Under the pieces are notes generated by a model, which did no database searches, was not told the origin of the DNA, and saw nothing but the letters and a program-made list of their open reading frames with translations. Positions 1 through 64,000 of a stretch of DNA of 64,000 nucleotides are shown here, piece by piece. Origin of the DNA: Sulfitobacter sp. JL08 (GTDB lineage Bacteria > Pseudomonadota > Alphaproteobacteria > Rhodobacterales > Rhodobacteraceae); NCBI RefSeq assembly GCF_003352045.1, contig NZ_CP025815.1, positions 2,976,001-3,040,000 on the forward strand, written 5' to 3'. Numbering within the stretch: position 1 is the first letter of the stretch; each line of letters begins with the position of its first letter. The position numbers and the translations under genes are program-made.

Positions 1-2
1 TC

Positions 3-962
3 GCATTGCGCAACGCATCATGGCTGATTTCCGACATCATGACAGACCGGCACGCCGATCAGGGGCGGCGCGAAGGGTTCCAGGCGCCGTTCAGCTATGA
101 CACGCCGGTCGCACCGGATCAGGTCGGGATTGATGAGCCCGCAAAGATGAGCGCCGAGATCAAACGCATCGCCGGTTTTTTCGGGGCTGATCTTTGCGGC
201 ATCACCGATCTTGACGACCGGTGGCTTTATCAATCGCGCGTGGACACACGTGATTTGTCGGCCGCCCCAAATGATCTGCCCGAAGGTCTGACCTCGGTGA
301 TTGTGCTGGGTCATGAAATGGATGAAACGCTGGTTGCCACCTATCCTTCGGCACTGGCCGGTGCGGCAACCGGGCGCGAATACAGCCACGAGGCGGCGAT
401 TGTCCTGCAACTGGCCGCCTATATCCGCAATCTGGGCTACGAAGCCGTGGCATCGATGAATGATACCGGCCTTGTGATCCCTTATGCGGTCAAGGCGGGC
501 TTGGGCGAATATGCCCGAAACCAGCTGGTGATCACGCCGCAATTCGGGCCGCGGCTGCGGTTTTCCAAGATTTTCACCAACCTGCCGCTGACCCATGATG
601 CGGCCACACCTCTGGGCGTGCGCGCATTCTGCGACATTTGCACCAAATGCGCCGATGCCTGCCCTGTCAAGGCGCTGCCCTATGGCCCGCCGGAAACGGG
701 CGGTTCCAACGTATCGGCGCTGAAGGGCGTGCGAAAATGGACATCGGATGCCGAAAAATGTTTCGGGTTCTGGGCCAAGACTTCAACCGATTGCGCAATT
801 TGCATGCGGGTGTGCCCGTTCAACCGCGACTTTCGCAAATGGCATCACCGTCTGTGGCTGAAACTGGCCCTGTCCCCTTGGCGCAAACTGGCGCTGTTTC
901 TGGATCGCAATCGCGGCGGTCGCAAGAAGCCTTCGAAATGGTGGGATGGCGAAACCGGCTGA
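3..962 (+). CDS. Reductive-dehalogenase-like 4Fe-4S protein (5' end outside window)
   Basis: The reading frame is open to the left edge, so this is the C-terminal part of a longer protein; the first in-window start codon (TTG at 6) is probably not the real start. The visible 318 residues match the RdhA/QueG-type cobalamin-iron-sulfur core: the segment GLGEYARNQLVITPQFGPR, then a ferredoxin module with CDICTKCADACP and CAICMRVCPFN, which would bind two 4Fe-4S clusters. Family knowledge: such proteins use cobalamin and Fe-S clusters for reductive dehalogenation or, in QueG, epoxyqueuosine reduction. The sequence around the clusters looks more like RdhA than QueG. No membrane anchor gene (rdhB) follows; the next gene is a pirin. 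Substrate is unknown. Confidence 0.75.
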   Translation, partial: ALRNASWLISDIMTDRHADQGRREGFQAPFSYDTPVAPDQVGIDEPAKMSAEIKRIAGFFGADLCGITDLDDRWLYQSRVDTRDLSAAPNDLPEGLTSVIVLGHEMDETLVATYPSALAGAATGREYSHEAAIVLQLAAYIRNLGYEAVASMNDTGLVIPYAVKAGLGEYARNQLVITPQFGPRLRFSKIFTNLPLTHDAATPLGVRAFCDICTKCADACPVKALPYGPPETGGSNVSALKGVRKWTSDAEKCFGFWAKTSTDCAICMRVCPFNRDFRKWHHRLWLKLALSPWRKLALFLDRNRGGRKKPSKWWDGETG

Positions 963-1073
963 TCCCGTGCCTTCGGTGCGTTTTCGCACAAAGGCCGTTC
1001 CTGCACGCAAATTGCCCGCGCAGCCTGTCCACCCTATCTGAAAACCATCAGAACGCAGATCATGGAGACGATC

Positions 1074-1985
1074 ATGTCCCTTCGACCCACACTTGAAACA
1101 CGCCAAGCCATCCCGACGCTGGAAGGCGCAGGCGTGAAACTGCACCGCGCCTTCGGCTTTCAGGATCCGTCAGAGCTTGACCCGTTCCTGTTGTTTGATG
1201 ATTTCCGCAACGAACGCCCCGAGGATTTTATCAAGGGGTTTCCGTGGCATCCCCATCGCGGCATCGAAACAATCACCTACGTGCTGTCCGGTACAGTGGA
1301 TCATGGCGACAGTCTGGGCAACACCGGCACCCTTGGTGCGGGCGATGTGCAATGGATGACCGCCGGCTCCGGTATCCTGCATCAGGAAATGCCGCACGGT
1401 AATGCCAACGGCCAGATGCACGGGTTCCAGCTGTGGGGTAACCTGCCCTCGGCAATGAAAATGACGGCACCGCGCTATCAGGACGTGCAAGGCACCGAAA
1501 TCCCCGAAGTGATCGACGATGACGGCACCCGCGTCAAAGTGATCGTCGGCAGCTACTGGGGCAAGACCGGCCCTGTCGACGGGATCGCGGCAGACCCGCA
1601 ATATCTGGATATCTTCGTACCTGCAGGCGTAAAAAAGACATTCAAGATAGACACTTACCGCCGTGCCTTCGCCTATATTTTCGAAGGGGCCGGTGCCTTT
1701 GCCGATGCCAGCCAGCCCACAGGTGTGCTGTTGGAAAAGGAAGTGGCAGGTCAGGAAGTGAATATCCGCGATCTCAGCGGTAACCGCACTTTGGTGCGGT
1801 TTGGCACCGGTGAAGAAGTGACCGTTCAGGCAGGACCGGACGGCCTGCGGTTCCTGCTGATCTCGGGCGCACCGATCGACGAACCTGTTGCATGGCATGG
1901 CCCGATCGTGATGAACACTCAGGACGAACTGCAACAGGCGATGAAGGAACTGCGCAACGGTACGTTCATCAAACCGGCCCACTGA
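1074..1985 (+). CDS. Pirin family protein
   Basis: A 303-residue bicupin protein of the pirin family. The N-terminal cupin carries the metal-ligand pattern FPWHPHRGIETITYVLSG followed by HGDSLGN and SGILHQEMP, which supply the His/Glu ligands of the pirin Fe site. Related proteins act as quercetinase-like dioxygenases or redox-responsive cofactors; the role here is not shown. I chose ATG 1074 (MSLRPTLE) over the ATG at 1062 because GGAG at 1064-1067 lies six bases ahead of it. It stands alone, and a GC-rich hairpin follows the stop. Confidence 0.85.
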   Translation: MSLRPTLETRQAIPTLEGAGVKLHRAFGFQDPSELDPFLLFDDFRNERPEDFIKGFPWHPHRGIETITYVLSGTVDHGDSLGNTGTLGAGDVQWMTAGSGILHQEMPHGNANGQMHGFQLWGNLPSAMKMTAPRYQDVQGTEIPEVIDDDGTRVKVIVGSYWGKTGPVDGIAADPQYLDIFVPAGVKKTFKIDTYRRAFAYIFEGAGAFADASQPTGVLLEKEVAGQEVNIRDLSGNRTLVRFGTGEEVTVQAGPDGLRFLLISGAPIDEPVAWHGPIVMNTQDELQQAMKELRNGTFIKPAH

Positions 1986-1995
1986 CCAAGAAACC

Positions 1996-2016
1996 GGGGC
2001 GGCGCAGCGCCGCCCC
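1996..2016. terminator. Hairpin between convergent pirin and tetR genes
   Basis: GGGGCGGCG (1996-2004) pairs perfectly with CGCCGCCCC (2008-2016) around a three-base loop, between two converging genes. It could stop transcription from both sides. No T-run follows on either strand, so intrinsic termination is not certain. Confidence 0.5.
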
Positions 2017-2027
2017 GAAATCTGCCT

Positions 2028-2612
2028 TCAGGCGGAAACCGCCTTGCGCACCATATCCCAGTATATCTTTTCGACCTGATCCAGCGAAAGCCGCCCTTGC
2101 GAGCGGTACCACGTGTTGATGCCCGTCAGCATTGCGATCAGGCCCAGCGTGGCGATCTTGGGGTCCGGCACAGAAAATACACCCGCCTCGACCCCCCGGC
2201 GCAGGATCATTTCCAACTGGTCCTCGTACTGGCCACGCAAGTCTTCGATAATCGCGAAATTCTCGGGCGTCAGGTTGCGCAGTTCCATATAGGATATGAA
2301 AACCGCATCGGTGCGTTCCAGATGAAACCGGATATGGAACCGCGTGAACTGTTCCAGCGCGTCCAGCGGTGGCATCTGCGGAACGGTTTCGCGCGCCGCC
2401 AGCAAATCTTCCATGTGGCTGCGCAGCAGATCGAACAGCAGCGATTGCTTGTCTGTCGTGTAATTGTACAGCGCGCCGGCCTGCACCCCGACCGCACTGG
2501 CAATCTGGCGCATCGAAACGGCGGCGAACCCGTGCTGCGCAAACAAACGCTGCGCCTCGGCCCGCACGCGCGGACCTGTAATATCAGAATGGGATCCCGC
2601 CGTACGTGCCAT
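2028..2612 (-). CDS. TetR/AcrR family transcriptional regulator
   Basis: 194 residues. The N-terminal TetR helix-turn-helix is clear: RLFAQHGFAAVSMRQIA followed by VGVQAGALYNYTTDKQSL, roughly residues 18-58. The ligand-binding C-terminal half is helical and ends in the dimerisation region. The C-terminal style (HLERTDAVFISYMELR) resembles TetR members that control acyl-CoA or fatty-acid genes, but this is only a resemblance. It converges with the pirin gene and diverges from a small lipoprotein gene, so no target can be named from context. Confidence 0.85.
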   Translation of the reverse strand: MARTAGSHSDITGPRVRAEAQRLFAQHGFAAVSMRQIASAVGVQAGALYNYTTDKQSLLFDLLRSHMEDLLAARETVPQMPPLDALEQFTRFHIRFHLERTDAVFISYMELRNLTPENFAIIEDLRGQYEDQLEMILRRGVEAGVFSVPDPKIATLGLIAMLTGINTWYRSQGRLSLDQVEKIYWDMVRKAVSA

Positions 2613-2708
2613 GGATCGGTTTTATCTGAACATCTGTTCAAATCAAAGCCCTGCTTGCACCCAAATGCCGACTAGGGCATCACTGCGACAGTTATGGGGA
2701 TCAAAACC

Positions 2709-2957
2709 ATGCGTTTGTCATGCTTTGGCATCTTGTTCTTGCTGATATCGGCGTGCGCGCCGTTCCCCGATCTTGATGACGCACTCCCCCCCGGCGCGGA
2801 AGATCAGGATTATCCGACACTGCAACCGCTCGAACCCGTACTGGCAAGCGCGGCCCCCACAAAGCCTGATGCTCAGGAAACCGCCGCTGCGCTTGATGCA
2901 CGTATTGCGGCGCTGAATGCGCGGGCAGAAGACTTGCGCAAGCGCGATGTCCAATAG
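2709..2957 (+). CDS. Small lipoprotein, unknown function
   Basis: 82 residues with a short signal peptide ending in the lipobox ISAC, so Cys is probably lipidated. The mature part is acidic and Pro/Ala-rich, then ends in a short predicted coiled-coil-like helix (ALDARIAALNARAEDLRKR). A second in-frame ATG at 2694 exists; I prefer 2709 because GGGGA lies about eight bases before it and the signal peptide then has a normal length. It lies 104 bases upstream of hom but has no evident relation to it. Confidence 0.7.
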   Translation: MRLSCFGILFLLISACAPFPDLDDALPPGAEDQDYPTLQPLEPVLASAAPTKPDAQETAAALDARIAALNARAEDLRKRDVQ

Positions 2958-3061
2958 GCAATCCGGCAAGGCAATGGTTTTGCCTGCCCCAATGCGTTGC
3001 ACGGCGCACTGGAACCCGCTACATCGCCCTAGATTGAACTGACGCAGGCAAAGGACGCCCC

Positions 3062-4348
3062 ATGACACAACAATTGCGGCTCGGGCTTGCAGGGCTTGGA
3101 ACTGTCGGCACAGGTGTCGTCAAGATTATCCGCTCCAAGGCCGCCCTTCTGGCCGCACGCACCGGCACAGACATTATAATCACTGCCGTCAGCGCCCGGG
3201 ACAAGACCAAGGATCGCGGCGTGAACCTGTCTGGATACGCATGGGAAGATGACCCCGTAGCGCTGGCACGGCGCGACGATGTCGATGTGTTCGTGGAACT
3301 CATGGGCGGCACTGACGGCGCGGCAAGAAACGCGACCGAGGCTGCGATTGCTGCCGGCAAGGATGTTGTGACCGCCAACAAGGCGATGTTGGCCATTCAC
3401 GGCCAGTCACTTGCCAAAATGGCCGAAGATGCCGGCCGCCTGATCCGCTTCGAAGCGGCGGTCGCTGGCGGCATTCCCGTGATCAAGGCGCTGACCGAAG
3501 GCCTTGCCGGCAACGAGATTACCCGCGTGATCGGTGTCATGAACGGATCGTGTAATTACATTCTGACGCGGATGGAAAACGCCGGCCTCAGCTATGAAGA
3601 GGTTTTTGCCGAAGCGGACGGTTTGGGGTATCTTGAGGCCGATCCCCAACTGGATGTCGGGGGCATTGATGCGGCGCACAAACTGGCGATCCTGTCGTCG
3701 ATCGCGTTTGGAACGCAGGTTGATTTTGACGGTATCGAACTGGAAGGCATCGAACGGGTCAGCATCGAGGATATCCGCCACGCCGCCGATATGGGGTTCA
3801 AGATCAAATTGCTGGGTGTTGCGCAAAAAACCGGGCGCGGTCTGGAACAGCGGATGATGCCGTGCCTTGTGCCCGATACTTCAACGCTGGGGCAACTGGA
3901 TGGCGGCACCAATATGGTCGTTCTGGAAGGCGACGAGGTGGGTCAGGTCATGTTGCGCGGTGCCGGGGCCGGCATGGGCCCCACGGCAAGCGCCGTTCTG
4001 TCCGACGTCTGCGATATCGCCCGCGGCGTGCGCCTGCCGACCTTTGGGCAACCTGCCGCACAACTGCTGAAATCCACTCCTGCGCGGTCGGTTCTGCCCG
4101 CACCCTATTATCTGCGCATGGATCTGATGGACAAACCCGGTGCGCTGGCCAAAGTTGCTTCAGTGCTTGGCAATGCCGGCGTGTCAATCGACCGGATGCG
4201 ACAGTACGGCCATTCCGAACACACCGCACCCGTTCTGATCGTCACCCACAAAACCACTCGCTCCGCTCTGGACGAGGCGCTGGCCGCGATGCAAGGCACC
4301 GACGTTCTGGCCAGCACCCCCGTTGCTTTACGGATCGAGAATGTCTAG
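3062..4348 (+). CDS. hom: Homoserine dehydrogenase
   Basis: 428 residues, the usual length for a monofunctional homoserine dehydrogenase with a C-terminal ACT domain. It reduces aspartate-semialdehyde to homoserine for threonine and methionine synthesis in the cytoplasm. Visible marks are the NAD(P)-binding LGLAGLGTVGTGVVKI at the N-terminus, TANKAMLA, the catalytic-domain signature GVMNGSCNYILTRM and EADPQLDVGGIDAAHKL, and an ACT domain from about residue 350 (LMDKPGALAKVASVLGNAGV), which suggests threonine feedback. It is followed after 61 bases by glpX and then recJ, an arrangement I associate with Rhodobacteraceae. Confidence 0.96.
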   Translation: MTQQLRLGLAGLGTVGTGVVKIIRSKAALLAARTGTDIIITAVSARDKTKDRGVNLSGYAWEDDPVALARRDDVDVFVELMGGTDGAARNATEAAIAAGKDVVTANKAMLAIHGQSLAKMAEDAGRLIRFEAAVAGGIPVIKALTEGLAGNEITRVIGVMNGSCNYILTRMENAGLSYEEVFAEADGLGYLEADPQLDVGGIDAAHKLAILSSIAFGTQVDFDGIELEGIERVSIEDIRHAADMGFKIKLLGVAQKTGRGLEQRMMPCLVPDTSTLGQLDGGTNMVVLEGDEVGQVMLRGAGAGMGPTASAVLSDVCDIARGVRLPTFGQPAAQLLKSTPARSVLPAPYYLRMDLMDKPGALAKVASVLGNAGVSIDRMRQYGHSEHTAPVLIVTHKTTRSALDEALAAMQGTDVLASTPVALRIENV

Positions 4349-4409
4349 TGCCATGGATCAGGCCGCGCCTCGGCGCGCAATTTGTTAAAAGAACAGCAAG
4401 GATAGTTTG

Positions 4410-5378
4410 ATGAGCACCGCACCTGTTGAATTTCATGACAGAATGCTGTCACTCGGTCTGGCCCGCGTCTCCGAGGCGGCAGCCCTTGCGTCGGCCCGAT
4501 TGGTCGGGCACGGCGATGAAAAGGCCGCCGACCAGGCCGCCGTCAACGCGATGCGCGAACAGTTGAACCTGCTGGATATCGCCGGCGTGGTCGTGATCGG
4601 CGAAGGCGAACGCGACGAAGCACCCATGCTTTATATCGGCGAGGAAGTCGGCACCGGCAATGGCCCCGGCGTCGATATCGCGCTGGACCCGCTGGAAGGC
4701 ACGACCCTGACCGCCAAGGACATGCCAAATGCACTGACCGTGATTGCAATGGGCCCGCGCGGTTCGATGCTGCACGCACCGGATGTTTACATGGACAAGC
4801 TGGCGATCGGCCCGGGCTATGCCGAAGGCGTTGTCTCGCTGGATATGACACCGCAAGAGCGGGTTACGGCGCTGGCCAAAGCGCGCAATTGCGCCGCGTC
4901 CGATATTACCGTCTGCATTCTGGAACGCCCGCGCCATGACGAAATGATTGCCGAAGTGCGTGCCACAGGCGCCGCCATCCGCCTGATCACCGATGGCGAT
5001 GTGGCGGGTGTGATGCATTGCGCCGAAGCGGACGTGACCGGAATTGACATGTATATGGGCGCCGGGGGCGCACCCGAAGGCGTGCTGGCCGCGGCCGCAC
5101 TGAAATGCATGGGCGGCCAGATGTTTGGCCGGCTTCTGTTTCGCAACGATGACGAACGCGGACGCGCTACCAAGGCGGGTATTACCGATCTGGACCGGGT
5201 TTACAGCCGCGACGAAATGGTCACGCAGGATGTGATCTTTGCCGCCACCGGTGTCACCGGCGGAACGCTGTTGCCCGGCATCAAGCGCGAGGTCGGCTGG
5301 TATACCACCGAAACGCTGCTGATGCGCTCAAAAACCGGTTCAGTGCGGCGCATGCAATACCGCACCCCAGTCAGCTGA
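4410..5378 (+). CDS. glpX: Class II fructose-1,6-bisphosphatase
   Basis: GlpX-type fructose-1,6-bisphosphatase of 322 residues, a gluconeogenic cytoplasmic enzyme; some members also act on sedoheptulose-1,7-bisphosphate. The metal and substrate motifs are present: VVIGEGERDEAPMLYIGE, DIALDPLEGTT and the glycine-rich YMGAGGAPEGVLAAAALK. ATG 4410 is chosen over the in-frame TTG 4407 because AAGGAT (4398-4403) is spaced correctly. It probably forms a unit with hom upstream and recJ downstream (66-base gap). Confidence 0.95.
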   Translation: MSTAPVEFHDRMLSLGLARVSEAAALASARLVGHGDEKAADQAAVNAMREQLNLLDIAGVVVIGEGERDEAPMLYIGEEVGTGNGPGVDIALDPLEGTTLTAKDMPNALTVIAMGPRGSMLHAPDVYMDKLAIGPGYAEGVVSLDMTPQERVTALAKARNCAASDITVCILERPRHDEMIAEVRATGAAIRLITDGDVAGVMHCAEADVTGIDMYMGAGGAPEGVLAAAALKCMGGQMFGRLLFRNDDERGRATKAGITDLDRVYSRDEMVTQDVIFAATGVTGGTLLPGIKREVGWYTTETLLMRSKTGSVRRMQYRTPVS

Positions 5379-5444
5379 TCACCGTTCGCTCGCGCGGGAT
5401 AAAACCGGCCGGCGACGGGTGCGGATCAAAGAACGGGGGCTTTC

Positions 5445-7184
5445 GTGGCATTTCTTGACGTTGAAACATCGTTGACCGGACGCCGATGGATCGGCCCCGA
5501 GATCGAGGTTCAGCGTGCCGCCGATGCCATGGCCCAGTCCACCACCCTGCCGCAGGCCCTGTGTCAGGTTCTGGCCCGTCGCGGCGTGTCTGACGAAGAT
5601 GCGCCCCTGTTCCTGTCGCCGCAATTGCGCGATCTTTTGCCCGATCCGCGCAAACTGAAAGATATGGAAACCGCCGCGGCCCGCTTTCTGCAGGCCGTAA
5701 AGGCGCGCCAGCGCATTGCGGTCTTTGCCGATTACGATGTTGATGGTGGCAGTTCGGCGGCGCTGCTGATCGACTGGCTGCGCCAGATGGGCCTTTCGGC
5801 CACTTTATACGTGCCCGACCGGATCGACGAAGGCTATGGCCCGAACGATGCCGCCATGGCCGAACTGGCCGCGACCCACGATTTGATCATCTGCGTGGAT
5901 TGCGGCACGCTGTCCCACGGCCCCATTGCAGCCGCCAAAGACGCCGACGTGATTGTGCTGGATCACCACCTTGGCGGCGAAACCCTGCCCCTCGCGCTGG
6001 CCGTCGTAAACCCAAACCGGCAGGACGAGACCGGTGATCTGGGATATCTGTGCGCCGCGGGCGTGGTGTTTTTGATGCTGGTCGAGGCCGGGCGCCAACT
6101 GCGCGAAGCCGGGCACAAAGGCCCCGATCTGATGGGACTGCTGGATCTTGTTGCGCTGGCAACGGTCGCAGACGTGGCCCCCCTGATCGAAGCGAATCGC
6201 GCGTTCGTCGTGCAGGGCCTGAAGGTGATGGCACGAAGGGAACGCCCCGGTCTGGTCGCGCTGTCCGATGTTGCCCGGCTGGACGCTGCCCCTGCCACCT
6301 ATCACCTTGGGTTCCTGCTGGGCCCGCGGGTCAATGCGGGGGGGCGCATCGGGCAGGCCGATATGGGCGCGCGACTGCTGGGCACCGCCGATCCGCACGA
6401 AGCCGCAGCCCTGGCCGAGCGTCTGGATGCCCTGAACACCGAGCGGCGCGATATCGAAGCATCCGTGCGCGCAGCCGCCATGGCACAGGCAGAAGAACGT
6501 GGCCTTGATGCGCCGCTGGTCTGGGCGGCCGGCGAAGGCTGGCATCCAGGCGTAGTTGGAATTGTCGCCGCCCGCCTGAAAGAGGCCAGCAACCGGCCAG
6601 CGGTTGTGATCGGTCTGGAAAACGGAATTGGCAAAGGCTCGGGGCGGTCCGTGACGGGCGTGGATCTGGGTGCCGCGATCCAGCGGCTTGCGGGCGAAGG
6701 ATTGTTGATCAAGGGCGGTGGCCACAAGATGGCCGCCGGATTGACAGTGGCACAGGATCAACTGGAACCTGCGATGGAACGGCTGGCCCAGTTGATGCAG
6801 AAACAAGGCGCTGATCGCGCTGGCCCCGCTGATCTGCGCGTGGATGGCGTTTTGATGCCTGGTGCAGCCACTGTCGACCTGATCGAACAAATCGAACGCG
6901 CCGGACCATATGGCGCAGGCGCACCCGGCCCGCGCTTTGTGTTTCCCGATATGCAGATCAAGTTCACCAAACGGGTTGGTGACAGCCACCTGAAGCTTAC
7001 CTTTGGCGACGGTCTTGGCGCCACGCTCGACGCGATCAGCTTTGGGGCCTATGACAGTCCCCTTGGTGCTGCGCTTGATGCCCATGGCGGTGCCCGCTTT
7101 CATCTGGCCGGCCGGCTTGAGATCAACATCTGGCGCGGACGCCAAACCGTGCAACTACGTCTGGAAGACGCCACCCCCGCCTGA
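5445..7184 (+). CDS. recJ: Single-stranded-DNA-specific 5'-3' exonuclease RecJ
   Basis: 579 residues, typical for RecJ, which degrades single-stranded DNA 5' to 3' in RecF-pathway recombination and mismatch repair. The DHH-phosphoesterase core is intact: IAVFADYDVDGGSSAALL, the DHH motif in VLDHHLGG, and the DHHA1 part with GPRVNAGGRIGQADMG and IKGGGHKMAAGLT. The C-terminal OB-like domain is complete. It lies downstream of glpX on the same strand, and a tRNA-Glu follows. Confidence 0.96.
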   Translation: MAFLDVETSLTGRRWIGPEIEVQRAADAMAQSTTLPQALCQVLARRGVSDEDAPLFLSPQLRDLLPDPRKLKDMETAAARFLQAVKARQRIAVFADYDVDGGSSAALLIDWLRQMGLSATLYVPDRIDEGYGPNDAAMAELAATHDLIICVDCGTLSHGPIAAAKDADVIVLDHHLGGETLPLALAVVNPNRQDETGDLGYLCAAGVVFLMLVEAGRQLREAGHKGPDLMGLLDLVALATVADVAPLIEANRAFVVQGLKVMARRERPGLVALSDVARLDAAPATYHLGFLLGPRVNAGGRIGQADMGARLLGTADPHEAAALAERLDALNTERRDIEASVRAAAMAQAEERGLDAPLVWAAGEGWHPGVVGIVAARLKEASNRPAVVIGLENGIGKGSGRSVTGVDLGAAIQRLAGEGLLIKGGGHKMAAGLTVAQDQLEPAMERLAQLMQKQGADRAGPADLRVDGVLMPGAATVDLIEQIERAGPYGAGAPGPRFVFPDMQIKFTKRVGDSHLKLTFGDGLGATLDAISFGAYDSPLGAALDAHGGARFHLAGRLEINIWRGRQTVQLRLEDATPA

Positions 7185-7225
7185 ACCACTGTACAGAAAA
7201 ACTGCGCCAAACCGCAAATTTCTGC

Positions 7226-7254
7226 TTGCGCCTGACGGGTGGATTGCCTAATCA
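7226..7254 (+). promoter_or_regulatory. Putative sigma-70 type promoter of tRNA-Glu
   Basis: TTGCGC (7226-7231) and TAATCA (7249-7254) are separated by 17 bases and end 17 bases before the mature tRNA 5' end. Placement fits a stable-RNA promoter; the hexamers are imperfect. Confidence 0.4.
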
Positions 7255-7271
7255 CCCGATCACCACTTAGT

Positions 7272-7346
7272 GGCCCGTTCGTCTATCGGTTAGGACGTCA
7301 GGTTTTCAACCTGAAAAGAGGGGTTCGACTCCCCTACGGGCTGCCA
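7272..7346 (+). tRNA. tRNA-Glu (anticodon TTC)
   Basis: A complete cloverleaf can be drawn: acceptor GGCCCGT pairs with ACGGGCT (first pair G-U), the anticodon arm TCAGG-TTTTCAA-CCTGA places TTC at the anticodon, the T arm is GGGGTTCGACTCCCC, and the 3' CCA is encoded (7344-7346). It reads glutamate GAA and GAG codons. Confidence 0.96.
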
Positions 7347-7412
7347 TTTTCCTTCCCCCATCTCCCCAGAGCTATCCAAGCGTTCCACGCAACGCGAACG
7401 GCTTTCGCCCAC

Positions 7413-8411
7413 TCAGCTGCGCAAATCGGGTGTGTAGAACCTGTGGCAGGCGCGTCCGGCGTGTTTTGAGGCGTAAAGCGCCACATCGGCGTCGGCCAGC
7501 ACGCGATCGGGCGTGGGATTCGTATAGTCAGAGGACAGAACTGTGCCGATGCTTGCAGACACATGGCAGCTCTTGCCCTCAAAAATCACTGGCTGTTCCA
7601 GTCGCGCGATAATCCTCCGGGCCAGATCATCCAGAGTTGCGTGATCGGTCAGCCCCGGGAACAGCAACACAAACTCGTCCCCGCCGACCCGTGCCACCAT
7701 ATCGGTCTGGCGCACTTCTTGCAGCATCTGGGCAGATACATGCTGCAAAACGTGATCGCCCGCAGCATGGCCCCTTGTGTCGTTGACGGCTTTGAAAAAA
7801 TCCAGATCAAGATGCATCAGCGCGAACCGTTCGCGGTTCTCGATCAGCCGCCAAAGCGCGTTATCCATCGCGCGGCGGTTTTTCAGCCCGGTCAACGTAT
7901 CTGTCAGGGATTGTTCCTTGGCGGCCATCATGGCGCTTTGCAATCGCAGGTTCAGGGTGCGCGATGCTTCCATTGCGGCAGATTTCGCCTCGACCAGATA
8001 AAGCATTTCAACGGCAAGATCGGTCACGGCAAAATCCGCACTGGTCAGGGCATGGGTGGCCACCGCCTCGTGGATCGACATGCCAAAGCCCAGGGTCACG
8101 ATCACCTGTTCCGGCACAGGCCCCTTTGTCACACAACCCTTCAGCGCGGTTCGAGGGGTAGTGCGAAACGCCAGATGCAGTTTCACACCGCCGATCGCCA
8201 GAAGCTGCGCCATGGTGGTGACAGAGCGCGGCCTGTGAAGTTCAAAAACCTCAAGAAATCGCTGTCCGGGCAACGGGGTGCCGGGCCGTAGTTTTTGCAG
8301 TGTTGGCCCGACATGCAGGATATGCCCCGTTGCATCCAGAACCGCATGCATCGGGCACAGCTGATCCAGAACATGATAAAGGTCAGGCGGGGTTTGAACC
8401 GGGCCTGTCAT
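7413..8411 (-). CDS. HNOBA-GGDEF diguanylate cyclase
   Basis: 332 residues. Residues ~10-145 look like the HNOBA (H-NOX-associated, PAS-like) domain, with LCPMHAVLDATGHILHVG and FELHRPRSV. A short helical linker follows, then a GGDEF domain (~165-330). GGDEF is intact at 243-247 and a product-inhibition RxxD (RQTD) sits at 234-237, five residues ahead, so c-di-GMP synthesis with feedback is expected. It overlaps the H-NOX gene upstream by four bases (ATGA), a typical sensor/effector pairing in which H-NOX controls the cyclase. See the H-NOX entry for its unusual haem site. Confidence 0.9.
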   Translation of the reverse strand: MTGPVQTPPDLYHVLDQLCPMHAVLDATGHILHVGPTLQKLRPGTPLPGQRFLEVFELHRPRSVTTMAQLLAIGGVKLHLAFRTTPRTALKGCVTKGPVPEQVIVTLGFGMSIHEAVATHALTSADFAVTDLAVEMLYLVEAKSAAMEASRTLNLRLQSAMMAAKEQSLTDTLTGLKNRRAMDNALWRLIENRERFALMHLDLDFFKAVNDTRGHAAGDHVLQHVSAQMLQEVRQTDMVARVGGDEFVLLFPGLTDHATLDDLARRIIARLEQPVIFEGKSCHVSASIGTVLSSDYTNPTPDRVLADADVALYASKHAGRACHRFYTPDLRS

Positions 8412-8995
8412 GACGCGCCGGCCCCAAGACAGAAATTGCGCCCCTGTGCGAATTTATGCTCGATCAGAACGATCGATACGGTTTCCGTACCGGCGTGGCG
8501 GCCATGATGTTCCAGAAGAACCAGTGCGCCGTAATCATCCGCCATCGCGCGCAACACCCCAACCAGAACATGGCCGAACCCCGGCTGTTCCGACCGGCAG
8601 ATCAGGCTGAACCGGCCGACCGCATGTTCACGCAGTTCGATGTCCGGCAAATCCAGATCCGAAACGGCCATGCGCGCCCGATCCGGCAAATCATCAAGAG
8701 AATGCAGAAACTCTACAAAATCGGCACCGCCGAACCGCAACAACCGGCGCAGCGCCTCAACATTGGGGTTGGACACAAGGTAGGTTCCGATATCTTCCAG
8801 AATGTCGCCGGGCGGCCGGGCCAGAACCTCTGATGCCGCAGCCAGAACCTGCACTGTAACCGCAGGGTCATAGCGCAACATCGCCTCGAACCCGGAATAC
8901 TCAAGCCCGGCGGCGGCAACGATCCGGTCCCAGTCCGGATCACCACAGGTATCGCGCACAAAGCGTTCAATCGCCTTGTTGATCAAGCCATGCAT
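8408..8995 (-). CDS. H-NOX (haem NO-binding) domain protein lacking the proximal histidine
   Basis: 195 residues; the start MHGLINKAIERFV and overall layout are those of stand-alone bacterial H-NOX proteins, which bind haem and sense NO. In the family the haem iron ligand is a His just after a conserved LDxL/LDxI stretch; here that stretch reads LDDLP (100-104), so Pro occupies the histidine position. The haem-propionate YxSxR motif also reads CRSEQ (133-137): Tyr and Arg are lost and Ser is kept. The fold seems retained but canonical haem ligation does not. It is translationally coupled to the diguanylate cyclase. It may bind another ligand or act as a haem-free partner; this is inference. 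Confidence 0.85.
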   Translation of the reverse strand: MHGLINKAIERFVRDTCGDPDWDRIVAAAGLEYSGFEAMLRYDPAVTVQVLAAASEVLARPPGDILEDIGTYLVSNPNVEALRRLLRFGGADFVEFLHSLDDLPDRARMAVSDLDLPDIELREHAVGRFSLICRSEQPGFGHVLVGVLRAMADDYGALVLLEHHGRHAGTETVSIVLIEHKFAQGRNFCLGAGAS

Positions 8996-9063
8996 AATGG
9001 TGTCTCACTCCCGTTTCCCAAAGACACCTTGGCGCGGCGGGCGTTAAGAAACCCCCAATATAT

Positions 9064-10830
9064 TCAATTGTCGGGAACAAGTTCCATGTCGCCTACAAAA
9101 AGCGCCTTTTGACGGCTGGGCCCGATGCGGAAATCGCCCGACAATATTCTTGCCACCGTACCGTCGGGAATAAACGCTCTTTGTGTGTTGGCGAGGTCAT
9201 ACATATTGCGCGCCCAGCTCTGATCGCCCTGCCCCAGCGAAATCAGTTCGACAAATGCGTTCTGCCCTTCGACTTGCGCGAAAAACATGCCCTGCCGCTC
9301 GCCCGTCTCATCCAGTTCACCGATGACCAGAACACAAGAAGGGGCCTGATCTGACAGAGATGCCGAACAGGCTTGATACCATCGCTCGACCACCGTCACA
9401 TGTACTGCCGCCAGATCGCTGGCGCGCAGGGTTTCACCCTCGGGCCTCACCGGCATGACTTTGATCAGATCCGCGACGCGGGCCTGCCCCAACGCGACGT
9501 TCTGAAGGTTCTCCAGCGCATATTTGCTATCGGCCTCACGGGCAGCCGCAATCATCGGCGCCAGCGCGCCATCGCTGTCCAGCTCTTCCAGTCGCGCCAG
9601 TCCGCGCTGCCCTGCCTTGCCCCACTCCTTGTCCATTTCCCAAAGCGGCAATTGCGCGGCCATTGCCTGCCCCGACTGGTAGCGAGCAATCTGGCTGCCG
9701 GTCGAAATTTTTTCGGCATGCAGCAGCGGTGTCATCCACAGCGCGGCAATCGCGATCAGAACCAAAGCCAGTGTTACGTTGACACGTCTGATCCTGTCCA
9801 TCCAGTGCCGCCGTGCCAGCGCAACCACCGCATAACAGACCCCGTAAGCCAAAAGAAACGTGGCGCAGACCGCCGCAAACACACGGTCCGGTGTCCAGCC
9901 GTACTGCGTCACCCGCAGCACAATCGCATAAAGCGCAAGCGCCCCCAGAACCGGCAATGCCAGCGCCAGAACCTGCGTTGCAGAGCGCATCAGCGGGGTG
10001 TGCACAGCCAATCCGTTATCGCGGTCCAGCGCTATGGTAATCAGTGTAATCGCGCCGATGGTTACGCCCATCAGTGTCCCGGCTGCGGAAAAGTCCCCGA
10101 ACAGGCTCGACAGTCCGCGCAGCGGCAGCGCGGCAATGAAAATCAGTACCACCAGCAGGACAACCGGCAAAAGCAGCCGCAAAAGGCGCAACAGCAGATA
10201 GGGCGACAAATAGCTGCGCAGTTCATGCACGACAGCAAGGGCAATCCCAAGAACTAGGCCGGAAAACGCATAAGGGACAGGTTCGACATCCAAAAGGTTC
10301 TCGATCACATCCACCCCGACCAACCCGAGCAAGGCGTTTGACAGCATCAGAACCAGCCATGCCACGCCCACGAACAGCCACGCCGCCAGATATCTAACCG
10401 TGATCGTCCAGGCTGCATCGAACAGATCCGGATAGCGCCGCCAACTCGTTCTGTCCTGCAACCACACGGCCAGAAACGGTGTCGCCACAGAAACCATGAT
10501 GATGAACATCATCAACGTAGGCGGGCTGCGCGCGATGTCTGCTGCATCGGCGAACCGCAATCCGGCAAGGCTGAGCAATGCAGCAGACGGCACACCCACC
10601 GCCAACGCAGCGGCCACCGCCCGCAGGATCGAAACCGGCCCACACAGCGCCAGCGCCACACCGAAAAACACCGCCGCCAGGGCGAACACAGCCAGATAAA
10701 GACGCGGGTGCACATCGGTGTCTGGCAGCACCTCGACCAGCAACCAGAAAGACACACCTGCAGCGGTACCCAGAACCGCCATTGCCACGCGATCCAGCAA
10801 GATGGTGCGGTCTTGTTCTTTAGGGCTCAT
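9064..10830 (-). CDS. DUF4153-type polytopic membrane protein
   Basis: 588 residues. The N-terminal two-thirds holds about a dozen hydrophobic segments, followed by a ~200-residue soluble domain beginning near LLHAEKISTGSQIARYQSG. This layout fits DUF4153 proteins, whose function is unknown. The start MSPKEQDRTI at 10830 is preferred over the ATG at 10863 because GGAGG lies six bases upstream of it. It is the last gene before mttB on the same strand but is separated from it by about 90 bases. No enzymatic motif was recognised. Confidence 0.75.
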   Translation of the reverse strand: MSPKEQDRTILLDRVAMAVLGTAAGVSFWLLVEVLPDTDVHPRLYLAVFALAAVFFGVALALCGPVSILRAVAAALAVGVPSAALLSLAGLRFADAADIARSPPTLMMFIIMVSVATPFLAVWLQDRTSWRRYPDLFDAAWTITVRYLAAWLFVGVAWLVLMLSNALLGLVGVDVIENLLDVEPVPYAFSGLVLGIALAVVHELRSYLSPYLLLRLLRLLLPVVLLVVLIFIAALPLRGLSSLFGDFSAAGTLMGVTIGAITLITIALDRDNGLAVHTPLMRSATQVLALALPVLGALALYAIVLRVTQYGWTPDRVFAAVCATFLLAYGVCYAVVALARRHWMDRIRRVNVTLALVLIAIAALWMTPLLHAEKISTGSQIARYQSGQAMAAQLPLWEMDKEWGKAGQRGLARLEELDSDGALAPMIAAAREADSKYALENLQNVALGQARVADLIKVMPVRPEGETLRASDLAAVHVTVVERWYQACSASLSDQAPSCVLVIGELDETGERQGMFFAQVEGQNAFVELISLGQGDQSWARNMYDLANTQRAFIPDGTVARILSGDFRIGPSRQKALFVGDMELVPDN

Positions 10831-10923
10831 GTCCTGCCTCCGGATTTGCTCTGACAGGGTCATGTTAAACGGGCCGGTTCATCTGAACCAGCCCGCCATT
10901 TGTGCTAGTCTTAACCGAACAGA

Positions 10924-12483
10924 TCAGAAATCCGTTGGTGCACCGCCTTCTGCCTTGCGCCGCTCGACAAATGCGGCCAGTTCGTCACGGATGGCCGGGT
11001 CCATCGGCGGCTCTTCGAAACTGTTCACGATATTCTTGAACATGTGATGCGCCCGTTCCGGTGTCCAGACGCCGCCGGCCGCTTCCCAGCCTTCATAGTT
11101 CTTCCAGTCGCTGACAATGGGCGAATAAAACGCGGTTTCATAGCGTTCCTGCGTGTGCGGCGTTCCAAAGAAATGCCCGCCCGCGCCAACGTCCTTGATC
11201 GCATCAAACGCGATTTCGTCCGGTCCTGTCGCCGTGATGGCAGGCTCCATGTATCGTTGGATCATTTGCAGAATTTCGCAATCCATGATGAATTTTTCGG
11301 GGCTTGCGATCAGCCCGCCTTCCAACCAGCCCGCAGCATGGTAGACCATGTTCGCGCCCGATTGCACCGCGGACCACAGCGAATTCGATGTTTCCCACAT
11401 CGCCTGCCCGTCAGGCACGTTTGCTGCGCAAACGCCGCTGGCGCGCATCGGCAGATCATAAAACCGCGCCATCTGGCCGGTCATTTGCGTCGCGCGCATG
11501 TATTCGGGCGTGCCAAACGCCGGCGCGCCGGATTTCATATCGACATTTGATGTGAACGTGCCAATTGCCGTTGCCGCGCCGGGCCGGATGTATTGCGCAA
11601 GGGCAACCGCACACAGGGCTTCGGCCAGGGATTGCGCAACCGCGCCCGACATCGTCACAGGCGCCATTGCGCCAGCCAGCGTGAACGGCGTGACCACCAG
11701 CCCCTGATTGCGGCGCGCCATGCGCATCCAGCCGTCCAGCATCGGGATATCGTGCTTGAGCGGCGAGGTCGAATTGATGTTGGTGTACATCTTGGGGCTG
11801 GCTTCGAATTCCTCGTGGGTCCAGCCGCCGGAAATCCGCACCATTTCCATCACATCTTCAACGCGCTCTGTGCCCAGCGAATAGGCATGCATGACCTTGT
11901 CGGTCAGCGTCAGCTTGTCATAAAGCACATCCAGATGGCGCACCGATGCATGGATATCCACCGGTTCTACCGGATAACCGCCGGCAAAGTGGATACAGTT
12001 GAAATACTGCGTCAGTTTCAGAAGATTGCGGCACATCTCGCGCGTGCCCGGCACTTTGGTGCCGATCTCCATATCCCAGTAATTGGGCGGCGAGGATACG
12101 TTTCCAAACGCCATGTAGTTGCCGCCGATAATGATTTCGTGCGCCTTGTTCCGGGGTGTCAGCGTGAATTGCGATGGCGCCTTGCCGACCATCTCCATCA
12201 CGAAATCGCGCCCCATACGCACGTTTTCGCCGTCGATCGTACACCCGGCCTCTTTCAGGATGGCCAGCGCTTCGTGATTAAGGAATTCGATGCCGATTTC
12301 TTCCAGAATGCGCATCGCGCCTTCGTGAATGGCGTTGACGCCTTCCGTTCCCAGCGGTTCGGTCGGACGATCAGTATTCCTGATCAGACGCCATGGCATC
12401 TGGTCCACAACCTCGCCGCCACGCCGCGCCGTGTTCCCGGCACGTCCGCCGCCCCGTTTCCTGCGCTCTTTCACGTCCGCCAT
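10924..12483 (-). CDS. MttB/trimethylamine methyltransferase superfamily protein (no pyrrolysine)
   Basis: 519 residues, reading through without an internal amber codon, so it belongs to the non-pyrrolysine branch of the MttB superfamily. Family knowledge: characterised non-Pyl members (MtgB, MtcB, MtpB) demethylate glycine betaine, carnitine or proline betaine onto a corrinoid protein. Recognisable stretches include EGAMRILEEIGIEFLNHEAL, HFAGGYPVEPVDIH, GSLAEAL-like helices and AGWLEGGLIASPEKF. An Arg/Gly-rich N-terminal tail (residues 1-23) precedes the barrel, a feature I associate with roseobacter members. No corrinoid protein or reductive activase gene is next to it. Substrate unknown; a quaternary amine is the obvious guess given the carnitine operon elsewhere in the window. 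Confidence 0.88.
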   Translation of the reverse strand: MADVKERRKRGGGRAGNTARRGGEVVDQMPWRLIRNTDRPTEPLGTEGVNAIHEGAMRILEEIGIEFLNHEALAILKEAGCTIDGENVRMGRDFVMEMVGKAPSQFTLTPRNKAHEIIIGGNYMAFGNVSSPPNYWDMEIGTKVPGTREMCRNLLKLTQYFNCIHFAGGYPVEPVDIHASVRHLDVLYDKLTLTDKVMHAYSLGTERVEDVMEMVRISGGWTHEEFEASPKMYTNINSTSPLKHDIPMLDGWMRMARRNQGLVVTPFTLAGAMAPVTMSGAVAQSLAEALCAVALAQYIRPGAATAIGTFTSNVDMKSGAPAFGTPEYMRATQMTGQMARFYDLPMRASGVCAANVPDGQAMWETSNSLWSAVQSGANMVYHAAGWLEGGLIASPEKFIMDCEILQMIQRYMEPAITATGPDEIAFDAIKDVGAGGHFFGTPHTQERYETAFYSPIVSDWKNYEGWEAAGGVWTPERAHHMFKNIVNSFEEPPMDPAIRDELAAFVERRKAEGGAPTDF

Positions 12484-12604
12484 GATGGTTCCTCCGAATG
12501 GGTCAATCCATCATGTGGAGGGAACGGGCCAGAACGCCTTACCGATTGCGACAAGCGGTGTCGTTTTTACCTAAAAAGGGTCGCTTGGGATCATAGCAGG
12601 CCCG

Positions 12605-13309
12605 TCAGGACGTCAACCACAGCGGCAAATGGCCGATATCGGGCAAAACCACATCCGCAAAGGGGGCAAGATCGGCCAGTTCGGCCATCCCTGTTAGAAC
12701 ACCCACAGTCTGCATTCCCGCCGCGCGTCCGGCAATCAGATCGTGCCGGCTGTCCCCGACCATGACCGATCTTTCCGGCGTGGCGGCAACCGCAAGACAA
12801 AAGGCCAACAGCGGATCAGGTGACGGTTTCGCGCCGTGCCCGCTGTCAAAACCAGCAACAAAATCAAATAGGTCCAGCACGCCGGCACTGCTCAGGTGGG
12901 CGCGCGCACCGAATTCGGTATCATTGGTCATCACACCCAGCGCCACCCCCTGCCCGGCAAGCCCCTGAAGGAACGGTACCAAGGGAACGGCAGGGGCAAG
13001 CGGCGCGTGAGAGGCGGACATTGTCAAATAGGTTTCAATCTCGGCAATGTCGCGGTCCGGAACACCCGCCGCCATTGATTCTGCAACTTCGCGATTTGTC
13101 GCCGCAACAATCGGACTACCCGGCAAGATCCGCCTTGCCTCCAGATCGTACCCGCAGGACAGCGCAATTCTTGCCGCAACTTCGGCGTCGCCCTTGGCAA
13201 GGTCTGCAATCACCTGCCCGGCCCACCCGTTCCACGTGGTCGCAAAATCGAAAAGCGTGCCGTCCTTGTCAAAACAGATGGCATCGGCACGTCGGTGATC
13301 AGGTTGCAT
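12605..13309 (-). CDS. HAD family hydrolase (phosphoglycolate-phosphatase-like)
   Basis: 234 residues from ATG 13309 (an in-frame TTG at 13324 would overlap the upstream gene). HAD motifs: nucleophile box CFDKDGTLFDF near the N-terminus, motif II VMTNDTE, and motif IV VMVGDSRHDLIAGRAAG. The alpha-helical cap sits between motifs I and II, as in the phosphoglycolate phosphatase class, which hydrolyses small phosphate monoesters. It lies directly downstream of the DUF3572 gene on the same strand (five-base gap), suggesting co-transcription. The substrate cannot be told. Confidence 0.85.
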   Translation of the reverse strand: MQPDHRRADAICFDKDGTLFDFATTWNGWAGQVIADLAKGDAEVAARIALSCGYDLEARRILPGSPIVAATNREVAESMAAGVPDRDIAEIETYLTMSASHAPLAPAVPLVPFLQGLAGQGVALGVMTNDTEFGARAHLSSAGVLDLFDFVAGFDSGHGAKPSPDPLLAFCLAVAATPERSVMVGDSRHDLIAGRAAGMQTVGVLTGMAELADLAPFADVVLPDIGHLPLWLTS

Positions 13310-13314
13310 AGGGG

Positions 13315-13599
13315 TCAGGTCCAATGGGTGGGCGCCCCACCGGGCAATGCATGGCGCGCCTGCATCGGGCGCTCGTAAGGGATTGAGGATGCATCACAAA
13401 ACGCGATCACCCAGGCATCATCCATCATCAGGAAATCAAGCACTGACAACAGGAAATCAGGCGATGAGATGCGCGAACGCAAATCGGATTCAGATGCGCC
13501 TGTTGATCCCAGAAAAACCGGCAACAGGTCTTCGTTTCCTGCCAGCCACGCAAGGGCCTGCAAGGCAACAGTTTCAGCGGCTTCTTGCGACAGCGACAT
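13315..13599 (-). CDS. DUF3572 family protein
   Basis: 94 residues. The sequence SQEAAETVALQALAWLA, a central FLGSTGASESDLRSR and the FLMMDDAWVIAFCDA end match DUF3572, a small alphaproteobacterial family of unknown function. It is transcribed away from the pleD gene; in my knowledge of alphaproteobacterial genomes DUF3572 commonly neighbours pleD. It is probably the first gene of a short operon with the HAD hydrolase. Confidence 0.85.
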   Translation of the reverse strand: MSLSQEAAETVALQALAWLAGNEDLLPVFLGSTGASESDLRSRISSPDFLLSVLDFLMMDDAWVIAFCDASSIPYERPMQARHALPGGAPTHWT

Positions 13600-13694
13600 A
13601 TGACTCGCTTTTTCCTGGAAATCGAAAGGCTTTATTAACCTCTGTCACTAAAAACTTGCGCATCAAGGAAATGCAAGCCCGGAAAGGCAGCCAG

Positions 13695-15131
13695 ATGCAG
13701 GCCAAGGTCCTTATCGTCGATGCCGTGGCGACCAACCGGATCATGTTGACCGTCACGTTCTCTGCCGCCTTTTACGATGTCGCATCGGCACCTTCCTTGG
13801 ACGCGGCAGTGGACCGTGTTCACGCATCACCGCCCGATCTGGTTATTCTGTCCGGCGATCTGCCGCAGAACGGGACGTTTGAATTCTGCAAGTCGATGAA
13901 ATCCAATGCCGCGTTAAGCACTGTTCCCATTGTGATGATCACCGAAAAGGACAGCCCGGCCTTCCGGTTGCAAGCCCTTCGGGCGGGCGCAGAAGACATC
14001 CTGTCAAAACCGGTTGCGGATGGTCTTCTGCTGGCGCGTATCCGCTCACTTCTGCGCGCGCAGGCCACGACGCAGGAATTGCGCCTGCGCGATGGCACAT
14101 CGCGCGCTTTGGGCTTTTGCGAAGACGCCTACGGCTTTTCAGGTCCAGGCCGGATTGCCCTAGTCGCAACCGATCTGACCGATGCGCAACACCTGGCCGG
14201 CACGATCACGGCAGGCGTCGCGCACGATGTTCATGCGCACAGCATCAAAAGCGCGATGGGCGCACTGGATGAACAGAACACGCCGGATGTGTTTGTTATC
14301 GCGCTGACGAACAGCGAGCCCGATCCGGGATTGCGATTGCTGGCCGATATCCGCGCGCGCGCCAGCACCCGGCATGCCGCGATCATCGTCATCACAGCCG
14401 CCGGGTGCCAGCACACCGCGGCAGATGCCTTTGATCTGGGCGCAGACGATGCGATGCCCGATGGCGTTGATGCAGCCGAATTTGCCTTGCGCCTGACCAC
14501 GCAATTGTCGCGCAAGCGGCAATCGGACCGATTGCGTGAAACCATGCGCAGTGGCGCGCAGGCAGCCGTGACCGATCCGCTGACAGGTCTTTACAACCGC
14601 CGTTACGCCTTGCCACATCTGGCCCGCATAATGGAAACCGCGATGCGTACGGACAAACCATTTGCCGTCATGATTGCGGATCTTGACCATTTCAAATCGA
14701 TCAATGACCGGTTCGGCCACGCTGTCGGCGATGCGGTACTAATAGATGTGGCACAGCGATTGCGCCGGAATTTGCGCGCCGTCGATCTGGTCGCCCGCTT
14801 TGGCGGAGAGGAATTTCTGATCGTCATGCCCAATACAGGCCTGAAAGCAGCCCGCACCGCCGCGCGCCGTCTTTGCAGCGCCGTTCAGGAAACGCCGGTG
14901 ATGAAAAACCCCGTTGCATCCGATATACAGCCGGCATCGCTGGTCCCGCCGCTGCACGTCACCATCAGCATTGGCGTCGCCATCGCGGGCGACCCTGACA
15001 CCGCGCCGTTTCTTCCCGATATGGTACAGGCCGACACCGTCGCGCGTTTGCTGGATGCAGCCGATCAGGCCCTTTACAAAGCCAAGGACAAGGGGCGCAA
15101 CTGCGTCAGGATGAGCAGGCCCGCCGCCTGA
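13695..15131 (+). CDS. pleD: PleD-type response regulator/diguanylate cyclase
   Basis: 478 residues with the PleD order REC1 (1-120), REC2 (~150-270), GGDEF (~290-475). ATG 13695 (MQAKVLIVDA) is taken because GGAAAGG precedes it and the receiver domain begins there; upstream in-frame starts would add sequence unlike the family. The cyclase site GGEEF (370-374) and the inhibitory RxxD (RAVD, 361-364) are intact. REC1 keeps Asp9 and Lys105, but the phosphoacceptor position 53 is Ser (VILSGDLP) and the second acidic residue is Ala10. REC2 is also degenerate. It therefore probably makes c-di-GMP without phosphorylation at the classic site. Confidence 0.88.
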   Translation: MQAKVLIVDAVATNRIMLTVTFSAAFYDVASAPSLDAAVDRVHASPPDLVILSGDLPQNGTFEFCKSMKSNAALSTVPIVMITEKDSPAFRLQALRAGAEDILSKPVADGLLLARIRSLLRAQATTQELRLRDGTSRALGFCEDAYGFSGPGRIALVATDLTDAQHLAGTITAGVAHDVHAHSIKSAMGALDEQNTPDVFVIALTNSEPDPGLRLLADIRARASTRHAAIIVITAAGCQHTAADAFDLGADDAMPDGVDAAEFALRLTTQLSRKRQSDRLRETMRSGAQAAVTDPLTGLYNRRYALPHLARIMETAMRTDKPFAVMIADLDHFKSINDRFGHAVGDAVLIDVAQRLRRNLRAVDLVARFGGEEFLIVMPNTGLKAARTAARRLCSAVQETPVMKNPVASDIQPASLVPPLHVTISIGVAIAGDPDTAPFLPDMVQADTVARLLDAADQALYKAKDKGRNCVRMSRPAA

Positions 15132-15134
15132 TCC

Positions 15135-15620
15135 CTAATTGTCATCCCGGCCGTGAAACCCACGGCTGGCCGCGTCTTCCAACCTGTCGGCATAGGCCAC
15201 CCGTTCGGATGCTGTCATCGCGGTGACATGGCGCAACCAGATATCCTGCGCTGCTGTCATGCGGGCCGCCAGCCCTGCCTGCCGCTCTGCCATCAGCGCG
15301 GCAACCCGACCGGCATCAAAGGGGTCAGCGCGCAATGCAACGCCGATCTCTGTGTATAGCGCCGCGCTTTGCGCCCGCCGGTCCGGTATGGCCTTGCCCG
15401 CACGCCGCAACTCTTCCCGCAGTTCCGCGCGATCGCGATGATCCAGCGCACGAATAAAGGGGGCGGCAAAATCCCGGCCATGCGCACGGTGTTCACCGCC
15501 ACCAAACCGGAACGCCATACCTGCAACGGCCCCGGCAACAGCAAGGTTCAGCGCAAGGGACACAACCAGAACAATCCGGCCCCACCCCCACTTTGATTTG
15601 TGATCGTTTTTTTCGGTCAT
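15135..15620 (-). CDS. Periplasmic heavy-metal-sensor-like protein
   Basis: 161 residues: a cytoplasmic N-terminal stub, one membrane segment (RIVLVVSLALNLAVAGAVAG), then a helical periplasmic part rich in Arg/Glu/Ala with a His-containing loop (FGGGEHRAHGRDF). The layout fits the metal-resistance/CnrR-like family (heavy-metal sensor, CpxP relatives). It overlaps the preceding gene by four bases (ATGA), so it belongs to the sigma-factor operon and may sense metals or envelope stress for it. No metal can be named. Confidence 0.65.
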   Translation of the reverse strand: MTEKNDHKSKWGWGRIVLVVSLALNLAVAGAVAGMAFRFGGGEHRAHGRDFAAPFIRALDHRDRAELREELRRAGKAIPDRRAQSAALYTEIGVALRADPFDAGRVAALMAERQAGLAARMTAAQDIWLRHVTAMTASERVAYADRLEDAASRGFHGRDDN

Positions 15621-15994
15621 GGGTTCGGATCCTCGAAATTCCAGCTGAAATCGCTCAGGTCGGCATCAACCAGCGCCAGCGTATCGTTCTGTGAAAAAAG
15701 CGCATTGGTCGGCGTTTCAATCATGTCGGGTGGACGGATGCCAATCCAGAATCCGACAATCGTGGCTGTCGCCAGACCGCCCATGGCCGCCCAGCCGCCC
15801 AGAAACCCGAATATGCGTGTTCCAAACCCGGCCCGCGCGGGCGCAGCGGCGCGCGCCATGGCCGGTCTGGGCTGGTGCGCCAGCGCATCGGACAGCACGC
15901 GCGCCATCAAATCCGGCGAAGGTTCGTGCCGGCTGCGACGCGCCGCGGCAAACTCGGACTCCAGCCTTGCGTTCATATCGTTTTGATCAGTCAT
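15617..15994 (-). CDS. Putative membrane anti-sigma factor
   Basis: About 125 residues. The start is ambiguous because three consecutive ATGs occur at 16000, 15997 and 15994; the last is best spaced from GGGA. All overlap the end of the sigma-factor gene. The N-terminal ~50 residues are soluble and charged, followed by one transmembrane segment (GFLGGWAAMGGLATATIVGFWIG) and a short C-terminal periplasmic tail rich in Asp and aromatic residues. No zinc-type HxxxCxxC motif is present. The anti-sigma role is inferred from position and topology only. Confidence 0.55.
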   Translation of the reverse strand: MTDQNDMNARLESEFAAARRSRHEPSPDLMARVLSDALAHQPRPAMARAAAPARAGFGTRIFGFLGGWAAMGGLATATIVGFWIGIRPPDMIETPTNALFSQNDTLALVDADLSDFSWNFEDPNP

Positions 15995-16571
15995 CATCAT
16001 ATCCCAGTTCTGCGCGGCGTCCGGCCAGGGCCGCACCCAGCGCCCGTTTTCCCCGTGCCGTCAGGCTTTCCACAGCTTCGGTGGTGATCCCCATGATCTG
16101 CCCGATTTCGGGGTTGGCCAGACCTTCGATATGGCGCAGGATGACCGCTTGCTTTTGCCTCTCCGGCAGATCATCCAGCGCCGCTTGCAGGGCCAAGGTG
16201 CGCGCCTTGTCCTGCAACCGTTCCGGCGCACCCGGTTCGGGGCTGGCTGGGTCATCGATAGCATCAAGCGGCGGCCCCTGCCGCTTGCGCAGCCGCAGAC
16301 GGTCGGTCGCAAGGTTCAAGGCCACACGATACAACCACGTTGCAACCTGTGCTTCGCCCTGCCGCCATTCCGGTGCGATGCGCCACAGGCGCAACATCGC
16401 CTCCTGCACAACATCCTCGGCCTCGCTGGCATCCCCAAGCATGCGAACGGCAAGCCCGAACACCCGCGGCGTCAGGCGTTGTGTCAGAACGAAAGCCGCA
16501 TCGGCATCGCCATTGGCGTATAATGCCAACAACGCCTCATCCGGCACATCCTGTCGTGAATCCAGCGGCAT
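15987..16571 (-). CDS. RNA polymerase sigma factor, ECF type
   Basis: 194 residues with the two-domain ECF layout. Region 2 contains RVFGLAVRMLGDASEAEDVVQEAMLRLW; region 4 contains LDDLPERQKQAVILRHIEGLANPEIGQIMGI with its helix-turn-helix. ATG 16571 (MPLDSRQD) is favoured over 16577 because GAGG stands six bases before it. It heads a unit with a putative anti-sigma gene (overlapping) and a metal-sensor-like gene; the EF-hand protein lies upstream on the same strand. This suggests an extracytoplasmic response, perhaps to metals. Confidence 0.9.
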   Translation of the reverse strand: MPLDSRQDVPDEALLALYANGDADAAFVLTQRLTPRVFGLAVRMLGDASEAEDVVQEAMLRLWRIAPEWRQGEAQVATWLYRVALNLATDRLRLRKRQGPPLDAIDDPASPEPGAPERLQDKARTLALQAALDDLPERQKQAVILRHIEGLANPEIGQIMGITTEAVESLTARGKRALGAALAGRRAELGYDDD

Positions 16572-16640
16572 TCCCATCCTCGCAGGGCTATCAACGGCAA
16601 GGGCGGCAAACAAGTTCAGCTTGCGCCGCCCTGCGCCCGA

Positions 16641-17093
16641 TCAATCCTGCTTGTCCGAGTGGCGGCCTTTGCGTTGGGCATGAAAGGCATCGAATTCCGC
16701 CTGTGAAATCACCCCGTCGCTGTCGCTGTCCACGCGGTCGAACATCCGTGAAGGATCCCGCCGCGGTTTCATCTCGGCCAGCGTAATCTTGCCGTCACGG
16801 TCCGTGTCCATCCGCTCCATCATTTGGGTGACGCGTTCTTTAGCCCGTTCCGCCGCGGCCTTTTCAAGCTCTGCCCGCGTCAGAAACCCGTCCGCATCCG
16901 CATCTGCCGCGGCAAAGCGGTTTTCAACAATCGATTGCATTTCCTCGCGTGTGATCTGTCCGTTCCCGTCCGTATCGATCTGCGAGAATGTCATGTGGTG
17001 GCCGCGCTGCCCCTTGGCCACGGCGACCGATGCAAGCGCCGTAACGCTGAACCCGGCCAGAATGATACCTGTGATGAATGCTGTGCGTTTCAT
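16641..17093 (-). CDS. Secreted EF-hand calcium-binding protein
   Basis: 150 residues with a Sec signal peptide (to about AVAKG). Four EF-hand loops follow: DTDGNGQITREE, DADADGFLTRAE, DTDRDGKITLAE and DSDSDGVISQAE. All have acidic residues at positions 1, 3, 5 and 12, so Ca2+ binding in the periplasm or outside the cell is expected. It ends 69 bases upstream of the sigma factor start on the same strand and may be part of its regulon; EF-hand genes next to sigma/anti-sigma pairs occur in other proteobacteria. Confidence 0.85.
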   Translation of the reverse strand: MKRTAFITGIILAGFSVTALASVAVAKGQRGHHMTFSQIDTDGNGQITREEMQSIVENRFAAADADADGFLTRAELEKAAAERAKERVTQMMERMDTDRDGKITLAEMKPRRDPSRMFDRVDSDSDGVISQAEFDAFHAQRKGRHSDKQD

Positions 17094-17331
17094 GTTCGAT
17101 GAACTCCGTTATCTGTCTGATCCGTTGCGCCCTGTTGCGGGGCGAACGTTTCTTTTACGTATACCGGCGGTGGTTCCGTCGAAAAAAAGTTGACCATCCG
17201 CCGAACCGCACAATCCAGAGATGAAGCTTTGCGACGGAACGCCGCAATGACGAAATGCGTCCTCGCAATTGCCGTGCGGAAAGCGCAGGAAGCTAGTCAA
17301 AAAACGGTTGCGTCCAGCCAGGGAAAACAAA

Positions 17332-17739
17332 ATGCATGACACTGTAGATGCCCGATCCGAAGCGGATCAGGAAACGGATCACGCCGTTTGGCCTGCGATT
17401 TACCGCGGGTGGCGCCGCAAATGCCCGAATTGCGGCAGTGGGGCGCTTCTCAAGGGGTATCTGACCGTAAACAAGACCTGTACAGTTTGTAATCAGGAAT
17501 TGTATCACCACCGCGCAGATGACGGTCCCGCCTATCTGACGATTCTGATTGTCGGCCACCTGATGGCACCGCTGCTGCATTTTGCGTTTGTGCGCTGGCG
17601 TCCGGAACCGTTGACGCTGTTCACAATATTTGCGGTTGGCTGTGTGGCTTTGTCTCTTTACCTTTTGCCACGACTGAAGGGCTCAATCGTCGGGTTTCAA
17701 TGGGCGCGCAACATGTACGGGTTTCGCACCGCACCCTGA
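17332..17739 (+). CDS. DUF983 family membrane protein
   Basis: 135 residues. A zinc-ribbon-like pair CPNCGSG and CTVCNQEL precedes two hydrophobic segments (ILIVGHLMAPLLHFAFV and LFTIFAVGCVALSLYLLPRL) and the end GFQWARNMYGF. This is the DUF983 arrangement; members are small inner-membrane proteins of unknown function, some near cytochrome oxidase genes. ATG 17332 is preferred to upstream in-frame starts because the family begins shortly before the Cys pair. It is followed 24 bases later by a NUDIX hydrolase. Confidence 0.85.
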   Translation: MHDTVDARSEADQETDHAVWPAIYRGWRRKCPNCGSGALLKGYLTVNKTCTVCNQELYHHRADDGPAYLTILIVGHLMAPLLHFAFVRWRPEPLTLFTIFAVGCVALSLYLLPRLKGSIVGFQWARNMYGFRTAP

Positions 17740-17763
17740 CAAGCGCAGGTAAAAAGGGACAAT

Positions 17764-18459
17764 ATGGCTATCGATAAATCGGCAATCCGAAACGCTGCCA
17801 CTGTCATCCTTTTACGCGATCGCCAAAGCAATCCACATATTCTGATGGGCCAGCGCGGGGCCAAAGCCGCGTTCATGCCAAACAAATTCGTCTTTCCCGG
17901 CGGCGCGGTCGATGCAACCGATGCACAGGTACCGCTGGCTGGCGCGCTGTCGGATCTGTGCCTGACCCGACTGCGCGATCAATCCGAAGCCGGGCTGGAA
18001 TATGCCCTGGCCGCAGCCGCCATTCGTGAACTCTGGGAAGAAACCGGGCAGGTTCTGGGTGTGCCGGGGCGCTGGTCCGGCACAGTGCCGCAAGACTGGG
18101 CCGGCTTTGCCGCCACCGGCCACCTGCCAAATGCCACCCCGTTACAGTTTGTGTTCCGCGCGCTGACCCCGCCGGGGCGGCCGCGCCGGTTTGATGCACG
18201 GTTTTTTCTGGTGGATGCCGATACGCTGGCCAGTGATCCGGATGATTTTTCCGCCGCATCGGATGAACTATCGCACCTGCAATGGATTCCACTGGGGCAG
18301 GTACGCCGCTTTGATCTGCCCTTTATCACCGAAGTCGTCCTGAGCGAGGTCGGGGCACGCGCAACCGACCCCGCCCCGCCCGCATCGGTGCCCTATTTCC
18401 GCAATAACGACGAAGAGAGCCTGTTCCTGCGCCTGCGCGGCCACCCCATGCCGGACTAG
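17764..18459 (+). CDS. NUDIX hydrolase
   Basis: 231 residues. The Nudix box is recognisable in the stretch from GLEYALAAAAIRELWEETG onward (REL..EETG at about residues 85-95), which binds the metal used to cleave a nucleoside diphosphate linked to another moiety. An N-terminal RNAATVILLRD and the LMGQRGAKAAFMPNKFVFPGG strand fit the family. The substrate (ADP-ribose, CoA or other) cannot be told. It is likely co-transcribed with the DUF983 gene upstream. Confidence 0.88.
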   Translation: MAIDKSAIRNAATVILLRDRQSNPHILMGQRGAKAAFMPNKFVFPGGAVDATDAQVPLAGALSDLCLTRLRDQSEAGLEYALAAAAIRELWEETGQVLGVPGRWSGTVPQDWAGFAATGHLPNATPLQFVFRALTPPGRPRRFDARFFLVDADTLASDPDDFSAASDELSHLQWIPLGQVRRFDLPFITEVVLSEVGARATDPAPPASVPYFRNNDEESLFLRLRGHPMPD

Positions 18460-18476
18460 ATACGCCTCAGGCGTGG

Positions 18477-19379
18477 TCAGATGACAAGAATCAGCATCAG
18501 GATACTGATTGCCAGAATGGCGATGCCGAATATTTCCCGCCTTGAAATCGTTTCACGAAAAAACAAGGTCGAGGCGAGCAGACTGAAAATCAGTTCGACC
18601 TGCCCCAGCGCATTGACGTAGGCCGCCGTTTGCAGGGTAAACGCCGTGAACCAGCACATTGATCCCGCCATCGAGGTCAGCCCGATCCAGCCCGCCACCT
18701 TGCGAACGCGCCAGACAGCCGTGATTTCGCCCGCCTCGCGCAGGCGCAGCCAAATCGCCATTGCCACCATTTGCATGGCCGTCACCGCGCTTAACGTCAC
18801 ACCCGCCCGCAACAGCGGATCGGCACTGGCAATCTCAAGCGAGGCACCGCGATAACACACCCCCGAGATCGCAAAGAACACGCCCGACACCAAACCGATA
18901 CCGGCGGCGCGATTGGCAATTCTGCGCAGCCACACCCCGTCACCACCCGGCGGGTCAGACAGCAACAGCACGCCGATCAAACCGATCAGGATCGCGGCAA
19001 ATCCCCAGATCGACACGCCTTCGCTCAGAATGACCCACCCTACCAGAACCGTCTGGATCACTTCGGTTTTCTTAAAGGTTATGCCCACGGCAAAATTTCG
19101 TTGCTTGAACAGCATGACAACGCAAATGGTGGCAAGAATTTGCGCCGCACCGCCCGCCGCCCCATAGATCCAGAAGGCAAGCCCAAGCGTTGGCAGTGCT
19201 TGCCCTGACGCGTTCAGGTATAGCGCCAGCAAAACGGCAACCAGCGGCGCAGAATAGAAAAACCGCGCAAATGTGGCCCCTGCCGGGGACAGATCAACGC
19301 GGCTTAGGTGTTTTTGCAGCATGAACCGCAGCGTCTGGAAAAACGCGGCGGCCAGTGTGACAGGGATCCAAAGGCTCAT
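18477..19379 (-). CDS. EamA/DMT family transporter
   Basis: 300 residues with about ten hydrophobic segments arranged as two five-helix EamA repeats, typical of drug/metabolite transporters of the inner membrane. Recognisable parts are LGWVILSEG-like helix ends and the C-terminal ASTLFFRETISRREIFGIAIL. The substrate is unknown. It converges with the NUDIX gene and lies 19 bases after the end of the desaturase gene on the same strand. Confidence 0.87.
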   Translation of the reverse strand: MSLWIPVTLAAAFFQTLRFMLQKHLSRVDLSPAGATFARFFYSAPLVAVLLALYLNASGQALPTLGLAFWIYGAAGGAAQILATICVVMLFKQRNFAVGITFKKTEVIQTVLVGWVILSEGVSIWGFAAILIGLIGVLLLSDPPGGDGVWLRRIANRAAGIGLVSGVFFAISGVCYRGASLEIASADPLLRAGVTLSAVTAMQMVAMAIWLRLREAGEITAVWRVRKVAGWIGLTSMAGSMCWFTAFTLQTAAYVNALGQVELIFSLLASTLFFRETISRREIFGIAILAISILMLILVI

Positions 19380-19398
19380 GCCCTGCTATGGCGCAGAT

Positions 19399-20331
19399 TT
19401 ACTTTGGCCACCAGAGAGGATGCGGAACCGGATCCTTGGTGCGCAGGAAATAACGGGCGAAAACATCACGGTATGACCGGTAGACATAGCTTTCGTTTCG
19501 CGCCTGAAACGCCTCTTTGCGGGCTTCATACAACGCCGGAAGGCGGTACCACGCCACTTTGGGATGCGCATGATGAACGACGTGAAAGTTGTTGTTCAGA
19601 AACAGAAATGCCAGAATTCCACGATCTTCGATGATCACAGTTCGGGCGCGGCATTTTTCATGTGCCCGATGTTCCAGAAAGGTCCGGATCTTGATCAGCG
19701 CCATACCGCAATATGCCGCAAGCAGGTAGGCCCAGAACGGCATGGCGGAAACCGCGATCACCCACCACACCACCAAGACAACACCGACCAGATGCAGCGC
19801 CCATGCGGTTGCAACCGACCGGTCGCCGCCACGGATCAAACGCCAGTCGGCGCACATGAAACTGATTTGTCCCAACGCCGTGCCAATCAGCATACGGCCC
19901 AGCAGCGTATTGTTGAACCGGTAGATCCAGCGCACAAAACGTGGTTGCCGCGCCCATACCGCCGGATCGAAATAATTGCTCTCGGGATCATCATAAGGGT
20001 CGGTAAGATCTTCATCGTGGTGATGCGCAAGGTGCGTGTCGCGAAACCGGCCATAGGGGACAAACAGGTTCGGCTGGATGAAAACCAGCGCCTCGTTCCA
20101 CTTCTGGTTCCGGAACGGATGCCCGTGCAGCACTTCGTGACTAAGCGATGACAGCAGCGCAATCGCCAGCGTCGTCACGACGATGCCCAGCGGCAGTGAA
20201 ATCGCGCTGATCAGCGTCGTTGCCAGTATCCAGACGGCACTGGCGCCCAGAATCAGGGACAGGGTGGGCCATTCGACTGCCCGTACATCTGGCAGTTTGT
20301 GAACAGGATCAAAGCGGTGAGTGGCGTCCAT
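19399..20331 (-). CDS. Membrane fatty acid desaturase
   Basis: 310 residues from ATG 20331 (MDATHRFDP); an upstream in-frame start at 20373 would place the leader inside the promoter region. Three histidine boxes are present: HEVLHGH, HLAHHHD and HVVHHAHP, the di-iron ligands of acyl-lipid or acyl-CoA desaturases. Hydrophobic pairs flank the boxes. It would introduce a double bond into acyl chains in the inner membrane; regiospecificity cannot be read. It faces an XRE-type regulator across a region with two inverted repeats, suggesting control by that regulator. Confidence 0.88.
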   Translation of the reverse strand: MDATHRFDPVHKLPDVRAVEWPTLSLILGASAVWILATTLISAISLPLGIVVTTLAIALLSSLSHEVLHGHPFRNQKWNEALVFIQPNLFVPYGRFRDTHLAHHHDEDLTDPYDDPESNYFDPAVWARQPRFVRWIYRFNNTLLGRMLIGTALGQISFMCADWRLIRGGDRSVATAWALHLVGVVLVVWWVIAVSAMPFWAYLLAAYCGMALIKIRTFLEHRAHEKCRARTVIIEDRGILAFLFLNNNFHVVHHAHPKVAWYRLPALYEARKEAFQARNESYVYRSYRDVFARYFLRTKDPVPHPLWWPK

Positions 20332-20350
20332 TAATGTGTCCGAGTTAAGT

Positions 20351-20424
20351 GGAATGTAACAGCGATACGACACTTCACGTGGCTGTGAACATTCCGAATA
20401 CAGTTAACAAAACAAACTAACTGT
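20351..20424. promoter_or_regulatory. Divergent control region with two inverted repeats
   Basis: Outer arms GGAATGTAACAG (20351-20362) and CTGTGAACATTCC (20383-20395) are nearly complementary. A second, perfect pair ACAGTTA (20400-20406) and TAACTGT (20418-20424) lies just before the XRE gene. Both fit operators for the flanking regulator, which would then control itself and the desaturase; this is inferred from position and symmetry. Confidence 0.5.
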
Positions 20425-20439
20425 GATATTTTTCACCAC

Positions 20440-21300
20440 ATGCATGAAAACATCGACAAACGCGACCGTTCAGAACAGTTTCGCACCCGGTTAAAGCGCG
20501 CGATGTCCGATCATGGCAGCACCCAAAGCAGTCTGGCCCGCGCCATCGGCGTCGACAGGTCCACCATTTCGCAGCTGTTGAAAGGTCAAGGCGCCCGCCT
20601 GCCCAACGCCCATGTCGTCGGGGCCTGTGCCTCGGCCCTTGGTGTGTCGGCCGACTGGTTGCTGAGCCTGTCGGACCGCCCTGAAAGCGCCGCCGATCTG
20701 ATGTCTGCCAATCTGTCGCTTACTGCGGCCCCCCGCGCCCTTGTCGATCAGCAGATTTTCGACTGGCACCGTGAGGCGGCAGGCTACAAGATCCGCCACG
20801 TCCCCGCGGCCCTGCCCGACATGCTGAAAACCCAAGCGCTGCTGGAATGGGAATATACCCCCCATCTGGGTCGCACCGCACGCCAGGCCATTGGCGCATC
20901 AACAGATCGGCTGGCATGGATGCGCTCGGCCCGGTCCGATTACGAAATTGCGATGCCGGTCTACGAACTGCACAGCTTTGCCCATGCCACCGGCTATTAC
21001 ACCGGCCTGCCGCTCGACACGCGTCTGGAGCAACTGGACCAGTTTGATCGCCTGATCGACCAGTTGTACCCGCGTTTGCGGATCTATCTTTTCGACGCGC
21101 GGAAACTTTACAGTGCACCGGTCACGATCTTTGGTCCGCTGCTTTGCGTTCTATATGCGGGCGGGCATTACCTTGCATTTCGCGATCGCGACCGGATCGA
21201 CACCTTCACCGGTCATTTCGATGTGCTGGTACGCGAAGCATCTGTCTCTGCGCGCAACATGGCGCAACATCTGCGCGACCTGCGCGCAGATATCACTTGA
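20440..21300 (+). CDS. XRE-family regulator with C-terminal sensory domain
   Basis: 286 residues. Residues ~14-70 are a Cro/C1-type helix-turn-helix (TRLKRAMSDHGSTQSSLARA, then VDRSTISQLLKG). The remaining ~210 residues form a separate domain with aromatic and acidic patches (LLEWEYTPHLGR, HATGYYTGLPLDTR) that I cannot assign. The shape suggests a one-component regulator sensing a small molecule or lipid-derived signal. It is divergent from the desaturase, with symmetric elements between the two genes. Confidence 0.8.
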   Translation: MHENIDKRDRSEQFRTRLKRAMSDHGSTQSSLARAIGVDRSTISQLLKGQGARLPNAHVVGACASALGVSADWLLSLSDRPESAADLMSANLSLTAAPRALVDQQIFDWHREAAGYKIRHVPAALPDMLKTQALLEWEYTPHLGRTARQAIGASTDRLAWMRSARSDYEIAMPVYELHSFAHATGYYTGLPLDTRLEQLDQFDRLIDQLYPRLRIYLFDARKLYSAPVTIFGPLLCVLYAGGHYLAFRDRDRIDTFTGHFDVLVREASVSARNMAQHLRDLRADIT

Positions 21301-21339
21301 TTCAAAATATCAACAAACCTGATCAACCGGCTGTAATAT

Positions 21340-22098
21340 CTACACTTTCGGGTCAGGATTAATCGTAAATCCGTCAACGCCAATCACCTGCCCCGATACC
21401 AGCCTGGCCGCATCCGACCCCAGAAAAACCGCCATGTTCGCAATGTCACTTGCTTCGACAAACCGGCCAAGCGCGGTGCCGCTGGCATAGCCGTCATAGA
21501 CCTGATCGCGCGTCATGCCCTTGGCTGCCGCCTCGCGCTCCAATACGCCTTCCATACGCGGGCCTTCCACCGAACCGGGGCAGATTGCGTTGGCACGGAT
21601 GCCAAATGGCCCCAGTTCCATGGCAAGTGTTTTCATCAGCCCGATCACGGCCCATTTCGCCGCCGCATAGGGCGCCCGGTTGGGATATCCGTATAGTCCT
21701 GCAGTGGATGACGTCACGACAATGCTGCCCGCTTTCGCTTCCTTCATCATTGGCGCGGTGTACTTTGCCGCCAGAAACGCACCTTCCAGATTGACACTGA
21801 CACATCTGCGCCAGTCTTCCAGCGCGATGTCTTCAACCCGCGCGGTCGGCCCGGCAATGCCGGCATTGGCACACAAGACGTCCAGTCCGCCCCAACGCGC
21901 CCCCAGATCCTCAAAAAGCGCGGCCATGGCATCTTCGTCACTGGCATCGACTTGGGTTGTCCGCCACCGTTCAGGGCAGCCAGTCAACGCCTGTTTGTCC
22001 ACATCCGTGACCCACACGTCAAATCCGGCGGCGTCAAACGCCTCGCCCATGGCGCGGCCGATGCCGGACGCGCCGGCAGTAATCAAAACGCGCCTCAT
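21340..22098 (-). CDS. SDR family oxidoreductase of the carnitine operon
   Basis: 252 residues with the classical short-chain dehydrogenase layout: cofactor loop ITAGASGIGRAM at the N-terminus, CANAGIAG, catalytic Ser in VVTSSTAG and the YAAAK active-site pair. NAD(H) use is suggested by an acidic residue after beta-2 (VTDVDKQ). It overlaps the carnitine dehydrogenase gene by four bases (ATGA) and is the last gene of the operon. A 3-hydroxybutyrate-dehydrogenase-like role, reducing the acetoacetate released in carnitine cleavage, is plausible but not shown. Confidence 0.88.
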   Translation of the reverse strand: MRRVLITAGASGIGRAMGEAFDAAGFDVWVTDVDKQALTGCPERWRTTQVDASDEDAMAALFEDLGARWGGLDVLCANAGIAGPTARVEDIALEDWRRCVSVNLEGAFLAAKYTAPMMKEAKAGSIVVTSSTAGLYGYPNRAPYAAAKWAVIGLMKTLAMELGPFGIRANAICPGSVEGPRMEGVLEREAAAKGMTRDQVYDGYASGTALGRFVEASDIANMAVFLGSDAARLVSGQVIGVDGFTINPDPKV

Positions 22099-23567
22099 CT
22101 CGGGGCACCGATGGCACGGCCCAGCCCGTCTGGCGGCGACATGTCGGCCTGCCCTGCCACCATGCGGGCCAATATGGCCTGCATCGCATCCGGCATCGGC
22201 GCGGGTTTTCGGGTTTCCAGACTGACATGCAGCAACATCTGTTCCCCCGTGGCCAGCACTGCACCTTCATGGGTCATTTCGTGCCACAGGTGCATTTTCT
22301 TGCCTTCGCCCGATATCACCCGCGTTGTCACTTCGATCCGCGCACCGGGTGCGGCCTCGCCCAGATGCCGGATATGGGTTTCTGCCGTGAAAAAACTGCC
22401 GCCATTGGCGATGTAATCCGCGTCACACCCGATCAGCTTCATGAAATGGTCTGTCGCACGGCTGAACGCCTCAAGATAGCGCGCCTCGTTCATATGGCCG
22501 TTGTAGTCCAGCCAGTCGATCGGAACGGCCTGCGCCAGCATCACCAAAGGTACGGCGTAATCCGTGATCTGTTCCAGCGTTGCCGGTACGGGGCTGTCTT
22601 GCAACAACACCGCGTCATGCGCATTCAGCAAAGCGCCCGCACCATAATCCTGCGCCTTGAGCGCCCGCATCATGCTGACCAGATTGTTGTCGCGGATCCG
22701 CTCCAGCTCGCGGATCGAATGGGCACCGGATTGTTCGTCCGATTGCCCCGCGATAAGATCAACCAGTTCGTCGGTAAACTCCGGCACATCCATCAGCTTG
22801 GTCCACGGCCATTTCAGCGCGGGGCCGAACTGCGCCATGAAATGTTTCATGCCCGCCTCGCCGCCCGCTACTCGGTAGGTTTCAAACAAGCCCATCTGCG
22901 CCCAGCGGATACCAAACCCATAGCGGATCGCATTATCAATTTCTTCGGTTGTGGCAATGCCGTCCTTGACCAGCCACAACGCCTCGCGCCAGACCGCCTC
23001 AAGGAAACGGTCGGCCACGTGCGCATCGATTTCCTTGCGCAGATGCAACGGATAAAGCCCGACCGACGTCAGCAGTGCCTTGGCTTTTTCAACAATCCCG
23101 GTGTCATTTTCAGGCGTGGTGACGACTTCGATAAGCGGCAGCAGATAGACCGGATTGAACGGATGGCACACCATGATCTGCGCGGGGCGCACCGCGCCCT
23201 GCTGCAACTCAGATGGCTTGAACCCCGATGTAGAGGATCCGATCACTGCGCTTTCATCACACGCGCCCTGCAACTCGGCCAGAACCTTGTGCTTGATATC
23301 AAGCCGCTCGGGCACGCTTTCCTGTATCCAGTCGGCGCCTTTTACAGTGTCGGCCATGCTCCGGTGAAAGCTCAACCGGCCTTCTTGCGGCATCGCCGCA
23401 TCACTCAGGCCCGGAAGCGAACGGCGCGCGTTGTCCAGAACCTCGCCAACCTTGCGCTCTGCCTCGGGGTCCGGGTCAAACACCCGCACGTCCCACCCGT
23501 TCAGCAGAAACCGCGCGGCCCAGCCGCCGCCAATCACGCCTCCCCCGATAATAGCTGCCACGCTCAT
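22095..23567 (-). CDS. cdhA: Carnitine 3-dehydrogenase fused to a betainyl-CoA thioesterase domain
   Basis: 490 residues. The N-terminal ~320 residues are a 3-hydroxyacyl-CoA-dehydrogenase-type fold: NAD loop IIGGGVIGGGWAARF and catalytic region MVCHPFNPVYLLPLIEV. From ~340 on there is a hotdog thioesterase domain with WLDYNGHMNEARYLEAF. Family knowledge: L-carnitine dehydrogenase makes 3-dehydrocarnitine, and a thioesterase (CdhB in Pseudomonas, fused in some rhizobial enzymes) frees glycine betaine from betainyl-CoA. The fusion plus the neighbouring BKACE gene supports the carnitine-to-glycine-betaine route. Four-base overlaps on both sides show translational coupling. Confidence 0.9.
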   Translation of the reverse strand: MSVAAIIGGGVIGGGWAARFLLNGWDVRVFDPDPEAERKVGEVLDNARRSLPGLSDAAMPQEGRLSFHRSMADTVKGADWIQESVPERLDIKHKVLAELQGACDESAVIGSSTSGFKPSELQQGAVRPAQIMVCHPFNPVYLLPLIEVVTTPENDTGIVEKAKALLTSVGLYPLHLRKEIDAHVADRFLEAVWREALWLVKDGIATTEEIDNAIRYGFGIRWAQMGLFETYRVAGGEAGMKHFMAQFGPALKWPWTKLMDVPEFTDELVDLIAGQSDEQSGAHSIRELERIRDNNLVSMMRALKAQDYGAGALLNAHDAVLLQDSPVPATLEQITDYAVPLVMLAQAVPIDWLDYNGHMNEARYLEAFSRATDHFMKLIGCDADYIANGGSFFTAETHIRHLGEAAPGARIEVTTRVISGEGKKMHLWHEMTHEGAVLATGEQMLLHVSLETRKPAPMPDAMQAILARMVAGQADMSPPDGLGRAIGAPR

Positions 23568-24055
23568 CTTTGTGTCTCCCGCAATCTTGTTAAGTCGTAT
23601 CCGAACCAGTCGAAAATATCCCGCGCGGCGGCGATCCTGTCGATGCCGCCCGCGGCACCGCGATCAAGGATCATGCCGAACGATCCGTCCGGCGTGCCCA
23701 GCGCGGCCGTGCGATAGCCTGTATCAACCCATAACAGCCAGATTTCAGGCGCACCGCCCGATGCCGCCCAGCGTGCGCCTTCACTCACGTCATGGCGCAC
23801 CAGCGCGCCGTCCAGCGGACCGATGTCAAAACTGCCATCCCCGTTCCAGACATAGCGTACCTGCCGTGCAGCCGTCGGGGTCTGCGCAAATTCTGCACGG
23901 ACCCACCACGTGCCATCAAGCCGCTGCGGCTCGAACCGTGTGGTGGCGGCGATCGGCGCTGATACATCGCGAAATCCTGCCAAATCGGGCGCTGGCGCGC
24001 ACCCTGTCAGCCCCAGAACCAGCGCCGATACCGCAGCGTATCGCATCACCGTCAC
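23564..24055 (-). CDS. Lipocalin-like lipoprotein in the carnitine operon
   Basis: 163 residues from a GTG overlapping the upstream stop (GTGA); an ATG at 24046 is an alternative. The lipobox LTGC follows a short signal peptide. The mature part has beta-strand-like stretches (RLDGTWWVRAEF, QVRYVWNGDGSFDIGP, EIWLLWVDTGYRTAALG) resembling bacterial lipocalins. Role is unknown; its place between the two core catabolic genes, with four-base overlaps on both sides, suggests envelope handling of carnitine or a linked compound. Confidence 0.7.
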   Translation of the reverse strand: MTVMRYAAVSALVLGLTGCAPAPDLAGFRDVSAPIAATTRFEPQRLDGTWWVRAEFAQTPTAARQVRYVWNGDGSFDIGPLDGALVRHDVSEGARWAASGGAPEIWLLWVDTGYRTAALGTPDGSFGMILDRGAAGGIDRIAAARDIFDWFGYDLTRLRETQR

Positions 24056-24960
24056 TTGGGGGCCCGTTTCACCAGCCCCAGCTTTTCACGCACTTCCGCC
24101 GGGCCGATCACCCGCGCCCCCATGTTTTCGATGATGGTTCCGGCGCGTTCCACCAGTTGCCAGTTTTCCGCCAGCACACCTTTTTCCAGCCACAGATTGT
24201 CTTCCAGCCCGACACGCACATTGCCGCCCGCCAGAATCGCCGCGGCGACATATGCCATCTGGTTGCGCCCCAGACCAAAGGCCGAAAACGTCCAGGTGTC
24301 GGGCACATTGTTCACCATCGCCATGAACGTGTTCAGATCATCCGGCGCGCCCCACGGCACCCCCATGCACAACTGCACCAGCACATCCGGTTCAAGAACC
24401 CCATCGGCGACAAGCTGTTTGGCGTACCACAAATGACCGGTGTCAAAGGCTTCAACCTCGGGCTTGACGCCCATTTCGGTCATCATCCGCCCCATCGCCG
24501 TCAACATTCCCGGCGTGTTGGTCATCACATAATCGGCTTCGGCAAAGTTCATCGTGCCGCAATCCAGCGTGCAGATCTCGGGCAGGCATTCCGCGATATG
24601 GGCCACGCGCTCGGTTGCGCCGATCATATCGGTTCCGGCGACGGCTGGCAGCGGCTTTTCCACACCGCCAAACACGATATCCCCGCCCATGCCGGCCGTC
24701 AGGTTCAACACCACGTCCACCTCGGCATCCCGAATGCGGTCCGTGACCTCGCGGTAATAGTCAAGGCTGCGGCTGGGTTTGCCGGTTTCAGGGTCACGGA
24801 CATGACAATGCACCACGGCAGCACCGGCCTTGGCCGCTGCAATCGCACTTTCGGCGATCTGCTGGGGGGATCGGGGCACATGCGGGCTGCGGTCTTGCGT
24901 GCCACCCGAACCGGTGACGGCACAAGTGATAAAGACTTCTTTGTTCATGGTCAGTGGCAT
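24052..24960 (-). CDS. cdhC: 3-dehydrocarnitine cleavage enzyme (BKACE family)
   Basis: 302 residues, BKACE (beta-keto acid cleavage enzyme) family, a zinc-dependent TIM barrel. Visible marks: EVFITCAVTGSG at the start, zinc-ligand region AAVVHCHVRDPETG, NLTAGMGGD and the later VRVGLEDNLWL. In carnitine pathways this enzyme joins 3-dehydrocarnitine with acetyl-CoA to give acetoacetate and betainyl-CoA. Context (carnitine dehydrogenase/thioesterase in the same operon) points to that activity rather than 3-keto-5-aminohexanoate cleavage. It is the first gene of the operon, facing the GlxA-type regulator. Confidence 0.88.
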   Translation of the reverse strand: MPLTMNKEVFITCAVTGSGGTQDRSPHVPRSPQQIAESAIAAAKAGAAVVHCHVRDPETGKPSRSLDYYREVTDRIRDAEVDVVLNLTAGMGGDIVFGGVEKPLPAVAGTDMIGATERVAHIAECLPEICTLDCGTMNFAEADYVMTNTPGMLTAMGRMMTEMGVKPEVEAFDTGHLWYAKQLVADGVLEPDVLVQLCMGVPWGAPDDLNTFMAMVNNVPDTWTFSAFGLGRNQMAYVAAAILAGGNVRVGLEDNLWLEKGVLAENWQLVERAGTIIENMGARVIGPAEVREKLGLVKRAPK

Positions 24961-24982
24961 GGGGCGCTCCTTTTTTCGAATC

Positions 24983-25014
24983 TGCGCAAATCTTGACGTG
25001 ACTTGCGCAAGTCA
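24983..25014. promoter_or_regulatory. Putative CdhR operator in the carnitine divergent promoter
   Basis: TGCGCAAATC (24983-24992) is repeated as TGCGCAAGTC (25004-25013), 21 bases apart, two helical turns, as expected for an AraC-family dimer. The second copy lies inside a perfect 16-base palindrome, TGACTTGCGCAAGTCA (24999-25014). The element sits between cdhC and the regulator gene. Confidence 0.55.
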
Positions 25015-25037
25015 ACTTTGCATTATACGAATCCCAC

Positions 25038-26003
25038 TTGATGAATTCCGCACAAAATATCTTTCTTCCCAATCCCGAACCGCTGCGCATTACGGTTCTG
25101 GTTCTGGATGACAGCAACACATTGTCTTTTGCCGCCGCCGTCGATCCGATGCGCGCCGCCAACCGGCAGGCGCGCAAGCGGCTGTTCAACTGGACATATG
25201 CCACCGCCGCAGGCAATCCGGCCCTGTTGACCAGCGGCCTGCAAGTGCCCGGCGACCCCATAGCACAGGCCACGCCGCCCGATCTGTTGCTGATCATCGC
25301 CGGGTTCAATCTGGCCAGTCACGATACACCCAATCTGCGCGCCAGCTTGCGCCGGCTGGCCCGTGCGGGCTGCACCCTTGCCGGCATTGATGGCGGTCCC
25401 TGGCTTCTGGCAGGGGCCGGTGTGCTTGACGGGCACCGCGCCACCACCCATTGGGAAGACCACGATACATTTGCCGCACGCTTTTCCCAGATCAATGTCG
25501 AACGCAGCCGTTATTGCGTCGATGGCGCCCGCCTGACCAGTGGCGGTGCCGCCCCCACCATTGATCTGATGCTGTCCCTGATCGCGGGCCGCTTTGGCAC
25601 CGCGCTGGCCGAAAAGGTCACGACATCGTTCATTTACGATCCCGTCGGGGATGCCAGCCGCCCGCAAAGCCGCCGCATCTCGGCCCGCCACAACATCCTG
25701 ACGGCCCGCGCCAATGCCCTGATGGAAGACAATCTGGATAGCCCGCTGCCGATCCCGCAGATCGCGCGCCGTCTGGGCGTCAGCACACGGTCGCTTGAAC
25801 TTCAGTTCCGGGCGCGGCTGGGAACGACCCCCAAATCCTATTTCCTGTCCCTGCGTCTGGCCGAAGCCTACCGCCGTGTCACCGCCACATCAGAGCCGTT
25901 GAACGATATCGCGCTGGCATGCGGCTTTGCCTCGCAATCCAGCTTTTCACGCGCCTTCAAGTCAAGCTACGGCCAAAGCGCACGCCGCCTGCGTTCGGCG
26001 TAA
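25038..26003 (+). CDS. GlxA/CdhR-type AraC-family transcriptional regulator
   Basis: 321 residues with the GlxA layout: an N-terminal DJ-1/PfpI-like (glutamine-amidotransferase-like) domain to ~190 (ITVLVLDDSNTLSFAAAVDP, LAGIDGGPWLLAGAG) and two AraC helix-turn-helix motifs in the last ~100 residues (IPQIARRLGVSTRSLELQF, DIALACGFASQSSFSRAFK). Carnitine (CdhR) and glycine betaine (GbdR) regulators of Pseudomonas have this architecture. Divergent placement from the carnitine operon makes it the likely activator. Confidence 0.88.
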   Translation: MMNSAQNIFLPNPEPLRITVLVLDDSNTLSFAAAVDPMRAANRQARKRLFNWTYATAAGNPALLTSGLQVPGDPIAQATPPDLLLIIAGFNLASHDTPNLRASLRRLARAGCTLAGIDGGPWLLAGAGVLDGHRATTHWEDHDTFAARFSQINVERSRYCVDGARLTSGGAAPTIDLMLSLIAGRFGTALAEKVTTSFIYDPVGDASRPQSRRISARHNILTARANALMEDNLDSPLPIPQIARRLGVSTRSLELQFRARLGTTPKSYFLSLRLAEAYRRVTATSEPLNDIALACGFASQSSFSRAFKSSYGQSARRLRSA

Positions 26004-26043
26004 CCCCCCACTTCTTTTCGCCGGAAATACGGAAATCCCGCCG

Positions 26044-27087
26044 TCAATACGGCATCGGACACTGGCGTTGGGCCGCATCGATCTCTGCCAGCACCTCATC
26101 GTCCAGCGTCACATCCGCGGCCCCCAGCGCCAGATCCAGTTGATCCATCGTCGTTGCACCAAAAATCACCGATGCCATGAACGGGCGTGTGGCGCACCAG
26201 GCCAACGCCATCTGCACCGGGTCCAGCCCGTGTTTCTGCGCGATGCCAAGATACAGATCCACCGCCGCGAAGGCGCGGTCTGTCTTGCGTCCACCCAGAT
26301 CACCGTTCAGCGACATGCGCGATCCCTGCGGCACTGCGCCGTTCTGGTATTTCCCGCTCAGCAATCCGGCCGCCAAAGGCGAAAACGCCAGCAGGCCGAC
26401 ATCCTCGTTGACGCTCAGTTCCGCCAGATCGGTGTCATACATCCGGCACAGCAGCGAATACTCATTCTGGATCGAGGCAACGCGCGGCAGGCCCTTGTCC
26501 TCGGACAGGCGCAGCCATTGGGCCGTGCCCCAGGCGCTTTCGTTGGACAGACCAAAGGCGCGGATCGTGCCCTTGTCGACCTCGCGCTGCAGCGCGCCCA
26601 GCGCATCCTCCATATGGGCCAGCGTCTCGGCCTTGTTCTGGCCGGACGGATCATAGGTCCAGTTCTTGCGAAACATGTAGGATCCGCGATTGGGCCAGTG
26701 AAACTGGTAAAGATCGATGTAATCCGTTTTCAGCCGCTTCAGAGATCCCGCGATTGTGTCGGGAATTGTCTTGGATGAAATCGGCGCACCATCGCGGACA
26801 TATCCCAACCCCTCGCCCGAATGTTTGGTCGCGAGGATCACCTGATCGCGCCGCCCCGATTGTTCGACCCATTGTCCGATGATGTCCTCGGTGCGGCCAA
26901 CGGTTTCCTTGCTGACAGGGTTCACAGGGTACATTTCCGCCGTGTCGATGAAATTCACCCCCCGTTCCAGCGCGCGGTCGATCTGGGCGTGACCTTCGCC
27001 AACCGTGTTCTGCGTGCCCCAGGTCATTGATCCCAGACACAGTTCCGACACGGCAAGACCGGTGCGGCCCAACGGCTTCATCTTCAT
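26044..27087 (-). CDS. Aldo/keto reductase, Tas-like
   Basis: 347 residues from ATG 27087 (MKMKPLGRTGLAV); the open frame extends upstream but the family begins here. NADPH-dependent (alpha/beta)8 barrel: catalytic Asp/Tyr in NFIDTAEMYP, Lys in VILATKHSG and His in YQFHWPNR. The insertion around RKNWTYDPSGQNK and overall sequence resemble the Tas/YdhF-type subgroup. The substrate is unknown. It converges with the GlxA-type regulator and diverges from the ImuA-like gene. Confidence 0.9.
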   Translation of the reverse strand: MKMKPLGRTGLAVSELCLGSMTWGTQNTVGEGHAQIDRALERGVNFIDTAEMYPVNPVSKETVGRTEDIIGQWVEQSGRRDQVILATKHSGEGLGYVRDGAPISSKTIPDTIAGSLKRLKTDYIDLYQFHWPNRGSYMFRKNWTYDPSGQNKAETLAHMEDALGALQREVDKGTIRAFGLSNESAWGTAQWLRLSEDKGLPRVASIQNEYSLLCRMYDTDLAELSVNEDVGLLAFSPLAAGLLSGKYQNGAVPQGSRMSLNGDLGGRKTDRAFAAVDLYLGIAQKHGLDPVQMALAWCATRPFMASVIFGATTMDQLDLALGAADVTLDDEVLAEIDAAQRQCPMPY

Positions 27088-27167
27088 GGCAAACCTTTCT
27101 GAATTTTCTGCCGCGCACCCTAGCAGCCCGATCCGCAGGGGCAAGGCGCACACCGTTTTTAGATTGA

Positions 27168-27182
27168 GAACAAACAAAGAAC
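27168..27182. promoter_or_regulatory. LexA (SOS) box, GAAC-N7-GAAC
   Basis: GAAC (27168-27171) and GAAC (27179-27182) with seven intervening bases form a perfect match to the alphaproteobacterial LexA operator. It ends 16 bases before the start of the ImuA-like gene, where a repressor would block initiation. Confidence 0.75.
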
Positions 27183-27198
27183 ATATTAATGTGATCCC

Positions 27199-27816
27199 AT
27201 GAATCAAACCCTGCTTTCGCGCGCCCCGGACACGGCACCGCCGTCGCTGACCCTGCTGGGGCAGTTGTCCTTGCGCCTTGCCCGTCTGCACGAGGTCTGC
27301 GGCGCAGCCCGCCACAGCTTTGCACTATGGTGCGCGGCGCAGACCAGCGGGCCGGTTTTGTGGATCGCCCCCGATTGGGGCACCAACGGGCTGCACGGGG
27401 CGGGCATCCACCCTTTTGTAAATCCCGGGCGTCTGATCTTTGTGCACCCGCGGCGCGCCGAAGACACCCTTTGGACCATGGAAGAAGCGTTGCGCAGCGG
27501 TGCTGCCCCGCTGGTGGTCGGGGATGTGCCCGCCCCGCCGGGTCTGACCGCAGTGCGGCGCATGCATCTGGCGGCACAAGCCGGTGCACAGGCCGGAATG
27601 GGTGCACCTCTGGGTCTGCTGCTGACACCGGGGGATGGCGGCGCACCCGGTGTCGAAAGCCGCTGGCACATGGCCCCGCGCCACAGCGCGACCCAAACGC
27701 TCTGGCATCTGGAACGGCGCCGCGCCCGCACCGCAGCACCGCAAAGCTGGCAGATCACAGCGTCCGGCGGGGGCACACAGGGTGCAGCGCCCGGGCTTGG
27801 CATCAAAGTGCTGTGA
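27199..27816 (+). CDS. ImuA-like SOS protein, unaccompanied by imuB/dnaE2
   Basis: 205 residues. LSLRLARLHEVCGAARHSFALWCAA, GPVLWIAPDWG and GLLLTPGDGGAPGVESRW are the pattern of rhodobacterial ImuA-like proteins, RecA-related accessory factors of the ImuB/DnaE2 mutasome used in translesion synthesis. No intact Walker A is visible, so ATPase activity is doubtful. A perfect LexA box precedes it, indicating SOS induction. The usual imuB and dnaE2 do not follow; the next gene is a YceI protein. The partners may be elsewhere on the genome, or this may be a separate paralogue. Confidence 0.75.
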   Translation: MNQTLLSRAPDTAPPSLTLLGQLSLRLARLHEVCGAARHSFALWCAAQTSGPVLWIAPDWGTNGLHGAGIHPFVNPGRLIFVHPRRAEDTLWTMEEALRSGAAPLVVGDVPAPPGLTAVRRMHLAAQAGAQAGMGAPLGLLLTPGDGGAPGVESRWHMAPRHSATQTLWHLERRRARTAAPQSWQITASGGGTQGAAPGLGIKVL

Positions 27817-27865
27817 TCACTGCAGAATAAAGGTCCAATTCCCGCAGAACATCGTAACGTACGGT

Positions 27866-28468
27866 ATGAAACAATTTCTTTCGGTCCGCATCCTGCTGCA
27901 CGCCATCCTGATCATGGTGCTTGGCACGGCCACATCCAGCGCAGCCCCGACACGCTATGCGCTGGACCAGACAGTTTCCCAGGTGGGGTTTATCTATGTG
28001 CTGAACGGTGCCGAGCAAAAAGGCACAATGCCCGTCAGTCAGGCCGATCTGGTCATTGATCCCGAAAACCTGCGTGACGCCAAAGTTGACGTTCAGGTCA
28101 GCGTGGAAAAGGCACGCACCGGGCTGATCTTTGCCACGGACGCGCTCAAGGCGCCATCGGTTCTGGATGCCGGACAATTCCCAACCATCCGCTTTGTCGC
28201 AACGGCCATCCATCTGGGGGCCGATGGCCGCCTGTCCAATGGCGCGCGCATCGATGGCGACATCACCATGCGCGGCGTCACCCGCCCGGCCAGCTTTCAG
28301 GCCAGCCTGTTTCGCATGCAGGGCAGCGCGCCCGACGATCTGAGCACTCTGACCATCCGTCTGACAGGGGCGGTGCGGCGATCGGATTTCGGGGCAAGCG
28401 GATACGCGGACCTTGTCGGCGACGTGGTACAGCTTGACATAGTTGCCCGCATTCAGGCGCAGCGTTAA
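27866..28468 (+). CDS. YceI family secreted protein
   Basis: 200 residues with a signal peptide (LHAILIMVLGTATSSAAP). The mature protein has the YceI lipocalin-like barrel, which binds isoprenoid-type lipids: TRYALDQTVSQVGFIYVLNG, DAGQFPTIRFVATAI and GDITMRGVTRPASFQ. It is periplasmic, with an uncertain role. ATG 27866 is the only start with a proper signal peptide; upstream in-frame sequence overlaps the ImuA-like gene. Confidence 0.9.
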   Translation: MKQFLSVRILLHAILIMVLGTATSSAAPTRYALDQTVSQVGFIYVLNGAEQKGTMPVSQADLVIDPENLRDAKVDVQVSVEKARTGLIFATDALKAPSVLDAGQFPTIRFVATAIHLGADGRLSNGARIDGDITMRGVTRPASFQASLFRMQGSAPDDLSTLTIRLTGAVRRSDFGASGYADLVGDVVQLDIVARIQAQR

Positions 28469-28550
28469 AGATTGGCTGAACCCCGAAAAACGACCCAAGA
28501 CCGTCGATTAAGAACAAGCGCGGGCAACAAAAGAATGGTGCTAACGGCTT

Positions 28551-29792
28551 ATGCGCATGCTCATTTCCTTCGCCGCTCTGTTCCTGTCGGTCATTCTATT
28601 GCAGCTTTCGACAGGTGGCGTTGGCCCGCTTGATGCGCTTTCGGGCCTGGAACTGGGGTTTTCAACCGAAGAAATCGGGTTGCTCGGCTCGGCGCATTTC
28701 TTCGGGTTCTTTATAGGCTGCTGGTGGGCGCCGCGGGTTCTGGGCACAGTCGGCCACAGCCGCGCCTTTGCCGCGTTTACCGCGATCGGCGCCATCGGCC
28801 TGCTGGCGCACATGCTGGTGGTGAACCCCTATGCCTGGGTCGTCATGCGCATCATGTCGGGCTTTTGCGTGGCCGGATGTTACACCGTCGTCGAAGCATG
28901 GTTACAGGCCAAAGTGACCAATGAAACGCGCGGACGCGCGATGGGGATCTACCGTGTGGTCGACACCACCGGATCACTGGGCGCGCAACTGATTATCGGG
29001 GTGCTCGCTCCGGCCAGTTACGTGTCATACAACCTGCTGGCCATTATCTGTTGCGCCGCCCTGATCCCGCTGACGCTGACCACCAACCAACAGCCCGAAA
29101 CCCCCCGCGCGGCACGGCTGCGCCCGATGCTGGCCATACATCTGTCTCCGCTGGCGGCGGCGGCGGTGGTTGTGTCGGCGCTGTCCAGCGCGTCCTTCCG
29201 CATGGTTGGCCCGGTTTACGGACAGGGGGTCGGGCTTAGCGTGGGGCAAATCGCCTGGTTCCTGGCGGCCTTTGTTCTGGGCGGCGCGCTGGCGCAAATT
29301 CCGGTCGGATGGCTGGCCGACAAATATGATCGGCGCTGGGTGCTGATCTGGCTGTCCGTCGCCGCCATGATCAGTTGCGCCGTGACCGTGGCCAGCAGCG
29401 GCTATGGCACCACCGCGATCATGCTGTCGGCCGGACTGTTCGGGCTGACCACATTTCCGATCTATTCGGTGGCCGCTGCACACGCACATGATTTCGCGGA
29501 CAATTCCGAACGGGTCGAACTTTCGGCCGCGCTGATGTTTTTCTTTGCCCTTGGAGCCATTGCCGCGCCTTTGTTCGCATCGGTCCTGATCGAGGCCTTT
29601 GGCCCCGGTGCCCTGTTCACGATGGTTTCAATCGGGCATCTGGTTCTGGTCGTTTTCGGCTTTTTCCGGATGCGGCAGCGCGCCTCTCCGGTGGATCGCA
29701 CCGCGTTCGTTGCGACCCCGCGCACATCCTTCACCATCGGGCGGCTGTTCGGGCGCAGCCGCAAACCGCTTGATACATCGCAAACGGACTGA
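28551..29792 (+). CDS. MFS transporter
   Basis: 413 residues with twelve hydrophobic segments in two halves, the major facilitator layout. The loop 2-3 region reads [16 protein letters not shown] and the mid-protein loop 8-9 [14 protein letters not shown], equivalent to the conserved GxxxD(R/K)xGR motif. It resembles the YcaD/YfcJ-type group. The substrate is unknown. It stands alone upstream of metG. Confidence 0.87.
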
Positions 29793-29851
29793 CTGGTCAT
29801 GACAATCCCCTTGGGCTAAAGCTGCGCAAGTTTCGAACCAAAGGCACTTGC

Positions 29852-31570
29852 ATGACCCGTCACCTGATCACCTCCGCGATTCCCTACATCAACGGGATCA
29901 AACATCTGGGCAACCTGATCGGCTCTCAGTTGCCAGCTGATCTTTATGCCCGCTACCAGCGCGGACGCGGCAACGAAGTCCTGTTTTTGTGCGCCACCGA
30001 CGAACACGGCACCCCTGCCGAACTGGCTGCGGCCAAGGCGGGTAAACCGGTGGCGGATTATTGCGCCGAAATGCACGCCGTGCAGGCCGAAATCGCGCGC
30101 GGCTTCCGCCTCAGCTTTGATCATTTCGGGCGCTCTTCCAGCCCGCAGAACCATGCCCTGACCCAGCATTTCGCCGGCAAACTTGCCGACAATGGTCTGA
30201 TCCGCGAAGTGTCGGAGAAACAGGTCTATTCCATCACCGACGGGCGGTTCCTGCCTGATCGCTATATCGAAGGTACCTGCCCCAACTGCGGCTACGACAA
30301 GGCGCGCGGCGACCAGTGTGAAAACTGTACCAAACAACTGGACCCGACCGATCTGATCGATCCGCGCAGCGCCATTTCCGGTTCGACCGATCTTGAAGTG
30401 CGCGAAACCAAACATCTTTATCTTTGCCAGTCCGCGCTCAAGGACGACCTGGACAAATGGATCGACAGCAAAACCGACTGGCCCGTGCTGACAACCTCGA
30501 TCGCCAAAAAATGGCTGCATGACGGCGACGGTTTGCAGGATCGCGGCATCACCCGCGATCTGGATTGGGGCATTCCCGTCAAACGCGGCGATCAGGACTG
30601 GCCCGGCATGGAGGGCAAGGTATTCTATGTCTGGTTCGATGCGCCCATCGAATACATCGCCTGCGCGGGCGAATGGGCCGAGGCCAACGGAAAATCCGAT
30701 GCCGACTGGCAACGCTGGTGGCGCACCGACAAAGGTGCCGCGGATGTGCGCTATACCCAGTTCATGGGCAAGGACAACGTGCCGTTTCATACGCTCAGCT
30801 TTCCGGCCACGATCCTTGGCTCTGGCGAACCATGGAAACTGGTCGATCATCTGAAGTCGTTCAACTACCTCAACTATGATGGCGGCCAGTTCAGCACCTC
30901 GCAGGGGCGCGGCATCTTCATGGATCAGGCACTGGACATCCTGCCAGCCGATTACTGGCGCTGGTGGTTGCTGTCGCACGCCCCGGAATCGTCCGACAGC
31001 GAATTCACATGGGAAAATTTCCAGGTGTCGGTGAACAAGGATCTGGCCGATGTGCTGGGCAATTTCGTAAGCCGCATCACAAAGTTCTGCCGCTCCAAAT
31101 TTGGCGAAGCCGTGCCGCAGGGTGGCAGCTATGGCCCTGCCGAAACAACTCTGATTGCCGATCTGACAACCCGCATCCGCGCTTACGAAACCTTTTTGGA
31201 AGCGATGGAAGTGCGCAAATCGGCGCAGGAATTGCGCGCGATCTGGTCACTGGGCAACGAATACCTGCAAGCTGCAGCACCGTGGAGCACATTCAAAACC
31301 GATCCCGAACAGGCCGCCGCGCAAACGCGCCTCGCGCTTTGCCTGATCCCGATTTACGCGGCTCTCAGCGCCCCGTTCATCCCTGATGCCAGCGCGTCGA
31401 TCCTGGCGTCGATGAAGCTGGACAATTTTGATTGGCCTGAAGATGTCGATGCCGCGTTGGCCGCCCTGCAAGCGGGTCACGCGTTCGACGTGCCCGAGGT
31501 TCTGTTCGCCAAGATCAGCGATGAAGATCGCGAAGACTGGCAACAACGCTTTGCAGGCATCCGCACCTAG
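29852..31570 (+). CDS. metG: Methionyl-tRNA synthetase
   Basis: 572 residues. Class I synthetase charging tRNA-Met in the cytoplasm. The HIGH-type motif lies in [11 protein letters not shown], the zinc knuckle is [17 protein letters not shown], and the KMSKS equivalent is FSTSQGRG, a divergent but known form. No C-terminal tRNA-binding EMAP domain is present, which is common in this branch. The stop codon overlaps that of the convergent sulfatase gene by four bases (CTAG, 31567-31570). Confidence 0.95.
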
Positions 31571-33201
31571 TCGGGGATTTTGCCCTGATAGACAGCTGCC
31601 ACATCCGGCGCGACATCTTCCGGCGAAAACGCCCCCAGCAGAATGCCCACCTCGTCGCCGGTGCCGGTGCCCGCTTCGATCTGTGCATCGCTGATCGTCA
31701 CCCGCTGGGACGGGCGGCGCGCCCAGTTTGCAAGATGCGCGTACATCTGCGCGATCACATCGCGATGTGCATCGCTTGCCCCCAGATCGACAAATTCCTG
31801 CGGATCCTCTTTGCGGTCAAACAGCATCGGGCGAAAGCCGCCTTCGGCATGGATCAGTTTCCACCGCTTGTCCGCCACCATGAACAGACGCGCATTGCGG
31901 ATCGAAACTCCCAACGCGGCCCGCATCGGGGATTTGGAATAATCATATTCGCTGATCACATGTTCGCGCCATTGCGTGACAGTTTCACCGTTCAGAAACG
32001 GGCGCAATGATCGGCCTTCGACGATATGGCGCGGCACCTGTGCCCCCGCGACATCAATGAACGTTGCCGCCAGATCAATCGATTCCACCAGTGCATCACA
32101 GGTCGTTCCGCGCGTTGCGTCCGCCGCAGGCGATGGATCGCAAATAATCAGCGGTACCCGCACGGACGGATCGTGAAACAGATCCTTTTCCCCCATCCAG
32201 TGATCGCCCAGATAATCGCCATGATCCGATGTCAGAACGATCACGGTATCCTTGTCCTGCCCGGTCGCCTTCAGATGGGCCAGTAACACGCCCAACTGGT
32301 CATCACATTGCGTAATCAGCCCCATATAGGCGGGAATCACCACATCGCGCACCTCGTCGCGGGAAAAGCTTTGGCCCACACGGCTGTCCATGAACGCGCC
32401 ATAAACCGGATGCGGATTATCCTTTTCCCGCGCATCGCGCAGCGCGGGCACCACATCCTGCGGCGTGTACATATCGTGATAGGGCGCCGGCACGATGTAA
32501 GGCCAGTGCGGCTTGATAAAGGAAACATGCGCGCACCACGGCCCCTGCGCCTGATCCAGAAACGCCATCGCGCGCCGCGTCAGCCAGGGCGTTTCACTGT
32601 CCTGTTCCCTGATGTTGGCCGGTCTGGCGGCGTTCTGCATGAACCAGCCACTGGCCAGATCGTCCCCGTTCGCACCGGCATTGGCAAAATCGGCCCACGG
32701 ATTATCGCCTGCATATCCCTGGTGTTTCAGATATTCGTTATAGGGGCTGCGTTTGTCATCATAGGGGCCGTGCGGGCCGCTGGCCCATAACCCGTCATCG
32801 CGCTCCCACACGTCAAACCCGCATTCGGCCTGCCGCGCGCCGATCACACTGTCCGGCGTCAGCCCCAGACGCGCCATGCCAGCAGCATCGGCCTTCATAT
32901 GGGTCTTGCCGATCAGCCAGCAGCCCAGACCGGCACTGCGCAGGTGATCGCCCAATGTCATTTCCCCCACACGCAAAGGAAACCCGTTATAGGCCGCCCC
33001 GTGCGAATGCACATAGCGCCCCGTATAGGTCGACATGCGCGATGCTCCGCAAACCGGCGATTGCACATATGCGTTGGAAAACCGCACCCCGCGCGCAGCC
33101 AGCGTATCCATATGCGGCGTCCTGATCGTGGGATGGCCGGCACATCCCAGATAGTCATGGCGCAGCTGGTCGTACATGATGAAAAGGATGTTCTTTTGCA
33201 A
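31567..33201 (-). CDS. Type I sulfatase/arylsulfatase-like hydrolase
   Basis: 544 residues from TTG 33201 ([18 protein letters not shown] follows), preceded by GGGAG; no ATG is suitably placed. Sulfatase marks are the N-terminal metal Asp in IMYDQLR, the formylglycine motif CGASR in [14 protein letters not shown] (Cys matured to formylglycine; the usual Pro is Ala, which the FGE motif C-x-[P/A]-x-R permits), and the C-terminal metal site [13 protein letters not shown]. Cytoplasmic, since no signal peptide is seen; choline sulfate, other sulfate esters or phosphonate monoesters are possible substrates. Confidence 0.85.
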
Positions 33202-33325
33202 ACTGCACGCTCCCTGCCGGCATTTGCGCCCGCAAAGGAAGGACCACGCCGCGCCGAATAAAAAGTTTAGGGTCTGCAAACAAGACAATCAATGCTACCG
33301 TGATCGGGCTTTTGGGGGAATGCAC

Positions 33326-34825
33326 ATGCTTGATCAGAAGGCCACCCAACCCGCGACAGGACAGGACGCGCCTGTCACGACATATGATCTTGTCGTGATC
33401 GGCGCAGGCATTGCGGGGCTGAATGCGCTGTTTGCCGCGACCGCCTATTTGCCAAAAAACGCGCGTGTTCTGCTGCTTGACCAGAAACAGGGTGCCGGCG
33501 GAATGTGGAACACGGCTTACGATTATGTGCGCCTGCACCAGCCTCACCCGATGTTCACCGTGGGTGATATCAAATGGAACTGGCAAAAACCGCGCGATTA
33601 CCTTGCGGGGCGCGATGAAGTACAACGCCATCTGGCGGGTGCCCTTGGCCCCGTTGCGGACGCGGTCAATCTGGAAACCGGCTTTGAACAGACGGTGATT
33701 GCCTGTGATGCGGGCACAACTGACAATGGTTATCGTGCGCGCATTACCTTTCACCCCAACGACACGCCCGCGCAAACGACAACGGTTCATGCGATGCTGG
33801 CAATACACGCGTCCGGCCTGAATTACCGGATGGCCGAACCTTTGGATTTGTCCGCCAGTTCCGTCATCTCGATCGTGCCCCAGGACCTGCGTGATATTCT
33901 TGCCGCCCACCCCGGCGCGGCGGTCTATGTTGTCGGCGGGGGCAAGACCGGCATGGACACTGTATTGGCGGCGCTGGCTGATGATCCCAAGCGCAAAGTA
34001 TCGCTGATCAACGGGCGCGGCACGAATTTCCTGAACCGCACACGATACATTCCGACAGGCCTGAAACGCTGGACATCGGGCCAGCTGGTCTCGCGCCTGT
34101 TTCGCGACATGGCACTGAACTTTGATGGCGACAACGAAGAAGAACTCATCTCGTATTTCCGCCGCACCTATTCAACCGATCCCGATACTGCAAACGGGGT
34201 TTTTCTGTATGGCCTGCAATCGGAAGACGAACAGATCCGGATCGCTGCGGGGCTGAGTGAGACGTATCCCGGCTATCTGGTTGACGTGACCGACGGCCCT
34301 GACGGACCTGTGATGGAATTGCAAAGCGGTGAACGCCTGCCGGTCGAACCCGATAGCATCTTTGTCAATTGCACCGGCAGCTTTTTCAGGACTGCCGACA
34401 TGGAAACCAACGCCCGCTGTCTTTCCCCCGGCAGCACTGTTCTGAACATCAGCGCTCGCGACGGGTTTCATTTCCTGACCAGCGTCGCCGGTTTTTTCCT
34501 GACACATCTGCTTTATCGCAAAGACCTGAAAGGCAAGGGATTTTATACGCTGGATCACGAGGCGCTGTTCCGTATGGATCGAAACGCCTGGGTCGGCGCC
34601 TCGGCTGCGCAGGCCTATATGAATCAGGTGATTGCCGTGAATACCCTTCCGATGATGCTGCTTGATCGTTGCGGCCTCGATCTTGATCGCTGGTACCCGT
34701 TTCCACGCCGTATGGCCGGGCTGATCCGGATGAAATCCAGCGCGGACACCGACATAGCGCATTGTCGCAAAGTCCTTGATCGCTTGGCAGACCGCTTCAA
34801 CATTCGTTGCGCGCCGCTGGACTAG
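33326..34825 (+). CDS. FAD/NAD(P)-binding oxidoreductase, flavin monooxygenase-like
   Basis: 499 residues. The FAD-binding Rossmann fingerprint [14 protein letters not shown] is near residue 25 and an NAD(P)-type fingerprint [15 protein letters not shown] in the middle, the order found in flavin-containing monooxygenases and related reductases. [16 protein letters not shown] resembles the FMO segment following the FAD loop. ATG 33326 is preferred over ATG 33320 because GGGGGA (33314-33319) is six bases upstream. The substrate is unknown. It is divergent from the sulfatase gene. Confidence 0.8.
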
Positions 34826-34874
34826 CGGCTGGAAACGCACCTGTCTGCCTGAACAGTATCGGGAGTCCGTCCGC

Positions 34875-34960
34875 TGGTACCCACGGCCGGACTCGAACCG
34901 GCACGGCCTTTCGGCCCAGAGATTTTAAGTCTCTTGTGTCTACCATTCCACCACGTGGGC
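34875..34960 (-). tRNA. tRNA-Leu (anticodon TAA)
   Basis: Read on the minus strand: acceptor GCCCACG pairs with CGTGGGT, the anticodon arm AGAGA-CTTAAAA-TCTCT gives TAA, a class II long variable arm (GGGCCGAAAGGCC) is present, the T arm is CCGGTTCGAGTCCGG, and CCA is encoded. It reads UUA and UUG leucine codons. Confidence 0.95.
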
Positions 34961-35018
34961 CAGCGCGCGGACAATAGCGGCTAAAGACGCGGTGTAAAGC
35001 GGTGCAAGGACTGCAAAA

Positions 35019-35573
35019 TCAGATATCGTCGCCGGGCGGTTCCAGCGGGCCACCGGGGGCCAGCAGCGCACGTTCGGACAACCACGGGTTCAGTTCCAGT
35101 GCGGCGCGCAAATCGGTGCGCGCCTCCTCCAGACGGCCCAGCTGCATCAGGCTCAGCGCGCGCCCTGCCCGCGCGGCCACGTGATCGGGGCGCAATTCCA
35201 ACGTGCGGTCCAGATCGACCAGCGCCTTTTCATAGGCACCGCTCAGGAAATAGGCGAACGCACGTTGGTTATAGCCTTCGGCGTAATCGGGGCAGTACTC
35301 GATCAGGGTTTCAAAATCGGCGATGGCCCCCAGAAAATCATAGCCCGATCGCTTGGACATGCCGCGGTCCAGAATGGCCTGCGCCTGCTGATCCGGCGCA
35401 TCCGCCCAGATTTCCCACATTTCACGGCCGATATCGCTTCCGGCCATTTCCGTTTCGGCGGCATTGGCCTGCGCCACCAGTTCCGCCATACGCTCGGACG
35501 TATCGGGAACCGGCGGACAGGCCAGAGCCAGTACCGGCGAAAACAGCAGGGCGGACGTCAGCAGTATCTTCAT
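35019..35573 (-). CDS. Secreted TPR-repeat protein
   Basis: 184 residues from ATG 35573 (MKILLTSALLFSPVLALACPP), which gives a normal signal peptide. Residues ~75-175 contain about three tetratricopeptide repeats (AIADFETLIEYCPDYAEGYNQ, AYEKALVDLDRTLELRPDH, RLEEARTDLRAALELNPW), a protein-binding scaffold. The protein is probably periplasmic. The partner is unknown. It lies just upstream of, and on the same strand as, the Lrp-type regulator gene's end. Confidence 0.85.
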   Translation of the reverse strand: MKILLTSALLFSPVLALACPPVPDTSERMAELVAQANAAETEMAGSDIGREMWEIWADAPDQQAQAILDRGMSKRSGYDFLGAIADFETLIEYCPDYAEGYNQRAFAYFLSGAYEKALVDLDRTLELRPDHVAARAGRALSLMQLGRLEEARTDLRAALELNPWLSERALLAPGGPLEPPGDDI

Positions 35574-35638
35574 GACGTCAGAATTGGCGCAGCGTGGCCT
35601 TGCGTCAACCCCGCGGGCTTCACAAAGCCGCGCGGCGG

Positions 35639-36115
35639 TCACGCAATTTCGCCCATTCCGTTTTCCTTCACGGCCTGCATCGCCACATAGGTCGATGTCC
35701 CCGCCACATGCGGCAAGGTGGATATCTTTTCACCCAGAACCGCACGGTAATCTGCCATGGACCGTGTGCGCACCTTCAGCAGATAATCGAAATTTCCCGC
35801 GATCATGTGGGCCTGCTCCACCTCGGGCAGCTTTGCCACTGCCGCGTTGAACGCCGACAGCGCCGCCTCACGTGTATCGCTCAGGCGCACTTCGACAAAG
35901 GCAACGTGATCCAGCCCCAGCCGGATCGGATCGACCAGCGCCCGGTACCCGATGATAATACCCGCGTCTTCCAGCCGGCGCAGCCGCGCCTGCGTCGGTG
36001 ATTTCGACAACCCGATTCGTGTTGCCAGATCGGTGATCGACATGCGTCCGTCGCCCGATAAGACCTGTACAATCGCCCGGTCAAACCGGTCCAGATCAAC
36101 CAAGTCCAATTGCAT
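35639..36115 (-). CDS. putR: Lrp/AsnC-family regulator, probable PutR
   Basis: 158 residues from ATG 36115 (MQLDLVDLDRFD), preceded by GGGGGG at a seven-base spacing. It has an N-terminal helix-turn-helix (MSITDLATRIGLSKSPTQARLRRLE) and a C-terminal RAM ligand-binding domain. It faces putA; in alphaproteobacteria PutR of this family activates putA when proline is present. This fits PutA here lacking its own ribbon-helix-helix repressor domain. The intergenic region is 105 bases. Confidence 0.88.
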   Translation of the reverse strand: MQLDLVDLDRFDRAIVQVLSGDGRMSITDLATRIGLSKSPTQARLRRLEDAGIIIGYRALVDPIRLGLDHVAFVEVRLSDTREAALSAFNAAVAKLPEVEQAHMIAGNFDYLLKVRTRSMADYRAVLGEKISTLPHVAGTSTYVAMQAVKENGMGEIA

Positions 36116-36220
36116 TGCAAAGCCCCCCATTTTCGGGACAAAATATGCCCCCATGCCCTATCTTAAGCCAATCTGCCCTCGAACCCTGCGATATACTAGC
36201 GCAAACTTCTGGAGACTGAA

Positions 36221-39200
36221 ATGAACCGCGCGCCCGAACACTCCCGCCGTATGGCGTTGGACACCCTGACATACACCGCACAAGGCCCCGTGCTTGACGC
36301 GCTGATCAAGACCGCAGCGCTGAGCCAAGGCGACCGCAGTGAAATCTGCACGCAGGCCGCCGGACTGGTGCGCAGCATCCGCAGCCATTCCGCCCCCGGT
36401 TTGATGGAGGTTTTTCTGGCCGAATACGGGCTGAGCACCGAAGAAGGTGTGGCGCTGATGTGTCTGGCCGAAGCGCTGTTACGCGTTCCGGATGCCGATA
36501 CGATCGATGCCCTGATCGAAGACAAGATCGCCCCGTCGGACTGGGGCAAGCATCTGGGTCATTCCACATCGTCGCTGGTCAACGCATCCACATGGGCGCT
36601 GATGCTGACGGGTCGTGTGCTTCAGGATGAAAAACCCGGCCCTGTCGGACACTTACGCGCCGCTGTCAAACGTCTGGGCGAACCGGTAATCCGCACCGCA
36701 GTCGGGCGCGCGATGAAGGAAATGGGCCGTCAGTTCGTGCTGGGTGAAAGCATCACATCGGCCATGGAACGCGCCGTCAAAATGGAAGCCAAAGGCTATA
36801 CCTACAGCTATGACATGCTGGGCGAAGCCGCGCGTACCGAACGCGATGCCAAGCGCTATCACCTGAGTTACAGCCGCGCAATTTCCGCCATTGCCACGGC
36901 CTGTACCCACACCGACATCCGTAGCAATCCGGGCATTTCGGTCAAACTGTCCGCCCTGCATCCGCGCTATGAAATAGCACAGGAAACGCGCGTTATAGCC
37001 GAACTGGTGCCGCGCCTGCGTTCCCTTGCGCTGCTGGCAAAATCGGCGGGCATGGGCCTTAACATCGATGCAGAGGAGGCCGACCGCCTGTCCCTGTCGC
37101 TGGACGTGATCGAAGCGGTGCTGAGTGATTCCGCCCTGTCGGGGTGGGACGGATTCGGCATCGTGGTGCAGGCCTATGGCCCACGCGCCGGTGCCGTGAT
37201 CGACAGTCTTTATGATATGGCCACCCGCACCAATCGCAAGATCATGGTCCGTCTGGTCAAAGGCGCGTATTGGGATACCGAAATCAAACGCGCCCAGGTC
37301 GAAGGCGTCGACGGGTTTCCGGTTTTCACGCAAAAAGCGGCCACAGATGTGTCCTATATCGCCAATGCCCGCAAATTGCTGGGCATGACAGACCGGATTT
37401 ATCCGCAATTCGCCACCCATAATGCCCATACCGTTGCCGCGATCCTGCACATGGCCGATGACAAGGAAACGTTTGAATTCCAGCGGTTACATGGCATGGG
37501 TGAAGCATTGCATGATATTGTTCTGTCAACCTACGAAACGCGCTGCCGCATTTACGCACCCGTTGGCGCACACAGCGATTTGCTGGCCTATCTCGTGCGC
37601 CGCCTGCTGGAAAACGGTGCAAACAGTTCTTTCGTCAACCAGATCGTCGACGAAAACGTTCCCCCCGAAGTGGTCGCCGCAGACCCCTTTGACCAGTTGG
37701 GGGCGCAAAACTATCCGGTGCCCACCGGCCCCGATCTTTATCAACCCGAACGCCCGAATTCCAAGGGCTTTGATCTGACCCACACACCGACACTGGCGGC
37801 CATCGAATCCGCCCGCGCGCCGTTCAAAACGCAGACATGGAAGGCGGCACCACTATTGGCAGCAGACGCGCAGCCGCAAAAACCGCGTGATATCCTGAAC
37901 CCGTCAGATCATGGCGACAGCCCCGGCACAGTGGCCGCCGCCAGCACGAAAGACATCGAAACGGCCCTGTCATCGGCACAGCCCTGGGCAGCGGACCCGG
38001 CAGAACGCGGCGCAATCCTTGCCCGCGCCGCCGATCTTTACGAAGAAAACTTTGGCGCGCTGTTTGCCCTGCTGGCGCGCGAGGCGGGCAAGTCCCTGCC
38101 CGATTGCGTGGCCGAACTGCGCGAAGCAGTGGATTTCCTGCGCTATTACGGCGCCAATGCCCCCACCACTCCCGCGGCGGGTCTTTTCACCTGCATTTCG
38201 CCGTGGAACTTTCCGCTGGCGATTTTTTCTGGCCAGATCGGCGCGGCACTGGCGGCAGGCAATGCGGTGCTGGCCAAACCGGCGGAACAAACCCCGTTGA
38301 TCGCGCATTTTGCGGTTTCACTGATGCACGATGCGGGCGTACCGCGCAGCGCGCTGCAACTTCTGCCCGGTGCGGGCGATGTGGGCGCCGCGCTTACCTC
38401 TGATCCGCGGATCAACGGCGTTGCGTTTACCGGATCAACCGCCACAGCCCTGCGTATCCGCGCTGCCATGGCTGAAAATCTGGCCCCCGGCACGCCGCTT
38501 ATCGCGGAAACCGGCGGGTTGAACGCTATGATCGTCGACAGCACCGCCCTGCCCGAACAGGCCGTAACCGCCGTGATCGAAAGCGCGTTTCAATCCGCAG
38601 GCCAGCGCTGTTCCGCCCTGCGCTGCCTTTATGTTCAGGAAGACATTGCCGAAAGCTTTCTGGAAATGCTGACCGGCGCGATGGATGAACTTACGCTGGA
38701 CAATCCGTGGGATCTGAGCACGGACAGCGGCCCCGTGATCGATGCCGCCGCGCAGGCTGGCATTCTTGAACATATCGCCAAAGCCCGCGCAGACAGGCGC
38801 GTGATCAAGGAAATGGCCACGCCGGACGGCGGAACCTTCGTTGCCCCTACGCTGATCCGGGTCAGCGGTATCTCTGATCTGGAACGTGAAATATTCGGTC
38901 CGGTGCTGCATCTGGCGACCTTCAGGTCCGGTGATCTGGACCGGATCATCAACGATATCAACGCCACCGGATACGGCCTGACCTTTGGCCTGCAAACCCG
39001 CATCGACGACCGTGTGCAGCACGTGTCTGACCGTATCCATGCAGGCAACGTCTATATCAACCGCAACCAGATCGGCGCCATTGTGGGCAGCCAGCCCTTT
39101 GGCGGCGAGGGTCTGTCCGGCACCGGCCCCAAAGCGGGCGGGCCAAACTATCTGCCACGCTTTGGCGCACCGGATGTGCAAAACGGCGATGGCGCGTGGA

Positions 39201-39643
39201 CGACGGATATGGATATCGGAGCGTTAACCATTCCGACCCCAACAAACCGCGCAATTGAAACACTGACCTTGCCGGGGCCGACGGGCGAATCAAACCGCCT
39301 TAGCACGTCGGCGCGCGCGCCTTTGCTGTGCATGGGGCCAGGCGATGCGGTCGCGGAAAAACAGGCGGCTGCAATCAACGCCCTGGGCGGTATCGCCGTC
39401 AAGGCCACCGGGCGGCTTGCACCACAGGCATTGACGTTTCTCTACGGCATTTCCGGCGTTTTGTGGTGGGGCGATGACACAACGGCGCGCGCCATTGAAC
39501 AGGCGTTGGCGAAACGCGACGGGCCAATCATCCCGCTGATCACCGGCCTGCCCGATCTGGCACGCGTGCGCGCTGAACGGCATGTGTGCGTCGACACCAC
39601 AGCCGCCGGTGGCAATACCGCCCTGCTGGGGGGCGCCGCCTAG
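36221..39643 (+). CDS. putA: Bifunctional proline dehydrogenase/P5C dehydrogenase PutA
   Basis: 1140 residues. It oxidises proline to glutamate in two steps with substrate channelling. The proline dehydrogenase barrel (to ~470) shows NPGISVKLSALHPRYE and MVRLVKGAYWDTEIKRAQ; the aldehyde dehydrogenase part (~560-1000) shows FTGSTATAL, Glu in AETGGLNAMIVDS and catalytic Cys in QSAGQRCSALR. A C-terminal ~100-residue domain remains. There is no N-terminal DNA-binding domain, so it is not an autorepressor; regulation is assigned to the divergent Lrp-type gene. A strong hairpin follows the stop. Confidence 0.97.
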   Translation: MNRAPEHSRRMALDTLTYTAQGPVLDALIKTAALSQGDRSEICTQAAGLVRSIRSHSAPGLMEVFLAEYGLSTEEGVALMCLAEALLRVPDADTIDALIEDKIAPSDWGKHLGHSTSSLVNASTWALMLTGRVLQDEKPGPVGHLRAAVKRLGEPVIRTAVGRAMKEMGRQFVLGESITSAMERAVKMEAKGYTYSYDMLGEAARTERDAKRYHLSYSRAISAIATACTHTDIRSNPGISVKLSALHPRYEIAQETRVIAELVPRLRSLALLAKSAGMGLNIDAEEADRLSLSLDVIEAVLSDSALSGWDGFGIVVQAYGPRAGAVIDSLYDMATRTNRKIMVRLVKGAYWDTEIKRAQVEGVDGFPVFTQKAATDVSYIANARKLLGMTDRIYPQFATHNAHTVAAILHMADDKETFEFQRLHGMGEALHDIVLSTYETRCRIYAPVGAHSDLLAYLVRRLLENGANSSFVNQIVDENVPPEVVAADPFDQLGAQNYPVPTGPDLYQPERPNSKGFDLTHTPTLAAIESARAPFKTQTWKAAPLLAADAQPQKPRDILNPSDHGDSPGTVAAASTKDIETALSSAQPWAADPAERGAILARAADLYEENFGALFALLAREAGKSLPDCVAELREAVDFLRYYGANAPTTPAAGLFTCISPWNFPLAIFSGQIGAALAAGNAVLAKPAEQTPLIAHFAVSLMHDAGVPRSALQLLPGAGDVGAALTSDPRINGVAFTGSTATALRIRAAMAENLAPGTPLIAETGGLNAMIVDSTALPEQAVTAVIESAFQSAGQRCSALRCLYVQEDIAESFLEMLTGAMDELTLDNPWDLSTDSGPVIDAAAQAGILEHIAKARADRRVIKEMATPDGGTFVAPTLIRVSGISDLEREIFGPVLHLATFRSGDLDRIINDINATGYGLTFGLQTRIDDRVQHVSDRIHAGNVYINRNQIGAIVGSQPFGGEGLSGTGPKAGGPNYLPRFGAPDVQNGDGAWTTDMDIGALTIPTPTNRAIETLTLPGPTGESNRLSTSARAPLLCMGPGDAVAEKQAAAINALGGIAVKATGRLAPQALTFLYGISGVLWWGDDTTARAIEQALAKRDGPIIPLITGLPDLARVRAERHVCVDTTAAGGNTALLGGAA

Positions 39644-39651
39644 ACGCGCGC

Positions 39652-39683
39652 AACGTGATCCCGGTGATCGTCGGGATCACGTT
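39652..39683 (+). terminator. Terminator of putA
   Basis: AACGTGATCCCG (39652-39663) pairs perfectly with CGGGATCACGTT (39672-39683) around an eight-base loop, starting nine bases after the putA stop. Only a short T stretch follows. Confidence 0.7.
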
Positions 39684-39739
39684 TCCCTGCGCCAGAACAA
39701 AGGCTTGACCGCCGCGCAGTTTATGACCAGCGTGCGCGC

Positions 39740-40483
39740 ATGTTTCCGATCCGCGATCATAATCCATCGGGGCGCGTGCCCTTTGTGACCTATGCCCTGA
39801 TGGTGCTGAACATCGGCATTTTTCTAAGCTATGCGGGCCTGCTGAACGATGCGCGCGCGATCAACGCGTTCTACATCAACTGGGCGATGATCCCGGGCCT
39901 TGTCGCGCAAGGTGAAAATACCATGACGCTGTTCAGTTCGATGTTCCTGCACGGCAGCTGGATGCACCTTGCCGGTAATATGCTGTTCTTATGGATTTTC
40001 GGCGACAACATGGAAGACGAAATGGGCCATATCCCGTTCTTCATATTCTACGTTGTCTGCGGCTTGGGTGCGGGCGCTGTTCATATACTGTCGGGCACAG
40101 ACTCCACAGTGCCTGTGGTGGGGGCCTCGGGCGCGATTGCGGGTGTCATGGGCGGCTACCTTTTGATGTTCCCCAAGGCGCGCGTTGATATCCTGCTGAT
40201 CATCGTGATCTTTTTCCGCATCATCCCGATCCCGGCATGGATCATGCTGGCACTGTGGTTCGTGATGCAGTTCGTTGGCGCGATCCTGTCCGATCCCGAT
40301 GTCGGCGGCGTTGCACACTGGGCGCATGCGGGCGGTTTCATCGTCGGGATTGTTCTGACACTGCCACTGTGGCTTTGGCGCGGCGGCAGATCGTTCTGGT
40401 ACGAAACCGACGGCCACCCACCCCATCCCGAGGCAAAATACAAGCTTAGCCCCAGCCGCATTCCCAAGGTGCGGCGCAGGTAG
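39740..40483 (+). CDS. Rhomboid family intramembrane serine protease
   Basis: 247 residues with six to seven membrane segments. The catalytic Ser lies in VVGASGAIAG (GASG) and the partner His in VAHWAHAGGF; the upstream FLHGSWMHLAGNMLFLWIFGDN motif is the typical rhomboid loop with structural His/Asn. It cleaves transmembrane helices within the inner membrane. The substrate is unknown. It starts 96 bases downstream of the putA stop, after a terminator, so it is probably independently transcribed. Confidence 0.92.
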   Translation: MFPIRDHNPSGRVPFVTYALMVLNIGIFLSYAGLLNDARAINAFYINWAMIPGLVAQGENTMTLFSSMFLHGSWMHLAGNMLFLWIFGDNMEDEMGHIPFFIFYVVCGLGAGAVHILSGTDSTVPVVGASGAIAGVMGGYLLMFPKARVDILLIIVIFFRIIPIPAWIMLALWFVMQFVGAILSDPDVGGVAHWAHAGGFIVGIVLTLPLWLWRGGRSFWYETDGHPPHPEAKYKLSPSRIPKVRRR

Positions 40484-40504
40484 CGTCAAAGCGGTAAAGG
40501 CGCC

Positions 40505-41290
40505 TTAGCCGCGGATGACTTTCGCAAACCCGGAAAAAATCGGTTCGTTTGCGCAGATGATTTCACCATCTTCCAGAATGTCGCCTTTGGGGTTCAGCGG
40601 TTCAACCAGCCCGCCCGCCTCGCGTACGATCAAAAGGCCCGCCGCCATGTCCCACGCATTCAGGCTGCGTTCCCAGAACCCGTCATACCGGCCGGCGGCG
40701 ACATAGGCCAGATCCAGCGCGGCAGACCCGAACCGGCGCACGCCCGCACAAGCAGGCAGAACACGCGCCAGATCCTTCAAAGTATCCGGCAGATCGGCAC
40801 GCCCGCCAAAGGGCAATCCGGTCGCAAAGATACATTCGATCATCCGGCTGCGCCCCGACACCCGCAAACGGGTTTCGTTCATCCATGCGCCGGCACCCTT
40901 TTCGGCAAAGAACAATTCGTCCTTGGACGCGTCATAGACCACACCCGCCACGATCTGGCTCTTGTGTTCCAGCGCGATCGAAACGGCCCAGTGGGGCAAT
41001 CCGTGCAGGAAATTGGTCGTGCCATCCAACGGGTCCACGATCCAGCGGCGGGTCGGGTCTGCGCCCTCTTCTGCGCCGCCTTCTTCGGCCAGCCAGCCAT
41101 AGGTGGGCCGCGCGCCCATCAATTCGTCTTTTATGATCTTTTCAGCCGCGATATCGGCCTTGGACACAAAATCGCCCGCGCCTTTCATCGACACTTGCAG
41201 GTTCTCGACCTCGCGAAAATCCTTGGCCAGGGCACGGCCTGCCTTGCGGGCCGTTTTCATCATGATGTTCAGATTGGCGCTGCCGACCAT
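40505..41290 (-). CDS. suhB: Inositol monophosphatase family protein
   Basis: 261 residues. Mg-dependent phosphatase motifs: GWLAEEGGAEEG (metal Glu), WIVDPLDGTTNFLHG (DPLDGT) and the C-terminal NAWDMAAGLLIVREAGG (WDxAAG). The SuhB type acts on inositol-1-phosphate and, in E. coli, also takes part in rRNA antitermination. It converges with the rhomboid gene (21-base gap). Confidence 0.92.
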   Translation of the reverse strand: MVGSANLNIMMKTARKAGRALAKDFREVENLQVSMKGAGDFVSKADIAAEKIIKDELMGARPTYGWLAEEGGAEEGADPTRRWIVDPLDGTTNFLHGLPHWAVSIALEHKSQIVAGVVYDASKDELFFAEKGAGAWMNETRLRVSGRSRMIECIFATGLPFGGRADLPDTLKDLARVLPACAGVRRFGSAALDLAYVAAGRYDGFWERSLNAWDMAAGLLIVREAGGLVEPLNPKGDILEDGEIICANEPIFSGFAKVIRG

Positions 41291-41459
41291 TTTCGGGGTT
41301 CTCCTGTCACGTCAGGCCGCGCGTATACGCCCCGAAACCCCGCTTGCCAAGGGCCGAGGACACCATACCGGCGGTGCAGCCGCCGCGTCACGGTGCATGC
41401 GCTTGCGATCAGGGGCCATCCGGTCAACACTGATGGCGGATATCGCACAGGAGTCACCC

Positions 41460-42500
41460 ATGCCCGAACAGATGCTTCGTATCGCCCTGGCCAGTCGTCC
41501 CACCGGCGCACCGACAGCAGAAAACTTTCGCCACGAGGCACAGCCGATGCCCGAACCCGGCAAGGACGAGGTGCTGGTCAAAGTGCATTACATATCCCTT
41601 GATCCCTATATGCGCGGGCGGATGGATGACGGGAAATCCTATGCCGCCCCCATCCCGGTTGGCGGCACGATGGAAGGGGGCGGCGTGGGCGAGGTGATTG
41701 CCTCTAACGCGTCCGGGTTTGAACCGGGCGATTTTGTTATGGGCTATATGGGCTGGGCCACCCACGCCGTGCAGCCCGCCAATGCCTTGCGCAAACTTGA
41801 TCCAGCACATGGCCCGATCACCGCCGCCCTTGGTGTTCTGGGGATGCCGGGGTTCACCGGCTGGCACGGGTTGATGGAATATGGCCGCCCGAAAAAAGGC
41901 GAAACGCTGGTTGTCGCCGCGGCCACCGGCCCTGTCGGTTCGATGGTGGGTCAACTGGCCAAATCAATGGGGCTGCGTGCCGTGGGCATTGCAGGCGGCC
42001 CTGAAAAATGCGCGCTGGCCGTCGACAGGTTCGGGTTTGATGCCTGCGTTGATCACCGCGCACACGAAACCTCATCGACCCTGCGCAAGGCCATCGCCGC
42101 CCACTGCCCCGATGGCGTCGACATTTATTTCGAAAACGTCGGTGGCAAAGTGCTTGAGGCGGTGTTCCCGTTATTGAACACCCATGCACGTATCCCGATC
42201 TGCGGCATGATCAGCTGGTACAATACGGGCGGATTGGGGGCCAACGCCCCGTCCGGGGGATTGACTGTCCCTGCTCTCTGGAGCGCCGCACTGGTCAAGT
42301 TCATGTCGATCAATGGCTTTATCATCTCGAACCACTGGGACCGGTTGCCCACCTTTCTGGCCGAAGTCGGGCCAAAGGTGGCCAAAGGCGATATTGCCTA
42401 TCTGGAAGACATCACCGTCGGGCTGGAAAACGCGCCGGACGCCTTCATCGGTTTGTTAGAAGGCAGGAATATCGGCAAGCAATTGGTCAAGATCGCCTAG
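41460..42500 (+). CDS. NADP-dependent medium-chain oxidoreductase (zinc-independent MDR)
   Basis: 346 residues from ATG 41460, with AGGAG six bases before it. It belongs to the leukotriene-B4-dehydrogenase/YncB-like MDR branch: no zinc Cys/His cluster, YISLDPYMRGRMDD near the N-terminus, cofactor loop VVAAATGPVGSMVGQLAK and the VDIYFENVGG signature. It likely reduces an activated double bond; the substrate is unknown. Its stop overlaps that of the convergent metR by four bases (CTAG). Confidence 0.9.
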   Translation: MPEQMLRIALASRPTGAPTAENFRHEAQPMPEPGKDEVLVKVHYISLDPYMRGRMDDGKSYAAPIPVGGTMEGGGVGEVIASNASGFEPGDFVMGYMGWATHAVQPANALRKLDPAHGPITAALGVLGMPGFTGWHGLMEYGRPKKGETLVVAAATGPVGSMVGQLAKSMGLRAVGIAGGPEKCALAVDRFGFDACVDHRAHETSSTLRKAIAAHCPDGVDIYFENVGGKVLEAVFPLLNTHARIPICGMISWYNTGGLGANAPSGGLTVPALWSAALVKFMSINGFIISNHWDRLPTFLAEVGPKVAKGDIAYLEDITVGLENAPDAFIGLLEGRNIGKQLVKIA

Positions 42501-43402
42501 ACCGCCTGCAACTTGCGTGCCTCAACCCGCGCCAACCGGATCAGATCGGCCATGTAGGGCTTGGTGCGGTCCGCACTGCGCACGGCGGCAAACAAGCGGC
42601 GGGTGATCCCCTTTTCCGTCAGCGGGCGGGTCACGTAATCAGAGTTGTATTTGACCTCTCGCACAACCCAGTCCGGCAGAACCGAAACGCCGCGGTTCGA
42701 TGCAACCAGCAACAGGATCACCGCCGTCAGTTCCACCTGCCGGATCGCGGCAGGTTCGACCTTGGCGGGAATCAAAAGCTGCGAAAACACATCCAGTCGT
42801 GTGCGTTCCACCGGATAGGTGATCAGGGTCTGGCCGCGAAAATCCTCGGCCTCGATATAGGGTTTTTGCGACAGCGGGTGCGCCGAGGACGCGACGAAAA
42901 CCGGCGCGTAATCGAACAGTTCGACAAAATCCACGCCTGCAAGGTCTTCGGGATCGGACGATACGACCAGATCAACCTCTTCCTTGTCCAGCGCGGGCAT
43001 TGCGTCAAACGCCAGACCGGGGCGGATATCCACATCCACATCGGGCCAGCGCTTGCGGAACTCTTCCAGCACCGGAAACAGCCATTCAAAACAGGCGTGG
43101 CATTCGATCGCGATGTGCAAGCGCCCCGTGGTGCCGCCGCGCAGATTGGCAAATTCGTGTTGCAAGGCTTCGACTTGCGGCAACACCTGTTCGGCCAGTC
43201 GCAGCAGCCGCAATCCCGCCGCCGACAGCTTCATCGGCTTGGAGCGGCGAATGAACAGTTCCACCCCGGTCTGGTCCTCCAGCCCCTTGATCTGATGCGA
43301 CAGGGCCGACTGCGTGATGTGCAACTGCTCTGCCGCGCGGGCCAGCCCGCCCGCCTCGTGAATGGCCTTGATGGTGCGCAGGTGACGGAATTCGATATGC
43401 AT
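42497..43402 (-). CDS. metR: LysR-family regulator MetR
   Basis: 301 residues: winged helix-turn-helix at the N-terminus (FRHLRTIKAIHEAGGLARAA, LHITQSALSHQIKGLE) and a LysR substrate-binding domain. IAIECHACFEWLFPVLEEF is characteristic of MetR, which uses homocysteine as co-effector. It is divergent from metF with a 96-base gap, matching known MetR control of metF in methionine synthesis. Confidence 0.92.
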   Translation of the reverse strand: MHIEFRHLRTIKAIHEAGGLARAAEQLHITQSALSHQIKGLEDQTGVELFIRRSKPMKLSAAGLRLLRLAEQVLPQVEALQHEFANLRGGTTGRLHIAIECHACFEWLFPVLEEFRKRWPDVDVDIRPGLAFDAMPALDKEEVDLVVSSDPEDLAGVDFVELFDYAPVFVASSAHPLSQKPYIEAEDFRGQTLITYPVERTRLDVFSQLLIPAKVEPAAIRQVELTAVILLLVASNRGVSVLPDWVVREVKYNSDYVTRPLTEKGITRRLFAAVRSADRTKPYMADLIRLARVEARKLQAV

Positions 43403-43498
43403 GAATACAAATCCAACTCATGTTATACTTGAATATTATGAAATTGTCTCACACTCGGTGCGCTGCCACAAGGGGTCAACACATAAAGGTATCCCATC

Positions 43499-44374
43499 AT
43501 GACACACCGCACACCGCCCGCCGTTTCGTTCGAATTCTTTCCGCCCAAAGACCTCGCCGGATCGTTCCGGCTGTGGGATACGGTGCAATCCCTTGCCCCG
43601 CTGGAGCCTGATTTCGTGTCCGTCACATACGGCGCAGGCGGCACCACACGCGATCTTACCCGCGATGCCGTGGCCACGCTGCACACAGCGTCCGGCCTGA
43701 ACGTGGCGGCGCACCTGACCTGTGTCGATGCCACACGCGCCGAAACCCTGAAGATCGCCGCCGATTTCGCCGCTGCCGGAGTATCCGATATCGTGGCTTT
43801 GCGGGGCGATCCGCCCAAGGGCACTGAAAAATTCACCCCCCACCCCGACGGGTTCGACAACGTCTGTGACCTGATCAGCGCGCTGGCGGACACCGGAACA
43901 TTCAACATCCGTGTGGGGGCCTACCCCGAAAAACACCCCGAAGCGGCAGATATGGCAGCCAATATCAACTGGCTGAAACGCAAGATCGACGCCGGAGCCA
44001 ACAGCGCCATCACGCAGTTCTTTTTCGAGGCAGACACGTTCCTGCGGTTTCGCGACGCGTGCGCCGATGCCGGCATTACCGCGCCGATCACGCCCGGTAT
44101 CCTGCCCATCGAAAACTGGGCCGGCGCGCGCGCGTTCGCGCGGCGCTGCGGTACTACCATACCCGCATGGCTCGATTCCGCGTTCGAAAAGGCGACCCGC
44201 GACAACCGCGCCGATCTGCTGGCCACCGCCGTCTGCACCGAACTCTGTGACAAGTTGCTGGAAAACGGCGTGGACACATTGCATTTCTACACGCTGAACC
44301 GGCCGGAACTGACGCGCGATGTATGTCACGCACTGGGGATCACCCCGCGCGTGCAATTGCGCCATGTTGCTTAG
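43499..44374 (+). CDS. metF: 5,10-methylenetetrahydrofolate reductase
   Basis: 291 residues. FAD-dependent TIM barrel that reduces methylene-THF to methyl-THF for methionine synthase. Family stretches: VSFEFFPPKD with catalytic Glu, VTYGAGGTTRD, ALRGDPPKG and ITQFFFEADTFLRF. Start ATG 43499 matches the family N-terminus. It is the likely target of the divergent metR. Confidence 0.96.
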   Translation: MTHRTPPAVSFEFFPPKDLAGSFRLWDTVQSLAPLEPDFVSVTYGAGGTTRDLTRDAVATLHTASGLNVAAHLTCVDATRAETLKIAADFAAAGVSDIVALRGDPPKGTEKFTPHPDGFDNVCDLISALADTGTFNIRVGAYPEKHPEAADMAANINWLKRKIDAGANSAITQFFFEADTFLRFRDACADAGITAPITPGILPIENWAGARAFARRCGTTIPAWLDSAFEKATRDNRADLLATAVCTELCDKLLENGVDTLHFYTLNRPELTRDVCHALGITPRVQLRHVA

Positions 44375-44436
44375 GGCTTGCACCTGATCGCGGGCCTTTC
44401 TAGCGTGGCGCAAACACACGCAAAACAGGCCCAGCG

Positions 44437-44922
44437 ATGCATTTTGCCCAGAAACCGGACGATCTGGCCGATCGTGAAACACTTCTGTCGATGTCCGGCC
44501 TTGAATTCATGCAAGCCATCCTGAACGGGCACCTGCCCGCACCTGCCATCGCGCAGACCATGGGCATACGCGTTCACGCGGTTGCAGACGGACAGGTCAC
44601 GTTTTGCGGCACACCGGAATTCAACGTCACCAACCCCGTGGGCGCAGTGCATGGCGGATGGTATGGCACGTTGCTTGACAGCGCACTGGGCTGCGCGGTC
44701 ATGACCAAAGTGCCAAAGGGTTCGGTTTATACGACGCTGGAATACAAGATAAACATCACCCGCGCGATCCCGCTGGGTATGCTGGTCAACTGCACCGCAA
44801 TTGTTGATCACGCGGGCCGTTCGACCTGCGTTGCCCATGGCGAAATCCGAGGCGTCGAAGACGGCAGGCTTTATGCCACCGGATCAACCACCTGCATCAT
44901 CATGAACTTCGGCGGCGCGTAA
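44437..44922 (+). CDS. PaaI-type hotdog thioesterase
   Basis: 161 residues with a single hotdog domain: NPVGAVHGGWYGTLLDSALGCAV holds the active-site region (HGG), followed by TTLEYKINITRAIP and VAHGEIRGVEDGRLYATG. The family cleaves acyl- or phenylacetyl-CoA-type thioesters. No paa genes lie nearby, so the substrate is open. It begins 62 bases after metF on the same strand. Confidence 0.87.
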   Translation: MHFAQKPDDLADRETLLSMSGLEFMQAILNGHLPAPAIAQTMGIRVHAVADGQVTFCGTPEFNVTNPVGAVHGGWYGTLLDSALGCAVMTKVPKGSVYTTLEYKINITRAIPLGMLVNCTAIVDHAGRSTCVAHGEIRGVEDGRLYATGSTTCIIMNFGGA

Positions 44923-44942
44923 TCCCGCTTCCGGCGCGGGAT
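44922..44942. terminator. Possible terminator hairpin
   Basis: ATCCCGC (44922-44928) pairs with GCGGGAT (44936-44942) around seven bases, between the thioesterase stop and the next gene. There is no T-run, so weight is low. Confidence 0.3.
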
Positions 44943-44963
44943 CAGAAATGCTAGCCGTGAACC

Positions 44964-46019
44964 ATGTCTTACTGGCCCGGTTTTCGCGACATCTTTGTCA
45001 CCGCCTATACGCTGGGTGCCGGCGCGCTTGGGGCGCTGATCGGCTATTGGATCGGTCTGCCGGTCTATCTTCTGACCGGACCGGCACTACTGATCAGCCT
45101 TGCCACCCTGACCGGGCTGCACCTTGCGATTGCCCCTGTGGTTCGGGATTTTGCGTTTATCCTGATCGGCATCAGCATCGGCGCGGGCGTTGATCCGCAG
45201 GCGGCAGACGCCTTCATACGCTGGCCGATCGCGTTTCTGATGCTGGCTTTCATGCTGATCCTGACATTGATCCTGTGCCGCGACCTGCTGGTCCGGGTAT
45301 TCGGGTTTGATCCCCGCAGCGCCGTTCTGGCCGCCAGCCCCGGCCATCTCAGCTATATCATCAGCCTCAGCGAAAGCATGAAGGTCGATATCAGCCGCGT
45401 CGCGGTGGTGCAGTCGGTCCGCCTGCTGGCGCTTACACTATGCGTGCCCTTTGCCGCGCTAGCGTTCGGGATCCGGATTGATACGGCCTTTGCCTCGTCC
45501 GCGCCGCTGATGCGGGTGGATCACGCGATTGTACTGTTCTGTCTGTCTCTGGTGTTTGGCCTGATCCTGAAACGCGCCAATGCCCCCGCCGCGCTATTGA
45601 TCGCCGCGATGATCGTTTCGGCGGCCGCGCATCTCTCTGAACGTGCGCCGGGTGTTCTGTCGCCCCAGATCACCCACGCGATGTTTGTTGTCATGGGCAC
45701 ACTGATCGGCACCCGGTTTTCCGGCATCCACCTGGCAGCATTGCGCAAAACACTGGTTGCAGGGTTGTCCACAACCCTGCTGACCGTGTTGCTTGCGATG
45801 GCGGCCGCGGTGCCCGTGGCCTATGCGCTTGGCCTGCCCGTCGCGCATGTGCTGATCGCTTTTGCGCCCGGCGGCTTGGAAACCATGGTTGTGATGGGCG
45901 TTGTACTGGGCGCCAATCCCGGCTTTGTGGCCGCATGCCACGTGGCGCGCCTGTTGTTCCTGACCGTGCTGGTACCTGCCGTTCTGGCCCGCGCCCCCAA
46001 GGATCGCAGCCTGCCCTAA
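44964..46019 (+). CDS. AbrB family membrane transporter
   Basis: 351 residues with about ten to eleven hydrophobic segments in two similar halves. GALIGYWIGLPVYLLTGPALL, AASPGHLSYIISLS and FAPGGLETMVVMG recur in the AbrB/ammonia-monooxygenase-regulator family of putative transporters (GxLxA and PGG-type repeats). The name is historical; the transported compound is unknown. The stop overlaps that of the convergent DUF2235 gene (46016-46019). Confidence 0.85.
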   Translation: MSYWPGFRDIFVTAYTLGAGALGALIGYWIGLPVYLLTGPALLISLATLTGLHLAIAPVVRDFAFILIGISIGAGVDPQAADAFIRWPIAFLMLAFMLILTLILCRDLLVRVFGFDPRSAVLAASPGHLSYIISLSESMKVDISRVAVVQSVRLLALTLCVPFAALAFGIRIDTAFASSAPLMRVDHAIVLFCLSLVFGLILKRANAPAALLIAAMIVSAAAHLSERAPGVLSPQITHAMFVVMGTLIGTRFSGIHLAALRKTLVAGLSTTLLTVLLAMAAAVPVAYALGLPVAHVLIAFAPGGLETMVVMGVVLGANPGFVAACHVARLLFLTVLVPAVLARAPKDRSLP

Positions 46020-47098
46020 CCGGATTGCGGCCCTTCTTCGGCCAGCATCAGCGCCGATTTCGACAGCGTATCAGAATGAACATTGACCGTTTCATGCAAC
46101 CGCTCGCAGCGTGTTTGCCCTACCACACGGACACGGCGCAAAAGAAACATCTTGCCATAGCCGCGCCATTTCCCGACGGACGGCGCATCGGGGTCGGTCG
46201 GAAACCGGCTGGCCCAGTTTTCCGGCAACGGCAAACCGCATTCCTGTGCGCGCTCCAACATCCAGACAAAGGAAATATTGGCCAGGGGCCGCGCCGGGTA
46301 AAACCCGCTAAGTTGCCCGCCGACATCGCCATGTGTGCCGCGAAACCACACCTGTTCCACCCGGCCGTTCCATTCCTGCGGGCACTCCCACAAGACAGGG
46401 GTAAAAACCTCGCGGTTTTCATCCAGCGCAAGGGCGTGAAACCCGTGTTTTACCGATGGCACCAGATCGTGGTTGTGAAAATCGTGGCGCTTTGCATCCA
46501 GCCGCCACAACAGCGGCACCCGCAAGCCCAGCGCCTTGACCGTGTCCCAGACGCCGACCATCTCGATTTCGGTCTGCGCGTGACAATAGGCGCGGGCAAA
46601 CGCGGCCGCAAAGCTGTTGCCGGGATTGCACTGGTAATGCCTGTAAACCTCGCGGATGTTGCGTTCGGTCGCATGCTCCGCCTTGACCAGCCCGACCATG
46701 TCGATAACACCCGCCAGCGACCGAACCGCATAGGCACCACGCGAATATCCCATCAGATAAATGCTGTCACCGGGGCGATAACGCGATGCCAGATACCCGT
46801 AGGCGCGCCTGATCTGCCGGTTGATCCCGCGCCCCATCATCACATCAGGCGCGGCGCGCCAATCCATGAACTGCAACCCCGCCTCGTAATAAAGCGACAC
46901 GTCGCCGTTCATTTCACGCAACAGTTTATAGGTTTGTCCGGCGTGGGTTTCATAGCCGGGTTCCAACGTGGACATCGTCCCGTCCAGAATGATCACATGG
47001 CTGACAGGGCCGCGCCCGCGCGGTTTGCTTGACCGGGCGCGCGACAACCGCGCCCGCAGCCACGCCGAAAATGCATTAGTCAGCCAGTTCAGTTGCAT
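46016..47098 (-). CDS. DUF2235 (Tle1-like) alpha/beta hydrolase
   Basis: 360 residues from ATG 47098, overlapping the end of the upstream gene by 23 bases; the open frame extends further upstream, but that leader lies within the other gene. The DUF2235 pattern is visible: SHVIILDGTMS near the start, nucleophile elbow IYLMGYSRGAYAVR (GxSxG), VGVWDTVKALG (catalytic Asp region) and RGTHGDVGGQ with a likely catalytic His. Family members include Tle1 phospholipase effectors of type VI secretion; no secretion genes lie nearby and no signal peptide is seen. Confidence 0.8.
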   Translation of the reverse strand: MQLNWLTNAFSAWLRARLSRARSSKPRGRGPVSHVIILDGTMSTLEPGYETHAGQTYKLLREMNGDVSLYYEAGLQFMDWRAAPDVMMGRGINRQIRRAYGYLASRYRPGDSIYLMGYSRGAYAVRSLAGVIDMVGLVKAEHATERNIREVYRHYQCNPGNSFAAAFARAYCHAQTEIEMVGVWDTVKALGLRVPLLWRLDAKRHDFHNHDLVPSVKHGFHALALDENREVFTPVLWECPQEWNGRVEQVWFRGTHGDVGGQLSGFYPARPLANISFVWMLERAQECGLPLPENWASRFPTDPDAPSVGKWRGYGKMFLLRRVRVVGQTRCERLHETVNVHSDTLSKSALMLAEEGPQSG

Positions 47099-49373
47099 CC
47101 TGTAACAATTCCCATACTCGTAATGGCGTAAACGGCATGTCCGCCTGCCTGACACCTTTGTTCCACAGCGCATCCTGCACCGCATTGGCCACCGCCGCCA
47201 TGGACCCGACTGTCCCGGCCTCACCGCAGCCTTTCATCCCCATGGGATTGGCCGTCGATGGCACCGGTTCAGAGCGAAAGCCAATCATGGGCAGATCATC
47301 GGCCCTTGGCATGGCGTAGTCCATGAAACTTGCCGTGAGCAGTTGGCCATCTTCATCATAGACCACCCGCTCGCTCAGCGCCTGACCAAGACCCTGGGCC
47401 ACACCTCCATGTACCTGACCTTCGGCCAGCATCGGGTTGATAAGATTCCCGAAATCGTCCACCACACAGTACTTATCCACCCGCGTCACGCCGGTTTCCG
47501 GATCAATCACAACTTCCGCGACATGCGCACCGTTCGGGTAGGATCGCGCCGGCAAAGTGGCGCGCGCCTCGTGCTCCAGCAAATCGGTGCGCCCGTCCGC
47601 GCGCGCCATGTCGGCCGCTTCCAGCAGGGTCGGGGTCATATTCGACCCCGGCGCGCGAAATGTTTCATCGTCAAACACAACATCTTCTCTTTCCACCCCC
47701 ATCTTATCTGCCAGATAGGGCGTAAATGCGGCGATCATCGTGTCAGCTGTGGCCAGCGTGGCATGGGTTTGCACCGTCACAGACCGTGACCCGCCTGTGC
47801 CACCACCCTTGGCAATCAGATCACTGTCGCCCTGCACCACATGGATGCGGTCCGCCGGAATACCGGTCTGGTCCGCCAGAAACTGCGCATAGACCGTTTC
47901 ATGCCCCTGCCCGTTTGATTGTGTGCCCACAAGAATATGCACTGTCCCGTCCGCGTTAAAGACCACCTTGGCACCTTCCGAAGGATCGCCCAGAATACTT
48001 TCAATATAGTAACACAAGCCCTGCCCGCGCAGCTGGCCCCGCGCGCCATCCGCCGCCTTGCGCGCGGCAAAACCGGCGGCATCCGCCTCGACCGCGGCCC
48101 GCGCCAGCACCTTGTGAAAATCACCAACATCGTAAAGTTCGCCGGTGGCCGACGTATAGGGAAACGCACCCGCAGGAATGAAATTGCGCCGCCGCAACTC
48201 CCACGGATCAACGCCCAGTTCGCGTGCCGCGCGGTCCATCGCCCGTTCCAGCACATAAATCGCCTCGGGGCGGCCCGCGCCGCGGTAGGCATCAACCTGC
48301 GCCGTGTTCGTGTAATAGCCTTCCACCTGCAACCACGTGGTTTGCACATCGTAACAGCCCATAAGAACCTTGGAAAACAGCAGGGTCTGGATCGGCTGGG
48401 CGAATTGCGAATTATAGGCACCCAGATTGCATTTGGTGCGCACCCGATAAGCCGTGATCTTGTGGTTCTCGTCAAAGGCCAGTTCCGCCAGAGAGTCCAG
48501 ATCGCGCCCGCCATTGTCGCTCAGCATCGCCTCGGTCCGCTCGGACATCCAGCGCACAGGGCGGGTCAGCATCCGCGCGGCCTGCGCCACCACGAAATAT
48601 TCCGGATAGGGCATCGCCTTCATGCCAAACCCGCCACCTACATCGGGGATGGTGACGCGCACGTTTTCGGGCGGCAAGCCCGTCATCGCGCACAACTGAT
48701 CCTTGAGGCCCCAAACCCCCTGCCCGTTGAACGCCACGTGTAATCTGTTGCCGTCCCAATCAGCGAAACAGCCGCGCGGCTCCATGGAATTCACGATAAT
48801 CCGGTTGTCAGCCACATTCAGACGCACCACATGCGCCGCCGCGGCAAAGGCCGCATCGGTCGCCGCTTCATCACCCATGCCCCAGTCAAAGGCGCGGTTG
48901 TCGGGCGCTTCGTCATGCAGGGGCGCGCCACCCGGGCCGACATCGGTTTTGACAGGCAGTTCTTCGTAATCCAGAGCGATCAACTCGGCGGCGTCGCGCG
49001 CCTGTTCGTGGCTGTCCGCCACGATCATCGCAACCGGATCGCCGACAAACCGCACCCGCCCGCGCGCCAGAAAGGGCCGCACCGGCGCGGCGGCCTTGGT
49101 TCCGTCGCGATTGTCCAGAATTGTGGCTCGCATTGCCGTGGTGATGCCGGCGGCATCCAGATCATCACTGCTCAGAACCAGATGCACCCCGTCAGCGGCG
49201 CGCGCCTCTTCCAGATCGAGGGATATGATCCTTGCATGCGCCACGGGCGAGCGGAACACATAGGCATGCAATGCGCCCGCAGGCGCCACATCATCAATAT
49301 ATCCACCGCCACCCGTCAGAAACCGCAGGTCTTCGACCCGCCGCACCGGCTGGCTTTTCCCGAATTTTTCCAT
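47076..49373 (-). CDS. CoxL-like molybdopterin-binding large subunit, form II
   Basis: 765 residues, xanthine-dehydrogenase family large subunit. The active-site loop reads AYRGAGR, the form II (BMS-type) version; true CO dehydrogenase has AYRCSFR. Other marks: IPDVGGGFGMKAMPYPEY and GTQSNGQGHETVYAQ for molybdopterin binding, and GMKGCGEAGTVGS near the C-terminus with the catalytic Glu. Such subunits work with a FAD (CoxM) and a 2Fe-2S (CoxS) partner, but neither is adjacent. The substrate, a heterocycle or aldehyde, cannot be read. Confidence 0.9.
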   Translation of the reverse strand: MEKFGKSQPVRRVEDLRFLTGGGGYIDDVAPAGALHAYVFRSPVAHARIISLDLEEARAADGVHLVLSSDDLDAAGITTAMRATILDNRDGTKAAAPVRPFLARGRVRFVGDPVAMIVADSHEQARDAAELIALDYEELPVKTDVGPGGAPLHDEAPDNRAFDWGMGDEAATDAAFAAAAHVVRLNVADNRIIVNSMEPRGCFADWDGNRLHVAFNGQGVWGLKDQLCAMTGLPPENVRVTIPDVGGGFGMKAMPYPEYFVVAQAARMLTRPVRWMSERTEAMLSDNGGRDLDSLAELAFDENHKITAYRVRTKCNLGAYNSQFAQPIQTLLFSKVLMGCYDVQTTWLQVEGYYTNTAQVDAYRGAGRPEAIYVLERAMDRAARELGVDPWELRRRNFIPAGAFPYTSATGELYDVGDFHKVLARAAVEADAAGFAARKAADGARGQLRGQGLCYYIESILGDPSEGAKVVFNADGTVHILVGTQSNGQGHETVYAQFLADQTGIPADRIHVVQGDSDLIAKGGGTGGSRSVTVQTHATLATADTMIAAFTPYLADKMGVEREDVVFDDETFRAPGSNMTPTLLEAADMARADGRTDLLEHEARATLPARSYPNGAHVAEVVIDPETGVTRVDKYCVVDDFGNLINPMLAEGQVHGGVAQGLGQALSERVVYDEDGQLLTASFMDYAMPRADDLPMIGFRSEPVPSTANPMGMKGCGEAGTVGSMAAVANAVQDALWNKGVRQADMPFTPLRVWELLQDATELAD

Positions 49374-49448
49374 GATCTGCCCTTTGCCTTCTGCGCTCGT
49401 CCGGACACTAGCCCCAAGTGCGCCAGTGTCCAGCAGATGGCGCGCAGA

Positions 49449-50582
49449 TCAGCGCAGGCTTTGTGTACTGATCACATCGCGCAGGCCATAGCCGTTGAAC
49501 GCAGTGCTCATCGCGATCGAATAGGCGCCCATGGCGTCAAACAGAACATAATCGCCCGCCTGCAGGTCATCCGGCAGCGGCAACCCGTCGGGCAACCGAT
49601 CCAGACTGTCACAGGTTGGTCCGAATACCACGCGCGGGCGCGGCGCAGCCTCCCGCAACTGTCCATCCGGCGCATAAACACGCACACGATGCGACAGCGC
49701 CATGTCGCGCAGATCGGCCAGCCCACCATAGATACCATCGTTCAGAAACAGCTGATCGGGGGCGCGCACGGCCTTGACCCGCGCAGCCAGCGAAAACGCC
49801 TCGGCCACCATCGCGCGGCCCGGTTCACACAGCAGATCAGGGCGCTGCGCGCCAAAAGCATCGGTGACAGCACCGTCAATAGCATGGAAAACAGCATCCA
49901 GATCGGGCACAACCGGCCCGCGGTGCGCGGCAAACCCGCCCCCCACATTCAGGCGCCCGGTTGTCACACCTGCCGTTTTCGTGATCTCCGCAGCCGCACG
50001 GATATAGACCGCCCAGACATTCGGATCTTCGCACTGGGTGCCCGGATGAAAGCACAGGGACGGCGCAAAGCCCATTTCGGCAACGGCGCGCAGCAATTCC
50101 ACCGCGCGTTCGGGCGTTGCCCCGAATTTGGCACCGAAATCATAGGCCGCACCCGACACGGGCAAGGCAAAGCGCACTGCAACCTCGCAGTCACGCGGCA
50201 CCGCATGCAACTTGCGTAATTCGCCCATGTCATCGACAGACCAGCTGGCCACACCGGCGGCGATACCCGCAGTGATCTCTGCAGCCGACCGGACAGGGTT
50301 ATTGTAATGCAGTGTGGCACTTGGCAGAGCACGGCGCACGGCCGCCATTTCAGCAGGCGATGCGACATCAAAAGCGGTCAGTCCGGCAGCCACCAGATTG
50401 TCCAGCACAACAGCACTGTCATTGGCCTTGACCGCATAGGTCACCAACCCGTCAAAGCCGCCCTGAAACTGGCGCGCCGTTGCCTGCAACAATGCCGGAT
50501 CAAAATACAAAACCGGCTGGTCCGGCTGTTCGCGCGCCAGATGTGTGGCCGGATCGCGCCAAAGTGTCGGGTTCTGCTGCAT
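49449..50582 (-). CDS. Ornithine/lysine-type decarboxylase (fold III PLP enzyme)
   Basis: 377 residues. Alanine-racemase-fold PLP decarboxylase of the eukaryotic-type ODC group. PLP Lys in TYAVKANDS, SLCFHPGTQ, glycine loop LNVGGGFAAH, EPGRAMVAEAF and the catalytic Cys in VVFGPTCDSLDRLP. It converts ornithine (or lysine) to putrescine (or cadaverine). It is divergent from an Lrp/AsnC regulator that may respond to the amino-acid substrate. Confidence 0.9.
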   Translation of the reverse strand: MQQNPTLWRDPATHLAREQPDQPVLYFDPALLQATARQFQGGFDGLVTYAVKANDSAVVLDNLVAAGLTAFDVASPAEMAAVRRALPSATLHYNNPVRSAAEITAGIAAGVASWSVDDMGELRKLHAVPRDCEVAVRFALPVSGAAYDFGAKFGATPERAVELLRAVAEMGFAPSLCFHPGTQCEDPNVWAVYIRAAAEITKTAGVTTGRLNVGGGFAAHRGPVVPDLDAVFHAIDGAVTDAFGAQRPDLLCEPGRAMVAEAFSLAARVKAVRAPDQLFLNDGIYGGLADLRDMALSHRVRVYAPDGQLREAAPRPRVVFGPTCDSLDRLPDGLPLPDDLQAGDYVLFDAMGAYSIAMSTAFNGYGLRDVISTQSLR

Positions 50583-50687
50583 CTTTAACCTCGTCTGTTT
50601 TTTTCCAGTTTCTTCTGTTTCATTGTCGATTCAACGTATCACTTATGTTAATTCAGAGTCATTGATCGGCATATCGAAGGCTAATTG

Positions 50688-51122
50688 ATGCAAATCGACG
50701 AAACGGATACGAAATTGCTGCGCCTGTTGCGTGAAAACGCGCGCCTGCCTGTCAGCACACTGGCCGCGCGTCTGGGGCTGGCACGCACCACAGTGCAGGC
50801 GCGGATCGAACGTCTGGAAAAGACTGGTACGATTTTGGGCTATACGCTGCGCACAGGCGGGCATCTGCGCCCGCGCCTACGCGCGACGGCCCTTGTCAGC
50901 ATCGAACCGCGCAGTGGCCCCGCCGTTCTGGACCGGCTGCGATCGCTGTCAGGCGTCGAAGTGGTGCACACCACGGCGGGGCGCTTTGATCTGATGGTAC
51001 AGATTTCCGCCGGATCAACCGAAGAACTGGACGCCACGCTGGACCGCATCGGCGAGGCGCGCGGCGTGCGCAGTTCGGAAAGCCTGATCCATCTGGCAAC
51101 AAAACTGGACCGCGTGATCTAG
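50688..51122 (+). CDS. Lrp/AsnC family regulator
   Basis: 144 residues from ATG 50688 (MQIDETDTKLLRLLR). Helix-turn-helix LPVSTLAARLGLARTTVQARIERLE and C-terminal RAM domain (VEVVHTTAGRFDLMVQIS). It faces the decarboxylase gene, 105 bases away, and probably regulates it. A strong bidirectional terminator follows. Confidence 0.9.
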   Translation: MQIDETDTKLLRLLRENARLPVSTLAARLGLARTTVQARIERLEKTGTILGYTLRTGGHLRPRLRATALVSIEPRSGPAVLDRLRSLSGVEVVHTTAGRFDLMVQISAGSTEELDATLDRIGEARGVRSSESLIHLATKLDRVI

Positions 51123-51142
51123 GATTCGCAGCAGTTCCGACA

Positions 51143-51171
51143 AAAAAAGGCGGCCCCCAAGGCCGCCTTTT
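51143..51171. terminator. Strong bidirectional terminator
   Basis: GGCGGCC and GGCCGCC form a seven-base stem around CCCAA, flanked by an A-run on the left and TTTT on the right. It serves the Lrp gene on the plus strand and efp on the minus strand, where a seven-T tract follows the stem. Confidence 0.85.
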
Positions 51172-51186
51172 GAAAATGACGTCACG

Positions 51187-51750
51187 TCACGCGCGTTCAG
51201 AATATTCCATCGTTTCGGTGTTCACCACCACGTCTTCGTCCTGACCGACAAAGGGCGGAACCATGATCTTTACACCGTTATCAAGGATCGCAGGCTTGAA
51301 CGAATTTGCCGCAGTCTGGCCTTTGACCACCGGTTCAGTCTCGACAATCTTGCACACCACTTTTTGTGGCAGCGACGCGCTCAGCGCCTCGCTTTCATGA
51401 AACTCGACCACAACGGTCATACCGTCCTGAAGGAACGGACGGCGTTCCCCCAGAATATCAGCGGGAACTTCGACCTGTTCATAGGTTTCCGCATCCATGA
51501 AAACCAGCATCCCATCGTTTTCATACAGAAATTGCTGGTCTTTTTGTTCCAGACGCACCCGTTCCACCTTGTCGGCAGAGCGGAATCTTTCGTTCAGTTT
51601 CGATCCGTTTCGCAGGTTCTTCATTTCCACCTGCGCAAACGCGCCGCCCTTTCCGGGTTTGACGTGATCGACTTTCACAGCGGCCCACAGACCACCATTG
51701 TGCTCCAGTATATTCCCTGGGCGGATTTCGTTTCCGTTAATTTTAGGCAT
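51187..51750 (-). CDS. efp: Translation elongation factor P
   Basis: 187 residues from ATG 51750 ([13 protein letters not shown]). EF-P relieves ribosome stalling at polyproline. The KOW, OB and C-terminal domains are complete; the modified-residue loop is KPGKGGAF, with Lys as the likely modification site (lysylation type rather than the Arg of the rhamnosylated group). The open frame extends upstream, but the family starts here. It ends at a strong terminator. Confidence 0.95.
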
Positions 51751-51968
51751 GTGCAGAAACCATGGCAAAAGGTTGATGAAAAGTTGATCGCACCTATATC
51801 TGGCGGGATAGAGGCTGGCAAGACAACCATATCTCGTGCTGCATATGCAGAAAGCCATGCGACAAGCGCATAGGTGTTATGCGTTTACGGGGTATCCGAA
51901 TCGAAACTAATGCTTCATAAGAAACGCCACGCCGAAAATGCAAGAGCAAGAAAAACAAGGATGACGAG

Positions 51969-52289
51969 ATGAAAGATTTCGTTGACGGCACAGCCTTTAA
52001 TAACGAGCAAGGCAACCGTGCACGCAAACTATTCGCAGCTGTCGTATTGGCTGCACTGGACGACGCCATCGCCGACGACAAGAAGTATGGCAATGGTCCT
52101 GAACAGATCGCCCGCTGGGCCCGTTCCCGTGACGGGCGCGAGGTGCTGTCGTGCGCGGGCATCGACCCGAACGAACGTGTCGTGACCGGGCTGATGGATT
52201 TCGTCGGCAAGGGCGTGCGTACGTCTGTCGCCCTGTCGCGCGAAGAAAGCGAACGCCGCAACGCTGCCCAGCAGGCCGAAGCCGCCTAA
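51969..52289 (+). CDS. Conserved small protein, unknown function
   Basis: 106 residues, soluble and highly charged, with no signal peptide. Sequence such as [27 protein letters not shown] and [24 protein letters not shown] reads as a real, conserved helical protein; I believe it corresponds to a Rhodobacteraceae DUF family (possibly DUF6280) but cannot confirm. It is preceded by AAGGATGACGAG (ribosome site) and followed by a terminator. Confidence 0.75.
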
Positions 52290-52317
52290 GCGACCACGTC
52301 AGTTCAAGACGACCTGG

Positions 52318-52342
52318 AACGCGCCTTTGGGGCGCGTTTTTT
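52318..52342 (+). terminator. Intrinsic terminator
   Basis: AACGCGCC (52318-52325) pairs with GGCGCGTT (52331-52338) around a five-base loop, followed by a T-run (52337-52342). It ends the 106-residue protein gene. Confidence 0.85.
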
Positions 52343-52365
52343 GGTGGCACACCGAAAGGGCCACA

Positions 52366-53829
52366 ATGGCGCGATGCATAATGATCCAAGGCACCGGCAC
52401 CAATGTCGGCAAGTCCATGATCGTGGCGGGCCTTGCGCGCGCCTTTGTGCGCCGCGGCCTGTCCGTGCGTCCGTTCAAACCGCAAAACATGTCCAACAAC
52501 GCCGCTGTCACACCGGATGGCGGCGAAATCGGGCGCGCGCAGGCACTGCAGGCGCGTGCGGCCTGTGTTGCCCCGCACATCGATATGAACCCCGTTCTTT
52601 TGAAACCGCAAAGCACGACAGGCGCGCAGGTCATCGTACAGGGCAAGGTGCGCGGGATGCAGTTGGCCAAGAACTACGGCCAGCACAAACACAACCTGCT
52701 GCCCGATGTACTGGACAGTTTTTACCGCCTTGCACAAGCCTGTGATCTTGTCCTGATCGAAGGCGCCGGCAGCCCGTCTGAAACCAATTTGCGTGCCGGC
52801 GACATTGCCAATATGGGCTTTGCCACGGCTGCAGACGTACCTGTTGTCCTGTTCGGTGATATTGATCGAGGCGGTGTCATCGCGCAGATTGTCGGCACTT
52901 CGGCGGTACTGGATATCGCCGACCTGAAACAGATAAAAGCGTTTGGGGTCAACAAGTTTCGTGGTGATGTTCGCCTTTTTGATGACGGGCTAAGCGATAT
53001 CATTGCGCGAACCGGCTGGCCTTGTCTTGGTGTCATCCCATGGTTTGACGGTGCCGCGCACCTGCCCGCCGAAGACGTGATGGACATCGCCTCCAAATCC
53101 GGTGGCGATTTCAGGATCGCCGTGCCCCGCCTGCCCCGCATCGCAAATTTCGACGATCTCGATCCCCTGTCACAGGAACCCGGTGTCAGCGTTGCCTTTA
53201 TCGAACCCGGCACGGCCCTGCCCGGGGATGCCGATCTGGTTCTGATCCCCGGAAGCAAGGCCACACTGGCCGATCTGGCCGCGTTTCGCAGTGCCGGGTG
53301 GGATGTTGATCTGGCCGCCCATATCCGCCGTGGCGGGCAGGTTATGGGCATTTGCGGCGGTTATCAGATGTTGGGGCAAACCCTTTCAGATCCGCTGGGC
53401 ATCGAAGGGCCGCCGGAAACGGTAGAGGGGTTGGGGCATCTCAATGTGCACACCGTTCTGGAACCGCACAAACAGGTCACGCAGGTTTCCGGCCATGACT
53501 ACCACAGCGGCGCCCCTGTCGAAGGCTACGAAATTCACATGGGCAAGACCACCGGCCCCGATTGCGCGCGCCCCTGGCTGACGATCAGCGGCCAACCCGC
53601 AGGGGCCGCCAGTGCCAACGCCCTTGTCCGCGGCTGCTATGTGCACGGGTTGTTCGCATCCGACAGGTTTCGTGCTGCTTTTCTTGCAAATCACGGAGTC
53701 GCGTCGGATCACAGCTATGATCAGACGGTCGAAACCGCGCTGGACGCTTTGGCCCAGCATCTTGAACGCCACATGGATATTGATGCACTGTTTGCTCTGG
53801 CAACAGAGGTCAGGCCGCAGCCCCGTTAA
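52366..53829 (+). CDS. cobQ: Cobyric acid synthase
   Basis: 487 residues from ATG 52366 ([13 protein letters not shown]). It amidates adenosylcobyrinic acid diamide at four side chains in cobalamin synthesis. P-loop [10 protein letters not shown] at the N-terminus, [15 protein letters not shown], and a C-terminal glutamine amidotransferase domain with nucleophile Cys in [12 protein letters not shown] and His in GCYVHGLF. It stands alone, not in a cob cluster. It may support cobamide-dependent enzymes such as MttB-type methyltransferases. Confidence 0.95.
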
Positions 53830-53841
53830 CCGGGCCGGTGT

Positions 53842-55029
53842 TCAGTCCAGATCCAGTTCGGCCAAGGCACGCTGGATTTCGCGCCGCACCAGTTTACGCA
53901 CATTGCGGGTAATCCGTTCACCCAGCCTGCCCTGCAACTCCTGACGCACGATATCACTGACAAGTTCCCGCAGGGATTCTTCGTCCAGAACCGCATCACC
54001 CTCATCAACCTGTTCAAAGTCGATCGGATCGCCCCGATGGCGGAATTGCGGTTGCGCCACAAATACATCCTCGTCCTGCTCTGCTTGCGGGTCTTGCGCT
54101 TCAAATGCAGGTTCAACGTTGCCCGATTGATCGGCATCGATGTCATGCAAAACCGTTGTGGTGTCCGCTGCGGCCGCTTCCGGCGGGGTCTGATCTTCGT
54201 GATCTTCCCACTCCATCGCCTCGACTTCGGTGCCGGAATAATCGTCCTTGCCGGTGTCATCCGGTTCCCACTGGTCCGGGGTCTTGGCGATAACTTCTTC
54301 CAGTGCGGCAATTTTTTCCGTCAATTCCTTGGTCGAGGCACGGCGGAATACCAAAGGTGCATCGGGTGCCACGTCTTCGGTCTTGTCAAACAGGCTCTCG
54401 GCCGTCTCGTCCTGTTCCGGATCGGGCGTTTCGTCGCTGTCCGCATACTGATCTTCTGACACAGCTTCGGGCTGGTCCCACTGTGTATCGTGATCTTCCA
54501 CGCGCTGTTCCACTGTGTTTTCAGCTGCTTGCGCCCCTTCATCTTCAGGCGCATCGTCTTCGGTCGGGCGGTTGTCCTTTGCGCATTCCTGATCTGGCGC
54601 AGTTTGACGCGCCTCTTTGCGCAAATGGTTCAGAAAGAAATACGAACTGCTTGCCGACCCGCCGGCCTGCGCCGAATACCCTGCGTTCCGGTTGCTATTC
54701 TGCGAATCGGCCTGCGGCGCTTCACCCGCTTGCGCGGGCGCGGCTTGCCCTGCCGTTTCGTCGTGCGTGTCCTCTGTCAGGCCGGATGCGTCCTGCGCAT
54801 CAGGCGCGTCGGCAATCGCTTCGGCCTCGTCCGGTTCGGGATGCGTTTCGGCCCATTTGGTTTCGTCGTCATCCTGCACCCGCAGCGCAGGCGTGAGAAC
54901 CAACCGGCCCGGCGCTGTATCCGGCCCAGTGCCGGCCGCCACCTCTTTGGGGCGAACATCACTCGATACAAGACGGCGTATCGAAGACAAAACGTCCTCA
55001 ACTTCGGCGCGGTTTACTGGGTCTGGCAT
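53842..55029 (-). CDS. PopZ-like polar organizing protein candidate
   Basis: 395 residues from ATG 55029 (MPDPVNRAEV). Three parts: an N-terminal amphipathic helix, VEDVLSSIRRLVSSDVRP, which resembles the PopZ/DUF2497 start (EEILASIRRIIS); about 320 residues of low-complexity, very acidic Glu/Asp/Ala/Pro-rich sequence, probably disordered; and a C-terminal helical end (LRELVSDIVRQELQGRL, then RNVRKLVRREIQRALAELDLD). PopZ has the same plan and forms a polar condensate that anchors chromosome and signalling proteins. It sits next to tolC and pcm, where I recall popZ lying in other alphaproteobacteria. It is longer than Caulobacter PopZ (177). Confidence 0.65.
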   Translation of the reverse strand: MPDPVNRAEVEDVLSSIRRLVSSDVRPKEVAAGTGPDTAPGRLVLTPALRVQDDDETKWAETHPEPDEAEAIADAPDAQDASGLTEDTHDETAGQAAPAQAGEAPQADSQNSNRNAGYSAQAGGSASSSYFFLNHLRKEARQTAPDQECAKDNRPTEDDAPEDEGAQAAENTVEQRVEDHDTQWDQPEAVSEDQYADSDETPDPEQDETAESLFDKTEDVAPDAPLVFRRASTKELTEKIAALEEVIAKTPDQWEPDDTGKDDYSGTEVEAMEWEDHEDQTPPEAAAADTTTVLHDIDADQSGNVEPAFEAQDPQAEQDEDVFVAQPQFRHRGDPIDFEQVDEGDAVLDEESLRELVSDIVRQELQGRLGERITRNVRKLVRREIQRALAELDLD

Positions 55030-55103
55030 ACACTCACTTCCACAATCGCTTTTGAACAATACTAACGGCTGGATTTAAGTCTCACAACAGATAGAGAAAA
55101 TTG

Positions 55104-56543
55104 TTATTCTTTCCCCAGCGACTTTAGCACTTTGTCCAGCTGCTTGCCCTGACGGCTGGACGCGGTCGGCGCGTCCTTTACCAGATCGTAATACGCCGCC
55201 GGATCATAACGCTGTACCGCCAGGTTCAGCCCGTCCGCAGTCAGCGTTCCGATCGAAGACAGCACCGCATAAGCCGCGATATACTGTTGTGCCTGCGCCG
55301 AAATCCGCGTTGCCTGCGCATCCAGAAGCTCTTGTTCCGCGTCCAGCACATCCAGCGTTGTCCGCGCGCCCAGTGCCGCTTCCTCCCGGATGCCATCAAA
55401 TGCGATTCGGGCCGCAACGATCTGTTGTTCCGATGATTCCAGCGCAGCCCGCGCCACAGCCAGCCGCGCAACAGCGTTGCCCACGTTCTGCTGAAGATCA
55501 TGGCGCACACGGTGCAGATTGCCCCGCGCCGCATCGCGGAATGCGATCGCCTGCCGCACACTGGCCGACAAAGCACCGCCTCCGTAAATCACCTGATTCA
55601 TCCGCAGCCCGACCGATGCCGACTGGCCGAAATTGCTGGATCCCAGCTTGTCATCCGACGCGATCCGCCCGTCCAGAGTGATACGGGGGCGGATATCCGA
55701 TTTAGCCCGCAGGATATTCAGTTCTGCTGCGGCCACTTCGCGCTGGACCTGCAACATGAACGGATGCCCGCGCACCGCCTGGTTCTTGGCGCTGTCGATG
55801 TTGCCCGGTATGCTTGGCAACCGCCCCGGCGCAACCAGATTGCCCGGTGCCCGCCCGACGACGTTCTTGTATTCTTCAACCGCGATAAAATAATCGCCTT
55901 GCGCCACCGCCAGCCCCGACCGGCCCGCCGCCAAACGCGATTCTGCCTGCGCCACGTCCGTACGCGTCACTTCACCCACTTCAAACCGGTCCTGTGCGGC
56001 GCGCAGTTGTTCCGAAATAAGCCGCACGTTGTTTTGCCGCAAGGCGACGAACTCTGCCGCGCTGATTACGGTAAAAAAGGCGGACACTGTCCGCAAAAAC
56101 ACATCCTGCTCGATCGCGACCAGATTATAGCGGGTCGCAAGCAATGTTTCCTTTGCCGCCTCGACCGCAAGTTTGCTGCTGCCACCATCATACAGCAAGA
56201 TTTCTGCGTTCAGTCCCAGCAACAGATTGGTCGAATTTCTGTCGGTGATCGTGGGTGTCAGGGTACTGCGCCCGTAAACCGATCCGTTTTCGATTGCCGC
56301 GCTCCAACTGATGATCGGGCGCAAGGCAGATACCGCGCGGGCAACATCCTCATCCGCAGCGCGCAGCAAAGCTCTGTTCTGATCCAGCAATCCGCTGTGC
56401 GTGTAGGCGCCGATCAGCGCATCGGCCAGTGTCTCTGCCCTGCCCTTGCCAGGCGCGCCCCCCAGAACCATCAAAACTGCGACCAGCGCAAAGATGCCTT
56501 TCACGCATAAATTCCTGATTTTGCTGCGGAATGCATTCACCAT
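55104..56543 (-). CDS. tolC: TolC family outer membrane channel protein
   Basis: 479 residues with a signal peptide (LVAVLMVLGGAPGKGRAE). Two tandem halves of the outer-membrane-efflux repeat are visible, e.g. RFEVGEVTRTDVAQAESRLA and LGARTTLDVLDAEQELLDA. TolC trimers form the exit duct for type I secretion and RND efflux. It lies between pcm (upstream, same strand) and the PopZ-like gene. Confidence 0.93.
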   Translation of the reverse strand: MVNAFRSKIRNLCVKGIFALVAVLMVLGGAPGKGRAETLADALIGAYTHSGLLDQNRALLRAADEDVARAVSALRPIISWSAAIENGSVYGRSTLTPTITDRNSTNLLLGLNAEILLYDGGSSKLAVEAAKETLLATRYNLVAIEQDVFLRTVSAFFTVISAAEFVALRQNNVRLISEQLRAAQDRFEVGEVTRTDVAQAESRLAAGRSGLAVAQGDYFIAVEEYKNVVGRAPGNLVAPGRLPSIPGNIDSAKNQAVRGHPFMLQVQREVAAAELNILRAKSDIRPRITLDGRIASDDKLGSSNFGQSASVGLRMNQVIYGGGALSASVRQAIAFRDAARGNLHRVRHDLQQNVGNAVARLAVARAALESSEQQIVAARIAFDGIREEAALGARTTLDVLDAEQELLDAQATRISAQAQQYIAAYAVLSSIGTLTADGLNLAVQRYDPAAYYDLVKDAPTASSRQGKQLDKVLKSLGKE

Positions 56544-56616
56544 GGTATGTCAAACCCCTTCAGGATTGTCTTTGGTTTGCGTCGACCTTCAACCTGCAAT
56601 GCAACGCTACACCGCG

Positions 56617-57270
56617 CTAAAGAGAAAAGACAGTTTCGCGCTCGAACCCGGCCAGAACCGGTGCCGCCGCGTTAAAGGAAAACCGCCAGTTTACGTCTCC
56701 GTCAATCTTGTAGCCGATGCGCACCACACCCAGCGCCCCATCCATGAACAGACAGGCGATGCGACCGCCCTCTTTCAGCTGATCCAGAATGGCTTGCGGT
56801 ACCTGCTCGACCCCGCCCTGCACGGTGATGGCATCATAGGGGCCGTGTTCCGGCGCGCCCTCGGCCAGCACACCGGCCTGTACGATCACATTGTCCGCGC
56901 CCATTTCCGTCAGCGTTGTCTGCGTATCCGCCGCACGTTCGTCGTCACTGTCAACCGCGACAACGGCCTCGGCCATCCGCGCAATTACGGCTGATGAATA
57001 GCCGTAGCCGCAGCCGATATCCAAAACCAGTTCGTTTCCGGAAATATCAAGCGCATCCAGCATTTTCGCCAGCGTTCTGGGTTCCATCAGAACCGCCCCG
57101 CCCCCCAGATCGATGTTTTCGCCCATATAGGCGGCCTCGCGCTTGTTCGCCGGCACGAATTTTTCGCGCGGAACGGCCAGCATGGCGTCAATGATCGGGA
57201 ACTTGGTCACGTCCGAAGGGCGCACTTGCGTGTCCACCATCATCGTGCGTCGTGCGGCATAATCTGGCAT
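56617..57270 (-). CDS. pcm: Protein-L-isoaspartate O-methyltransferase
   Basis: 217 residues. SAM-dependent repair of isoaspartyl residues. Class I methyltransferase motif VLDIGCGYGYSSAVIARM, the preceding GGGAVLMEPRTLAKMLDAL and AITVQGGVEQVP fit the PCMT family. It is followed 73 bases later by tolC on the same strand. Confidence 0.92.
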   Translation of the reverse strand: MPDYAARRTMMVDTQVRPSDVTKFPIIDAMLAVPREKFVPANKREAAYMGENIDLGGGAVLMEPRTLAKMLDALDISGNELVLDIGCGYGYSSAVIARMAEAVVAVDSDDERAADTQTTLTEMGADNVIVQAGVLAEGAPEHGPYDAITVQGGVEQVPQAILDQLKEGGRIACLFMDGALGVVRIGYKIDGDVNWRFSFNAAAPVLAGFERETVFSL

Positions 57271-57424
57271 AATCTAAACTCAATCGTTCGGAATCTGGTG
57301 GGTCAGGTGTCGCACATCTTGTTCGGCACAGCAACGGTTCGCAACGCACGTCGTGGCAAAACGCAGCTACTGACTTGCGGCCCTGCAACAGATCGGCTAA
57401 TCCGGCGAAACCACAGCGATCTCA

Positions 57425-57498
57425 GGCGAGTTGGCGGAGTGGTGACGCAGCGGATTGCAAATCCGTGTACACCGGTTCGATTCCGGTACTCGCCTCCA
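57425..57498 (+). tRNA. tRNA-Cys (anticodon GCA)
   Basis: Acceptor GGCGAGT pairs with ACTCGCC; the anticodon arm GCGGA-TTGCAAA-TCCGT gives GCA; the T arm is CCGGTTCGATTCCGG; CCA is encoded (57496-57498). It is the probable attachment site of the downstream element, since an integrase gene starts about 95 bases after its 3' end. Confidence 0.95.
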
Positions 57499-57593
57499 AG
57501 TTGCATTCGGCTGCTAAGCCGTTGGAAGACAAACAAAGAATCAACGAAACAAAACCGGACACACAGGTGTCCACGGATTTTGGAGGCACGACT

Positions 57594-58280
57594 GTGCGCG
57601 TTGATTTGGCCCTTGAGGCATACAGAGAAGATCACCTTACGGGGCTGCGGACGGGGTCCGAACGCTACACCCAACTGGCCCGAATCGTTGCGCCGTTTTC
57701 ACATCGACAGATGCACGAGATCGACAACGTGACACTGAGCAACGTGTTGGGCCGATGGAAGGGCGGCACCCGGAACCGATACCGGGCGGCTGTGACCCAT
57801 TTCTGGAAGTGGGGGCGCGCCTACGGCTACACCACGCTGCACCCGACCTTGTTGGCTGGCAAAGAGACGTCACGCGACGACGTGCTCTCCGTGCGGCTGC
57901 TGCGGACCCTCTACCACCATGCGGGGCGCATGGACGAGCCATGGGCCACCTACGGGCGGTTGCTGATCCTCACGGGGCAGCGGCACGGCGATGTGATGAA
58001 CTTCCACCACGAGCGGCTGCATCAAGGTGACATGCACCTGCCAACCAGCAAAACCGGAACGCCCCATATCGTGACGCTTGGGACGCGTGGTCTGACCTTG
58101 GCGACCTTTCACTGCCACGGGTTCAACATGGCCACCACAGCCCATTTCAAGCGGCGCTGGTTCCGCAAGGCCGGTGTGCCTCTCTCCTACCGCCTGCACG
58201 ACATCAGACGGTCGTTTGCCACGCATCTGGCGGAGGCTGGCGAAGATGAGGCGGACATCGACCGCATGCTGAACCATTGA
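57594..58280 (+). pseudogene. Truncated tyrosine recombinase (integrase) next to tRNA-Cys
   Basis: 228 residues from GTG 57594, preceded by GGAGG seven bases upstream (57582-57586). It has an N-terminal SAM-like core-binding domain (to ~90) and a catalytic domain with the first Arg in LTGQRHGDV and the box HDIRRSFATHL. The frame stops right after DRMLNH, where intact integrases continue about 20-30 residues to the nucleophilic Tyr. The Tyr box is therefore missing and the protein should be inactive. The break coincides with the junction to a minus-strand gene that is also cut. Coding is GC-rich like the neighbours. Confidence 0.8.
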
Positions 58281-58523
58281 CATCAGGTCACGCGTCAGGA
58301 TCGTCTTGTCGCGCGCCACGACGGCGGGAACGGTGCAAACGTAAAACTCAGGGGCATCATCATCCACACGCTTCACCACAAGACCGAACGGCCAGCGACG
58401 GCCACCTGTCTTTGTATCGTGGTCGAACTGCATGCATGCGGTGGCGTGATCATTTGACCCCGCGCAAGACACTTCACGGCCCGTCAGCGTCTCGATCTCG
58501 TCTGCAAAGTCCTCGGCGTCCAT
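58281..58523 (-). pseudogene. 3'-truncated unknown gene fused to integrase antisense
   Basis: The first ~81 residues (MDAEDFADEIETLTGREVSC onward, with LVVKRVDDDAPEFYVCTVPA) read as a genuine small protein. Past about 58281 the frame continues only as antisense of the integrase to 57870, so the native 3' end has been lost at the junction. It begins one base after the stop of the 44-residue gene. I do not recognise the family. Confidence 0.55.
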
Positions 58524-58524
58524 C

Positions 58525-58659
58525 TCACTTTATCCGCCGCATTTCTGCGCGCAGAGCTGCAGCGGCGCGCACCAGTCCGGCGGCCTTGGCCTCGGCCAAG
58601 CGGCGTTCCAGCTCGGCAAGCGCGGTCTTGGCACGCAGTGGTTTGATGGTGCTGGTCAT
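58525..58659 (-). CDS. Small unknown protein, 44 aa
   Basis: Starts MTSTIKPLRAKTALAELERR and ends RAEMRRIK; nearly all helical, Ala/Arg/Glu-rich, probably a short coiled coil. Its ATG overlaps the upstream stop by four bases (ATGA) and its stop is one base from the next start, so it is part of the overlapping operon. No family recognised. Confidence 0.55.
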   Translation of the reverse strand: MTSTIKPLRAKTALAELERRLAEAKAAGLVRAAAALRAEMRRIK

Positions 58660-59270
58660 TGGAAAACCACGTCCTGTACCCTATACGGCCAGTCGGCGTG
58701 CGGTATCCCGACCATTTCAACGTCCGGAAGGGTGCCAATCGCAAGGGACTCGTCGGCTATAGCTTCCACAAACGCGGCATGCGGCAATTGTCGAGCCAGC
58801 GTGACAATCGACGGGGCGTGCATAACCGCCTCGTATAATGCCGGGGCATCCACCATCATAGTACCGCGCGCAACATTGACGGGGTAGTTCATTTTGGACC
58901 AGATGTCCTGCGCGTGCATCCACATTCCGATGGCGGTTGCAGCGGCGACTTTTACCTTTGAATCGGCGTCCGCTTTCCAGCGCATGACGGCAAGCACGTC
59001 CTCTTCGCTGACCATCGTATTGACCAACAGGTCCGTCGTCGTCCCACCTCTCCGAGCGGCCTCGGCGACCACGACCGAGACGCAGCCGATACCGTCCTCC
59101 GAGCCGCCGATACATTGCGCCTCACCGTTGTTACCGCACACGCAAAATCCGGCGCGTGTGTCATCGTCAGGGACAGGATGACCGAACACCCGCGCCAGTG
59201 ACATGTCTGCGATCAGGTGGAGATATTCATGTTTGATCAGGTCAATGGCGGTTGCCGTGATATCCTTCAT
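58656..59270 (-). CDS. Unknown protein of the island operon, 204 aa
   Basis: 204 residues, soluble. An HEYLH sequence at ~14-18 formally matches the zinc-protease HExxH pattern, but it is near the N-terminus without other protease features. A Cys/Gly segment (FCVCGNNGEAQCIGG) follows at ~42-56, then a helical half. The four-base overlaps with the genes before and after show translational coupling. No family recognised. Confidence 0.65.
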   Translation of the reverse strand: MKDITATAIDLIKHEYLHLIADMSLARVFGHPVPDDDTRAGFCVCGNNGEAQCIGGSEDGIGCVSVVVAEAARRGGTTTDLLVNTMVSEEDVLAVMRWKADADSKVKVAAATAIGMWMHAQDIWSKMNYPVNVARGTMMVDAPALYEAVMHAPSIVTLARQLPHAAFVEAIADESLAIGTLPDVEMVGIPHADWPYRVQDVVFQ

Positions 59271-59854
59271 CGCAGCTTCCTCCCGATCAGGTCTTTCACA
59301 CGCATTTTGTGCGCCTCGGCGCGCTCGACCGGCGGGTCCATGTAATCATCCAACCGTTTGCGGGCCACGCGGACAGCAGCAAGGGCTGCAGAGCGCGGGA
59401 CGAAGTCCGACAACATAAGCGGTTCGACATTCTGGTTCCCCACATCACGCAGGGTCTTCGATAGCTTTGCAAATCCGGATACCTTCAGACGCTTGACCAG
59501 ATGCTGAGTGGCAAGAATGTTGACGGCCACGTCGGTGGCCTGCACATCCACACCCAATTCAAGATCGCGATCGGACAGATCACCCGCCTTGCGGAAATCT
59601 TCCGGCTTCCCTTTGCGCGCCAGTTCGATCACATCACCCTCATAGGCGGCGCAGGGGCCATATGCGGCCAGTTGCATCACGCTGCGGGCCTGATCAAAGT
59701 CCGGTAGTTCGACAGCACATTCACCTGCCTCTGAGGTGGCCGACGCGTGCAAAATCGCAGCATCATAGGTCGCTACATCCAAACCACGCTGCACGGCGGC
59801 ACATGCTGCGCCGAGGGCGTGATAAAGTTCGTGATCTCCGATGCGGCGGGTCAT
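59267..59854 (-). CDS. Unknown protein of the island operon, 195 aa
   Basis: 195 residues, soluble, mixed composition, with a Cys/Ala-rich N-terminal half (ELYHALGAACAAVQRGLDV, AAYGPCAAYEGDVIEL) and a basic C-terminal end (RVARKRLDDYMDPPVERAEA). Overlaps its neighbours by four bases on each side. No recognised domain; phage or satellite accessory gene by context only. Confidence 0.65.
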   Translation of the reverse strand: MTRRIGDHELYHALGAACAAVQRGLDVATYDAAILHASATSEAGECAVELPDFDQARSVMQLAAYGPCAAYEGDVIELARKGKPEDFRKAGDLSDRDLELGVDVQATDVAVNILATQHLVKRLKVSGFAKLSKTLRDVGNQNVEPLMLSDFVPRSAALAAVRVARKRLDDYMDPPVERAEAHKMRVKDLIGRKLR

Positions 59855-60174
59855 CCTAGCACCTTGCGGATCAGCGGGATCGCGTCCTTCTCATCGGTGG
59901 CCAACACCGAGCGCTTCAGGGTTACCTCATCCACAACAGATTGCAGTGCGCCGACATTGCCCAGAATAATGGACGCGGCGGCGGATTTGATGATCTCCAC
60001 ACCGTTGATCTGGTCAATGCGGTTCCCGACATCCTTGATCTGAGAATTTGTCAGGTTGCGCTCCTCGCCCAGAATACGGCCTAAACTGTCAAGGATAACC
60101 TGATCGTTCGCCACCGCGATTTTCTCAGCGCGTTTCGTGATGAAAGTTTTCCAGTCTTCTGTCGGATCAGACAT
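59851..60174 (-). CDS. Unknown protein of the island operon, 107 aa
   Basis: 107 residues from ATG 60174 (MSDPTEDWKTFITKRAEK); the longer open frame upstream overlaps the preceding gene. Predicted helical with a central ILGEERNLTNSQIKDVGNRID. The start overlaps the preceding stop by eight bases and the end overlaps the next ATG by four. No family recognised. Confidence 0.65.
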   Translation of the reverse strand: MSDPTEDWKTFITKRAEKIAVANDQVILDSLGRILGEERNLTNSQIKDVGNRIDQINGVEIIKSAAASIILGNVGALQSVVDEVTLKRSVLATDEKDAIPLIRKVLG

Positions 60175-60958
60175 TGGCCCAGACCTCCGCTGCTTGTTTC
60201 TGAAGTGCCTTGCGGCGGATACTGGCCTTGCGTTCGCGCTCGCCTTCAACAGCTTTTCCGTCGTTGTGTAAACACAGACGAGCATGCTTGCGCATCTGCT
60301 CAAGAACCTGCTCCTCTGCCCAAGCGCGAACCTCTTTGCGATAGGTCGGGTCAAGGCGGGTCATGATGTCGGCAGGGTGTTCGATTTCAGGGGTAACTGG
60401 TTCGAACTCGGGCCAGTGTTTCGGCACCTCGTACTTTTCCATAACTTCGAGCGGATCAAGGTGCTTTTCCGTCATCGCAAGGCCCGTTGCGAGGCGCAGA
60501 TCACGGTCGACCTGACCGATGCGGGTGGTCACGGTGCCCGACGCCTCGTTGAGGGCTTTGGCTGCTGCGCGCAGGCCATCTTGGACCGTCTGCGTGTCAA
60601 CGATGTCGATGTCCGGTGCTGCGGCTCTGAGACCGTCTGTTTGCGCTTTCACGGTTAGCGCCAAATCCGTCAATTCGCCCGGTGTGCCTTCGATCTGTTC
60701 CCCCGCCAGCACATCGGCGGCGGCGGACATATCCTTTGCAAACGCGTCTAGGGCGTCGGGGAGAGCCAGCAACAAATCAAGCTCGACGTGACCAGCTTCC
60801 AGATCGGCAAGCGGATCGTCGCTGTCCTTGATGGTGCGGGCCAGCTTGCGGGCGTTGGAAACGGCCTGTTTTGACAGGGCAAGACAGACGCGGGGATTGA
60901 GGGTGAATGTGGATTTGCCAAACGTCAGCGTTCGGCTGGGTGGTTTTCTGGCGATCAT
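60167..60958 (-). CDS. Unknown protein of the island operon, 263 aa
   Basis: 263 residues from ATG 60958, with AGGA seven bases before it. An N-terminal segment (TLTFGKSTFTLNPRVCLAL), a long helical middle rich in Ala/Asp/Leu, then PKHWPEFEPVTPEIEHPADI and a basic helical end (KHARLCLHNDGKAVEGERER). The mix of coiled-coil-like helices suggests a structural or scaffold protein, but nothing is recognised. 166 bases separate it from the preceding gene. Confidence 0.65.
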   Translation of the reverse strand: MIARKPPSRTLTFGKSTFTLNPRVCLALSKQAVSNARKLARTIKDSDDPLADLEAGHVELDLLLALPDALDAFAKDMSAAADVLAGEQIEGTPGELTDLALTVKAQTDGLRAAAPDIDIVDTQTVQDGLRAAAKALNEASGTVTTRIGQVDRDLRLATGLAMTEKHLDPLEVMEKYEVPKHWPEFEPVTPEIEHPADIMTRLDPTYRKEVRAWAEEQVLEQMRKHARLCLHNDGKAVEGERERKASIRRKALQKQAAEVWANV

Positions 60959-61124
60959 AATCGCATCCTTGTCCTGCAGGGCATTTGCCGCTGAGTGTAT
61001 GTTGGGCGTCCGAGTCTTCGGCCCGTCGGCAGGTGCGGTCTGCCAGTCGGCGATCATCGGACACGGCAAAGATGGCGCGCGGAGCGAGTCGAGTCTAGTA
61101 AAATTATTGTTGTATATCTGAGAG

Positions 61125-61370
61125 CTACACGTCGACATTAAAGCCGAAATCCGCGAGGAGTTGTTTCGCGTCGGCAATATCCCCGCGGCGGAGTTTGATG
61201 CGGGTGATCGCGCCGATCAGGTTGATGGCGGAATCGAAATGCACATCGGCCAGACGCGCTTCGAGGACGGCGACAAGGTCGGTCAGCATTTGCGAGTTAA
61301 GCTCGCTAACCGGTAAGTCTCCGGTCTCAATATCATCCAGAATCTGATCTGTTGTTCTGTTGTACCACAC
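61125..61370 (-). CDS. Small unknown protein, 81 aa
   Basis: 81 residues from GTG 61370 (WYNRTTDQILDDIETGDLP follows), with AAGGAG about ten bases upstream. Acidic and helical, ending KQLLADFGFNVDV. Overlaps the 48-residue gene by 38 bases in another frame. No family recognised; same operon as the genes below. Confidence 0.55.
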   Translation of the reverse strand: MWYNRTTDQILDDIETGDLPVSELNSQMLTDLVAVLEARLADVHFDSAINLIGAITRIKLRRGDIADAKQLLADFGFNVDV

Positions 61371-61479
61371 GTCGGGCCTGCTCCTTTTTAAGCTGCTCCA
61401 GAAGCCGCTGTTCGCGCTCGCGGTCCACGTCGGCCTTGGCGGCGTCCTGGATGCGCTTTGGTGGGCGGAGGCGGGTCAT
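61333..61479 (-). CDS. Small unknown protein, 48 aa
   Basis: Starts MTRLRPPKRIQDAAKADVD and ends VVQQNNRSDSG. Basic, with a Glu/Arg/Leu/Gln helix (EREQRLLEQLKKEQ) that could be a coiled coil. Its ATG shares one base with the upstream TAA (TAATG), typical of phage-like coupling. No family recognised. Confidence 0.5.
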   Translation of the reverse strand: MTRLRPPKRIQDAAKADVDREREQRLLEQLKKEQARRVVQQNNRSDSG

Positions 61480-61955
61480 TAGATCAGGCTCAAATCATCG
61501 GCGCTGTTGCCCTCGTGCGTTGCCCTCATCTCGCTCTCAGCTTCCGACCGCTTCGACATGGACCGCTTCTCGCTGGTTGACAGCCCGTTAAGGTTCAAGC
61601 GGCGTGCCAGCGTGTTGATCGAAGCGGACAGGTCCGTACAAACACGACCGCGAGGATTCTGGATCGGCGTTGTATTGCGGCGGCCTCCCATGATGATCGG
61701 CCCTTCCGCGACGTAAGTGGCCCATTGCTGTTCGTACAGGGCCGTCATCTTCGCGAGACGGGCAAGCTCGACGATGTCCATCGCGGACCAGTCGGAAAAC
61801 GCACGTTGACCTTGCATTTTGTGGAATAAACTTAAAGCGGGAAGCTCGGTTGGTGTGATCCCAATCTCGTCCGGCCATTGATGTAACTTTTCCGCGTTCC
61901 GTGCCAGCTTCACCAGCGTTCCAACCTTGTTCACGCCATCAGCTTGATCGACCAT
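61479..61955 (-). CDS. Possible phage terminase small subunit
   Basis: 158 residues. The central part (ALYEQQWATYVAEGPIIMGG, then QNPRGRVCTDLSASINTLARRLNL) follows the pattern of P27-type terminase small subunits: a helical start, EGP-x, an NP motif and a final helix ending in a leucine-rich NLNGL-type turn. Terminase small subunits recognise pac/cos DNA. No large subunit gene follows; the next frames are tiny unknown proteins. This is a resemblance read by eye, first gene of the operon. Confidence 0.5.
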   Translation of the reverse strand: MVDQADGVNKVGTLVKLARNAEKLHQWPDEIGITPTELPALSLFHKMQGQRAFSDWSAMDIVELARLAKMTALYEQQWATYVAEGPIIMGGRRNTTPIQNPRGRVCTDLSASINTLARRLNLNGLSTSEKRSMSKRSEAESEMRATHEGNSADDLSLI

Positions 61956-62365
61956 CGCAGTTGTCTCCTTTTGCGCGTCTCAGCGCGCGAATGCGTTATT
62001 TTACCAAGATGAATAAAATATTCCAGTTTGGAAACCGTGCTCGTTTTAGGTTTTTCTTGACCCCCGTGCGGTGTGAAACCCCCTCGGCATTTCTTTTTCA
62101 TAGCCCTCCCCTGTGCTGGCCGCTACGCCCCGACTACCCGCACTGCAAAGCAGGTCAAAGCGGCCACATACCTCAAGACGCAAATATGCAATATCCGACC
62201 CTCGCCGCGCGGGTCGCGAACTTGCAGTAAGCGGGGCAATCCGACCGTTGAGAAAACGGCGCGCCATCCAAAGGTCCGACAAGCCTGAACTGATGCTGGG
62301 CTTGCGGCAATGGCGGACTTGCCTCAATATCAAGGCGGAGGAATTTTTTGGGGGAGATGGGCGCA
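61956..62365. other. Intergenic region without a convincing gene
   Basis: About 410 bases between the divergent island operon and a secreted-protein gene. Open frames on both strands here are short and show no family pattern. It probably contains the operon promoter (an AT-rich stretch around 61990-62060) and the promoter of the 62366 gene. No tRNA, repeat or insertion-sequence end was recognised. Confidence 0.5.
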
Positions 62366-62830
62366 ATGCGAGTACTGATTGGCGCTTTGATCGCAGTTCT
62401 CTTCGGCACCTTTTCAGCATTTGCAGCGTCGCCTGAGGTTCAGGAGTTGATCGAGCGCGCTGCCGCAGACTGCCATTCGTTGAACAACGGTGAATTTGAT
62501 GCGGGCGATGCGGTGGCCGAGATAGAGCTTCGCTCGCAATTTGGCACAGTGGTCGCCGAGCTTGTTGATGAAAGCGAGTATGCCTGCTCTTCTGCTGCAT
62601 CGCTCTACTGCGGCACCGGCGGCTGCATGCTGAATCTGATAGTGGACGGTACCATCAGATCATGGCAGGCCACGGGCTGGAGGCTCATCGAATGGGGTCC
62701 TGATAGGATTCTCTTGATCGGTCGCGATGGTGGTTGGTGTGGCGGCGCAGGTGCAGAGGTCTGCTATGAAGCGCTGGTTTGGAGCAACGGCAACATACTC
62801 ACTGTGGGACCCACTCCAGACAGTCGGTGA
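62366..62830 (+). CDS. Secreted Cys-rich protein, unknown function
   Basis: 154 residues from ATG 62366 (MRVLIGALIAVLFGTFSAFA), giving a clean signal peptide cut near AFAAS; GGGGGAG lies upstream. In-frame starts at 62348 and 62357 are possible. The mature part has several Cys residues (DCHSL, YACSSAASLYCGTGGCM, GGWCGGAGAEVCYEAL) likely to form disulfides in the periplasm. No domain recognised. Confidence 0.7.
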   Translation: MRVLIGALIAVLFGTFSAFAASPEVQELIERAAADCHSLNNGEFDAGDAVAEIELRSQFGTVVAELVDESEYACSSAASLYCGTGGCMLNLIVDGTIRSWQATGWRLIEWGPDRILLIGRDGGWCGGAGAEVCYEALVWSNGNILTVGPTPDSR

Positions 62831-62991
62831 GCGAAGTCCGATTTCGCTGCACTCCGCTTGAATGTCCGAAGTCGGGAAACAGCCCCAAAGCGGTCATGTT
62901 GCGAAACGGCGAAGCTGGTCAGAGCGGACCTTCGCGATGCTTCTTTTGAGTGACCGACATGCGGGACGAAGCCGACCGACCCTTGCATAGT

Positions 62992-63372
62992 CTACCTTTG
63001 AATAAAAAGGGGGTTGTCTATCAGGCTGTAAATTCTGTCTTCGTTGTAGCCATACAAGCATAATGCTGCATCACGCGTGCTCATGAAGTCCATACTTGAA
63101 GAAAACAGTTGTTCGCAATTTGCATTTCGGGCTGCAATCCACTGGCGCTGGTGCGAACGAAGCGCGGCCCTTAGGCAGGACAGAGTTTGCAGACAAGCCT
63201 CCCCGGGCCGAACCCTGTACAGAACGACTTCGCGACCACTTGCTCCAGTCAAGGTCACTTTGATTGAGCCGTTGGACAAAACAATAAACCCGGGACACGA
63301 ATGCCCGGGCTGAAAGATGATCTTGCCTTGCGGCGCCGTAAAACTCCGAATTTTCGGCATCTTTGTCCTCAA
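62992..63372 (-). pseudogene. Decayed Crp/Fnr-family regulator
   Basis: The N-terminal ~65 residues (KIIFQPGHSCPGFIVLSNGS, then REVVLYRVRPGEACLQTLSC) are a cyclic-nucleotide-binding-type sensor of the Crp/Fnr family. Thereafter the frame reads unrelated residues, then regains a family-like end (LYGYNEDRIYSLIDNPLF), implying two compensating frameshifts in the middle. The frame stops before the helix-turn-helix, so DNA binding is lost. Best read as a gene remnant. Confidence 0.65.
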
Positions 63373-63401
63373 AACAACAGGCTGTTCCGGTCCAGAATAG
63401 C

Positions 63402-63629
63402 CTAGATGCCTTCCAAGACGAATGGAATAACATCGGTTCCATCACGCTTGGTATAGCGGACACTGAATCCGAAGGAACCAAAGTCTTCTCCGTCCGGTGT
63501 TTTCTTCGGCTCCAAAGCTAGGCTTTCCGAGTCCACAACCCGGTTATCATCATCAAAAGTCTTCGACTTAAACCTTGGTTTCAATCGCGTTCTTAAAATC
63601 TGTGATTGAGCGGTAGCAAAGTTCACCAA
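63402..63629 (-). CDS. Small hypothetical protein, 75 aa
   Basis: 75 residues, charged, no signal peptide, no recognised motif (TFDDDNRVVDSESLALEPKK, GEDFGSFGFSVRYTKRDG). It lies in visibly lower-GC sequence next to the regulator remnant. It could be a real small gene, a remnant, or chance. Confidence 0.3.
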   Translation of the reverse strand: MVNFATAQSQILRTRLKPRFKSKTFDDDNRVVDSESLALEPKKTPDGEDFGSFGFSVRYTKRDGTDVIPFVLEGI

Positions 63630-63920
63630 ATTCAGTGTCCGGTTATACGATGGGGTAAATCGGGGCTCTGTCCCCTACCCGACCGGCGCTTGCGCCACTT
63701 AACCGAAAACGCATAAATTCAATCAAAGATGAGCCAAAGCCTCAAATTGCAGAACTGCTCAACTGTCTCGAATTGTTCAAAGAAGGACAGTCGGCCTCGT
63801 TCGCTCGGTTATTCAGACGCTTTAGCATCTAAAGCCATCAAAGTGTATGCTCACATCAGACGAAAGTCCGTTTCGAAGAAGCATACTTTAGGTAAATTGC
63901 TTTATATGAAAGTATCGACA
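63630..63920. other. Lower-GC intergenic region
   Basis: About 290 bases with no supported gene. Stop codons are dense in all frames and the base composition is more AT-rich than the core genome. It presumably contains the promoter of the membrane protein gene that begins at the right edge. Confidence 0.4.
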
Positions 63921-64000
63921 ATGTCGCGACATTGGAGGCGTTTGACCTTGCCAAGCCAGTTTGTTCTGGCGGGGGGCGCAGTGATGGTTGTGGCGATGAT
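63921..64000 (+). CDS. N-terminus of a membrane signalling protein (cut by window edge)
   Basis: The frame MSRHWRRLTLPSQFVLAGG continues into a hydrophobic segment (AVMVVAM) and runs off the window. An ATG at 63906 is an alternative start. A short basic leader followed by a membrane helix of this wording is typical of rhodobacterial sensor kinases or GGDEF/EAL proteins, but only 26 residues are visible. Confidence 0.5.
   Translation, partial: MSRHWRRLTLPSQFVLAGGAVMVVAM

Follow-up and report, generated by a model that had tools for sequence, protein, structure and literature searches.

The imuA-like gene of Sulfitobacter sp. JL08 very probably codes for ImuA in a translesion mutasome of the ImuA-ImuB-DnaE2 kind. 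The genes of this mutasome would have become dispersed, probably on a single occasion, in an ancestral member of this alphaproteobacterial family, leaving four LexA-boxed genes: imuA, imuB, dnaE2 and a separate gene for an OB-fold protein. In several bacteria a mutasome of this kind is the driver of mutation after DNA damage, and split cassettes are known, so contiguity with imuB and dnaE2 is common but not defining for ImuA. The original prediction had noted an SOS-controlled ImuA-like gene without ImuB or DnaE2 and offered two explanations, a cassette that is split in this genome or an orphan SOS protein with another task. The first of these is what we found, and our reasons for setting the second aside are given below.

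The window referred to throughout is the whole 64-kb stretch (64,000 nucleotides) of the JL08 chromosome in which imuA was noticed. The coordinates of imuA, its neighbours and the other genes of the dispersed set are collected in Table 1; start codons in all loci are predictions. The predicted perfect GAAC-N7-GAAC box is present and ends 16 bases before the ATG of imuA (C1:3003199 in chromosome coordinates), and the next gene is indeed a yceI, with neither imuB nor dnaE2 beside imuA. It is possible that yceI is co-transcribed with imuA and it might be induced by read-through, judging from the gene arrangement. Among the 30 imuA loci read in this genome and its relatives, an aldo/keto reductase match adjoins imuA in 17 and a yceI match lies downstream in 5, one of them partial.

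Table 1. Predicted features of the imuA locus (window positions) and of the other dispersed genes (chromosome positions, C1) in Sulfitobacter sp. JL08.
Feature	Position	Strand	Basis or remark
LexA operator GAAC-N7-GAAC of imuA (predicted)	27168..27182	+	sequence GAACAAACAAAGAAC; box conserved upstream in relatives
imuA, 205 aa; very probably an accessory, RecA-like subunit in the dispersed SOS mutasome	27199..27816	+	profile, structure model, tree
yceI, same strand as imuA and 50 bp 3′ of it; outside the mutasome	27866..28468	+	PF04264, E 1.2e-22
aldo/keto reductase, divergent neighbour upstream of imuA	26044..27087	-	PF00248, E 7e-59
imuB, full-length, 552 aa	C1:3338889-3340544	-	Y-family search; box GAACAAAAATAGAAC just upstream
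dnaE2, 959 aa	C1:3362366-3365242	+	box GAACAAAAGGTGAAT upstream
lone OB-fold gene, 124 aa	C1:1090128-1090499 (L248:1504-1875)	-	search with the missing DnaE2 OB domain; PF01336

The description of the gene as ImuA-like was upheld by both profile and structure. The protein matches the NCBIfam model ImuA_translesion with an E-value of 1.5e-8 and 34.8 bits, which is below the curated cut-off of 150, but the same model gives only 29.9 bits for an ImuA within an intact cassette of the same bacterial family and is thus a poor fit to this group. An AlphaFold model built with 48 aligned ImuAs reached a pLDDT of 92.1 and, when compared with the PDB, had RecA structures as its top matches (E 6.7e-8, TM to query about 0.6), giving it a RecA-like fold. 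No Walker A loop was seen in the ImuA alignment when it was read by eye against RecA, and absence of this loop is the proteobacterial ImuA1 type.

The genome is 4.32 Mb in one contig. A search of it for imuB, dnaE2 and a second imuA, as the original prediction had advised, recovered imuB and dnaE2, both preceded by a LexA-type box of their own, and a single imuA-like match at E-values up to 10. The absence of ImuB and DnaE2 therefore holds at the locus and fails for the genome, where both are present elsewhere on the same chromosome. The two genes are 22 kb apart and both are more than 300 kb from imuA. A divergent alcohol-dehydrogenase-type gene (named by eye) adjoins imuB, and the ATG of the lone OB gene follows 2 bp after a perfect LexA-type box located between this gene and a divergent neighbour that looks ferredoxin-like by eye. 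A perfect box is also found 99 bp ahead of the match start of recA in JL08, suggesting that the GAAC-N7-GAAC consensus is in use here. ImuB carries the RecA-NT-like motif LDDLIGRIGARVGLDAI; a strict regular expression for this motif matched 16 of 24 dispersed ImuBs and 17 of 22 other ImuBs.

For comparison we used 100 relatives together with the JL08 genome itself, of which 61 genomes belong to the same family and 40 to other families of the class. An ImuA match was found in 65 of the 101 genomes, an ImuB match in 73 and a DnaE-type match in 99, though this last search also catches DnaE1. Twenty-five genomes of the family have the dispersed set, and the operators of one of them (G033) were not among the loci read. 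A chance match in front of a gene outside LexA control would explain the imuA box if only the window were considered, as the window holds 3 perfect boxes against 1.68 expected from shuffles and the other two lie inside ORFs; on its own the box is not beyond chance, and its reality rests on conservation. In the dispersed-set loci read, all 24 imuA genes have a perfect box no more than 49 bp from the predicted start (28 of 30 over all imuA loci read) even though the spacer varies among the conserved boxes, and perfect boxes elsewhere in the imuA and imuB loci occur at only about 0.01 per 100 bp. A chance operator was rejected on this conservation and low background, and we give it hardly any credence. 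No box was seen before the imuA of G026.

The other genes of the set show a similar pattern with one departure. A perfect box precedes imuB in 22 of the 23 dispersed-set loci read, and lone OB genes have one within 150 bp upstream in 49 of 53 cases, where 0.005 would be expected per 150-bp stretch; the remaining 4 are without. The dnaE2 operators of the dispersed-set loci are perfect in 8 of 23 and read GAAC-N7-GAAT in 15 (L098-L120), a conserved ending to which LexA may bind less tightly.

The polymerase, too, is in two parts. In alignment, 23 dispersed-set DnaE2s and that of G033 stop shortly beyond the helix-hairpin-helix region and lack both the OB domain and the SRDF[H/R] tail that follow it in cassette DnaE2s. 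The OB-domain model PF01336 matches a cassette DnaE2 (L131) and the lone OB protein, with no match in the JL08 DnaE2 core. Against the error-prone-polymerase model NF004225 (1047 positions), the core matches positions 6-938 and the OB protein 942-1039, and the core alone scores 1209.3 bits, above the cut-off of 939. To judge from these matches, dnaE2 has been split cleanly into two genes, and the match stops eight positions before the end of the model. An OB signature was present in all 24 full DnaE2s compared and in none of 23 short ones. The strict SRDF[H/R] ending was found in 21 of the 24 full DnaE2s and was absent from the 23 short DnaE2s and from 53 lone OB proteins, so that core and OB protein together are not quite a whole DnaE2. 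The lone OB proteins have a feature of their own, an N-terminal WP[RK]PP before the OB fold, in 50 of 53 (none of the 24 fused DnaE2s); the motif count took one locus, L250, in a wrong reading frame.

A lone OB gene is present in 24 of the 25 dispersed-set genomes, in a stop-to-stop frame of 115-343 aa, with G044 as the only exception. In the other DnaE2-bearing genomes of the family the OB domain is within a long frame of 736-1619 aa, counting as fused the ambiguous G021, whose assembly is broken and has the domain in a 213-aa frame of a different contig; G009 is also ambiguous, with one extra short OB match at base 9 of a contig. Two genomes show the set in unusual states. G051 (L056, L087, L259) has ImuA, an insertion-type ImuB and a lone OB gene, and no DnaE2 was found in it; its sole DnaE-type match resembles DnaE1, being 32% identical to the DnaE2 query, which would mean that DnaE2 was lost recently or that a replicon is missing. 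G033 (L165, L376, L375), a 1.9-Mb genome, has a very divergent ImuB (about 25% identity) that nevertheless holds the insertion motif, along with a short DnaE2 and a lone OB match in a 115-aa frame.

ImuB differs as well. Dispersed-set ImuBs contain about 45 extra residues, with lengths of mostly 520-560 aa against mostly 475-510 aa for those without the insertion, and the insertion is missing from cassette ImuBs. It reads about GDAIDQEARATRSRAxKRRHW and is basic, with a mean net charge of +4 in 43-residue segments. Since it was recognised by the pattern E[AS]xAT[RK], the pattern positions are conserved by construction, and the informative residues are those around it: over 97 insertions, G (98%), D (95%), I (93%) and Q (96%) before the pattern and R (96%), A (98%) and R (93%) after it. 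The whole-protein ImuB model had a pTM of 0.55, with residues 163-174 and 180-203 at pLDDT below 50, and in this model the insertion is probably flexible.

These traits occur together. Among the 61 family genomes, 24 have only the dispersed set, 29 have only an OB-fused DnaE2, 7 have neither and 1 (G035) has both, so the two rarely coexist, at a Fisher p of 9e-10 that ignores kinship and treats relatives as independent samples, which they are not. In G040, where ImuB is broken at a contig end and the insertion is not visible, the assignment to the dispersed set was made on its short DnaE2 and lone OB gene. Distances between imuB and dnaE2 in relatives can be much shorter than in JL08, at 0.6 kb with divergent genes (G031), 1.4 kb (G057) and 3.2 kb (G043).

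A second sample took the 80 best-scoring among 584 publicly titled ImuB loci, including Ruegeria, Roseobacter, Tateyamaria, Shimia, Phaeobacter, Leisingera, Rhodovulum, Rhodobacter and Amaricoccus. In these best 80 the insertion is present in 74 and missing from 6, a ratio biased towards the type of the query. Among the 74 insertion loci no contiguous imuA-imuB-dnaE2 cassette is seen, although in L221 and L236 fewer than 300 bp precede imuB and imuA may be adjacent there, while all 6 loci without the insertion are intact cassettes. Among the same 74, imuA lies within 10 kb in 1 and dnaE2 within 10 kb of imuB in 8. When 48 genomes from these best 80 loci were searched, an OB match outside a DnaE2-length frame was found in 41 of 42 insertion genomes (frames of 128-447 aa; G131 had no OB match), and in all 6 cassette genomes the OB domain is in or next to the DnaE2 stretch. 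One of the cassette genomes, G145, is ambiguous, with a 611-aa frame and an extra 171-aa OB frame.

On the ImuB tree, which omits the fragments of G040, G049a and G030, the insertion type is separated from the other ImuBs by a single branch (96/99; recovered in 98% of 200 bootstrap trees). On the RpoB tree the dispersed and cassette genomes are interleaved, with 16 changes against a shuffle mean of 18.3. ImuB distances correlate with RpoB distances in dispersed-set genomes (Spearman 0.66, n 24) and in cassette genomes (0.42, n 12), and distances of the lone OB protein follow those of DnaE2 (0.61). ImuA distances correlate weakly with RpoB (0.28) and more closely with ImuB (0.61). We read these trees and distances as pointing to a single old origin of the dispersed set, which then descended mainly vertically and was replaced time and again by intact cassettes.

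Four further genomes help to place ImuA. The clade of split-type ImuAs (100/98) also includes G026, G030, G037 and G039, in which the split-type protein is the sole ImuA match and ImuB and DnaE2 are of the cassette type with no imuA match beside them (in G039 44 bases, which include a box, separate imuB from the start of the contig, and the ImuB of G030 is too fragmentary for the tree). The idea that these are halfway stages of splitting was dropped, given that their ImuAs lie inside the split clade and the ImuBs of G026, G037 and G039 among cassette ImuBs; a replacement of imuB and dnaE2 by a cassette fits these sequences better. By eye, the stretch before imuB in G026 looks transposase-like.

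How the four genes would act together we infer from their boxes and their homologies. Following inactivation of LexA by RecA, imuA, imuB, dnaE2 and the OB gene would be induced together though apart. ImuA, RecA-like and without a recognisable Walker A loop, would dock on the RecA-NT-like motif of ImuB, an inactive Y-family protein, and ImuB would recruit the DnaE2 core. The OB protein would rejoin in trans, perhaps via the ImuB insertion or via its own conserved N-terminal WPRPP motif, and the assembled complex would be responsible for mutagenesis. Docking of ImuA on ImuB is the likeliest mechanism in view of the apparent stand-in ImuA of the four genomes above and of the motif in ImuB, for which a role is described in the available portions of PMC6511836 and PMC12926913. 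Several observations count against this proposal. G051 keeps the other three genes with no DnaE2 found, G044 and G131 gave no OB match, most dnaE2 operators depart from the consensus in their last base, and 4 of 53 OB genes and the imuA of G026 show no perfect box. The same goes for the closeness of imuB and dnaE2 in some relatives, the SRDF[H/R] tail missing from both parts of the polymerase, the weak tracking of RpoB by ImuA and the incomplete matching of the strict RecA-NT expression.

It could instead be argued that imuA is an orphan SOS gene, for example for a modulator of RecA or a SulA-like division inhibitor, as the RecA-like fold, the weak SulA-model scores (E 0.11-0.14) and the lack of an operon with imuB or dnaE2 might suggest. 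The SulA matches reach only 12.0-12.3 bits where the curated cut-offs are 150 and 162, and the same models also match an ImuA within an intact cassette. The gene also keeps the company expected of a mutasome subunit, as an ImuB match accompanies this ImuA type in each of the 28 family genomes that have it, and of all ImuA matches in the 61 family genomes only that of G019, a marginal one (E 0.005, three stops), is without ImuB. The reverse case, an ImuB without an ImuA match at E 0.01, is seen in G018, G023, G050 and G058, all with distant cassettes. ImuA distances track those of ImuB, and our best evidence is that in the four genomes of the split-type clade this protein is the only ImuA match accompanying cassette-type ImuB and DnaE2, where it seems to stand in for a lost cassette ImuA. 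A SulA-like or RecA-modulating role was rejected on the cut-offs, the co-occurrence with ImuB and this clade, and we regard an orphan function as very unlikely; the ImuA of the window is most likely a mutasome subunit.

A subtler alternative accepts that ImuA, ImuB and the short DnaE2 cooperate and makes the lone OB protein a single-strand-binding protein of the SOS response that has become independent of DnaE2. Its gene is unlinked, the WP[RK]PP motif is confined to the lone form in the proteins compared, and the gene is kept in G051 beside no DnaE2 match, all of which would fit such a role. On the other hand, its presence closely tracks the short DnaE2 and the ImuB insertion, its distances follow those of DnaE2, and it starts where the core ends in the polymerase model, and we consider independence unlikely without finding it far-fetched. 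If the OB protein is instead a mutasome subunit, as we prefer, a further possibility can be put forward tentatively: gene fission may have turned an error-prone replicase into a multi-subunit one, in which OB is a separately induced, exchangeable subunit recruited by a newly acquired basic arm on ImuB, synthesis of DnaE2 either with OB or lacking it tunes the extent and mutagenicity of damaged-DNA copying, and the differing operators set the order of assembly. We hold this extension to be doubtful, if attractive.

Compared with the proteobacterial ImuA-ImuB-DnaE2 cassette, as ImuA1-ImuB1-DnaE2A is presented in the accessible text of PMC12926913, the JL08 set is alike in its homologous proteins, LexA-type boxes, RecA-like ImuA and RecA-NT-like motif in ImuB, and differs in having separate genes with their own boxes, a basic insertion in ImuB, a separate OB gene and no SRDF[H/R] tail. 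According to the same accessible text, no solved structure of the complex is known. The mycobacterial arrangement of imuA′-imuB and dnaE2 (PMC6511836; a 'split multigene cassette' in PMC3919608) is likewise not contiguous, but in the sections of PMC6511836 at hand imuA′ and imuB are together, whereas in JL08 imuA and imuB lie at separate loci and the polymerase too is split in two. The 'several' DnaE2s without an OB domain mentioned in the consulted part of PMC3919608 also end before it; here the missing domain is a separate gene, mostly LexA-boxed, in nearly all genomes examined. In Dinoroseobacter shibae, another roseobacter, the same system occurs as an imuA-imuB-dnaE2-type cassette on a 126-kb plasmid, as stated in the accessible portion of PMC9426580; across the relatives, this form and the dispersed set seem to take turns. 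The main text of the D. shibae network paper does not mention imuA, imuB or dnaE.

Split cassettes, a few OB-less DnaE2s and the D. shibae plasmid cassette are thus already in print, going by the excerpts of PMC3919608, PMC6511836 and PMC9426580 available to us. A literature search of titles and abstract openings, with few subscription papers, gave no mention of a LexA-boxed separate OB gene, of a link between that gene and the short DnaE2 or the ImuB insertion, or of the insertion itself, and these features may be new. The dispersed set is a mutasome taken apart by nature, in which each gene is open to single deletion or overexpression and the OB domain of a C-family polymerase becomes studiable as a separate molecule, and the ImuB insertion may point to an interface. 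It also accounts for cassette searches in many roseobacters that give only a lone imuA or imuB. The rare coexistence of the dispersed set with intact cassettes raises a question of compatibility. G035 is the sole family genome with both, having the full dispersed set on its chromosome and a cassette on a 126,304-base contig. This cassette (G035:C4) and that of G002 (G002:C36), L144 and L145, are nearly identical intact imuA-imuB-dnaE2 cassettes in two genera, with branches of 0.016 on the ImuB tree, and their near-identity suggests mobility.
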